From an uncultured Erysipelotrichaceae bacterium (GTDB lineage: Bacteria > Bacillota_I > Bacilli_A > RFN20 > CAG-826): a stretch of 37,199 bases of DNA. Where the stretch lies: positions 1 to 37,199 of the forward strand of contig CADBIO010000006.1 in the NCBI GenBank assembly GCA_902794835.1. The letters are read 5' to 3'. This document shows positions 1 to 37,199 of the stretch, one piece after another; position 1 is the first letter of the stretch, and each line of letters opens with the position of its first letter. Below the pieces are notes generated by a model. That model worked only from the letters and a program-made list of their open reading frames with translations, had not been told where the DNA came from and did not search any database. A program made the position numbers and the translations under genes.

Positions 1-249
1 GGCTACCGTTGTAATTGAATTTCCTGCAAGAACCTTTGCCACCAATTCAAATCGCTTTTCGGGCGTCCAATCTTTGTTGTTCGGGGAATGCTTCAGCCCA
101 TCAACGCCTAACTCATCAAAAGTTGCCACCCAATCTCTAACATGGTTCATGAAGTTGTGATGAAAACCAGGAGATCCTGAAGTATTGATACGCTCGCCAT
201 TTTTATACTTGTTGACGCATTCAAGTTTGAATTCCCATGAATATTTCAT
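1..249 (-). CDS. IS3-family transposase OrfA, N-terminal part (truncated by window edge)
   Basis: The minus strand opens at the ATG at 247-249 and stays open for 83 codons to the window edge. The product begins MKYSWEFKLECVNKYKNGER and continues with a WTPEKRFELVAKVLAGNSI segment. This is the start typical of the small helix-turn-helix OrfA of IS3/IS150-type elements, which binds the IS ends and is joined to the DDE OrfB by programmed frameshifting. OrfB would lie outside the window, so completeness cannot be judged. A G-rich ribosome binding site (AGGAAAGGGG, 260-269) sits about 10 nt upstream of the ATG, inside a potential hairpin. The element lies just downstream of galE in the same orientation. 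The family call rests on recognition of the N-terminus only. Confidence 0.75.
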   Translation of the reverse strand, partial: MKYSWEFKLECVNKYKNGERINTSGSPGFHHNFMNHVRDWVATFDELGVDGLKHSPNNKDWTPEKRFELVAKVLAGNSITTVA

Positions 250-256
250 AGAAAAA

Positions 257-325
257 GTACCCCTTTCCTAATGTCTAGGATTTGGGGTACCTTTCATAAT
301 GTCTAGGATTTGGGGTACCTTTCAT
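257..325 (-). mobile_element. IS3-type element 5' end with tandemly duplicated terminal sequence
   Basis: A 28-bp unit beginning (minus strand) with ATGAAAGGTACCCCAAATCC and ending in TAGACATT is present twice head to tail, at 270-297 and 298-325. It lies immediately upstream of orfA. The unit begins TG after one base and looks like the terminal repeat of an IS3-family element. The outer boundary with galE-side DNA is probably near 325. The other IS end and target-site duplication are outside the window, so the assignment as terminal repeat is inference. Confidence 0.55.
270..325. repeat. Two perfect 28-bp direct repeats (270-297, 298-325)
   Basis: The two 28-bp copies are identical and directly abutting, with no spacer. 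Each contains the sequence GTCTAGGATTTGGGGTACC on the plus strand. They sit between the transposase start and the end of galE, so they most likely derive from the IS terminus. Confidence 0.9.
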
Positions 326-362
326 TATTGAATTTAAGGCGCTTATTTTTGTTCAAACGATT

Positions 363-1379
363 TTATTTGATGCCTTCGGGATTGTTCTTTTGGAAATTGT
401 AGGCATCTCTGCAAGCATCTTCGATGGTGAATTTCGCTCTCCAATGAAGTTCTTTAGCCGCCTTTTCGCAATCGGCATAATTTTCTGCAACATCACCAGC
501 TCTACGAGGGGCGATCACATAAGGGATTTTCACCCCATTGGCTTTTTCGTAAGCGTGCACTAATTCCAATACAGAAGTCCCTTTGCCAGTGCCTAGGTTG
601 TAGACAACATAGCCAGGGTTTTCTTCCAATTTTTTAAGCGTAGCGACATGGCCTTCTGCCAAATCCACAACGTGGATATAGTCTCTAACCCCAGTTCCGT
701 CAACGGTTGGGTAATCATCGCCAAAGATCTTCAAGCATTTTAACTTGCCAATCGCAACTTGCGAGACATAAGGAAGAAGGTTGTTTGGGATTCCGTTTGG
801 ATCTTCGCCAAGCAATCCGGACGGATGTCCTCCGATAGGATTGAAATAACGAAGAATTCCGACATTTAACGTTGGGTCTGCTTTCTGAAGGTCTTTTAAG
901 ATTCTTTCGATCATGACCTTGGTTTCACCGTATGGGTTGGTAGCTTCGGCAACCGGATCAGATTCATAAAGCGGGACTCTGCTAGGGACGCCATAAACTG
1001 TCGCGCTGGAAGAGAAAATGATGTTTTTGACGTTATGTCTCTTCATGCATTTAGCGATGACAATCAAACTTTCTAAGTTGTTTTCATAATATTCCAGTGG
1101 TTTTTCAACTGATTCACCAACCGCTTTATATCCAGCAAAATGAATGACGGCATCGATTTCGTTTTCAGCAAAGACTTTTTCCGTCGCTTCTTCGTCAGTT
1201 GCATCGACTTCATAGAATTTCGGTCGGAAATGAGTGATGGTTTCAATTCGGTCCAAAACCGCGACTTTGGCATTAAAAAGATTGTCGATGATGACTGGCT
1301 CATAGCCATTTTCGATCAAGCAGATGACAGCCTCGCTGCCAATAAAGCCCAATCCACCCGTAACTAATACTTTCTTCAT
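363..1379 (-). CDS. galE: UDP-glucose 4-epimerase
   Basis: This gene encodes a 338-residue cytoplasmic NAD-dependent short-chain epimerase that interconverts UDP-glucose and UDP-galactose (Leloir pathway and sugar-nucleotide supply for cell-surface glycans). The N-terminal Rossmann motif GGLGFIG is at residues 8-14. The catalytic SSSATVYG segment is near 123-130, and the YxxxK pair is Y150 and K154 in NPYGETK. Length matches the family (about 330-340). It is the last gene of the gatCAB-DUF1836-galE run, 4 nt after the DUF1836 stop, with an AGAGG ribosome binding site lying in the end of that gene. No convincing terminator follows before the IS element at 325, so IS insertion may have altered the 3' end of the operon. 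The assignment is secure; strict specificity for glucose versus N-acetyl forms cannot be read from sequence. Confidence 0.93.
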   Translation of the reverse strand: MKKVLVTGGLGFIGSEAVICLIENGYEPVIIDNLFNAKVAVLDRIETITHFRPKFYEVDATDEEATEKVFAENEIDAVIHFAGYKAVGESVEKPLEYYENNLESLIVIAKCMKRHNVKNIIFSSSATVYGVPSRVPLYESDPVAEATNPYGETKVMIERILKDLQKADPTLNVGILRYFNPIGGHPSGLLGEDPNGIPNNLLPYVSQVAIGKLKCLKIFGDDYPTVDGTGVRDYIHVVDLAEGHVATLKKLEENPGYVVYNLGTGKGTSVLELVHAYEKANGVKIPYVIAPRRAGDVAENYADCEKAAKELHWRAKFTIEDACRDAYNFQKNNPEGIK

Positions 1380-1383
1380 AAAA

Positions 1384-2118
1384 TTACCTCTTTTTTGTTT
1401 TCTTTGTAGTTTTCCTTTCCTTTTTCTTTAAAAGAGCGACACGTTCGGCCTCATGTTTGGCTTGTTTCCTCTGATGTTTGATTTCGCCAACACCAGGCTT
1501 AAACTCTTTCTTAAAGTCGTTTTCGTCCAAATTATTGCAAGCAAGGAATTGAAGCAAGGACTGAGAAAGGAGCTGATAGACCGCAGACTGGATTGACATC
1601 CTTAAAGCGATTAATCCGATGGAATCAATCAAGTGTTTTTCGGCGTCTGGGTTTTGTTCGTTTCTTTCTTTCTCGTAATTCGCGGCATAAGCATCGATTC
1701 TTCTTTTTGCTTTTTCTCCCACATCTTTAAAGACGTCAGAAGACATCGTCTTAAAGAAACGATAGAGCGCGGATTTATCGAGGGAAACATCCTTATCCAT
1801 GCTGATCAGCATCGCGATGTCGCTCATCGAAAGAACGCTTTTGAGAGTCGTGATGGCGAGTAAATAGCCAAGGTGTTCAACCGAATATTTTTTGCGATCC
1901 GGTTCCCGAATGATCTTGGCTTTGACATAATTGTTGACCATAAACGAAGTCAATAATTGTTTATCGCCAAGAGACAAGGGCTCTAACGTGCTATTCACAT
2001 ATGTGATCACCTGTTCCATGTAAAGTGGGACGGAAGGGAGGCGATCAAAGGCAGGCAGCTCGAAATGAGTTGCGGTATCAAGGAATTTTTGTAATTGCTT
2101 TAATTCTTCTTCCTTCAT
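1384..2118 (-). CDS. DUF1836 domain-containing protein
   Basis: The 244-residue product matches the DUF1836 family of Firmicutes. The diagnostic stretch begins LPSVPLYMEQVITYVNSTL near residue 27. It continues through a SFMVNNYVKAKII segment and a helix-turn-helix-like YSVEHLGYLLAITTLKSVL region that resembles a MerR-type DNA-binding fold. The family has no established function; a regulator is the usual guess. The C-terminal tail is strongly basic (Lys/Arg-rich, residues about 215-244), which would fit nucleic-acid binding. Its start overlaps the gatB stop by 4 nt (ATGA), so it is translationally coupled to the amidotransferase operon. The family call is firm and the role is unknown. Confidence 0.85.
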   Translation of the reverse strand: MKEEELKQLQKFLDTATHFELPAFDRLPSVPLYMEQVITYVNSTLEPLSLGDKQLLTSFMVNNYVKAKIIREPDRKKYSVEHLGYLLAITTLKSVLSMSDIAMLISMDKDVSLDKSALYRFFKTMSSDVFKDVGEKAKRRIDAYAANYEKERNEQNPDAEKHLIDSIGLIALRMSIQSAVYQLLSQSLLQFLACNNLDENDFKKEFKPGVGEIKHQRKQAKHEAERVALLKKKERKTTKKTKKR

Positions 2119-3542
2119 CTTTTTTCGAGCTCCTCGCGCAAAAGTCGGGAAACTTCGGCAGGATTGACCTTACCATGGCTGGCCTTCATTACCTGGCCCA
2201 CCAAGAAGCCTAAAACTCTCTGGTTGCCCGCTTTGAAATCAGCGATCGATTGAGGGTTGTTGTCCAAAGCTTCTTTAACGAATTTCAAAATCGTGTCAGT
2301 ATCCGATACTTGAGCGACGATCTTCAAATCCTTTTTGGCTTCCTCTGGAGAAACGCCTTCTTCGAGGACCTTGTTAAGGATATCGACGCATTGCTTGTGG
2401 GATAAACCGCCTTTTTCTTGCATGGTGACAATCTCACCAAGGGTTTTTGGTGACAATTCCAATTCTTGGATGGTAATTCCATTTTTATTTAAATAGGAGT
2501 TGATTTCAACAATCAAAAAATTGGCTAAATTTTTGGCGTTTTGGACAAATGGGACGCCTTCTTCGAAATAAGCGGCTGTTTTTGGGTTAGCAAGAATGAC
2601 TTCCACATCAGTTTCTGACAAACCCATTTTAAGATAGCGTTCCTTTTTCGAATCGTATAATTCAGGACACGTCTCAATCGCTTTTTGGATAAATTCATCC
2701 GACATATGGATCGGTGTGATGTTCGGTTCGCAGAAATATTTGTAATCGACGGCATCGGTTTTCACACGCATTAGAACGGTGCGGCCAGAAGCCTCATCCC
2801 AACGTCTTGTCTCTTGTTGGATCTTCTTGCCTTGAAGGAGTAATTGAGATTGGCGTTTGATTTCATAATCGATGGCCAATTCGACGTTTTTAAAGGAATT
2901 GATGTTCTTGACTTCGACTTTTGTGCCAAATGCTTTCTGACCATAAGGACGAATGGAGACGTTAGTATCGCAACGCATGGAGCCTTCTTCCATCTTGCCA
3001 TCAGAAGTTCCAGAATAAACGACAATATTGCGGATGGCCTCGGCATATTCGCGCGCTTCGGTACCATTGGCAATGTCCGGCATGGAGACAATTTCACAAA
3101 GGGGAACGCCAGCGCGGTTATAGTCTAATAAGGAATAATCCATGAAGTGTTCTTGTTTGCAAGTATCCTCTTCCATGTGGATTCTTTCGATACGAATCTT
3201 TTTCATCCCGCCAGGGACGGCGACCATAACATAACCATTTTTGCCAATTGGTCTGGCTTGTTGGGTAATTTGGAATCCCTTAGGAAGATCGGAGTAGAAA
3301 TAATTTTTACGATCGAAATAGAGCGTATGATCGATTTCCATATGCAAGGCATTAGCAACACGAATCGCATTGATGACTGCCTGCTTATTTACCACCGGCA
3401 TGGTTCCTGGATAAGCCATATCTAGCGGCGCAATTTGGGTGTTTGGGTCTCTGGAGAATCCGTTTGGGGCGGCAGAGAACATCTTTGATTTCGTCTTTTG
3501 CTGGACGTGAATTTCAATGCCGATGATTGCTTCGAAGTTCAT
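2115..3542 (-). CDS. gatB: Aspartyl/glutamyl-tRNA(Asn/Gln) amidotransferase subunit B
   Basis: GatB binds the misacylated Glu-tRNA(Gln) (or Asp-tRNA(Asn)), activates it with ATP and converts it to the amide with ammonia from GatA. The 475-residue protein begins MNFEAIIGIEIHVQ, the usual start, and has the signature segment LLDYNRAGVPLCEIVS near residues 138-153. It ends in the helical YqeY-like tRNA-binding tail (GNQRVLGFLVGQVMKASHGK). Length is normal. It overlaps gatA by 4 nt at its start and the DUF1836 gene by 4 nt at its end. The presence of GatCAB suggests that Gln-tRNA is formed by the indirect route, as in most Firmicutes, though a GlnRS elsewhere cannot be excluded. Confidence 0.96.
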   Translation of the reverse strand: MNFEAIIGIEIHVQQKTKSKMFSAAPNGFSRDPNTQIAPLDMAYPGTMPVVNKQAVINAIRVANALHMEIDHTLYFDRKNYFYSDLPKGFQITQQARPIGKNGYVMVAVPGGMKKIRIERIHMEEDTCKQEHFMDYSLLDYNRAGVPLCEIVSMPDIANGTEAREYAEAIRNIVVYSGTSDGKMEEGSMRCDTNVSIRPYGQKAFGTKVEVKNINSFKNVELAIDYEIKRQSQLLLQGKKIQQETRRWDEASGRTVLMRVKTDAVDYKYFCEPNITPIHMSDEFIQKAIETCPELYDSKKERYLKMGLSETDVEVILANPKTAAYFEEGVPFVQNAKNLANFLIVEINSYLNKNGITIQELELSPKTLGEIVTMQEKGGLSHKQCVDILNKVLEEGVSPEEAKKDLKIVAQVSDTDTILKFVKEALDNNPQSIADFKAGNQRVLGFLVGQVMKASHGKVNPAEVSRLLREELEKR

Positions 3543-5008
3543 AGATTGCCCTCCTTTTTGTTATTGACGCTGAGGTCTTTAAGACCGCTTAATTTTTCGA
3601 AAGCGTTTGCCATTTGAAATAATTTTTTCTCTTCGAAGGCGCGGCCCATGAAATTGATTCCGACCGGGAGACCGTTTTCTAAAAACAGTGGCAGCGTGAT
3701 GGAAGGAAGGCCAGCAAAATTGCCCAAAGCAAGGTGATTGTCGGCGATCAAATATTCATCCGAAAGACGGTCGCTGGCACTGTCGAAAGAAGGTGCTACG
3801 CTTGGAGCGGCCGGCACATAGATGAAGTCGTAATCCTTTAAAATGGCATTGGTCTTTTCCACGATTTTGGCGCGATTTCGTTGGGCTCGGAGGAAGAGTT
3901 CTTCCTGGTTTTCACTCATCAAACAATAAGAACCGATGACGAACCTACGTTTGATCAATTCAGAGAAGCCTTCATTTCTGGCATTAAACATGACTTCCTG
4001 ATAAGTCTTTCCCTCCTTGAACGGCCCAAATTTAATGCCGTCAAGATTGGCATCATTGGAGGTCGCTTCCGCACAAGAAATCACCATGTAGGTAGCGTAT
4101 AAGGACTCAAGCAATTTGTTATCAAAATCCACAAAATCAACTGTAATTCCCGCCTCTTTTAAGCATTCAATCGAATGGATAAAATGGTTTTTGATTTCTT
4201 CGTTGCTAATGGAATCAAGAATTTGTTTAATCACGGCGACTTTCCATCCAGCAACCGGTTTGTCTAAATCTTCTTCATAACACTCAATGGGTCTGTTAGA
4301 TGAAGTAGAGTCATGATTGTCACGTCCTGCTAAAACATCTAGCAAGACGGCGGAAGAATAAACGTCTCTGGTAAAATAAGCTACATGATCTAAAGACGGG
4401 GCAAAGGGGAAAAGACCATAACGAGAGATTCTACCCCAGGTTGGTTTAAAACCGACTAAACCTCCATAAGAAGCTGGTTTACGAACGGAGTCCCCCGTAT
4501 CAGATCCAAGGGCAAAAGGAACGATGCCTGCCGCAACAGAGACGGCGCTTCCACAAGAAGACCCACCAATTTGGCGCTTATGCTCAGGATCATATGGATT
4601 ATAAGTTTTGCCTAAATGACCCGTGGTTCCGCTTCCGCCCATGGCCAATTCGTCCAGCGTGGTTTTACCAATCAGAATCGCTTTGGCTTGAGAAAGCTTT
4701 TCGATGACCGTGGCATCATAAATCGGGACGTATCCCTTCAAAATATCGCTAGACGCAGTCGTCGGAATTCCTTTGGTAGAAAAATTGTCTTTGGCAACAT
4801 AAGGGATGCCCCAAAGAGGGTTATTTTCTTCTGGTTCAGTAAGCGTTTTAGCAAAAGCGATGGCTCCCTCGTCATCAATAAATTCAAAAGCGTTGTCTTT
4901 GTTTTCATGCGCTCTTTTAAGCGCTTCTTCTGTTAATTCTAACGGAGTTACCTTCTTAGCGAGTAAAGCCTCGTGAAGTTCTCGAATCGATAAATCTAAA
5001 TAATTCAT
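3539..5008 (-). CDS. gatA: Aspartyl/glutamyl-tRNA(Asn/Gln) amidotransferase subunit A
   Basis: GatA is the glutaminase subunit of the amidotransferase, an amidase-signature enzyme that releases ammonia from glutamine and passes it to GatB. The Ser-cisSer-Lys triad is visible: K73 in VAKDN, S150 in GGSSCGSA and S174 in GSDTGDSVR. The segment around the nucleophile reads TGDSVRKPAS rather than the more common TGGSIRQPA. I associate such variants with Mollicutes-related lineages, a weak taxonomic hint. The 489-residue length is normal. The start overlaps the gatC stop as ATGA, and its stop overlaps gatB in the same way, so the three subunits are coupled in the order C-A-B. Confidence 0.96.
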   Translation of the reverse strand: MNYLDLSIRELHEALLAKKVTPLELTEEALKRAHENKDNAFEFIDDEGAIAFAKTLTEPEENNPLWGIPYVAKDNFSTKGIPTTASSDILKGYVPIYDATVIEKLSQAKAILIGKTTLDELAMGGSGTTGHLGKTYNPYDPEHKRQIGGSSCGSAVSVAAGIVPFALGSDTGDSVRKPASYGGLVGFKPTWGRISRYGLFPFAPSLDHVAYFTRDVYSSAVLLDVLAGRDNHDSTSSNRPIECYEEDLDKPVAGWKVAVIKQILDSISNEEIKNHFIHSIECLKEAGITVDFVDFDNKLLESLYATYMVISCAEATSNDANLDGIKFGPFKEGKTYQEVMFNARNEGFSELIKRRFVIGSYCLMSENQEELFLRAQRNRAKIVEKTNAILKDYDFIYVPAAPSVAPSFDSASDRLSDEYLIADNHLALGNFAGLPSITLPLFLENGLPVGINFMGRAFEEKKLFQMANAFEKLSGLKDLSVNNKKEGNL

Positions 5009-5301
5009 AATACGACCTTCGGGAGCTTGATTTGCTCGTCTTGTTTGCTGCCAGCGTTTTTCAGAGCAACCTCTCTTGGAAGAGGCTCTTCTGGCACGTC
5101 CTCACGCATAAAGGTTGTCGTGCAGTCAAATGGGAAAGTCATTGGCTCATATCGGTCTAAATCTGAGATTTCACCGATTTTTTCCATTTGTTTGATGAGA
5201 ATTTTAAACTCATCTTCCAATTTGGCATATTGCTCATCTGACATCGTGAAGAGCAATCGGTTCGCCGCATCGGTCAATACTTCTTTTGTGATTTTTTTCA
5301 T
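5005..5301 (-). CDS. gatC: Aspartyl/glutamyl-tRNA(Asn/Gln) amidotransferase subunit C
   Basis: GatC is a small protein that wraps around and stabilises the GatA-GatB interface. The start chosen is the ATG at 5299-5301, giving 98 residues beginning MKKITKEVLTDAANRLLFTM, which matches the usual GatC N-terminus. A longer reading from 5355 would run through the preceding terminator and is not credible. The C-terminus carries the typical RYEPMTFPF...MREDVPEEPLPREVALKNAG pattern. An AAGGG ribosome binding site lies at 5310-5314, inside a small palindrome (5309-5322). It is the first gene of the gat operon, directly after the terminator that closes the rpiB operon. Confidence 0.9.
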   Translation of the reverse strand: MKKITKEVLTDAANRLLFTMSDEQYAKLEDEFKILIKQMEKIGEISDLDRYEPMTFPFDCTTTFMREDVPEEPLPREVALKNAGSKQDEQIKLPKVVL

Positions 5302-5308
5302 AAGCGTT

Positions 5309-5322
5309 ACCCTTAAAAGGGT
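5309..5322 (-). promoter_or_regulatory. Small palindrome overlapping the gatC ribosome binding site
   Basis: On the minus strand the sequence ACCCTTTTAAGGGT is an inverted repeat whose 3' arm is the AAGGG ribosome binding site of gatC. The hairpin could form only about 5 bp with a 4-nt loop, so any effect on translation would be small. Confidence 0.3.
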
Positions 5323-5343
5323 ATCACTTTGTATCGATAATAA

Positions 5344-5368
5344 AAAGCCCTTCACTTTGGAGTGAAGG
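5344..5368 (-). terminator. Rho-independent terminator after rpiB
   Basis: On the minus strand an 8-bp stem (CCTTCACT / AGTGAAGG, loop CCAA) at 5349-5368 is followed by GCTTTTTATT. It lies 18 nt past the rpiB stop and separates the prfA-rpiB operon from gatCAB. Confidence 0.85.
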
Positions 5369-5385
5369 ACTTATCGGGATTATCT

Positions 5386-5823
5386 TTATTTCTCTAAAGC
5401 ACTAATTTTCGCTACACGCATCGCGTGTCTTCCCCCCTCAAATGGGGTGTTGAGAAACAAGTCTACTCGTGGAAGAACTTCTTCTACTGTCATAAAACGT
5501 CCCGCAAAAGCAATGACATTGGCATCATTGTGCTGTCTTAGAAGCTTGGAGACTTCGTCATTGTAACCAATTCCGCAACGAACGCCTTTGATTTTATTGG
5601 CGGCGATGGAAATGCCCTCAGCTGAACCACAGCAAACAATCCCTAGATCGGCTTTTTCGGAAACAACCGCTTGGCCGACTTTAGCCCCATAATCAGGATA
5701 GTCAACGCTAGAAAGAGAATCCGTGCCCTCATCAAACACTTCATATCCCTTCTCGATAAGATATTTTTTAATCGCCTCTTTTAATTCAAAACCCGCATGA
5801 TCGGAGCCGATGGCAATTTTCAT
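5386..5823 (-). CDS. rpiB: Ribose-5-phosphate isomerase B
   Basis: This is a LacA/RpiB-type sugar isomerase interconverting ribose 5-phosphate and ribulose 5-phosphate in the non-oxidative pentose phosphate pathway. The chosen ATG at 5821-5823 gives 145 residues starting MKIAIGSDHAGFELKEAI, the classic N-terminus. An upstream in-frame ATG (5838) lies within the ribosome binding site GGGAGG and is rejected. The active-site segment is VCCGSAEGISIAANK, where the second Cys aligns with the catalytic base, and the ATVIAFAGR-type motif appears as DANVIAFAGRF. The start overlaps the tsaC stop as ATGA. The same neighbourhood (tsaC, rpiB) is found near prfA in Bacillus. LacA/LacB-type activity on other sugars is a remote alternative. 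Confidence 0.9.
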   Translation of the reverse strand: MKIAIGSDHAGFELKEAIKKYLIEKGYEVFDEGTDSLSSVDYPDYGAKVGQAVVSEKADLGIVCCGSAEGISIAANKIKGVRCGIGYNDEVSKLLRQHNDANVIAFAGRFMTVEEVLPRVDLFLNTPFEGGRHAMRVAKISALEK

Positions 5824-6434
5824 TTTGCTTCCTCCCAAATCTTCTTTATTTCATCATATGATAAAGCGCCTTGACGGACCAAAGAAATCTTTCCCGGTAT
5901 CGAAAGATTTACAATCGTCGTAGGCACTAAAGAATGGCATTCTCCTTCGACAAGTCCATCGATTTGGTTGTCAAAATAACCTAAGACTTCCCGATAATCA
6001 CGGCTAGCGGGACAATCGGAAATATTCGCCGAGGTTAATAAGCAAGGTTTCCCAACTTCCTTAATTAAATCGCAGACAAAAGGATAGTTTGGAATTCTAA
6101 TGCCAATGACATTTGTTCCTAACGTGACATGAGATGGCAAATTTTGCTTTGCGTTGACTAATATTGTCAATTCGCCAGGAAGAAAAGCGTCCATCACCGC
6201 TTTCGTCTTCTTATCAATTTCAATATATTCCAAGGCTTGCTCCACAGAGCCACAAGCCAGGGCAAATGGTTTGTTTGGCTTTCTTTTTTTCACCTTTACT
6301 AATGCGTCAAAAGAAGATTTTTCATCATAAATCACGGCTAATCCATAAACCGTTTCGGTAGGAATGGCTAAAACACCACCGTTTTTTAGAATTTCGCTTG
6401 CTTTTAGAATCTCTTCTTGTTTTAAAATTTCCAC
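5820..6434 (-). CDS. tsaC: L-threonylcarbamoyladenylate synthase (Sua5/YrdC/YwlC family)
   Basis: TsaC makes threonylcarbamoyl-AMP from threonine, bicarbonate and ATP, the first step of the t6A modification at position 37 of ANN-decoding tRNAs. The 204-residue protein is the short, single-domain form. It shows the family features IPTETVYGLA near residues 25-34, KVKKRKPNKPFAL near 48-60 and SANISDCPA near 135-143. The start codon is GTG at 6432-6434, supported by an AAGGAG ribosome binding site 8 nt upstream. It sits 12 nt after prmC and overlaps rpiB by 4 nt. The conserved neighbourhood with prfA and prmC (as in Bacillus ywlC) supports the call. Confidence 0.92.
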   Translation of the reverse strand: MEILKQEEILKASEILKNGGVLAIPTETVYGLAVIYDEKSSFDALVKVKKRKPNKPFALACGSVEQALEYIEIDKKTKAVMDAFLPGELTILVNAKQNLPSHVTLGTNVIGIRIPNYPFVCDLIKEVGKPCLLTSANISDCPASRDYREVLGYFDNQIDGLVEGECHSLVPTTIVNLSIPGKISLVRQGALSYDEIKKIWEEAK

Positions 6435-6446
6435 GGCAAAACTCCT

Positions 6447-7295
6447 TTATTCTTCGTAAATGAACAGAAAGCGATCGAAGCCATTGAGATCTTTCTCAAA
6501 ATGGTATTCTGGATTGTCCATATACTTCTTGATCAATTCAACTAACCAATCTTTCAAGTCTGGTGAAATTTCAAAGACGATCAGGATATCTCCGCGTTTT
6601 ACTTTCTTATAATCACGGAGAATCGATTCATAAACTGACTGTTTTTTATCCAGCCATAAAGCGGAGGCAGGTTCATATTTTCTGACGGAATTCTGGGCAT
6701 CATTTTCGTCTCTGATATAAGGAGGGTTAGAAATGATAATGTCGAGATTGATTTTATTCTCTATATAAGGTTTAAGGGCGTCTCCTTCTAACGTTTGGAC
6801 ATTGATATTCTGGGCATGAAAATTCTTCTTGGCCACAGCCAACGCCTCAGGGGAAATATCGCTGGCAACCAAAAGCCAATTTGGGAAATATTGTTTCAAT
6901 GCCAAAGGAATACAACCGCTGCCGGTCCCAACGTCCCCACAGACAAGATACATCCTCGGGTCATAGAAACCGCTGATTTTTTCCGATAGCATTGCCACCA
7001 TTTCCTCGGTTTCTCCCCGTGGAATCAAGACGTTTTCGTCGACATAAAGTTTCATCCCTAAAAAATCAGCTTCATGAATGATGTATTCCACCGGCATGTC
7101 TTCGTCAATCAAACGATGATACTGTTCTCGGAACAAATCATAATGTCGCATTTCTTTTTCTTTGTTCATCAAAAGATCAATCTGCTCAAAATAGCCTTCA
7201 TCTTTCATGACCAAAAGACGTAGATCAATAGGCTCAACGCCCTTGTCTTTCCCATATTCCCAGGCTTCTTTTAAGGCTTTCTCAATGGTTGGCAT
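6447..7295 (-). CDS. prmC: Peptide chain release factor N5-glutamine methyltransferase
   Basis: PrmC methylates the glutamine of the GGQ motif in RF1 and RF2 using S-adenosylmethionine, which raises the efficiency of peptide release. The 282-residue protein has an N-terminal helical factor-binding domain, the SAM-binding motif DVGTGSG at residues 121-127 and the catalytic NPPY at 190-193. Its start lies inside prfA (14-nt overlap), so it is coupled to the gene for its own substrate, whose target would be Q237. The arrangement prfA-prmC is widespread and makes the identification very safe. Confidence 0.95.
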   Translation of the reverse strand: MPTIEKALKEAWEYGKDKGVEPIDLRLLVMKDEGYFEQIDLLMNKEKEMRHYDLFREQYHRLIDEDMPVEYIIHEADFLGMKLYVDENVLIPRGETEEMVAMLSEKISGFYDPRMYLVCGDVGTGSGCIPLALKQYFPNWLLVASDISPEALAVAKKNFHAQNINVQTLEGDALKPYIENKINLDIIISNPPYIRDENDAQNSVRKYEPASALWLDKKQSVYESILRDYKKVKRGDILIVFEISPDLKDWLVELIKKYMDNPEYHFEKDLNGFDRFLFIYEE

Positions 7296-8379
7296 CTTTC
7301 ATCCCGTTTTCTAAAAGTTTTTGTTCTTGGTCGAAATGGATCAACGCATCGATGATTGGTTCCAGCTCCCCTTCCATGACGCGGTCAAGGGTGTTCGTAG
7401 TGAATCCGATACGGTGATCAGTAACACGGTTTTGAGGATAATTGTAGGTACGGATTTTTTCGCTTCGCTCACCAGTCCCGACCTTTAGTTTTCGTTCGCT
7501 GTCACGGGCGTTGTCTTCTAAGGATTGATAATAATCTTTAACCTTGGCACGAATCATTCGCATACAGATTTCTTTGTTCTGAAGTTGGGCTTTCTCAGTT
7601 TGACAAGAGACGACAATCCCCGTGGGAAGGTGGGTCACACGGACGGCAGATTCCGTTTTGTTGACGTTTTGACCTCCCGCCCCTTGAGAACGATAAGTAT
7701 CAATTTTCAAATCTGCGGGGTTGATTTTGACATCGACCTCCTCAGCTTCTGGCATGACCAAAACCGTCGCCGTTGAGGTGTGAATACGCCCCGATGCTTC
7801 CGTTTTTGGAACGCGTTGGACTCGATGGGCACCGCTTTCGAATTTCAATTTGGAATAGACGTTTTCCCCTTTGACCATAAAAGAGACATAAGAATAGCCG
7901 CCAGAAGCCCCGTCAAGGCCATCGATGTATTGAAGCTTCCATCCTTGTTCCTCACAATAACGGGTGTACATACGGAAAAGGTCACCAGCAAAGATGTTGG
8001 CTTCATCTCCACCAACCGCACCGCGGATTTCGACGATGATGTTTTTAGAATCATTGGGGTCGGCTGGAATCAACTCGATTTTGAGGCGATTTTCCATTGC
8101 TTCCATTTCCGAAAGCATGTTCTTTCGATCCTCTTTGAGTAATTCCACCATTTCTGGATCTTCACCCAGGGAAATCAACTCAAGTGCATCTTTGGCATCG
8201 TTTTCGAGCTTTCTATATTTAACATAGGCATTATATGGCCCTTCCAAGGAAGACCTCTCTTTTGAAAGGGCGGTTAAGCGAGCAACATCCTCGCCGATGC
8301 TAGGATCAGCCAATTCTTGTTCGATTTCCTCGAACCTTTGTGTCACGACCTCAAGTCGTTTTCTCATGCTTTCTTCCAT
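7282..8379 (-). CDS. prfA: Peptide chain release factor 1
   Basis: RF1 recognises UAA and UAG in the ribosomal A site and triggers hydrolysis of the peptidyl-tRNA. The 365-residue product has the GGQ motif at 235-237 (GAGGQNVNKTES) and the stop-codon recognition tripeptide PxT at 191-193. The middle residue here is Lys (PKT) instead of the Ala, Val or Glu I know from well-studied RF1s. The ATG at 8377-8379 is preceded by GGAG at 8386-8389; a second ATG four codons later has a weaker site. It is the first gene of the prfA-prmC-tsaC-rpiB operon, with an extended -10 promoter just upstream (8401-8409). Confidence 0.95.
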   Translation of the reverse strand: MEESMRKRLEVVTQRFEEIEQELADPSIGEDVARLTALSKERSSLEGPYNAYVKYRKLENDAKDALELISLGEDPEMVELLKEDRKNMLSEMEAMENRLKIELIPADPNDSKNIIVEIRGAVGGDEANIFAGDLFRMYTRYCEEQGWKLQYIDGLDGASGGYSYVSFMVKGENVYSKLKFESGAHRVQRVPKTEASGRIHTSTATVLVMPEAEEVDVKINPADLKIDTYRSQGAGGQNVNKTESAVRVTHLPTGIVVSCQTEKAQLQNKEICMRMIRAKVKDYYQSLEDNARDSERKLKVGTGERSEKIRTYNYPQNRVTDHRIGFTTNTLDRVMEGELEPIIDALIHFDQEQKLLENGMKDANH

Positions 8380-8400
8380 AGTAATCTCCGAACGGACGCT

Positions 8401-8409
8401 ATTTTACCA
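8401..8409 (-). promoter_or_regulatory. Extended -10 promoter for prfA
   Basis: On the minus strand TGGTAAAAT forms an extended -10 element (TG-N-TAAAAT) 22 nt before the prfA ATG. No good -35 is seen, as is usual for extended -10 promoters. It leaves a leader of about 15 nt that contains the GGAG ribosome binding site. Confidence 0.5.
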
Positions 8410-8446
8410 TGAAACGGGCGGATAAGATAGGTGAAGAAAAGCGATG

Positions 8447-8462
8447 TTCTAACTAGTTAGAA
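8447..8462. promoter_or_regulatory. 16-bp perfect palindrome at the dnaX -35 region (possible operator)
   Basis: TTCTAACTAGTTAGAA is a perfect 16-bp palindrome in the 121-bp prfA/dnaX divergent intergenic region. It covers the position where the dnaX -35 box would be, 14 bp upstream of the TATAAT. AT-rich palindromes of this length are typical operators for small dimeric regulators such as the MarR or TetR families; no such regulator gene is adjacent, so the assignment is inference. Confidence 0.4.
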
Positions 8463-8476
8463 TAGCCCCAAAAAGC

Positions 8477-8482
8477 TATAAT
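8477..8482 (+). promoter_or_regulatory. dnaX operon -10 box
   Basis: A perfect TATAAT lies 18 nt before the dnaX ATG, followed by a GGTGA ribosome binding site at 8490-8494. The -35 region at about 8453-8459 matches the consensus poorly and is embedded in a palindrome. Confidence 0.6.
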
Positions 8483-8500
8483 CATAATCGGTGAACTATT

Positions 8501-10453
8501 ATGTCTTATAAAGCTCTGTATTTAAAATATCGTCCTCAGACCTTTGAGGAAGTCGCAGGCCAACAGGTTATCGTAAGAACGTTGAAAAACGCTCTTGCCA
8601 ACGATAAGCTGGCTCACGCCTATTTATTTGCCGGCCCTCGTGGCACTGGCAAAACCACGATGGCACGGCTTTTGGCGAAAGCCTTGGATTGTGATGACGG
8701 CGTTGGCCATCAATGCAATCATTGTTCCAATTGTGAAGCAATTGCTGATGGATCGCATCCTGACGTGATTGAAATTGACGCCGCTTCAAACAATGGCGTC
8801 GATCAAGTTCGTGAATTGATCGAGAAAGTCAACTACGCCCCAATCAAAGGACGCTTTAAGGTCTATATCATCGATGAAGTCCATATGATGACAGATGCCG
8901 CTTTCAACGCCCTTTTGAAAACCATCGAAGAACCGCCAGAGAGGGTCATCTTCATCCTTTGCACCACCGAGCCTTATAAGGTCTTACCAACCATCCTCTC
9001 CCGTTGCCAAAGATTTGATTTTGGTAAAATCCCCGAAGAAGAAATGGAAACGAAACTGGTTTCCGTGTTGGAAAAAGAGAATGCGACTTTTGATAAAAAA
9101 GGTTTGCGCCTTATCATGAAACTCGCCGATGGCGGAATGCGTGATGCATTGTCCATTTTGGATCAAATCCTCGCTTATTCGGGAACCACTCTTAGAGAGG
9201 AAGATGTCCTGGCTATTTATGGATTGGCTTCTGATGCGGAAAAGGTCGACTTATTAATCTCCATGAGAAAAGGTGACGTTTCCCGAGTCGTTGGCAAATC
9301 TGAAGCCTATCTGGCAGGCGGAATTGATATTCGACGTTTAATCAGCGAATTGATTACTTTCTTAAAAGATTTGCTTGTTTTTGAGAAAACCAAAGACCCA
9401 TCTTTGATGGATGAGCTCTCCGAAGAAGACGCAAGAGAATTGTCCAAATGGATCTCACCCAAAGACAGCAACCAGATGCTTCTAGAATTAATCAACGCCC
9501 AAAATGATTTCAAAAATGTTTCAGACGTGCGTTCGTTATTTGAATTGACCTTGTTACGCATCGCCTCAAAACAAGAAACGGATAGCGAGCCAAAACCAAT
9601 CCCAGAAAAGGTCGCCCCGCAGCCAAGACCGATCCCTGTCTTCAAGAAAGAAACAAAGCCAACGGCCACGGATACCAGACCTGAGCCAATCGTTGAAGAA
9701 ACAAAGTCAGCCGTCGAAAATCCAAAGCCAGTGCTTAAGGAGGAAAAACCACTTGTCGAAGAGATTAAGCCTGTCATTCAAGAGGCACAAATTTCCGAAA
9801 CGACGGCAAATGGCGTTCCTCCTTCTTGGATGTTCGAGGAAGACAAGCCTTTGGAAGAAGGACAAGCCTTTGCAACGGAACCCGCTCAACAAACTCTCTT
9901 TGTCGAAGAAAATAAAACCGTAGAAACCCTCAAAGCGCCCGAAACAAAGCCAAGTGAAAGGCAAAAGCCGGCAGAAAAGGCAAAAACGGTAGAGCCGGCT
10001 AAACCGATTGACACCTCTGGAATCGTAAGGCCAAATATCGCTACCCAAGGCGTTACCTTCAACATCGAAGACGAACAATTAATTAACATCATGGTCTTGG
10101 CTAGCAAAAAGGAAAGGCAAGAATTGGTTGCCAACTGGAAACGTCTCGAACCATTGAGACTGGATGTGAAATTCAGCGCATTGGCCAATCTCTTGTTCGA
10201 AGGAAAACCATACGCATTATGCGGTGAAGCGTTGATCCTTTCTTACCGTTTCCAAGCGAAAGCGGAGAAAGCCAATATCGTCGCCAATCAAGAGCCACTT
10301 CAAGAGTTGGTTGCCGCTCTTTTGGGAAGAAAGGTCTTCATTTATGCGATCTATCCAGAAGTCCAGACAAGAATTCAAAAAGATTTCTTCAGCAGGCAAC
10401 AATTAAGCCAGTTGCCAAGAAAAGACGAAATCCAACTCGTGTTGCCAAAATAA
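8501..10453 (+). CDS. dnaX: DNA polymerase III subunits gamma/tau
   Basis: This is the clamp-loader ATPase that loads the sliding clamp and organises the replisome. The AAA+ domain has Walker A GPRGTGKT at residues 45-52 and a zinc-binding set C64, C72, C75, C78. Walker B is in VYIIDEVHMM (121-130) and the sensor-1 SRC motif is in ILSRCQRFDF. A Pro/Lys/Glu-rich linker of roughly 140 residues (about 365-505) separates the clamp-loader core from the C-terminal tau domain (about 510-650). No E. coli-like frameshift signal is evident at the core/linker boundary, so only the long form is predicted. It heads an operon with ybaB, recR, tmk, holB, ricT and rsmI, close to the Bacillus order. Confidence 0.96.
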   Translation: MSYKALYLKYRPQTFEEVAGQQVIVRTLKNALANDKLAHAYLFAGPRGTGKTTMARLLAKALDCDDGVGHQCNHCSNCEAIADGSHPDVIEIDAASNNGVDQVRELIEKVNYAPIKGRFKVYIIDEVHMMTDAAFNALLKTIEEPPERVIFILCTTEPYKVLPTILSRCQRFDFGKIPEEEMETKLVSVLEKENATFDKKGLRLIMKLADGGMRDALSILDQILAYSGTTLREEDVLAIYGLASDAEKVDLLISMRKGDVSRVVGKSEAYLAGGIDIRRLISELITFLKDLLVFEKTKDPSLMDELSEEDARELSKWISPKDSNQMLLELINAQNDFKNVSDVRSLFELTLLRIASKQETDSEPKPIPEKVAPQPRPIPVFKKETKPTATDTRPEPIVEETKSAVENPKPVLKEEKPLVEEIKPVIQEAQISETTANGVPPSWMFEEDKPLEEGQAFATEPAQQTLFVEENKTVETLKAPETKPSERQKPAEKAKTVEPAKPIDTSGIVRPNIATQGVTFNIEDEQLINIMVLASKKERQELVANWKRLEPLRLDVKFSALANLLFEGKPYALCGEALILSYRFQAKAEKANIVANQEPLQELVAALLGRKVFIYAIYPEVQTRIQKDFFSRQQLSQLPRKDEIQLVLPK

Positions 10454-10471
10454 TCATTAAAGGAGAATCAT

Positions 10472-10774
10472 ATGAATCAAATGCAACAAATGTTGATGCA
10501 AGCACAAAAAATGCAGCGTCAACTCCAAAAAGCTCATGCCGAGCTTGAACAAAAAGAATTCACCGTCGAGAAGGCGGGCTTAGTCACCGTGGTCTTGACG
10601 GGGGATAAAAAAGTTAAATCCATCGCCATTGACAAAGACGCTTTAAATCCTGATGACGCTGAAATGGTTGAAGAAACAATTGTCTCTGCAATCAATGAAG
10701 CGATTGAAAAAATCACAGCAGAAGCCAATGCGATTGACGAAGAAATCACAGGGCGTAGCGGCGGATTGTATTAA
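10472..10774 (+). CDS. ybaB: YbaB/EbfC-family nucleoid-associated protein
   Basis: This 100-residue DNA-binding protein forms dimers with a central beta-sheet and helical arms and is thought to act in nucleoid organisation or recombination alongside RecR. The N-terminus MNQMQQMLMQAQKMQRQLQ and the core GLVTVVLTGDKKVKSIAID are characteristic. A strong AAGGAG ribosome binding site lies 18 nt after dnaX. Its stop shares one base with the recR start (TAATG). The dnaX-ybaB-recR order is among the most conserved in bacteria and makes the assignment secure; its exact function is not settled even in model species. Confidence 0.93.
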   Translation: MNQMQQMLMQAQKMQRQLQKAHAELEQKEFTVEKAGLVTVVLTGDKKVKSIAIDKDALNPDDAEMVEETIVSAINEAIEKITAEANAIDEEITGRSGGLY

Positions 10775-11370
10775 TGAAAGAACTGAATTCCATTCAAGCC
10801 TTGATTGACTCTTTCAGCAAACTTCCAGGGGTTGGTGTAAAGAGCGCGGAACGCATGGCTTATGCTGTGCTTGCTTTTAAGCAGGAAGACCGGGACGAAT
10901 TTGTCAAAGCCATGAATGACGTTTCACAAAAAATTCATCGTTGCCCAACTTGTGGCCTTTATACGGAAAACCCAGGAGAATGCGAAATATGCATCGACGA
11001 GGGACGTGACCATAAAATCATCTGTGTCGTCAGCGATGTCAAAGACGCTTTAGCCATCGAAAAGATGAATTCTTTCCATGGTTTATATCACGTCCTGGGG
11101 GGTGTTATCAGCGCCACAAAAGGCATCGGAGCAGAAGGCTTAGCAATCGATGGTTTGCTAAAACGTGTCAAGGAAAATGGAATCGAGGAAGTCATTTTAG
11201 CCACCAACCCAACATTAGATGGCGAGACGACAGCTTTATTTGTCGCCAAACTCCTTGAAGGAAAGGCCAATGTCACACGCTTAGGATATGGACTTCCGAT
11301 GGGCTCGTCACTTGATTATGCAGATTCTTTAACCCTTTCTAAGGCGTTTGAAGGAAGAAAGAAGATTTAA
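10774..11370 (+). CDS. recR: Recombination mediator RecR
   Basis: RecR works with RecO and RecF to load RecA on SSB-coated single-stranded gaps. The 198-residue protein shows the N-terminal helix-hairpin-helix (LPGVGVKSAERMAY, residues 17-30). A four-cysteine zinc finger follows at C57, C60, C70 and C73. The Toprim region includes IICVVSDVKDALAIE and the EVILATNPTLDGETTA segment. Length is standard. Its start is fused to the ybaB stop (TAATG) and tmk follows after 4 nt. Confidence 0.96.
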   Translation: MKELNSIQALIDSFSKLPGVGVKSAERMAYAVLAFKQEDRDEFVKAMNDVSQKIHRCPTCGLYTENPGECEICIDEGRDHKIICVVSDVKDALAIEKMNSFHGLYHVLGGVISATKGIGAEGLAIDGLLKRVKENGIEEVILATNPTLDGETTALFVAKLLEGKANVTRLGYGLPMGSSLDYADSLTLSKAFEGRKKI

Positions 11371-11374
11371 CATT

Positions 11375-11995
11375 ATGTTCATCACTTTTGAAGGCGGAGA
11401 AGGCTCCGGAAAAACCACGTGCATCAAGCGGATTGTCGAAATATTAGAAAAAGAAGGCAATCGCGTTGTTTTGACACGTGAGCCTGGGGGTACACCAATC
11501 TCAGAAGAAATCCGGAATGTCATTCTCGACAAGAAAAACACGGATATGGACCCTCGTACCGAGGCTCTTTTGTATGCCGCGGCGAGAAGACAGCACATCG
11601 TCCAAAAGATCCTTCCTTCCTTAAAAGAAGGGAAAATAGTGATCAGCGATCGTTTCCTCGATTCTTCTTTGGCTTATCAAGGCGGAGCCAGAGGATTGGG
11701 AATTGAGGAAATTTATCGCGTGAATCAATATGCGACCGAAGGGCTAGAACCTGACATCACCTTCTTCTTTGATATTGATCCCGAAGAGGGATTACGAAGG
11801 ATTGCCTCTAATGCCGGGCGCGAAGTCAATCGTCTTGATGTGGAAAAATTAGCTTTCCATCAGACGGTCCGAGGGGCATTCCAAGAACTTGCAAAACGTT
11901 TCCCAAAACGTTTCGTTGTTATTGATGCCGCCCAAAAACCAGATGACGTCTTTAACGCCGTCCTCAAAGAAATTCATCAGAGAATCAGAAAATGA
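11375..11995 (+). CDS. tmk: Thymidylate kinase
   Basis: Tmk phosphorylates dTMP to dTDP for DNA synthesis. The start chosen is the ATG at 11375-11377, giving 206 residues beginning MFITFEGGEGSGKTT with the P-loop at residues 7-15. An in-frame TTG at 11348 would overlap recR and add nine residues without family support. Other marks are the TREPGGTP loop, the DR(F/H) motif in SDRFLDSSLAYQGG and the lid segment around REVNRLD. It lies between recR and holB, as in Bacillus. Bacillus has small genes (yaaQ/darA, yaaR) between tmk and holB that are absent here: tmk overlaps holB directly as ATGA. Confidence 0.95.
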   Translation: MFITFEGGEGSGKTTCIKRIVEILEKEGNRVVLTREPGGTPISEEIRNVILDKKNTDMDPRTEALLYAAARRQHIVQKILPSLKEGKIVISDRFLDSSLAYQGGARGLGIEEIYRVNQYATEGLEPDITFFFDIDPEEGLRRIASNAGREVNRLDVEKLAFHQTVRGAFQELAKRFPKRFVVIDAAQKPDDVFNAVLKEIHQRIRK

Positions 11996-12999
11996 GATTC
12001 GGAGACTATTTAAAACAATATCAACCACTGGTCTATGAGACCTTCAAGAATTCGGTGGCTAACGAAAGAATCGCACACGCCTACCTTCTTTCCGGCGAAA
12101 GCGGGGTTCCTCTTTTAGAAACGGCTACGTTCCTGGCCAAATCTTTAATCTGCGACCATCCCAACCCTCTTGCTGACGAAGAATGTCGTTCTTGTCTTCG
12201 CATCGACCACCACACTTATTCGGACTTTATTGTTTTAGATGGCAAAGAAGGACAAATCAAAAAAGGCGACGTTCAGGAGATTGTCGGGGATTTCTCTAAA
12301 ACCCCCTTGGAAAGCAAAGGCGTGATGATTTATATCATCAATTTGGTTGAGAATATGAATCTCCAAGCAGTCAATTCCTTGCTGAAATTCCTAGAAGAAC
12401 CACCAGCAAAGACTTATGCCTTTTTGACCACCGAGAATGAAACACAGGTGTTGCCGACAATCGTCTCTCGTTGCGAAAAGCTTCGGATGATCCTGGTGCC
12501 TAAGGAAACGGTGATCGAAGATTCCCTCAAGCTCGATGTGAAAGAGGAGGACGCTGAGATTCTCTCCAATTTTTATAACAGCGCACTTCTTTTGAAAGAG
12601 CGTTCCGAAGAAGCGGAATATCTGGCGATGAAAACGTTATGGGTAGATGTGTTAAAAATCCTTTCTGCCGATTCTCGGGATATTGTTTTCCATTTTGAAA
12701 ACGTCGTCATCCCTGCTTTGGCGGGCAATAAAAAGAAAGGAACCTCATCCATTCAGAACACACGTTTCTTCCTAGACATGCTTTCGATGGCCTTTAAAGA
12801 TGCGATTGCCATCGAAGCAAAGCAGCCCGTCGCTTTAAAAACCTACGATGGTTTATTACAATCTTTCGCAGGGAGACTTCCTCATTTGGGAGAATCTCTG
12901 ACTGAGATTTTAAAAATCAGAAGCATCTTAAACACCAACATCAACTCCTCATTGGCTTTGATGCACCTCATTCTTTATATTACGGAGGACAAGCAATGA
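11992..12999 (+). CDS. holB: DNA polymerase III subunit delta'
   Basis: Delta' is the rigid stator subunit of the clamp loader, related to DnaX in fold. The 335-residue protein has the family segments ANERIAHAYLLSGESG and EEPPAKTYAFLTTENETQVLPTIVSRC (the SRC motif near residue 160). The P-loop position reads GESGVPLLET and lacks the GKT/S needed for ATP binding, as expected for a delta' that does not hydrolyse ATP. The zinc-binding loop keeps only three clear cysteines (C54, C65, C68). It overlaps tmk and ricT by 4 nt each (ATGA). Context in the dnaX operon decides the call. Confidence 0.9.
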   Translation: MRFGDYLKQYQPLVYETFKNSVANERIAHAYLLSGESGVPLLETATFLAKSLICDHPNPLADEECRSCLRIDHHTYSDFIVLDGKEGQIKKGDVQEIVGDFSKTPLESKGVMIYIINLVENMNLQAVNSLLKFLEEPPAKTYAFLTTENETQVLPTIVSRCEKLRMILVPKETVIEDSLKLDVKEEDAEILSNFYNSALLLKERSEEAEYLAMKTLWVDVLKILSADSRDIVFHFENVVIPALAGNKKKGTSSIQNTRFFLDMLSMAFKDAIAIEAKQPVALKTYDGLLQSFAGRLPHLGESLTEILKIRSILNTNINSSLALMHLILYITEDKQ

Positions 13000-14027
13000 A
13001 TACGAATCATTATGCCTATTTCGTCGCAATTCATTTCGAAGGCAGCGACAAATCTTATTATTTCGGGACCAACGACAATACCTTGCAGCCAAATGACTTT
13101 GTCATCGTCGATACCGTTTCTGGGTTCGAATTGGCCATCGTTTCCAAAACTCCAGAAAGCACCGATACTTACCAATCCGATTTGGAATTGAAGCCCGTCA
13201 TCCGTCGTGCCAGCGCCGAAGATATCGAAGATTACGAATTCGGGAAGAAACAAGCCAAAGTGGCCATGAAAATCGCAGACCGGGAAGCAAAAAATTTGAA
13301 TCTCGGCATGACTTTTGTGAATGCGAATTATACTTTGGATGGAACCAAGGTCACTTTAAGTTATACGGCCGAAGGGCGTGTTGATTTCCGAGAATTGCTC
13401 CGCATCCTCGCCTCTCAGCTCAAATGCCGTATCGAATTGCATCAGATTGCCCCTCGTGACAAGGCTAAAATGGTTGGCGGTATGGGTATCTGCGGGTTGC
13501 CTTTGTGCTGCTCTACCTTCTTAAACGCCTTCGATGGAATCTCAATCTCTCGCGCCAAAAACCAAATGTTGACTTTAAACATTCCAAAACTATCCGGTGC
13601 TTGTGGGCGTTTGATGTGCTGTCTCCTTTATGAAGACGACCTTTATACTGAAGCAAAGAAGGATTTCCCGAAGATCGGAACGTCAATTCACACCTCCGAA
13701 GGCGATTATACGGTCGCTTCTTTCAATGTGATTTCCCGATCCGTCAAACTCGTTTCGGAAACCGACGTCCAATATGTGACGATTGAAGATTTCAAAATGA
13801 TGAGTAAGCCAGGATATCGAAAGCCTCAGCCAGCCCCGCAGCCAACCCCATCGAAAATCGATGTCAAGGTGAATCAGCAGTCAAAAGAAAACAACGACAA
13901 TAACCGCGACAAGGCAAACAACAAGCCAAAACAAAGCGACAATCACAACAACGATCGCAATTTCCGTCACAGACGCAACCGCTTCCGTGGCAAAGGCGAC
14001 AGGAACAACAACAAAAACAATGCTTAA
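12996..14027 (+). CDS. ricT: PSP1-domain protein RicT (YaaT)
   Basis: The 343-residue protein belongs to the PSP1/YaaT family. In Bacillus RicT joins RicA and RicF in an iron-sulfur complex that assists RNase Y-dependent mRNA maturation and affects sporulation, competence and biofilm formation. The PSP1 core contains the conserved cysteines C166, C171, C172, C203, C208 and C209 (in GICGLPLCCS and GACGRLMCC). Residues about 272-343 form a low-complexity Pro/Gln then Asn/Lys/Arg-rich tail that is probably disordered and possibly RNA-binding. It follows holB with an ATGA overlap and a GGAGG site. In Bacillus the next genes are yabA and yabB; here rsmI follows directly. Confidence 0.9.
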   Translation: MNTNHYAYFVAIHFEGSDKSYYFGTNDNTLQPNDFVIVDTVSGFELAIVSKTPESTDTYQSDLELKPVIRRASAEDIEDYEFGKKQAKVAMKIADREAKNLNLGMTFVNANYTLDGTKVTLSYTAEGRVDFRELLRILASQLKCRIELHQIAPRDKAKMVGGMGICGLPLCCSTFLNAFDGISISRAKNQMLTLNIPKLSGACGRLMCCLLYEDDLYTEAKKDFPKIGTSIHTSEGDYTVASFNVISRSVKLVSETDVQYVTIEDFKMMSKPGYRKPQPAPQPTPSKIDVKVNQQSKENNDNNRDKANNKPKQSDNHNNDRNFRHRRNRFRGKGDRNNNKNNA

Positions 14028-14877
14028 AAGAGAATTGAATTTTCAAGGCACGTCCCCTCTCCTTTACCTGATTGCCACGCCAATTGGGAATCTAGAGGAA
14101 TTTTCTCCACGCGCCTTGCACGTCCTACGAGAAATGGATTATGTTGCTTGCGAAGATACCAGAAATTCCGGTCTTCTTCTCAAACGTTTTAGTTTGGATC
14201 TTCCGCTGATATCCTGCCACGAACACAACGAAGAAAAAGCTTCCGAACGAATCCTTTCTTTGCTTTCTGAAGGGAAGAAAGTTGCTTATATGTCCGACGC
14301 AGGATACCCAATTATCTCTGACCCTGGCCAACGTTTGGCAAGACGTGTCATTGAAGCAGGATATAAAGTTTCTGTGGTTAACGGACCAAATGCCGGTCTT
14401 TGCGCTTTAGTGGGATCTGGCATTCCCAGCGAGCATTTCTATTTTTATGGTTTTTTAGATAGCAAACCTTCAAGTAGAAGAAAACAATTAGAATCCTTGA
14501 AAGATTTTCATGACACCATCATTTTCTACGAATCCCCTCACCGCATTCATGACACTCTAATTGACATGGCATCCATCCTTGGAAAAGACCGTCGCGCTTC
14601 TTTATCAAGAGAACTCACCAAGACCCACGAAGAATATATTCGCGCCACTTTAGAAGAACTCTCCCAACTGGAAGAGGAGACTTTGATCGGCGAAATGGTT
14701 CTTGTCGTGGAAGGGGCGAAAAAAGGAATCAACGAAACAACGGACGAAGAAATCGTGAATTACCTCAAGGAAACTCTGGGAACAATGAAATCCAAAGAGG
14801 CGATTAAAGAAGTCGCCCAACGTTATCATTTGCCTAAGAATCGGGTCTATGACCTTTATCTTAAAAACTTTAAATAA
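14020..14877 (+). CDS. rsmI: 16S rRNA (cytidine(1402)-2'-O)-methyltransferase
   Basis: RsmI 2'-O-methylates C1402 in the decoding centre of 16S rRNA. The SAM-dependent tetrapyrrole-methylase fold is recognised from LYLIATPIGNLEEFSPRA near the N-terminus, ACEDTRNSGLLLKRF, SDAGYPIISDPG and FYESPHRI. The ATG at 14020-14022 overlaps ricT by 8 nt and gives 285 residues. An in-frame GTG at 13987 is possible but less like the family. The ribosome binding site is weak and distant for either start, which suggests coupling to ricT translation. It ends the operon; only 12 nt separate its stop from the convergent YfhO gene, and no clear terminator is visible there. Confidence 0.92.
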   Translation: MLKRELNFQGTSPLLYLIATPIGNLEEFSPRALHVLREMDYVACEDTRNSGLLLKRFSLDLPLISCHEHNEEKASERILSLLSEGKKVAYMSDAGYPIISDPGQRLARRVIEAGYKVSVVNGPNAGLCALVGSGIPSEHFYFYGFLDSKPSSRRKQLESLKDFHDTIIFYESPHRIHDTLIDMASILGKDRRASLSRELTKTHEEYIRATLEELSQLEEETLIGEMVLVVEGAKKGINETTDEEIVNYLKETLGTMKSKEAIKEVAQRYHLPKNRVYDLYLKNFK

Positions 14878-14889
14878 AGCCTCAATCTC

Positions 14890-17800
14890 TCAGGCGGAAA
14901 GTTCAAGGGATTCCTTCTTATTTTTTCGGACGTGATAAATGAAACGTCCCGCCGTATAACCCGCTAACCCCAAGACAGCGATCGAAGCAAGAACCGCGCC
15001 TAATTTTAAGTACGGAGTTTCGTATTTCATGACATACGTAGCTTCGTTTTCTGGGGCGACGAAACCAACAAAACCACCATCTAATTTATAAGTGTTGCAA
15101 TTCTTAATCGTGCCATCTTTTAAAGTGGCTGTGACTTTCCAGCCTGCATCATACCCCAACGAGGTGACGATCAGCTTTTTGGAATCAAAATTGCTTTCAA
15201 AGGTGACTTTGTTTGTGCCATAAACAACATTTTGCAAAGCATAAGAGGAAGATTGATATTTGTGGTAGAAAGATTCCACATCTTTACGGTTGGCCATCGA
15301 AACTCTCACGTTATTGGGAATTAAAGCGGCGGCGTTATCGACCCCAGATCCGCGGAAATCGGAAGGCTTGGCGTTGAGGCAAATATATTTCACTTTGCCT
15401 TTGGCATAGAAGCCAAACACCTCGGCCGCTGAAGCTCCGCTAATACGACGACTGCTATAAGTCGTCAAAGTGTTGTAATCATAAGTAAGGATCTGATTTT
15501 CATGTAAAACCCCTTCTTCGTCCAGATAATCACCAATCATATAAATGCGGGTTTTGAACGAAGCCGACGAGCTGATGTTGTACATCAAAGAGAAATAGGC
15601 CCCACTAGAATCATCAGGGTTAAAGTAGGTTTCCCCGGAAGATGGCGAATAAACGACCGTTTCATAGTCGGGGACATAACTATTCCCACTAGTTCGGATG
15701 GTTTCATAATGATCCAAGAAATAGGCAGGGCCGTAGGTCTTAGATTCGGTTGCCTTAAAACCGATAAAATCGGTGTCGGGATGACGATAAATCGACTTTT
15801 TGATCGAAATCGGTTTCAACAAATTAGAGGATTCTGGGGCGGACTGGATGGTAAGGGGCAGCTTTTCTTTTTCCAAACGATCCACGTCTTTGTCTAAAAC
15901 AATTGCCCCAGAGGTGTAGATTTCTTCGTTGCGGTTAATTTCATTGAATATCTTTTGGGCATTATTTTCGGCACAATAGAAATCATCTTTATAGGTGGAG
16001 TCAGGGTCGCTATTGGCAGCATAAATAGAATCAACGGCATGGCCAAAACTGTTCTTGTTGACCAAAGAGGAACGATAATAACGTAACGGGGTGTCTGAAT
16101 TGCCAAGAATCAATTCTGAATCCCAAGGTACGTTATCGCTATTTAGATATTTACCGATCGAAGGGTCTTGGTTGCTGTTTTCCCAATTCCCATAGCCCTC
16201 ACGCTTGATGCCGTAATATTTGATATTTAAGGCAGTGTCTGCCCCTAACCTCTTATTGCCATAATAAGCAGACCAAGATTTGCTGTAATAGGTCTGATCG
16301 TAGGCTGTATGGCTATATTCGTGGCGATTCATATGAGAATATAAGGCCAGTTGATTCACATCATAATTAAATAAGGAATGGAAATTAGAGGTGCCATTGA
16401 AATCAAACACTTCTTGGGCGTTCTTTTCTGGATGTCCCTCCACATAGGCACGATAATAAGAATTCCCGTCAAAGGAATTGATTTCTTTGAAAGCATCGGT
16501 CACAGAATTTCGATAATTGATTCCCCCATTCCAACCTGTGTAAGACCAAGTTCCCATATAGGCGAAAGACATATTTCCCCAAAGAATGGTTTCTGCCATG
16601 ATGATTCCGCCTAGAACGCGAAGCAACCATTTTCTGTTCTTGATCAACAAAACGATCAAACCAACAGCTAAATCCATGCCAAGTTGGAAATAAACGATCC
16701 AAAGGGTGGAATGCCCTCTAACCACAGAAGGAACGCTATATTGACTTACCCAGTAACTAGTAAGGGCAACATCGAAAGTCTTGTCTTTGATGACCACAAG
16801 GCAAAGAATCCAAGTCAATATGGCAAGCGCCAATGAAGTGACAGCGCCAGAAATAGGAACCCAAATAGGCTCTTCTTTCAACCGATCCAATTCTTGGCAG
16901 GCATAATAAATGATGATGGGTACTAAAACAATATACCATCTGCCATATCCATCTCCTGTAAAGGCATAGAAGAAATAATAGGCAAAGTCGGTGAAAACGA
17001 GATAGCCAATCAAAACAAAAGCAATCAAATGGGAGATTTTCTTTCTTCGGATGGAAGAAACGAAAGCGACCCAAAACATCACGACCATTGGGGTATAACA
17101 GAATAAGGACGCCACCCAAGCGTCATATTGGATGCCTCCACTGGAATTCATCCCTGAGGCGATAGGCAAGGCTAAATATCCGTAAGTGGGATAAAAGAAG
17201 CCAATAAGGCCCTGTAACTCTCTCGCCGGATGACGGCCCACCAATTCAAAGAGGCGGCTAAACAAAGTGGGGATGTCCAACGTTTTAATCGACGTTTTTA
17301 AAGAATTAAAATACGCCATGCCGATAGAGACCGTCCTGCCAGACAAAGAAGATTCTCTAAGGCTCGGGAATAAACTCCAGGAACATAACATGATTCCTGC
17401 GGCAAAACCCATGACCCCCAGCCCTATCACGGCCAAATTATCTTTCCAATTTCGGTCTTTGATGGTCCAGAAATAACGCCATATGGCATAAATCACGCCA
17501 AAGATACAAACAACAACGAGGAAAAAGAAAGAGATGATCCCTAAAAGGAATAGGCCGATGGATAGTGTCAGCACTTTTTTCTCTTTGATGACTTTTTCAA
17601 TCCCTAACAAAACCAACGGGACGGTGCAGCACATAGAGACGACCGAAGGGAAACCGACCATAAAATTGAGATACCCGTTAAAAGCAAAGGCTAATCCGCC
17701 GACTCGAGAACTGCCCTCACTTACCCCCATATATTTAAGGTAGGCACGTGTTGTAAAAGCGCCAGCGACGCCTTTTAAAAAAGTAGCAATCACAAAAGTA

Positions 17801-18213
17801 TGAGGAATCCAAGCTCGGGGGAAAAGATAGCAAACAAACAAAAATGGATCGAAGAGACCATAATAAGAATTAGAGCCGATATTGTCGGTTCCTAAATAGG
17901 TTTGAGGAGCGTAAAGCTCAAAGATCCCCGTGGAGAAAAAACGATGCCACGTATCCCAAAAAGAATAGGTGAAAGTAACATATTGGCCCGTGTAATCCGT
18001 CCATGGGTAAAATTGGGTGAAATGGTTATTCACCAACGAATAGAAACACCATAGGAAACCCAACAAGAAGACTAAGCAGCCGTAATAAAAAAGAGAACGA
18101 ACGTCAAAAAGGAAAGGAAGGTGTCTTTGGAACCATTCTTTAACGTTTGGCCTTTCTTTTCTCAATTCACCCAGTGAAGTGTGCTTATTTTCGCTTATTT
18201 CTTCTGCTGCCAT
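14890..18213 (-). CDS. YfhO-family polytopic membrane protein
   Basis: This is a very large integral membrane protein (1107 residues from the ATG at 18211-18213). Many hydrophobic segments occupy the first half, starting near SLFYYGCLVFLLGFLWCFYS. The second half is a long mostly extracytoplasmic region, and one last transmembrane helix near the C-terminus is followed by a basic tail. The early YPWTDYTGQY and GTDNIGSNSYYG segments match the YfhO family, which has a GT-C glycosyltransferase-like fold. Bacillus YfhO is implicated in glycosylating lipoteichoic acid; the substrate here is unknown. The start overlaps the 3' end of the RluA gene by 29 nt. An in-frame TTG at 18252 would lengthen the N-terminus but has less support. 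Confidence 0.82.
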   Translation of the reverse strand: MAAEEISENKHTSLGELRKERPNVKEWFQRHLPFLFDVRSLFYYGCLVFLLGFLWCFYSLVNNHFTQFYPWTDYTGQYVTFTYSFWDTWHRFFSTGIFELYAPQTYLGTDNIGSNSYYGLFDPFLFVCYLFPRAWIPHTFVIATFLKGVAGAFTTRAYLKYMGVSEGSSRVGGLAFAFNGYLNFMVGFPSVVSMCCTVPLVLLGIEKVIKEKKVLTLSIGLFLLGIISFFFLVVVCIFGVIYAIWRYFWTIKDRNWKDNLAVIGLGVMGFAAGIMLCSWSLFPSLRESSLSGRTVSIGMAYFNSLKTSIKTLDIPTLFSRLFELVGRHPARELQGLIGFFYPTYGYLALPIASGMNSSGGIQYDAWVASLFCYTPMVVMFWVAFVSSIRRKKISHLIAFVLIGYLVFTDFAYYFFYAFTGDGYGRWYIVLVPIIIYYACQELDRLKEEPIWVPISGAVTSLALAILTWILCLVVIKDKTFDVALTSYWVSQYSVPSVVRGHSTLWIVYFQLGMDLAVGLIVLLIKNRKWLLRVLGGIIMAETILWGNMSFAYMGTWSYTGWNGGINYRNSVTDAFKEINSFDGNSYYRAYVEGHPEKNAQEVFDFNGTSNFHSLFNYDVNQLALYSHMNRHEYSHTAYDQTYYSKSWSAYYGNKRLGADTALNIKYYGIKREGYGNWENSNQDPSIGKYLNSDNVPWDSELILGNSDTPLRYYRSSLVNKNSFGHAVDSIYAANSDPDSTYKDDFYCAENNAQKIFNEINRNEEIYTSGAIVLDKDVDRLEKEKLPLTIQSAPESSNLLKPISIKKSIYRHPDTDFIGFKATESKTYGPAYFLDHYETIRTSGNSYVPDYETVVYSPSSGETYFNPDDSSGAYFSLMYNISSSASFKTRIYMIGDYLDEEGVLHENQILTYDYNTLTTYSSRRISGASAAEVFGFYAKGKVKYICLNAKPSDFRGSGVDNAAALIPNNVRVSMANRKDVESFYHKYQSSSYALQNVVYGTNKVTFESNFDSKKLIVTSLGYDAGWKVTATLKDGTIKNCNTYKLDGGFVGFVAPENEATYVMKYETPYLKLGAVLASIAVLGLAGYTAGRFIYHVRKNKKESLELSA

Positions 18214-19225
18214 TAGATTTTCTCTTTTGCTTCTTTGCCTGATTTTTACCAAGATGGCGCTTCTTCTTTTCTTTCTCCGACTTAAGGGGTTCCAGCCCAG
18301 AAGAGGCCATCAATTTCTTAAAACTTGGCGGGATAGGGCAATTCAAACGATATTCTTTGCCGTTTAATGGGTTGGTAAAATCCAATTCGTAGGCATGGAG
18401 ACCCAAACGTTTTAAAGGATTGGATGGATCGCCATAACGATCATCCCCGACAATGAAATATCCTTGATTTCCCAATTGGACACGAATCTGATTTTTACGA
18501 CCCGTGGAGATGTTGACATCCAATAAAGCATATTTCTTATTGGAAGTGATTTTCCGATAATCGGTGATGCAGAGCTTCCCTTTTTTGCGATTTTTGGTGA
18601 CATAGACATTGAACGTCACCTCATCAATTCCAAGATAATCTTCTAAATGGCCCCTTTCGGGGATGTCATTCGGCTCAACAATCGCGTAATAGCCACGTTT
18701 CTTGACAATGTCCTGCCAATGATTTTGCAAGGCTTCACGGACTTCCCATTTTTTGGCAAAAATCAAAACGCCAGAGGTATCCTCATCCAATCGGTGGACG
18801 ACAAAAATTCTCGAGTTTCGATCTTTTTGGGTCATATAATCGCTAATCAAGCGATAAGCGGTTCTCCCTTTTTCCAAATCGGAAGCGACCGAAAGCAATC
18901 CGCTTGGCTTATTGATGGCGATGATGTCTTCGTCTTCATAAATGATCGGAAGGTCTTTTCTTTGGTGTTTGGCAATCCGATTGTAGGAAACGATGACTTC
19001 ATCATCAGGATAAAGTTTGTAAAGGAAAAGGGATACCGGTGCGCCTCCGACGGCAACTTGATGATTGGCGATGATACGCGTGATATTCTTTTGCGATTGG
19101 CCGGGGATTTTTTCTTTTAGGAAATCAAGCAATGTCGTTTCGTGATGGACGAGGAAAACCTTGGTCTTCTTTAAGTCAATTAGACCCTTTTTAGAACGAT
19201 GTGCTTTTTGATCGTTTTTATTCAT
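18185..19225 (-). CDS. RluA-family pseudouridine synthase (RluD-like)
   Basis: The 346-residue protein converts uridine to pseudouridine in large-subunit rRNA, judging from the family. An S4-like RNA-binding region covers about residues 25-85. The catalytic motif HRLDEDTSG carries the essential Asp at D147, and the YYAIVEP, GRKNQIRVQL and GLHAYELDF segments follow in the usual order. The last 35 residues are extremely basic (Lys/Arg-rich), an extra RNA-contacting tail not needed for the fold. Which uridines are modified cannot be decided here; it may correspond to RluD or to a Bacillus YlyB/YtzG-type paralogue. It lies 12 nt after the patatin gene with an AAGGAA site. Confidence 0.88.
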   Translation of the reverse strand: MNKNDQKAHRSKKGLIDLKKTKVFLVHHETTLLDFLKEKIPGQSQKNITRIIANHQVAVGGAPVSLFLYKLYPDDEVIVSYNRIAKHQRKDLPIIYEDEDIIAINKPSGLLSVASDLEKGRTAYRLISDYMTQKDRNSRIFVVHRLDEDTSGVLIFAKKWEVREALQNHWQDIVKKRGYYAIVEPNDIPERGHLEDYLGIDEVTFNVYVTKNRKKGKLCITDYRKITSNKKYALLDVNISTGRKNQIRVQLGNQGYFIVGDDRYGDPSNPLKRLGLHAYELDFTNPLNGKEYRLNCPIPPSFKKLMASSGLEPLKSEKEKKKRHLGKNQAKKQKRKSNGSRRNKRK

Positions 19226-19237
19226 AATGCTGTTTCC

Positions 19238-20092
19238 TTATTGGGCGAGGTATTCGCGTAATCCTTCAAGTTGGCGCTTAGTGTCTTCGCAAGCTTGCCT
19301 AAAAAGCTCGTCAAGTTTCTTTTTATCCTGCGTGGTGATTTTCACTTGCGGAGGAATGGAAGGGTAAAGCACGAAGATTCTGCCCTCGTCGGCAAGGCGG
19401 TCCATCAAATCCATTTGCTCATTGTAGTGTTTGTAGGAATTAAGAATGTCTTCGAGGAATTTTGGTTGGTGACGATATTGTCTGCGGCAAAGACGTTTCA
19501 TCAAACGTCCGGGGGCGCTTTTACGATACCCCTTCTCTCTCGTAACGATGATAACAATCTTGGAAATATTATCTTTTAATGCCTTTTCGAATGGCACAGA
19601 AGCATACACGCCCCCATCCAAATATCCTTTTCCTTCGATTTCCACAGGTTTAGAAAAAGGCGGCAATGAAGCACTGGATGCAAGTCCCAGCAGGAAGTTT
19701 GGGTCTTTTTTCGAGAAATAGGAAGTGTCGCGATCTTCGACGGAACAGGCAGCCGCATAGAATTCAGTCGGAGAATCCATGAAGTCGTCGTGTTTGAAAG
19801 GAAGCTTCGTCTTAGGCAAGTCCTCTAAAAGATATTTGAAATCAAAGATGGATCCCTTGGTGAAATAATTGTGGACTTTGATGAAACCTTTTGCAGAAGT
19901 TAGCTCATTGATGATTTTCTCAAGACGCTCTGGGTCTTTGGCAACGAAATCAATGCCAAGCAAGGCACCAGCACTCGTACCATAAACCTGGTCAAAAGAA
20001 AATCCATTTTCCACAAGGACTTTCAACGCCCCGGCGGCATAAGTCCCTCTTGCGCCGCCACCCTGAATGATCAATGCTGTCTTAGCCGCCAT
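19238..20092 (-). CDS. Patatin-like phospholipase / serine lipase
   Basis: The product is a patatin-fold acyl hydrolase of 284 residues from the preferred ATG (20090-20092), probably cytoplasmic or membrane-associated because no signal peptide is present. The oxyanion-hole motif GGGARG is at residues 11-16, the nucleophile Ser40 lies in GTSAG, and the catalytic Asp159 lies in YLDGG. It resembles the RssA/YchK branch of small bacterial patatins, whose substrates are generally unknown. An in-frame ATG three codons upstream (20101) lacks a suitably placed ribosome binding site, whereas the chosen one has AGGG 9 nt away. It overlaps the 3' end of the nucleotidase lipoprotein gene by 11 nt, so the two are co-translated. 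Confidence 0.88.
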   Translation of the reverse strand: MAAKTALIIQGGGARGTYAAGALKVLVENGFSFDQVYGTSAGALLGIDFVAKDPERLEKIINELTSAKGFIKVHNYFTKGSIFDFKYLLEDLPKTKLPFKHDDFMDSPTEFYAAACSVEDRDTSYFSKKDPNFLLGLASSASLPPFSKPVEIEGKGYLDGGVYASVPFEKALKDNISKIVIIVTREKGYRKSAPGRLMKRLCRRQYRHQPKFLEDILNSYKHYNEQMDLMDRLADEGRIFVLYPSIPPQVKITTQDKKKLDELFRQACEDTKRQLEGLREYLAQ

Positions 20093-21920
20093 ATTTCCCA
20101 TCCCTAAACGCCTGAGCGACGATGTCTTTTAAGAAATTAAGACCATCGCGACTCAGTTCTGTGAAATTGTATTGCCCAACGTATGGGCCATCGGAAAGAT
20201 AGGAAAGAGTGATCATTCTCACCTCGCTGGAAGAAGAAAGCGAAGAAACGTCAGTCATATAACCGACATAATTGTTAGAGAAAGTTTCGGCATTAGTTAA
20301 CGTCATCGCCACTTCTACGTTATCATTTTCAAAAGGCAGGGCCGCAAGCAAATCGCCGTAAGTGATATTTCCCGCAGGCAAAACCTGTCTCACGCCGCCA
20401 GAATTGATGACAGCGCCGACGAGAGGCCGCTCATCATCCTGATAACGTTCTGCGTAGAAATCATAAAGAGACTTAACGGCAAATTTCGCTAATTCATTTT
20501 TTGAAATTTGGCTGCTCGAGGTATAAATGACTTCATTTTTTACCACGGCAACCTCACTTTCATAATGGTCATAGACTTTTGTTGCCATTGGTTCGTCTTC
20601 CAAAGAAGTAATCGTTTCAATCGTGATGTCATTGTAGTGATCGAATATGAGTTTTCCCGTGTTGGGAGAAACTTTGAATTGAACATGTTGGATATCCGAT
20701 CCATTCGCATAAGTTTGAACGTGAGGAACATTGTTGTTGTCCAAAAAGGAATAACATCGATGAGTATGGCCTTCAAGAATCGCATCCACCCCAGAAAAAG
20801 TTAAGATATTAGAAGATGAAGGGTCGTCTCCTCCTGAATAATGCAAAGAGAGAACGACAATATCGCAATTTTCTTCCGAACGAAGGCGTTTCGCTTCGTC
20901 AGAGATTAATTTAGCAGCTTTACCCCAGTTGAAGACATATCCACCCCGTGTTGCTGTGGCGATGGAATTCTCAACCGGCCCAATCGCCCCAATCACGCCA
21001 ACATTGTATTTACCACGATGAACCACGCAAGAAGGTTTTGCCCAAGAAGGACGGTTCCCTTCTGCGTCAGTAATGTTGATGCCTAGGAATGGAAAATTGG
21101 CAAAGGAAGAATTTTCGGCAATCACGGAAGGGGTCCAGTCAAATTCATGGTTACCAATAGCCATGCTTTCGAAACCTGCGACATTCATCCAATCAACCAT
21201 CGACTTGCCACGGGTCAAATTGCTTTGCGCCCCTCCCTGCCACATATCGCCGCTAGATAAAACGATTGTGGTTTCTGGCGATTTTCTTTCTTGACCTACC
21301 AAAAAGGAAGAAAGTTTCTTGATTCCGGATTGGTATTTCTTTGATTCATAGATCATATCACTAGCCCCATGGGTGTCATTGATCGTATAAAAATCAATCA
21401 CGTCTGGGTCGGATTGGGGTTTCACATAATCATCACCAAAATGCAAAGTGATAGATTCAATCGCATATTCATAAAGAGGGGCATAAACACTGAAATATTG
21501 CCCCGAGTTTGGATAGACATAATCCGTGCCAGAAACCAATTCATAGGCCCCATTCATCGGGGAAGAAATCGGATAAGCGCTGCTCCTAGTCGCCAAAACG
21601 CCATAATCAACAGTCGTTGAAAAAATCACGTTGATGGAGACGATGCTTTTGGAAAATGGAGTTTTATTGGTGATGTATCCAGCTTTCTCAAAAATTACGA
21701 AGCCCTCCGCATTCTCTTTGGCGTTGGTGAAAGTGAAATCAATACCATCTTTATCAAGCGTGCCATTTGAGAAATCGATGATGTCCTCTTTTCCCAAAGT
21801 CAGTGAAGAAGGAACCACGATCGTTTGATTAGAGTCTTCGGAATCACTGGGGCTAATGGGACTGGAGCAGGAAACCAACAGAAGACTGCCAACAACAAAC
21901 ACGAAGGAAGATAATTTCAT
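20082..21920 (-). CDS. Lipoprotein bifunctional metallophosphatase / 5'-nucleotidase (UshA-like)
   Basis: This is a 612-residue lipoprotein with a signal peptide ending in the lipobox LLLVSC (lipidated Cys18), so it acts on the outer face of the membrane. Residues about 30-165 form an extra N-terminal beta-rich domain of unknown type. The metallophosphatase domain then carries the two-metal site: D182 and H184 (NDTHG), D225 (SGDMWQGG), N257-H258 (GNHEFDW), H360 and H385/H387 (EGHTHR). The C-terminal 5'-nucleotidase domain (about 460-605) shows NSGGVRQVLPAGNITYGDLLAALPF. Such enzymes dephosphorylate extracellular nucleotides so that nucleosides and phosphate can be taken up. No ribosome binding site precedes the ATG; a TATAAT ends 6 nt before it. 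Confidence 0.88.
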   Translation of the reverse strand: MKLSSFVFVVGSLLLVSCSSPISPSDSEDSNQTIVVPSSLTLGKEDIIDFSNGTLDKDGIDFTFTNAKENAEGFVIFEKAGYITNKTPFSKSIVSINVIFSTTVDYGVLATRSSAYPISSPMNGAYELVSGTDYVYPNSGQYFSVYAPLYEYAIESITLHFGDDYVKPQSDPDVIDFYTINDTHGASDMIYESKKYQSGIKKLSSFLVGQERKSPETTIVLSSGDMWQGGAQSNLTRGKSMVDWMNVAGFESMAIGNHEFDWTPSVIAENSSFANFPFLGINITDAEGNRPSWAKPSCVVHRGKYNVGVIGAIGPVENSIATATRGGYVFNWGKAAKLISDEAKRLRSEENCDIVVLSLHYSGGDDPSSSNILTFSGVDAILEGHTHRCYSFLDNNNVPHVQTYANGSDIQHVQFKVSPNTGKLIFDHYNDITIETITSLEDEPMATKVYDHYESEVAVVKNEVIYTSSSQISKNELAKFAVKSLYDFYAERYQDDERPLVGAVINSGGVRQVLPAGNITYGDLLAALPFENDNVEVAMTLTNAETFSNNYVGYMTDVSSLSSSSEVRMITLSYLSDGPYVGQYNFTELSRDGLNFLKDIVAQAFRDGKYGG

Positions 21921-21926
21921 AATTTG

Positions 21927-21935
21927 ATTATACCA
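21927..21935 (-). promoter_or_regulatory. Extended -10 promoter positioned for a leaderless transcript
   Basis: On the minus strand TGGTATAAT is a perfect extended -10 element. Six bases (CAAATT) separate it from the ATG of the nucleotidase lipoprotein gene, so transcription would be expected to start at or next to the A of the start codon. No Shine-Dalgarno sequence is present. Confidence 0.6.
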
Positions 21936-21944
21936 ATAAAAAGT

Positions 21945-22808
21945 TTACTTTTTAGAGTCGTCTAATTTGAGAAGCGGAGAATAGAGGTCGGTCCTGCGGT
22001 CGCGGAAGACCCCCCAAGAATAACGTTCTTCAGCAATTTTCTCCAAATCAAAAGAGACGACACGTACCCCTTCTTCTTCACGATTCATCTCTGCGACAAA
22101 ATTCCCATTTTGATCTGCGATAAAAGAGGAACCATAGAATTTCATCGACGACTGTTTGGCCTTTTCCACCCCTACACGATTTGACGCTAGAAGAGGCATG
22201 ATGTTGGCTGCGGCATGGCCTTTCATCGTGTTTTGCCAATGGTCTTTAGAATCCTGTGGCAAGATCGGTTCTGAACCGATGGCCGTTGGGAAAAGCAAGA
22301 CCTCTGCTCCTTTGATGGCCAAGATTCTGGCGGTCTCTGGGAACCATTGATCCCAGCAAACGCCAACGCCAATCCGACCGATTTTAGTATCAAAGACCAT
22401 AAAGCCCGTATCCCCTGGCGTGAAATAGAATTTCTCCTCGTAACATTCGCCAGTCGGAATATGTGATTTACGATAAATCCCAAGGATTTTTCCGTCCGCG
22501 TTGATCATCGCCAGGGAATTGAAGAAGCAGTTGCCGCTGCGTTCAAAGAAGGAAATCGGCAAGACAAGTTTTAATTCTTTGGCGAGTGACTGGAAATGTC
22601 GAAGAGTTTTCGAATTTTCCACTTCTTCAGCTAATTTGAAGTTCTCATAATCTTCGATTTGGCAGAAATAATGGCCTTCCCATAGTTCTGGCAAAAGAAC
22701 CAAATCGGCCCCTTCTTGTTTGGCTTTGCGAATATATTGATCCGCTTTCGCAAGATTTTCTTCGTAAACGTCCGACATTGAAAATTGGGTGATTGCTAAT
22801 TTGACCAT
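21945..22808 (-). CDS. aguB: N-carbamoylputrescine amidohydrolase
   Basis: AguB is a nitrilase-superfamily amidase that hydrolyses N-carbamoylputrescine to putrescine, ammonia and CO2. The 287-residue product starts MVKLAITQFSMS from the ATG at 22806-22808, preceded by a strong AAGGAGG site. An upstream extension to 22877 is rejected because it lies inside the upstream gene. The Glu-Lys-Cys catalytic triad is E41 (LLPELWEG), K114 (YRKSHIP) and C151 (GVGVCWDQWFPE). Segments such as HIPTGECYEEKFYFTPGD and RDRRTDLYSPLL fit the AguB branch rather than beta-ureidopropionase. The gene starts 1 nt after the stop of the decarboxylase-deiminase fusion, whose deiminase half makes its substrate, which makes the functional call firm. 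Confidence 0.92.
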   Translation of the reverse strand: MVKLAITQFSMSDVYEENLAKADQYIRKAKQEGADLVLLPELWEGHYFCQIEDYENFKLAEEVENSKTLRHFQSLAKELKLVLPISFFERSGNCFFNSLAMINADGKILGIYRKSHIPTGECYEEKFYFTPGDTGFMVFDTKIGRIGVGVCWDQWFPETARILAIKGAEVLLFPTAIGSEPILPQDSKDHWQNTMKGHAAANIMPLLASNRVGVEKAKQSSMKFYGSSFIADQNGNFVAEMNREEEGVRVVSFDLEKIAEERYSWGVFRDRRTDLYSPLLKLDDSKK

Positions 22809-22809
22809 T

Positions 22810-25428
22810 TTATTTGCCCTCCTTTGGAAGTTGCATGGTAATGCAATGAATGTTTCCACCGCCGAGAAGAATCTCATAGGTGTTGATTTGATGAATTTCT
22901 TTGTCTGGATAAAGTTGTTTCATCACTTTGTAAGCTTTTTGATCTTCAGGGACCCCGAAAGCGGGCATTATGATGAAATCTTTCCCTTGGTAATAATTCA
23001 CATAAGAAGCCGCTAAACGTCTTCCGCCTTGCCGAACATCCAGCGTGTTTGCCGTATTGATCAAGGAAACAGCCGTCTCATCGTCCATATATAACGGCTT
23101 AGGAAGAGGCATCTTATGGATAATCAGTTTTTCTCCTCTGGCATCCGTGGCTTCTCGTAAGGCTTTTAACGTTTGTTTGCAATAACGATATTGAGGATCG
23201 CTTTTATCCTCCGTCCAAGCCATCACGACCTCGCCGGGTTTGACAAACGAAACCATGTTGTCGATATGTTCATTGGTTTCATCTTGATAAATTCCGTGGG
23301 GAACCCAAATGACTTTCTCCACAGAAAGGAATTCATGCAGAATCTCCTCAATCTCTTCTTTCCGATATTCAGGATTTCTTCCTTTGGAAAGGAGACAGGC
23401 TTCCGTGGTGATTAAAGTCCCTTGCCCATCAATGGCAATTGAACCCCCTTCTAAAACGAAAGAAGGCAAATAATACGAAAGCAGCTTCAGTTTTTTCGAT
23501 ACTACTTCTCCAAGGCGATCATCATCTTGGTAATCCGAATAAAGGCCATCTACCTCACCGCCCCAGGCATTGAAACGGAAATCAACGGTTCTGATTTTCT
23601 GCCCGTTGGTCATGAATAATGGCATATTGTCTCTTGCCCAAGCGTCGTTATAAAGGAGTTTCCAGATGGTGACGTTGGGAATGTTTTCCAAAACGGAGGC
23701 GATCTTTTTCCCCATCATCGGATGAACCCCAACAATCACAGGCTCGTGCTTAGCGATTGCCTTGATGACTTCAAGATAGTTCTCTTGCCCTGGCTTGGCT
23801 TTTTCTCGCCAGGTATCCAACCGGTATGGCATTAAAATGAAAGTCGCTTGATGCTCTTCTCCTTCAAAAGGAAAGCGAAAACCATCATTCAATGGGGTCG
23901 TGACTTTGTTTTCGTAATAATCGTTCAACCGTTTTTCGTATAAATTGAATTTTCTCCATCGCTCGGTGTCGATCACTTCAAACACTCCCTGATAGGCAGA
24001 TTGAAGCTTGGTGTGTGAGGCTTGGGAAGCGAGCAATTCCTTGACTTGCTGGACCAATTCTTTGGACCACACTTCTCCAGGGACAATCAACGGAATGCCT
24101 GGAGGATACATCATAACTTCTTCCTTGGAAACCTCACCGACGCATTCTTCAATGGGAAGTAATTTTCCTGGGGCGTTATAAGAGATTCTTGGGCGGACTA
24201 ATTGATAAGGGAAGCCAGATTCAAAATGGGTATAACGCCTTGGCTGGTTGCGGTGATAATGGTCTTTCGAAATGGCGCGTAAGGCACGAACCAATTGATC
24301 AACGTGTTTCTTTGTGGTGCCGATGGCAAAAATGGCGAGGACCTCATTTGGCTCCGCTAATTCCATTTGGACGTTATATTTTTCTTTTAGCAGGTGATAA
24401 AGCTGAAAGCCATCAATATCAAGATGATCCAAGCCAATCACCAGCTTTGTCTCATCATAATCGTAGGCCCCGTGTGCCAAAAAATGTTGTCTGCCTTCAT
24501 TCACAAATCCTTTAATGTGGCCAATCTTTTCACGGGCATAATCCGCTAATTCATAGGTTTTATTCATAGCGGTGAGCCCTTCTGGAGAAGCCATAAAAGA
24601 ACGGGCGGCATCAAGAGAAGCAATCAAAATTCCCGAAGGCGAAGTGGTATTTAAGATATTTAATGTTCGCTGAACGTTTTGGCGGCTGAAAAATTTTGAT
24701 TTCAACAAAAGAACGGAACTTTGTGTCAAAGAACCCACGGTTTTATGAAACGAGGCGGCGGACATATCGGCACCTGCTTCCATCGCCGACATCGGAGAGC
24801 GTTTGGAATGGAAATAATAATGGGCTCCATGAGCCTCATCGACAAGCACAGCCATTTTATGAGCGTGGGCAAATTCGACTAATTCTTTCAGCGCCGTCAC
24901 TGCCCCGAAATAAGTTGGGTTAATCACAAAAATCGCTTTTGCCGAAGGGTTTTTAATGATCGTTTTCTTCCACTGTTCTAAAGATGGTTGGTTAGCAATT
25001 CCAAGATCCCCGTCGATCTCTGGCATCACGTAAACCGGAACCGCACCCGAAAGAACGAGGGCATTGACTACGGATTTATGCATATTGCGAGGCAAAATGA
25101 TTTTTTCATTGGCCTTCACCGCAGTCATAATCATGGCCTCAATGCCAACGCTGGTCCCATTAACCAAATAAAAGGCCTCATCGGCATCGCAAGCCTCCGC
25201 CAAATAGCGGGAAGATTCATAGACAACCCCCTGAGGATGACTCAGGCTATCCATGCCGATTGGTGAATTCACATCACATCGATAAAGAGCATGACCGAAT
25301 AATTTCGTCGCTGCGTTCGTGATATTCCCCATATGGTGTCCTGGTACGTCGAAAGGAGCGACATCTTCCGAAACATACTCTTTGAGGGCGTCGACATACG
25401 GCGTCTTCGATTGATCTAGTTTAGCCAT
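22810..25428 (-). CDS. Fused arginine decarboxylase - agmatine deiminase
   Basis: One 872-residue polypeptide joins two complete enzymes. Residues 1 to about 485 form a fold-type I PLP decarboxylase of the short Bacillus SpeA type, with VDEAHGAH (D197), the PLP lysine K229 in SFHKT and the C-terminal domain with YPPGIPLIVPGE (441-452). Residues about 511-868 form a full agmatine deiminase starting DGFRFPFEGEEHQATFIL. Its catalytic set is D600 (WARDNMP), H721 and D723 (EHIDN) and C862 (GGGNIHC), spaced like characterised AguA enzymes. The linker (about 485-510) is a short helical-looking stretch. Together they would turn arginine into agmatine and then N-carbamoylputrescine. Arginine rather than lysine or ornithine is inferred from the fused deiminase. 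No frameshift or internal stop is present. No ribosome binding site is evident. Confidence 0.92.
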   Translation of the reverse strand: MAKLDQSKTPYVDALKEYVSEDVAPFDVPGHHMGNITNAATKLFGHALYRCDVNSPIGMDSLSHPQGVVYESSRYLAEACDADEAFYLVNGTSVGIEAMIMTAVKANEKIILPRNMHKSVVNALVLSGAVPVYVMPEIDGDLGIANQPSLEQWKKTIIKNPSAKAIFVINPTYFGAVTALKELVEFAHAHKMAVLVDEAHGAHYYFHSKRSPMSAMEAGADMSAASFHKTVGSLTQSSVLLLKSKFFSRQNVQRTLNILNTTSPSGILIASLDAARSFMASPEGLTAMNKTYELADYAREKIGHIKGFVNEGRQHFLAHGAYDYDETKLVIGLDHLDIDGFQLYHLLKEKYNVQMELAEPNEVLAIFAIGTTKKHVDQLVRALRAISKDHYHRNQPRRYTHFESGFPYQLVRPRISYNAPGKLLPIEECVGEVSKEEVMMYPPGIPLIVPGEVWSKELVQQVKELLASQASHTKLQSAYQGVFEVIDTERWRKFNLYEKRLNDYYENKVTTPLNDGFRFPFEGEEHQATFILMPYRLDTWREKAKPGQENYLEVIKAIAKHEPVIVGVHPMMGKKIASVLENIPNVTIWKLLYNDAWARDNMPLFMTNGQKIRTVDFRFNAWGGEVDGLYSDYQDDDRLGEVVSKKLKLLSYYLPSFVLEGGSIAIDGQGTLITTEACLLSKGRNPEYRKEEIEEILHEFLSVEKVIWVPHGIYQDETNEHIDNMVSFVKPGEVVMAWTEDKSDPQYRYCKQTLKALREATDARGEKLIIHKMPLPKPLYMDDETAVSLINTANTLDVRQGGRRLAASYVNYYQGKDFIIMPAFGVPEDQKAYKVMKQLYPDKEIHQINTYEILLGGGNIHCITMQLPKEGK

Positions 25429-25484
25429 AGCGACATTAATATTACACGGAAATTTTTAGGCGAAAAGATATTTTCAGCAGAAAA

Positions 25485-25500
25485 TTAACTAATTAGTTAA
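25485..25500. promoter_or_regulatory. 16-bp perfect palindrome upstream of the putrescine cassette (possible operator)
   Basis: TTAACTAATTAGTTAA is a perfect 16-bp palindrome located 57 bp upstream of the decarboxylase-deiminase ATG and 4 bp past the HAD hydrolase stop. A weak -10-like TAATAT lies at about 25437-25442 (minus strand). The palindrome may be an operator for the polyamine genes, or an AT-rich weak terminator for the preceding operon, since TTTTC follows it on the minus strand. Confidence 0.4.
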
Positions 25501-25503
25501 AAA

Positions 25504-26286
25504 TTAGTTTTCTAAGAGATGCTTGAGGGCTTTGCAAACGCCGCCATTCCAAACCGTTTCTGTGACATAATCTGCGACTTGTTTGACTTCTTCTTTGCCA
25601 TTGCCCATGCAGATGAAATACCCGACTTCTTTTGCTAGAGAAAGATCTTGCAAATCATCGCCAAAGCCAAGAGATTCTTCTTTAGAGATACCATAATAAG
25701 AAAGAATCTTTTTAACGCATTTTCCTTTTTCGTGAACCACGGGTGTGATATCTACCGCCATATCACAATAACGATAATAAAGAAGATGAGGGAATGCCTT
25801 CTGGAAGAATTCGTCATCTTCTGGGAAGGAAAAGAAATTGATTCCTTCGACGTCTTCTCCTTCGTAAGGCTGAGCCTCGGGAACCACTTCACAGAAAGAG
25901 CGATAAAATTCTTTCGCCGCCTCGTTCAAAGGAAACATTAATTTTCGCTCTTTCAATTCAATGAGTTCCAAAGTTTTGCCTCTTTCTTTTGCTAAAGCCA
26001 AAAAACGAATGACATCATCGCGTTTCATCCTAGTGGTATATAAATATTTGCCATCAGCAAAACAATAACCGCCGGCAGAGGCGATATAGCCATCCCACAC
26101 GATGCCAAGGTTCATCGCTCCAAGGTGTAAGAAGGAATGATACGGTCTTGCCGTGCAAATAAAAACTTTCGTTCCCCGTTGTTTTAATTGACGAATGGCT
26201 TCAACAGACTCCCTGTCCCAACCGTGATTTTTATGATCGTAAAGGGTCCAATCCAGGTCGAAAAAAGCTGCTTTGAATTTTCTCAT
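25504..26286 (-). CDS. HAD-superfamily phosphatase (Cof-type)
   Basis: The 260-residue cytoplasmic hydrolase has HAD motif I at residues 10-17 (DLDWTLYD, nucleophile D10 and acid D12), motif II at T45 in ICTARP and motif IV in GFGDDLQDLSL (D210, D211). The large C2-type cap between motifs II and III places it with Cof/YidA-like sugar-phosphate or flavin-phosphate phosphatases. The substrate cannot be read from sequence. The start overlaps the GH2 gene stop as ATGA, so the two are co-translated and it may dephosphorylate a sugar derived from the glycosidase product; that link is inference. Confidence 0.85.
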   Translation of the reverse strand: MRKFKAAFFDLDWTLYDHKNHGWDRESVEAIRQLKQRGTKVFICTARPYHSFLHLGAMNLGIVWDGYIASAGGYCFADGKYLYTTRMKRDDVIRFLALAKERGKTLELIELKERKLMFPLNEAAKEFYRSFCEVVPEAQPYEGEDVEGINFFSFPEDDEFFQKAFPHLLYYRYCDMAVDITPVVHEKGKCVKKILSYYGISKEESLGFGDDLQDLSLAKEVGYFICMGNGKEEVKQVADYVTETVWNGGVCKALKHLLEN

Positions 26287-28052
26287 CGTTTTTGATTCCA
26301 GGCTTTGGTATAGACCATTTTATATTCCGATAACAATTGACGGTTGATGGCGAAAAGCTCGGCTTGGTTGATTTTGACGATTCTCCGATCATAAGTAATA
26401 AGCCCATTCACTTCTTCTTCAACGTCGCTCAATTGGGTATACACGGCAATCGATAAAGCGTGTTTTTTGATGCCACGCCCCACCTGTTTTCGGAATAAAG
26501 AAGATAAAGCGTCGCTGAATTTCACTTTGTCCTTGAATTTCTTGTAACCGAATTCTTTGCTACTCCAAGAATGTTCTTTGAGATGCATCGAATAACCACC
26601 GTATTCGCTTAAGGAAAGGATGCGCTGATGATCGTTAATTAAATGAATGGGGCGGAAATAGATGTGGCGGGAACGGAAATCGCCAACTTTCTTATCAAAC
26701 CACCCTGAGGTGGCATCGATAAGTCTTGTGGCATCATAAGATCGCAGAACTTGAAACATTTCTTTCGTTAAGAATTGGCCCCAGCCTTCATTAAATAAGG
26801 TCCAAACCACAATCGAAGGAATGTTATAAAGGGTCGATACGCTATCTCTAAGCTCTCGCTTGAATTGTTCTCTAGATTCCAAGCTCCCCCTTCCTAGCAC
26901 TGAGCCCTTGTCCGAGACTTGAATTGGCAAAAAGGGCGCAAGACGGATTAAATGAGGAGAATAGCGATCGCCGCCATTGACCATATCCTGCATCACATAA
27001 ACACCAAGCATATCGCAAAGATAATACCAACGTCGCGGCTCAATCTTAATGTGTTTCCGAAGGCAATTAAACCCGCAGCTTTTAGCAAAAAGAATGTCGG
27101 ATTTCATGGCTTCCGCCGATGGAGGGGTCAAGCCTGATTCCGGCCAATAGCCTTGGTCTAGCAAAGCATTGAGAAAAGTGGGGCGATTGTTGATCAGGAG
27201 ATAATGTTTATTCCCGAGCTGGACATTTTCAATTTTCCGAATCCCAGTCACAGAATGGACGACATCTTTCCCGTCTTCAAAAACAAGGTCGTAAAGATTT
27301 GGCTCATCCGCTGCCCAAGGATGGAAATTCTCGCTGACATCAACCAGAGCGTGACCATGCTCATCAAAAAAGCTTTCTCCCACGAATTTCCCGCGGAAGT
27401 AAACAGTGACTTTCGGATGATGTTTTTCTTTGGCAAAAACCCCATCAAAAATCAAATTTCGCCCGTCAAAATCCCCTTGAATCCGACATTGCTCGAAATA
27501 TCCTTCAGCAGGAACGAATTCCAAATAAACGCTTTGCCAAATCCCGCTTGTGGGAGTATACCAAATTCCTCCTGGCTGAAGGGATTGTTTTCCTCTTGCA
27601 TAATTTGAGTTGGCCGTATCATCGTGGACCACCACTTCAAGAATGAATCTTTTTTTGACAACATCGATATACACAGAGAAAGGTACATAACCCCCTTTAT
27701 GAGAGCAGAATAATTCTCCATCAATATAAATGTCTGCCTCTTGATCCACAGCCATGAAGCGTAATAAGGCTGAGCCCCCGACAAAAAGGTCTGGAACCTC
27801 CACTTCTTTTCGGTAATGGAGATAATCCTTCGCACTGACAGGCCGATGAAGTCCACTTAATTCGGTCTCTATGGCAAAAGGAACGATAATCTGTTCAGGA
27901 TATTTCTCTGGAAGAGCCTTACTTTGGGTCATCACAAAATCCCATGGGCCATTCAAATTGATGAAATTATCCCTTCTCCAATAAGGGTCTGGGTGGCCAT
28001 CTAAAGGGTGTGACTTATCCATGGTTTCCGAATAGGGAGTTTTTAATCTCAT
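26283..28052 (-). CDS. Glycoside hydrolase family 2 protein
   Basis: This 589-residue intracellular enzyme (no signal peptide) belongs to family GH2, which includes beta-galactosidases, beta-glucuronidases and beta-mannosidases. An N-terminal sugar-binding jelly roll (LNGPWDFV near 33-40, DIYIDGE near 107-113) and an immunoglobulin-like domain precede a TIM barrel. The barrel holds the acid/base E422 in LFNEGWGQF and the likely nucleophile E483 in LSEYGGYS. The size fits compact GH2 members. The glycan specificity is not evident. The ATG at 28050-28052 has a TAGAAT -10-like box 6 nt upstream and no good ribosome binding site; a second ATG ten codons on (28022) is the alternative start. It is followed by a coupled HAD phosphatase gene and is divergent from the M24 peptidase. 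Confidence 0.88.
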   Translation of the reverse strand: MRLKTPYSETMDKSHPLDGHPDPYWRRDNFINLNGPWDFVMTQSKALPEKYPEQIIVPFAIETELSGLHRPVSAKDYLHYRKEVEVPDLFVGGSALLRFMAVDQEADIYIDGELFCSHKGGYVPFSVYIDVVKKRFILEVVVHDDTANSNYARGKQSLQPGGIWYTPTSGIWQSVYLEFVPAEGYFEQCRIQGDFDGRNLIFDGVFAKEKHHPKVTVYFRGKFVGESFFDEHGHALVDVSENFHPWAADEPNLYDLVFEDGKDVVHSVTGIRKIENVQLGNKHYLLINNRPTFLNALLDQGYWPESGLTPPSAEAMKSDILFAKSCGFNCLRKHIKIEPRRWYYLCDMLGVYVMQDMVNGGDRYSPHLIRLAPFLPIQVSDKGSVLGRGSLESREQFKRELRDSVSTLYNIPSIVVWTLFNEGWGQFLTKEMFQVLRSYDATRLIDATSGWFDKKVGDFRSRHIYFRPIHLINDHQRILSLSEYGGYSMHLKEHSWSSKEFGYKKFKDKVKFSDALSSLFRKQVGRGIKKHALSIAVYTQLSDVEEEVNGLITYDRRIVKINQAELFAINRQLLSEYKMVYTKAWNQKR

Positions 28053-28058
28053 GACATC

Positions 28059-28088
28059 ATTCTAACCTTATTAGCATACAAATGCTAA
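28059..28088. promoter_or_regulatory. Divergent promoter region with inverted repeat (GH2 / M24 peptidase)
   Basis: The 57-bp gap between the divergent genes holds a perfect inverted repeat TTAGCAT-ACAA-ATGCTAA at 28071-28088. On the minus strand a TAGAAT (28059-28064) lies 6 nt before the GH2 ATG, with TTAGCA (28083-28088) 18 bp further upstream as a possible -35, so the repeat would cover the -35. The arrangement suggests an operator controlling one or both genes. Confidence 0.4.
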
Positions 28089-28109
28089 AATTACGCGAGG
28101 AGCAGGACC

Positions 28110-29294
28110 ATGAATCAATACGAAATTGTGACTGAAGAGTTAGAAAAAGAGAACGTCGACGCCTGGATTATCGTCGATTATGAGAATCGCAATAAAACCC
28201 TGGTTTCTTTTTTGGGGAACAAGATGTTGACGCGAAAAATATTTTTAATTTTTCCGAAAAAAGGAAAGCCCTACATCATTTGTCATTCCATTGATACGGT
28301 TTTCTTAAACGAACAAGCCATTTTGGAACATTTTGATTTGAAAATCTATCACACCTGGCAAGAAATGTTGGAATTAGAACGTCAACACTTCTCCTCTTAT
28401 AAAAGAGTGTTGATGGACATTTCAGAAAATGGTCTTTTGCCAAGAATCTCCCTCGCCGATTACGGTTCAGTGGAATTCGTCAAATCCTTGGGGATTGAGG
28501 TTCTTTCTTCTGGCAACCTATTGCAACGTTTTAACGCCGTTTATGGACAACGTTCCTACGAGCTTCAGCTCAAAGCCTGTCAATTGGCATTGCAAATTAA
28601 AGAGGAGGCCTTCCTTAAAATTAAACAGGAAATCCTTTCTCATGGCGAAGTCGAAGAATATCAAATCCAACAATTTATTTGCCGCCGTTTCCATGAAGAG
28701 GGCATGGTTTATGATGACCCTGCCATTGTAGCCATCGGGCCAAACGCATCCAATCCTCATTATGGGCCTGACGAAAGCCATTCTTCGTTGATTCGCGAAG
28801 GCGATGTCGTCCTAATCGATATGTGGGCAAAGATGGATGACCCTGATGGGGTTTACGCGGACATCACGTGGATGGGCTATGTTGGAAAAGAAGTCCCTTC
28901 GGTTGTAGAAGAGCGGTTCCAAATCTTAAAAACAGCAATCGACAAAGATATGGAATTTTTAGAAAAGAACCTTCCCCTTCGCCCGGTTTATGGCTATGAA
29001 GTTGACGACGTTGGAAGGGCGTATATTCAAGAAAAAGGCTATGGAGATTATTTCACCCATCGAACCGGCCACTCCATTGCCGTGGATGTCTCCCCGCATG
29101 GTCCTGGGGTAAATATCGACAATTATGAATCTCATGATACTCGTGAGATTGTCGATGGTGTGACTTTCTCCTTGGAGCCTGGCATTTATGCACCAGATTT
29201 TGGAATGCGCAGTGAAACCGATGTTTATATCAAAAATCGTAAGCCTTATGCCGTCGGCGGACGGCAAGAACATGTCGTTGCGATTCTAAAATAG
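28110..29294 (+). CDS. M24-family metallopeptidase (Xaa-Pro peptidase-like)
   Basis: The 394-residue protein has a creatinase-type N-terminal domain (about 1-150) and a C-terminal pita-bread catalytic domain. The five expected metal ligands are visible in order: Asp in VVLIDMWA, Asp in YADITWMG, His in THRTGHSI, Glu in FSLEPGIY and Glu in MRSETDVYI. Members of the family cleave Xaa-Pro bonds in peptides. The exact specificity is uncertain, because some M24 homologues act on other substrates. A GAGGAG ribosome binding site lies about 9 nt before the ATG. It is a single-gene unit followed by its own hairpin terminator. Confidence 0.87.
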   Translation: MNQYEIVTEELEKENVDAWIIVDYENRNKTLVSFLGNKMLTRKIFLIFPKKGKPYIICHSIDTVFLNEQAILEHFDLKIYHTWQEMLELERQHFSSYKRVLMDISENGLLPRISLADYGSVEFVKSLGIEVLSSGNLLQRFNAVYGQRSYELQLKACQLALQIKEEAFLKIKQEILSHGEVEEYQIQQFICRRFHEEGMVYDDPAIVAIGPNASNPHYGPDESHSSLIREGDVVLIDMWAKMDDPDGVYADITWMGYVGKEVPSVVEERFQILKTAIDKDMEFLEKNLPLRPVYGYEVDDVGRAYIQEKGYGDYFTHRTGHSIAVDVSPHGPGVNIDNYESHDTREIVDGVTFSLEPGIYAPDFGMRSETDVYIKNRKPYAVGGRQEHVVAILK

Positions 29295-29316
29295 ACGATG
29301 CGTGTCATCGTTTTTA
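29295..29316 (+). terminator. Rho-independent terminator after the M24 peptidase gene
   Basis: The stem ACGATG / CATCGT around the loop CGTGT (29295-29311) starts right after the stop codon and is followed by a run of T. Confidence 0.7.
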
Positions 29317-29318
29317 AA

Positions 29319-29356
29319 GAAAAAAAGCGGTTCTCCTTTCTTAAGACGAACCGCTT
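29319..29356 (-). terminator. Rho-independent terminator after nfnB
   Basis: On the minus strand a 10-bp stem (AAAGCGGTTC / GAACCGCTTT) with a 14-nt loop is followed by a T-rich tract. It ends the nadK-nfnA-nfnB operon 15 nt past the nfnB stop and is back to back with the terminator of the convergent peptidase gene. Confidence 0.85.
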
Positions 29357-29371
29357 TAATTTTAGCTAAGA

Positions 29372-30826
29372 TTAGGCGTTCTTTGATTTGATGTATTCAT
29401 CAATTGCAGCAGCCGCGCTCTTGCCAGCACCCATGGCGAGAATGACAGTCGCAGCCCCTGTGACCGCATCGCCGCCAGCGTAGACCCCTTCCTTGGTTGT
29501 CGCTCCGCCTTCATCTTTGGTAATCAAACAACCGTGGGCATTGGTTTCCAAACCTTTGGTCGTATTCTTGATGAGTGGGTTGGGTGAAGTACCGATGGAT
29601 TGAATGACAACATCGACATCCAATTCGAATTCGGAGCCAGGGATTTCAATTGGTCTACGACGGCCAGAAGCATCAGGCTCACCAAGTTCCATTTTGATGC
29701 AACGAATGCCAATCGTGTTGAATTTTTCATCACCAAGAATGGCAGTTGGATTGCAGAGAAGACGGAAATCGACTCCTTCTTCCATGGCGTGTTCCACTTC
29801 TTCTTTACGAGCCGGAAGTTCTTCCAAAGAACGACGATAGATGATGTAAACTTTCTCAGCGCCCAAGCGAAGTGCTGAACGACAGGCATCCATGGCAACG
29901 TTGCCACCGCCAATAACGGCGACTTTCTTTCCATGAACGATTGGCGTTTCTGGATCGTCTTGATATGCCTTCATCAGATTGATGCGGGTCAAGAATTCAT
30001 TCGCGGATAAAACGCCGTTCAAATTCTCACCAGGAATGCCCATAAAACGAGGCAAGCCAGCACCAGAACCGACAAAGACGGCTTCATATCCCTCATCCAT
30101 CAGTTCATCGATGGAATGAATCTTGCCGATGACTTCGTTGGTGCGGATTTCTACTCCCATTTTTTCGAGATTGTGGCATTCGTTTTGAACGATGGCCTTT
30201 GGAAGACGGAATTCCGGGATGCCATAACTTAAAACACCACCGGCCACATGAAGAGCTTCAAAAACGGTCACTTGGTAGCCGAGTTTCGCCAAATCTCCAG
30301 CGCAGGTTAAGCCGGATGGGCCGGAACCGACGATGGCCACTTTATGCCCGTTTGGCTCGGTTTTATGAAATTCATTCAAATTATGTTCGCGAGCATAATC
30401 CGCGACATATCTCTCCAAGCGGCCGATAGCCACTGGCTCGCCCATGCCTTTGATGACCATTTTGCCAGTCTCATCTTTAACACGGATTGGCATTTTTCCT
30501 CTGATGCATCCTTTTTCGCATTGTGATTCTTGTGGGCAAACACGTCCGCAAATACTAGAAAGAGAAGAAGATTGAAGAAGGACGTCATTGGCCCCTTTCA
30601 TGTCATTTTCTCTGATTTTTGCGATAAATCCCGGGATATCAATATGGACGGGGCAGCCAGGGACACACATCGGTTTTGGACAATCCATGCAGCGGAAAGC
30701 TTCATCGATCGCCATTTCGTGGGTATAGCCTGTAGTAACTTCTTTGAAATTGTGAGCCCTGACCGAAGGTTCTTGTGACGGCATCGGGTTTTTATCGGGT
30801 CTCATGTTAACTTGATATTTCGGCAT
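29372..30826 (-). CDS. nfnB: NADH-dependent ferredoxin:NADP+ oxidoreductase, large subunit (GltA-like)
   Basis: The 484-residue flavoprotein resembles the glutamate synthase small subunit but sits directly after an NfnA-like gene, which marks it as NfnB. N-terminal cysteines for two [4Fe-4S] clusters are C46, C49, C54, C58 and C93, C97, C103, C107. The FAD motif GSGPSG (167-172) and an NAD(P)H Rossmann motif IGGGNVAMD follow. NfnAB reversibly couples NADPH oxidation to reduction of ferredoxin and NAD+ by flavin-based bifurcation. A segment between C107 and GEPVAIG (about 109-130) is longer than I expect in the family. A stand-alone glutamate synthase or sulfide dehydrogenase subunit is the alternative, but no large GltB gene is present. 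Confidence 0.85.
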   Translation of the reverse strand: MPKYQVNMRPDKNPMPSQEPSVRAHNFKEVTTGYTHEMAIDEAFRCMDCPKPMCVPGCPVHIDIPGFIAKIRENDMKGANDVLLQSSSLSSICGRVCPQESQCEKGCIRGKMPIRVKDETGKMVIKGMGEPVAIGRLERYVADYAREHNLNEFHKTEPNGHKVAIVGSGPSGLTCAGDLAKLGYQVTVFEALHVAGGVLSYGIPEFRLPKAIVQNECHNLEKMGVEIRTNEVIGKIHSIDELMDEGYEAVFVGSGAGLPRFMGIPGENLNGVLSANEFLTRINLMKAYQDDPETPIVHGKKVAVIGGGNVAMDACRSALRLGAEKVYIIYRRSLEELPARKEEVEHAMEEGVDFRLLCNPTAILGDEKFNTIGIRCIKMELGEPDASGRRRPIEIPGSEFELDVDVVIQSIGTSPNPLIKNTTKGLETNAHGCLITKDEGGATTKEGVYAGGDAVTGAATVILAMGAGKSAAAAIDEYIKSKNA

Positions 30827-30828
30827 AG

Positions 30829-31674
30829 TTATTTAGCCTCCATTTGGGCAAAAAGATTGCACGTCTCTTCGTATTTATGCTTTTCCCAATCACGATAGAT
30901 TCCACCACGGGCTCTCGCTTCGTCGAAATCCACTTCAAATCCATCGAAATCCGGGCCATCAACGCAGGCAAATTTGGTTTTTCCACCCACCGTAAGACGG
31001 CAGCCACCACACATTCCGGTGCCATCGATCATGATTGGGTTCATAGAAACGACGGTTTTGATGTTAAGAGGTTTGGTATAAAGAACGACAAATTTCATCA
31101 TGACGATTGGCCCGATAGCGATGACTTCATCATATTCATTCCCCGCCTCAACGAGTTGTTGCAAGGCATTGACGACGTTGCCATGTTCTCCATAAGAGCC
31201 ATCATCCGTCATCACTTTAAGGACATCGGAACAGGCTTTGAATTCATCTTCAAGGATGACAAGATCTTTGTTGCGATAGCCGATAATCGAATGCACAATC
31301 GCCCCCATTTCATGGAGTTTTTGAGCAATAGGCATGGCGATTGCGGCACCGGCACCACCGCCAATCACACAGACTTTCTTCAAACCTTCAAGTTCTGTCG
31401 GTCTACCTAATGGACCAACGAAATCTTGAATATAATCGCCTGCTTCTTTCTTCCCTAATTTAAAAGTTGTCGAACCGACGATCTGAAAAATGATTTTGAC
31501 GGTTCCTTTTTCCACATCTTCACCAGCGATGGTGAGAGGGATGCGTTCTCCGTTCTCATCGACGCGAAGAATAATGAATTCCCCTGGTTTCGCTTTCGCG
31601 GCGATCTCAGGAGCTTCAATATCCATTTCGATCATAGTCGGATTTAAAACGCGTTTTGAGGCAATTTTATACAT
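30829..31674 (-). CDS. nfnA: NADH-dependent ferredoxin:NADP+ oxidoreductase, small subunit
   Basis: The 281-residue protein has a ferredoxin-reductase-like FAD/NAD(H) module related to PyrK, with FAD-contacting RIPLTIA (45-51) and the nucleotide motif VIGGGAGAA (103-111). A C-terminal [2Fe-2S] site is visible at C222, C225 and C237 with a nearby Asp217 in place of the usual fourth cysteine, as I recall for Thermotoga NfnA. It is 2 nt upstream of nfnB and 23 nt downstream of nadK, with a GGAGG ribosome binding site. A PyrK or sulfide-dehydrogenase role is less likely given the adjoining nfnB and the absence of pyrD. Confidence 0.85.
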   Translation of the reverse strand: MYKIASKRVLNPTMIEMDIEAPEIAAKAKPGEFIILRVDENGERIPLTIAGEDVEKGTVKIIFQIVGSTTFKLGKKEAGDYIQDFVGPLGRPTELEGLKKVCVIGGGAGAAIAMPIAQKLHEMGAIVHSIIGYRNKDLVILEDEFKACSDVLKVMTDDGSYGEHGNVVNALQQLVEAGNEYDEVIAIGPIVMMKFVVLYTKPLNIKTVVSMNPIMIDGTGMCGGCRLTVGGKTKFACVDGPDFDGFEVDFDEARARGGIYRDWEKHKYEETCNLFAQMEAK

Positions 31675-31697
31675 TTCTATCCTCCTCTTGTATAAAG

Positions 31698-32474
31698 CTA
31701 GAAGCCCAATGTTTTTCTAAGTCTTGGCAAGAAAACGTCATCTTCCATCGAGTAGCAAGCCACCTTTTTATTTGACATGGAAATGCTGAATCGACGGGCA
31801 TTCACATTTTTAATCGGAATATTATCCGCTAACAATGTTCCTGGACGATTGTTTCTTTCTTCAAACGTAATCACTCTTTTCTGGTTTAGGATGACGGGCG
31901 AGCCAATGCTTTCATAAGCTTTTGAGCGAACGGCGGCAATTTCTGTTAATTCCATCACATTAAGGTCAGTGTCGATAGCCGCCCCACCGAGGCTACGGTT
32001 ATATCCCATAGAGCCGGTACAGGTGTTGACAATCAACCCCATTCCAAAATAGTGTTCCATTCTTTTCCCGTCTAAATAAACATCGTATTCGACGTTTTTC
32101 ATAAGACCGGAAAGAATAAATTCATTGATGGCATAATGAACGTTTTTCCCATCATTCAGTTGCAAGAGTGAAAAATTCCTAAGTCTCAAAGAGCCTTCTT
32201 TCAACCATTGAATGACCTTAGCGGATTCTTCCAATGAAAATTCGTTGTAATAGCCAATCCGTCCCGTGTTAAAACAAAGAAATTTGACAGAATCAACCAA
32301 AGCGAGATATCGGTGCAAACCAGCTAAAAACGTACCATCTCCACCGATGACGATAACCAATTCTGGCTGATCCTCATCTTTATGAAAGAAAGGGTCGCCT
32401 TCCAAATTGGCCTGCATGGCATTGGCCATATCTTTTGAGAATTCATCATCTCTTTTAATGATAGTGTAGCGCAT
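31698..32474 (-). CDS. nadK: NAD kinase
   Basis: NadK phosphorylates NAD+ to NADP+ with ATP or polyphosphate. The 258-residue product has the GGDGTFL motif at residues 44-50 and the second nucleotide-binding segment NTCTGSMGYNRSLGGAAID. That segment is a divergent form of the usual NTPTGSTAYNKSLGGA, with changes at three of the conserved positions but the fold-defining pattern kept. The gene leads an operon with nfnA and nfnB, so the enzyme that makes NADP+ is co-expressed with the complex that reduces it. No strong ribosome binding site is seen before the ATG at 32472-32474. Confidence 0.88.
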   Translation of the reverse strand: MRYTIIKRDDEFSKDMANAMQANLEGDPFFHKDEDQPELVIVIGGDGTFLAGLHRYLALVDSVKFLCFNTGRIGYYNEFSLEESAKVIQWLKEGSLRLRNFSLLQLNDGKNVHYAINEFILSGLMKNVEYDVYLDGKRMEHYFGMGLIVNTCTGSMGYNRSLGGAAIDTDLNVMELTEIAAVRSKAYESIGSPVILNQKRVITFEERNNRPGTLLADNIPIKNVNARRFSISMSNKKVACYSMEDDVFLPRLRKTLGF

Positions 32475-32538
32475 AGAATGATTGTCTTATCTCTTATTGC
32501 CGAAAGCCTTTGAAGAATAGGGCTTAAATAATGCAAAT

Positions 32539-32566
32539 CGCCAAGCCCCTTTCTCGGAGCTTGGCG
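32539..32566 (-). terminator. Rho-independent terminator after the SDR gene
   Basis: On the minus strand an 11-bp stem with one wobble pair (arms CGCCAAGCTCC / GGGGCTTGGCG, loop GAGAAA) is followed by ATTTGCATTATTT. It lies 21 nt past the SDR stop and 65 nt before nadK. The T-tract is interrupted. Confidence 0.65.
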
Positions 32567-32587
32567 TTTTGAGTTCTGTTAACAAAA

Positions 32588-33379
32588 TTAGATGCAGGTA
32601 TAGCCACCGTCAACGGCAAGGATTTGGCCGGTGACATAGCTGGATTCCTCAGCACCGAGGAAGACCGCGGCAGAATTGAGTTCGCCTGGGTTGCCATATC
32701 TTTGCATTGGAACCGAGTTGTGAGCGAAAGCCTGGAAGAAATCGCTGTCTAGGGTCTCTTGGGTTAATTCGGTGTAGAAATAGCCTGGGCAAATCGCGTT
32801 GACTGTGATTGGGAGACCAGAATGCGCTAATTCGGCGGCTAAACCACGGGTGAAATTAACGACGGCTCCTTTTGAAGTGTGATATGCGATGGTTGGAATG
32901 GCAGTATTGCCAACCAAGCCATAAATTGAGGCGATATTGATGATGCGGCCGAATTTTTGAGCACCGGCATTGATAGCATCTTTCATAACATTTCCGAATG
33001 CCTTGGAAAGTTTGAAGATAGAAGTTAAATCTAATTTGAGGGTGAATTCCCAATCTTCCGGTTTGTAATCGAGAGCTGGTGTGCCAGTACCTCTTTCACC
33101 ACCGGCACAGTTAACCAAGACTTCTACGTGGCCAAATTTTTCTTTGATGGCTTTGACCGCCGCGGCGATGGAGTCGTCATCGGTCACGTCACATTTAACC
33201 GGAAGAACTTCAACGCCATATTTTTCGTTGAGTTCTTTGGCGAGAGATTCAAGTCTCTCGACACGTCTGGCCAATAACGCAAGCGAAGCGCCCTGTTCAG
33301 CGAATCCTTGCGACATTTGGGCACCCAAGCCACTGGATGCTCCAGTAACAACAACGACTTTACCTTTGTAATTGAACAT
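32588..33379 (-). CDS. Short-chain dehydrogenase/reductase (SDR) family oxidoreductase
   Basis: The 263-residue classical SDR has the cofactor motif TGASSGLG at residues 13-20, an NCAGG motif (close to NNAG) and the catalytic YxxxK in IAYHTSKGA. It ends with VTGQILAVDGGYTCI. It is closest in style to gluconate 5-dehydrogenase or 2-deoxygluconate dehydrogenase-type SDRs, but 3-oxoacyl-ACP reductase and other alcohol dehydrogenases share this pattern, so the substrate is left open. An excellent GGAGG ribosome binding site, a TATAAT promoter and a downstream terminator make it a monocistronic unit. Confidence 0.85.
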   Translation of the reverse strand: MFNYKGKVVVVTGASSGLGAQMSQGFAEQGASLALLARRVERLESLAKELNEKYGVEVLPVKCDVTDDDSIAAAVKAIKEKFGHVEVLVNCAGGERGTGTPALDYKPEDWEFTLKLDLTSIFKLSKAFGNVMKDAINAGAQKFGRIINIASIYGLVGNTAIPTIAYHTSKGAVVNFTRGLAAELAHSGLPITVNAICPGYFYTELTQETLDSDFFQAFAHNSVPMQRYGNPGELNSAAVFLGAEESSYVTGQILAVDGGYTCI

Positions 33380-33452
33380 TCTTTTTCCTCCAAGTAGGTA
33401 ATTCGTGTAGCCTTAAGAACGATTACTAAATCATTTTCATGCTAACGGCTCA

Positions 33453-33480
33453 ATTATACCCAATCCAAAGGGTCAAGCAA
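33453..33480 (-). promoter_or_regulatory. SDR gene promoter
   Basis: On the minus strand TATAAT (33453-33458) is preceded after 16 bp by TTGCTT (33475-33480). A leader of about 65 nt ends in the GGAGG ribosome binding site of the SDR gene. Confidence 0.55.
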
Positions 33481-33517
33481 TTTGAAAACGCCGAGAGAAA
33501 GGGAGATTAAAGATTTC

Positions 33518-33533
33518 ATCGAATTAATTCGAT
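33518..33533. promoter_or_regulatory. 16-bp perfect palindrome upstream of the SDR promoter
   Basis: ATCGAATTAATTCGAT is a perfect palindrome lying 38 bp upstream of the putative -35 of the SDR gene and 33 bp beyond the hsp20 terminator. The position suits an activator or a distal operator. No regulator gene is adjacent. Confidence 0.35.
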
Positions 33534-33565
33534 AAATAATTACCGACTTACCAATTAAACAAAAG

Positions 33566-33595
33566 GGAGGGAGCGTTTCCGAAGACGTTCCCTCC
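33566..33595 (-). terminator. Rho-independent terminator after hsp20
   Basis: On the minus strand an 11-bp stem with one wobble pair (arms GGAGGGAACGT / ACGCTCCCTCC) is followed by CTTTTGTTT. It lies 18 nt past the hsp20 stop. Confidence 0.8.
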
Positions 33596-33612
33596 AAGAA
33601 AAGGAGATTCCG

Positions 33613-34041
33613 TTATTCAATCGTGATCTCATGCGTCCTAGCAACTGCTGGAGCTTCTTTTGGAACAAAGAGAGTTAAAACACCATTCTCATATTTTGCG
33701 ACGATGTCCTTCTCTTCAACGTCTCCGACATAATAGGAACGGGAAGAGACGCCAGAGAATCTTTCTCTATGGATGAATTTCGTTTTCTTATCCTCTTTTT
33801 CCAGATGATTTTCAGCCTTGGCTTTGATGGTCAAATAATCATCCGAATAGGAAACACTGATGTCTTTCTTTTCAATGCCAGGAAGTTCGATTTCAAAGGT
33901 GTATCCCTTCTCATCTTCCTTGATGTCGGTCTTCATTTGGAGACCGCGGTTATAACGATCTTCGCTGTAAGTAACTGGGGCGAAGAAATCGAAGAATGGG
34001 TCAAACCATCCATCGTGGTAACGTGCCATTTCATTTTTCAT
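33613..34041 (-). CDS. Hsp20 / alpha-crystallin small heat-shock protein
   Basis: This ATP-independent holdase binds unfolding proteins and keeps them soluble under heat stress. The 142-residue product has a short N-terminal arm rich in aromatic residues (GWFDPFFDFF, residues 11-20) and an alpha-crystallin domain from about 36 to 135. The domain contains FEIELPGIEKKDISV and the closing AKYENGVLTLFVPK, which is the conserved A-x-x-x-n-GVL motif. The ATG at 34039-34041 follows a GGAGG site (34051-34055). Two CIRCE operators flank its TTGACA/TATAAT promoter, so it is expected to be repressed by HrcA and induced by heat. Confidence 0.94.
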   Translation of the reverse strand: MKNEMARYHDGWFDPFFDFFAPVTYSEDRYNRGLQMKTDIKEDEKGYTFEIELPGIEKKDISVSYSDDYLTIKAKAENHLEKEDKKTKFIHRERFSGVSSRSYYVGDVEEKDIVAKYENGVLTLFVPKEAPAVARTHEITIE

Positions 34042-34065
34042 GTGTGTTTACCTCCAATCATTGAT

Positions 34066-34092
34066 TTAGCACTCTTACACTTCAAGTGCTAA
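34066..34092 (-). promoter_or_regulatory. CIRCE operator 1 (HrcA binding site) downstream of the hsp20 -10
   Basis: The sequence TTAGCACTC-N9-AAGTGCTAA matches the CIRCE consensus TTAGCACTC-N9-GAGTGCTAA with one mismatch. It begins 4 bp after the hsp20 -10 box and covers the transcription start region, where bound HrcA would block initiation. Confidence 0.88.
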
Positions 34093-34096
34093 TTAC

Positions 34097-34124
34097 ATTA
34101 TATTTAACCGTTTAGCACTGTCAA
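34097..34124 (-). promoter_or_regulatory. hsp20 promoter
   Basis: On the minus strand a perfect TTGACA (34119-34124) and a perfect TATAAT (34097-34102) are separated by 16 bp. It is the strongest sigma-A-type promoter in the window and lies between two CIRCE elements. Confidence 0.88.
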
Positions 34125-34138
34125 GCGTTTAGTGCTAA
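34112..34138 (-). promoter_or_regulatory. CIRCE operator 2 overlapping the hsp20 -35
   Basis: TTAGCACTG-N9-TAGTGCTAA keeps the CIRCE spacing and 16 of 18 arm positions. The TTGACA -35 lies within it, so HrcA bound here would compete directly with RNA polymerase. Confidence 0.82.
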
Positions 34139-34179
34139 TTTATTTTAAAACATCAGTTTTCATCGAAGAATTATTTTCT

Positions 34180-34539
34180 TTAATATTTCGATTTGCCTAA
34201 AATTTCAATGATTTTGTCCTTTATCATTTTTTGGAAGGCTTTGAAGTCTATCAAGAAAACTGTTCCAGTCGCCTTTGACAGTAAATAATCCATCAAATCC
34301 TCATTCAAGAATTGGCAAATTTCACTGGCACATTCTTCGATTCGCTCCTCGGATTCGTCTTTGTTCTCTGTGATCCCCTTTGCCGTCCTTTTAAATGCGC
34401 GATCTATCTTTTCATGTAGCGCGCTCGCACGATACGTCCCGCTTGCTTGGTATAAATAAGGATAAAGACGCTCATTAATCAGACCATTCAAATAGGAAAA
34501 AAGTTCTGTCTCTGCGCTTTCGAGTTGAATTTGATTCAT
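34180..34539 (-). CDS. Hypothetical protein, 119 residues
   Basis: I do not recognise this gene. The product is predicted to be soluble and mostly helical, acidic in the middle (ENKDESEERIEECASE near 58-73), and has no signal peptide, membrane segment or known motif. The ATG at 34537-34539 is preceded at 8 nt by a GAGGGGG ribosome binding site, which supports real translation. That site is the 3' arm of the hairpin at 34546-34570. It lies between ybaK and the hsp20 promoter region with 52 bp between its stop and the second CIRCE element. No good terminator follows it. Confidence 0.65.
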   Translation of the reverse strand: MNQIQLESAETELFSYLNGLINERLYPYLYQASGTYRASALHEKIDRAFKRTAKGITENKDESEERIEECASEICQFLNEDLMDYLLSKATGTVFLIDFKAFQKMIKDKIIEILGKSKY

Positions 34540-34545
34540 AAGAAA

Positions 34546-34570
34546 ACCCCCTCACTTTAAAAAAGGGGGT
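34546..34570 (-). terminator. Hairpin between ybaK and the small ORF (terminator or ribosome-binding-site lock)
   Basis: On the minus strand ACCCCCT / AGGGGGT form a 7-bp GC-rich stem with an 11-nt A/T-rich loop, followed by TTTTC. It can act as the terminator of the HTH protein-ybaK unit. Its 3' arm is also the ribosome binding site of the next gene, so read-through transcripts would have that site closed. Confidence 0.6.
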
Positions 34571-34592
34571 ATTTGCTAAAAAATGCAGAAAT

Positions 34593-35069
34593 TTAAGCAA
34601 GCAGATCAATGAATATGCCTTTGGTATATTTTTCTAAATCAAAAGGAGACAGCCCAACTTGAAATCCTCTTTTGCCGCCCGAGATATAGATCGTATCGAA
34701 CAATTGGGCAGTTTCATCGATATAGACAGGCATCGCCTTTTTTAAGCCGATTGGTGAGCAACCTCCGTGGACATAACCCGTTAAAGGAAGTAATTTCTTT
34801 TGGGGAATCATCTCAATGAATTTTGAACCTGTTGCTTTGGCGGCCTTTTTTAAGTTCAGGGTCTGATTGACCGGAACCTCAAAAATATAATTCTCATGCC
34901 TCTCATTTTCGCAAACGAGGCTTTTGAACACACATTCAGGATTCTCGCCTAACGCCAATGCAACCTTTTCTCCATCGACCGTGTTTTCGTCATAAAGACG
35001 TTCGATATAAGAAATCCCTGCTTCCTCCAAAAGGCGCATCACATTCGTTTTATTGGGCTTTTTGTCCAT
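34593..35069 (-). CDS. ybaK: Cys-tRNA(Pro)/Cys-tRNA(Cys) deacylase YbaK
   Basis: YbaK is a free-standing editing domain that hydrolyses Cys-tRNA(Pro) mischarged by prolyl-tRNA synthetase. The 158-residue protein has the conserved lysine K49 in CVFKSLV and the GGCSPIG motif (102-108), and its length is typical. The ATG at 35067-35069 lies 20 nt inside the upstream membrane HTH gene and has its own GGAGG site there, so translation is coupled. The pairing with that gene has no obvious functional logic and may be simple compaction. Confidence 0.92.
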   Translation of the reverse strand: MDKKPNKTNVMRLLEEAGISYIERLYDENTVDGEKVALALGENPECVFKSLVCENERHENYIFEVPVNQTLNLKKAAKATGSKFIEMIPQKKLLPLTGYVHGGCSPIGLKKAMPVYIDETAQLFDTIYISGGKRGFQVGLSPFDLEKYTKGIFIDLLA

Positions 35070-35979
35070 AAAGCTGAGCCTCCATTTCTTCCATTTTTCG
35101 AAGATGTTTTAATTTGGCAGAAGGCCAAGAGAACATGGAAATCATCCCCAATATAACCGTTAAAACCGCTAAAACAATAGACACCGCCAAATAGGTGGCG
35201 ATATAGAAAAGAAAAGCGATGAAAAAATTTTTAAGAACCCCTTGGGCATCTCTTTCTGAGACATGACGTGGGAAACTCTTATAACCCATTTTGGCAAAGC
35301 CATAGATTGTCTTAGCAATCCAGTCTGAGCGGATGATCAAGGTATAAACAAGGCTGAAAGCATAATAGCCAAGCACCAAAGAAGCGGCGGCACAAACGTA
35401 AGCAATTCTTGGGTCTGTCGTCAGAAAATAAAGCAAGAAAGCGATAAGTAGACCAGAGCCTAACCCCACGATGCTAGCAATCACGCCACCGATTCTTGCC
35501 TTTGAGAGACGGCGCTCCATTTTATGGTATTTCTCTTCGTGATGAAGCTGGTTCAAGGAGACGATTTCTTGGCAACAATCTTCACAAAAATAGTCATATC
35601 CTTCGTTTTCGGAAGGATCATAATGATATTGGATTTGTTCTTGGCGATGTCCTGTTGTTTTCCTTACACTTCCAATCCCGTATTTATCGTTAGCGTAAAT
35701 TGATTTTCCACAACGAGCACAGACCCCGATTAGTTTTCCGCGCGGTTTGTAAACGCGAATCTGAGTCACCTTTTCTTTCGCATTTTCCTGTTTCAAGGCA
35801 TCCGTCTCAATCCCAAAAATCGTTGCCATTTTATCGAGCATCTCCTCTGATGGCAGGCGTTCTCCTTTTTCCCAAAGAAGAATCAAATCAGAAGATACCG
35901 AAAGAAGCCTTCCCAATTGTTCGCTTGTAAGGCCTTTTTTGTTCCGATAATAATGAATGTTTTTCCCAAGATTGTTCAT
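35050..35979 (-). CDS. Membrane-anchored XRE-type HTH protein with zinc ribbon
   Basis: The 309-residue protein combines three parts. Residues about 3-60 form a Cro/C1-type helix-turn-helix (IHYYRNKKGLTSEQLGRLL, then WEKGERLPSEEML). A treble-clef or zinc-ribbon-like region has C87-x2-C90 and C132-x2-C135 on either side of a polar stretch. Residues about 163-282 contain three or four transmembrane segments, followed by a charged tail. Such an arrangement suggests a membrane-tethered DNA-binding sensor. The ATG at 35977-35979 lacks a clear ribosome binding site; it follows the terminator hairpin of the upstream gene by 11 nt. I do not recognise a named orthologue. Confidence 0.75.
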   Translation of the reverse strand: MNNLGKNIHYYRNKKGLTSEQLGRLLSVSSDLILLWEKGERLPSEEMLDKMATIFGIETDALKQENAKEKVTQIRVYKPRGKLIGVCARCGKSIYANDKYGIGSVRKTTGHRQEQIQYHYDPSENEGYDYFCEDCCQEIVSLNQLHHEEKYHKMERRLSKARIGGVIASIVGLGSGLLIAFLLYFLTTDPRIAYVCAAASLVLGYYAFSLVYTLIIRSDWIAKTIYGFAKMGYKSFPRHVSERDAQGVLKNFFIAFLFYIATYLAVSIVLAVLTVILGMISMFSWPSAKLKHLRKMEEMEAQLYGQKAQ

Positions 35980-35985
35980 GAAGAG

Positions 35986-36010
35986 AAAAAGCCCCGTAGC
36001 TGGGGCCTCT
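35986..36010 (-). terminator. Rho-independent terminator after the 4-TM protein gene
   Basis: On the minus strand the stem GCCCC / GGGGC with loop AGCTAC (35991-36006) is followed by TTTTTCTCTT. It lies 24 nt after the stop of the membrane protein gene and 12 nt before the ATG of the HTH protein. Confidence 0.82.
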
Positions 36011-36029
36011 TTTGATAATTAGATAGAGA

Positions 36030-36518
36030 TTAAGCTTTCTTTGCGAATAAGCCTTTGACACCGAGGAAGAGATCGATGACGCCGGCAACAGCAGCGGCAA
36101 TACCGGCACTCAAATAGCCCCAGCCAAGAGAGACGGTCGCTTCTGGAATACTGCCGACCCACCAATCACCAACCATAATGGGAGAAAGGAAGAAAAGAAG
36201 CGCGCTGATCAAAGCAAGAGCTCCGGCAAGGAAATTGAAGAAGGCGCCGACCTTCCCTCCGAAGAATCCTGTGATGGTTCCCACAAGACCGAAGAAGGCA
36301 GCAATCAACAATAAGACAAACCAGGCAATCATGCCGCCGTGCGGGTCATTCAAGAGAAGCGCATCGTTCCCCAAGACAAAATCATAACCGGCAGCGGGTT
36401 CGGCTTTGGTGCCGATGTTGGCGATTAACCCAGTTCCGAGAGGCAATAATAAGGCCGCTCCAATCGCAAGAATCGCAATGATACTCAAGATTCCAGGCAA
36501 TAATGAATTCTTTTTCAT
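36030..36518 (-). CDS. Small polytopic membrane protein, unknown function
   Basis: The 162-residue product (from the ATG at 36516-36518, preceded by a GAGGAAA ribosome binding site) has four hydrophobic segments: about residues 8-30, 65-85, 90-115 and 135-155. The loop after the first segment (GTKAEPAAGYDFVLGND) is probably extracytoplasmic. The C-terminus is short and basic (GLFAKKA). An upstream extension to 36545 is rejected because it runs through the ribosome binding site. I do not recognise a family. It is transcribed alone and closed by a terminator. Confidence 0.7.
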   Translation of the reverse strand: MKKNSLLPGILSIIAILAIGAALLLPLGTGLIANIGTKAEPAAGYDFVLGNDALLLNDPHGGMIAWFVLLLIAAFFGLVGTITGFFGGKVGAFFNFLAGALALISALLFFLSPIMVGDWWVGSIPEATVSLGWGYLSAGIAAAVAGVIDLFLGVKGLFAKKA

Positions 36519-36591
36519 AGTCGTTTCCTCAAAATAGACAAGCATAATATTACTAGCCTAATTTATTTTGTTCAAGCAAAGCCGAAACGAG

Positions 36592-36609
36592 CTGAATATT
36601 CATATTCAG
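36592..36609. promoter_or_regulatory. 18-bp inverted repeat upstream of the 4-TM gene
   Basis: CTGAATAT-TC-ATATTCAG has perfect 8-bp arms and lies 74 bp upstream of the membrane protein ATG. It could be an operator; no binding protein can be named. Confidence 0.3.
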
Positions 36610-36986
36610 GTAAGCAATGGTAAAACAAACAGGAAAAGACAGTTTTCTTTTTTGACTTAGTTTTCCTGATTAGCTTTTAGAATAATGATTTAAATCGAGG
36701 CTAAAAACGTTTTTTTGGTTGACTATTTTTCTTAATCAATAATATTGGTCCTTATTGAATTATAATAGAGCACGCGTTAACTGTATGACTTATTATCCTG
36801 CTTTGTTTTGTTTTTTTGTATTGACGTTATTTAAAACATCACCATATTGATGTCTTGATTATCCATAAATACCATCCATTTTCTCAGTTCAAACATTTTC
36901 AATTTTTCTTACAAAAACCCGATTTTTTCTTTTTGCGTTTGCTTTACACGGAAACTTACTTTGTCTTTTAAAGTACTTCTTGTATT

Positions 36987-36992
36987 TATAAT
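36987..36992 (+). promoter_or_regulatory. -10 box candidate for the terminal lipoprotein gene
   Basis: A perfect TATAAT lies 81 nt upstream of the lipoprotein ATG. No -35 at standard spacing is convincing, so the assignment is tentative. Confidence 0.4.
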
Positions 36993-37073
36993 ACGAACGT
37001 GAAAAAAAATCATTGAAATTTGTTCTTTGTGGTGTATGGTAATCCTTGACTTTATTAAGGAGGGCTCATTCTT

Positions 37074-37199
37074 ATGACCAAAAAAATTAAAGTATTAACT
37101 GTTCTGAGTGCAGCCGCACTAGGCATTGTCACGGTTTCCTGTGGCGGACAAGGAGGCGGCAACGGTGACTCGTCTGTTGAAGCAGCGACCGTTTCCAGA
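37074..37199 (+). CDS. Lipoprotein, N-terminal part (truncated by window end)
   Basis: The ATG at 37074-37076 follows a perfect AAGGAGG ribosome binding site and opens a frame of 42 codons to the window end. The N-terminus (MTKKIKVLTVLSAAALG) is a signal peptide ending in a lipobox VTVSC with the lipidated Cys at residue 23. A Gly-rich spacer (GGQGGGNG) follows. Many solute-binding proteins of ABC importers in Firmicutes begin this way, but the mature domain is outside the window, so no function is claimed. Confidence 0.8.
   Translation, partial: MTKKIKVLTVLSAAALGIVTVSCGGQGGGNGDSSVEAATVSR

What the first reader, a model, noticed from the sequence alone, without database searches (positions are those of the whole stretch)
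22810..25428. Single-polypeptide fusion of arginine decarboxylase and agmatine deiminase
Seen: one uninterrupted 872-residue frame contains a complete SpeA-type decarboxylase (PLP lysine K229, D197, C-terminal domain to about 485). It is followed by a complete agmatine deiminase (D600, H721, D723, C862). Known: in described organisms these are separate enzymes, often in separate operons. Inference: the fusion would hand agmatine directly from one active site to the next and prevent its release. The D600-H721-C862 spacing agrees with characterised AguA, so both halves are probably active. I am not aware of a published fusion of this kind.
Basis: partly seen in the sequence, partly recalled or inferred. 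Interest (0 to 1): 0.82.

Follow-up and report, generated by a model that had tools for sequence, protein, structure and literature searches.

The report
Fused arginine decarboxylase and agmatine deiminase
A gut-type bacterium makes one protein that joins the first two enzymes of the arginine-to-putrescine pathway; the same joined gene is kept in about 70 related species, so it is a real evolved two-in-one enzyme made of known parts.

Summary
Window 22810-25428 (-) is one open frame of 872 aa. Residues ~3-500 are an ancestral-form (short, aspartate-aminotransferase-fold) Orn/Lys/Arg decarboxylase; residues ~508-872 are a complete agmatine deiminase above the curated TIGR03380 cut-off. All checked catalytic residues are present and invariant in 54 fused proteins. 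It is not an assembly error: I count about 70 species-level genomes with the uninterrupted fusion (one a single-contig genome), both halves and the joint are under purifying selection, and aguB directly follows in every fused locus whose flank was read. Relatives, including cultured Anaeroplasma bactoclasticum, have speA-aguA-aguB as three overlapping genes, so the fusion most likely arose from that operon, with no spacer: the decarboxylase's own tail helix runs straight into the AguA N terminus. Best explanation: a bifunctional enzyme turning imported arginine into N-carbamoylputrescine, which AguB turns into putrescine. No other putrescine route was found in the 92% complete genome. Substrate specificity and channelling are inferred, not shown. 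The closest published relative is the Fusobacterium ornithine decarboxylase fused to an arginase-like domain. I found no report of this fusion in the open-access papers searched.

The parts
22810..25428 (-). 872-aa fused decarboxylase-agmatine deiminase gene (speA-aguA fusion)
   Evidence: single open frame; about 70 homologous fused frames
23959..25428 (-). residues 1-490: ancestral-form AAT-fold Orn/Lys/Arg decarboxylase domain; D197 (24838-24840), H228 (24745-24747), PLP lysine K229 (24742-24744)
   Evidence: Pfam PF01276 + PF03711; alignment to 2X3L, LdcC and others; VIA-align Z about 29-42 to family structures over residues 3-500; invariant residues
23908..23958 (-). residues 491-507: joint, a helix starting at invariant W491; it corresponds to the native C-terminal tail of stand-alone operonic homologues, so no spacer was added
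   Evidence: tail alignment and operon junctions; ungapped in 54 fused proteins, W491 invariant; helix 492-507 in the AlphaFold2 model
22813..23907 (-). residues 508-872: complete agmatine deiminase domain; D600 (23629-23631), E660 (23449-23451), H721 (23266-23268), D723 (23260-23262), C862 (22843-22845)
   Evidence: TIGR03380 above cut-off; alignment to 2JER; Z 58, rmsd 1.3 A over 361 residues to Arabidopsis AguA 3H7C
21945..22808 (-). aguB, N-carbamoylputrescine amidase, 287 aa from ATG at 22808; Shine-Dalgarno AAAGGAGG overlaps the end of the fusion gene
   Evidence: TIGR03381 424.7 bits over cut-off 410; junction DNA; adjacent in every fused locus with flank read

Best explanation
The gene encodes a bifunctional enzyme. 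Its N-terminal PLP-dependent decarboxylase domain converts L-arginine to agmatine plus CO2. Its C-terminal pentein domain deiminates agmatine to N-carbamoylputrescine plus ammonia through a Cys862/His721/Asp723 centre. The next, closely spaced gene aguB hydrolyses N-carbamoylputrescine to putrescine. The fusion arose from the operon speA-aguA-aguB, in which speA and aguA already overlapped, by loss of the speA stop and a frame change; the decarboxylase's own tail helix became the joint. Shown by sequence: one frame, two complete domains, catalytic residues, conservation, selection, operon context. Inferred: arginine as substrate, simultaneous activity of both halves, main benefit fixed 1:1 stoichiometry and proximity of the two sites, putrescine as end product.
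For: Domain assignments and curated cut-offs. Catalytic residue mapping and invariance in 54 fused proteins. About 70 species-level genomes with the intact fused frame over seven genera of the own family plus other families, including G104, a one-contig genome. dN/dS 0.02-0.13 in both halves and the joint for nine close pairs. aguB adjacent in all fused loci with flank. Unfused operons with overlapping genes in relatives including A. bactoclasticum. The decarboxylase tree puts the operonic separate genes next to the fused ones. The model has mean pLDDT 93 with both folds complete. The genome has one copy of each half and no detected arginase/agmatinase, AR-fold decarboxylase or ADI.
Against: No biochemical data. 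The decarboxylase subfamily differs in its N-terminal motifs (VPGHHMGN, DVNxPxG) from Bacillus SpeA and the Fusobacterium ODC, and it occurs without AguA in sister genus g26 and other families, so arginine specificity is not secured by homology alone. NCBIfam has no above-cut-off decarboxylase equivalog for it.
Confidence: 0.85

Rival explanations
1. Assembly or sequencing error joined two neighbouring genes.
For: The window comes from an assembly of 96 contigs, and separate overlapping genes exist in relatives.
Against: The same uninterrupted frame with the same joint occurs in about 70 separately assembled species genomes, at about 48-68% identity; dN/dS is low across the joint; G104 is a single-contig genome.
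Confidence: 0.01
2. The fusion is real but only one half is active: as in the Fusobacterium ODC-arginase fusion, one domain has become structural or regulatory.
For: Precedent: the arginase-like half of the F. nucleatum fusion lacks metal ligands (PMC8503589).
Against: All checked catalytic residues of both halves are invariant in 54 fused proteins, both halves are under similarly strong purifying selection, and no second copy of either enzyme was found in the genome.
Confidence: 0.05
3. The decarboxylase half acts mainly on another amino acid (ornithine or lysine), and AguA/AguB handle agmatine from elsewhere.
For: Ancestral-form family members include ODC and LDC, and C. botulinum has an aODC in a genome that also encodes AIH and NCPAH (PMC8503589). 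The subfamily also occurs without AguA.
Against: Physical fusion plus conserved operon with aguA and aguB would then be unexplained; no arginase or ADI gene was found, so ornithine would probably also have to be imported.
Confidence: 0.1
4. The fusion channels agmatine from one active site to the other so that little free agmatine is released (first reader's mechanism; an addition to the best explanation rather than an alternative).
For: Consecutive reactions; a short helical joint of fixed length.
Against: No tunnel or site-to-site path was tested; relative domain placement is uncertain (pTM 0.71); proximity alone often gives no channelling. Oligomeric state unknown; bacterial AIHs range from monomer to tetramer (PMC6447857).
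Confidence: 0.15

Closest known systems
Fusobacterium nucleatum ancestral ODC-arginase/agmatinase-homologue fusion (WP_005898385, PMC8503589)
   Same: Same decarboxylase family, fused at its C terminus to a polyamine-pathway enzyme family; 783 aa; architecture confirmed here in a F. vincentii record.
   Different: Second domain is PF00491 (ureohydrolase), reported as probably inactive; decarboxylase is an ODC. Here the second domain is a pentein AguA with its catalytic set intact.
Separate speA-aguA-aguB operon (Anaeroplasma bactoclasticum and relatives)
   Same: Same three enzymes in the same order, closest relatives in sequence.
   Different: Three genes that overlap in different frames instead of a fused first pair.
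SpeD-SpeDC and other polyamine-enzyme fusions (PMC10407285)
   Same: Polyamine biosynthetic enzymes joined in one chain.
   Different: Different, non-homologous enzymes and steps.

Membership tests
Agmatine deiminase (AguA, TIGR03380) | Score above the curated equivalog cut-off | tested here: met
   428.3 bits against 381.8, residues 510-869
Agmatine deiminase (AguA, TIGR03380) | Pentein fold and Cys/His/Asp catalytic set | tested here: met
   Z 58.2 to 3H7C; D600/E660/H721/D723/C862 aligned to 2JER, invariant in 54
Agmatine deiminase (AguA, TIGR03380) | Hydrolyses agmatine to N-carbamoylputrescine | not testable with these tools
   needs an assay
Ancestral-form AAT-fold Orn/Lys/Arg decarboxylase (SpeA-like) | PF01276 + PF03711, about 490 aa, no N-terminal receiver domain | tested here: met
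   begins directly at OKR_DC_1, domain residues 3-500
Ancestral-form AAT-fold Orn/Lys/Arg decarboxylase (SpeA-like) | PLP lysine and Asp in SxHK and DEAHG motifs | tested here: met
   K229, H228, D197 aligned with 2X3L and others, invariant
Ancestral-form arginine decarboxylase (aADC) | Specificity for L-arginine | tested here: inconclusive
   context only: fused to AguA, beside AguB; no above-cut-off equivalog
Fusobacterium-type ODC-arginase fusion | C-terminal PF00491 domain | tested here: not met
   C-terminal domain is PF04371; no PF00491 match in the genome
N-carbamoylputrescine amidase (AguB, TIGR03381), neighbour gene | Score above the curated cut-off | tested here: met
   424.7 bits against 410.25

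The most novel reading that the evidence does not exclude
A new class of obligate bifunctional polyamine enzyme that retains agmatine between its two active sites, so that these probably arginine-importing bacteria make putrescine without releasing free agmatine, a signalling amine.
Probability: 0.13. Interest if true: 0.6.

Novelty: new variant of a known kind. Interest (0 to 1): 0.42.

Why it matters
It is a domain architecture for polyamine synthesis that I did not find described, widespread in an uncultured lineage of class Bacilli sampled largely from rumen. It comes with a preserved set of unfused operon relatives that shows how the fusion likely arose: overlapping genes to a single chain without a spacer. 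It offers a ready one-protein arginine-to-carbamoylputrescine catalyst and a clean test of what fusing consecutive enzymes buys. Annotation pipelines that name the protein by one half will miss the other.

Tried and rejected
Assembly error: rejected (see rivals). I first took the Anaeroplasma bactoclasticum locus (residues 3-867 matched) as a fused isolate; reading the frames showed three separate overlapping genes. One or two origins: the AguA tree puts the two f23 fusions outside a group of separate genes, but AU tests do not reject one origin for either half (p 0.48 and 0.44), and the joint has nearly the same length and position, so one origin is favoured and not proved. Internal start for a separate AguA: no in-frame ATG between residues 440 and 533, and no clear ribosome-binding site before the GTG/TTG codons near the joint. 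Fusion on plasmids: no record covers 80% of the query. Paper searches for an ADC-AguA fusion returned none describing it; subscription papers are not covered. The fold searches cannot show absence of other similar folds.

Full report
Observation. The minus-strand frame 22810-25428 is open from ATG to TAA for 872 codons. hmmscan finds OKR_DC_1 (9-373) and OKR_DC_1_C (421-472) followed by PAD_porph (518-868). NCBIfam calls the second half agmatine_aguA above its curated cut-off, while no decarboxylase equivalog is above cut-off for the first half. The next gene downstream, from ATG 22808, is aguB above cut-off; its ribosome-binding site overlaps the end of the fusion gene.

Residues. Alignment with 2JER places D600, E660, H721, D723 and C862 on D96, E157, H218, D220 and C357. 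A Cys/His/Asp triad is the described catalytic set of agmatine iminohydrolases (Cys366/His224/Asp226 in Medicago; PMC6447857). K229, H228 and D197 lie in the conserved SxHK and DEAHG motifs shared with 2X3L and, for the lysine, with LdcC. All are identical in 54 non-redundant fused proteins, as is W491 in the joint.

Distribution. The query finds one place in its own 1.39-Mb, 96-contig genome (92% complete). Surveys of family, order, class and phylum show the full-length single frame in 67 genomes of the own family (seven genera), one genome of a second family and two of a third, about 70 by my count of the listed rows; further partial copies appear to stop at contig ends. Named records are Bacilli/Bacillales/Erysipelotrichaceae-labelled MAGs, many from rumen, and one Acholeplasmataceae MAG. 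One fused genome is a single contig (G104). aguB follows in every fused locus whose flank was read.

Origin. In Anaeroplasma bactoclasticum ATCC 27112 and its family, and in a genus of a sister family, speA, aguA and aguB are three separate genes whose speA and aguA overlap. In two of them the speA end and aguA start share ATGATTAA, and the aguA ribosome-binding site lies inside speA. The fused joint aligns with the native tail of the stand-alone decarboxylases and then with the AguA N terminus, with no inserted spacer. In the decarboxylase tree, operonic separate genes and fused genes form a supported group, with the AguA-lacking g26 genes just outside. In the AguA tree the f23 fusions fall apart from the rest, but one origin is not rejected for either half. 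Close pairs have dN/dS 0.02-0.13 in both halves and the joint.

Structure. The AlphaFold2 model (85-row alignment) has mean pLDDT 93 with a helix at 492-507 joining the domains; pTM 0.71 leaves the relative placement unsure. Residues 508-872 match Arabidopsis AguA end to end (Z 58, 1.3 A, 361 residues), and residues 3-500 match family decarboxylases (Z about 29-42).

Mechanism. Most likely: arginine to agmatine to N-carbamoylputrescine on one chain, then putrescine by AguB. The genome shows no match to spermidine synthase, arginase/agmatinase, alanine-racemase-fold decarboxylases, arginine deiminase or argininosuccinate synthase. So arginine is probably imported, this operon is the only putrescine route found, and putrescine may be the end product; the genome is 92% complete, so each absence is provisional. 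Arginine specificity is an inference from context: the ancestral-form family contains ADC, ODC and LDC (PMC8503589), and this subfamily differs from Bacillus SpeA in its N-terminal motifs. Channelling is possible but untested.

Comparison. The nearest published architecture is the Fusobacterium ODC-arginase homologue fusion (PMC8503589; architecture checked). The present fusion uses an unrelated, apparently active second enzyme. Open-access literature searches found no report of it. Both parts are known families, so this is a new variant of a known kind.

Noticed in passing
window 8501-14877: dnaX-ybaB-recR-tmk-holB-ricT-rsmI cluster. In many Firmicutes a speA/yaaO-type decarboxylase gene sits just upstream of tmk (PMC8503589); here there is none between recR and tmk.
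   Followed up: partly
L078/L096 (G155): A genome of a second family carries the fused gene while its relatives have separate genes on different contigs; horizontal transfer or mis-binning.
   Followed up: no
L082, L083, L111, L112 (genus g26 of the own family): Stand-alone decarboxylase of the same subfamily with no AguA match in the genome; its substrate and role are unclear.
   Followed up: partly
window 18185-20101: Patatin-DUF6363 and an RluA-type pseudouridine synthase lie downstream of aguB; one or the other also follows aguB in several other fused loci, so the neighbourhood is partly conserved.
   Followed up: partly
L086 (G009): Decarboxylase split into two overlapping frames, a possible decaying or frameshifted copy.
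   Followed up: no
window 14890-18252: 1120-aa YfhO-type membrane protein with no NCBIfam match.
   Followed up: no
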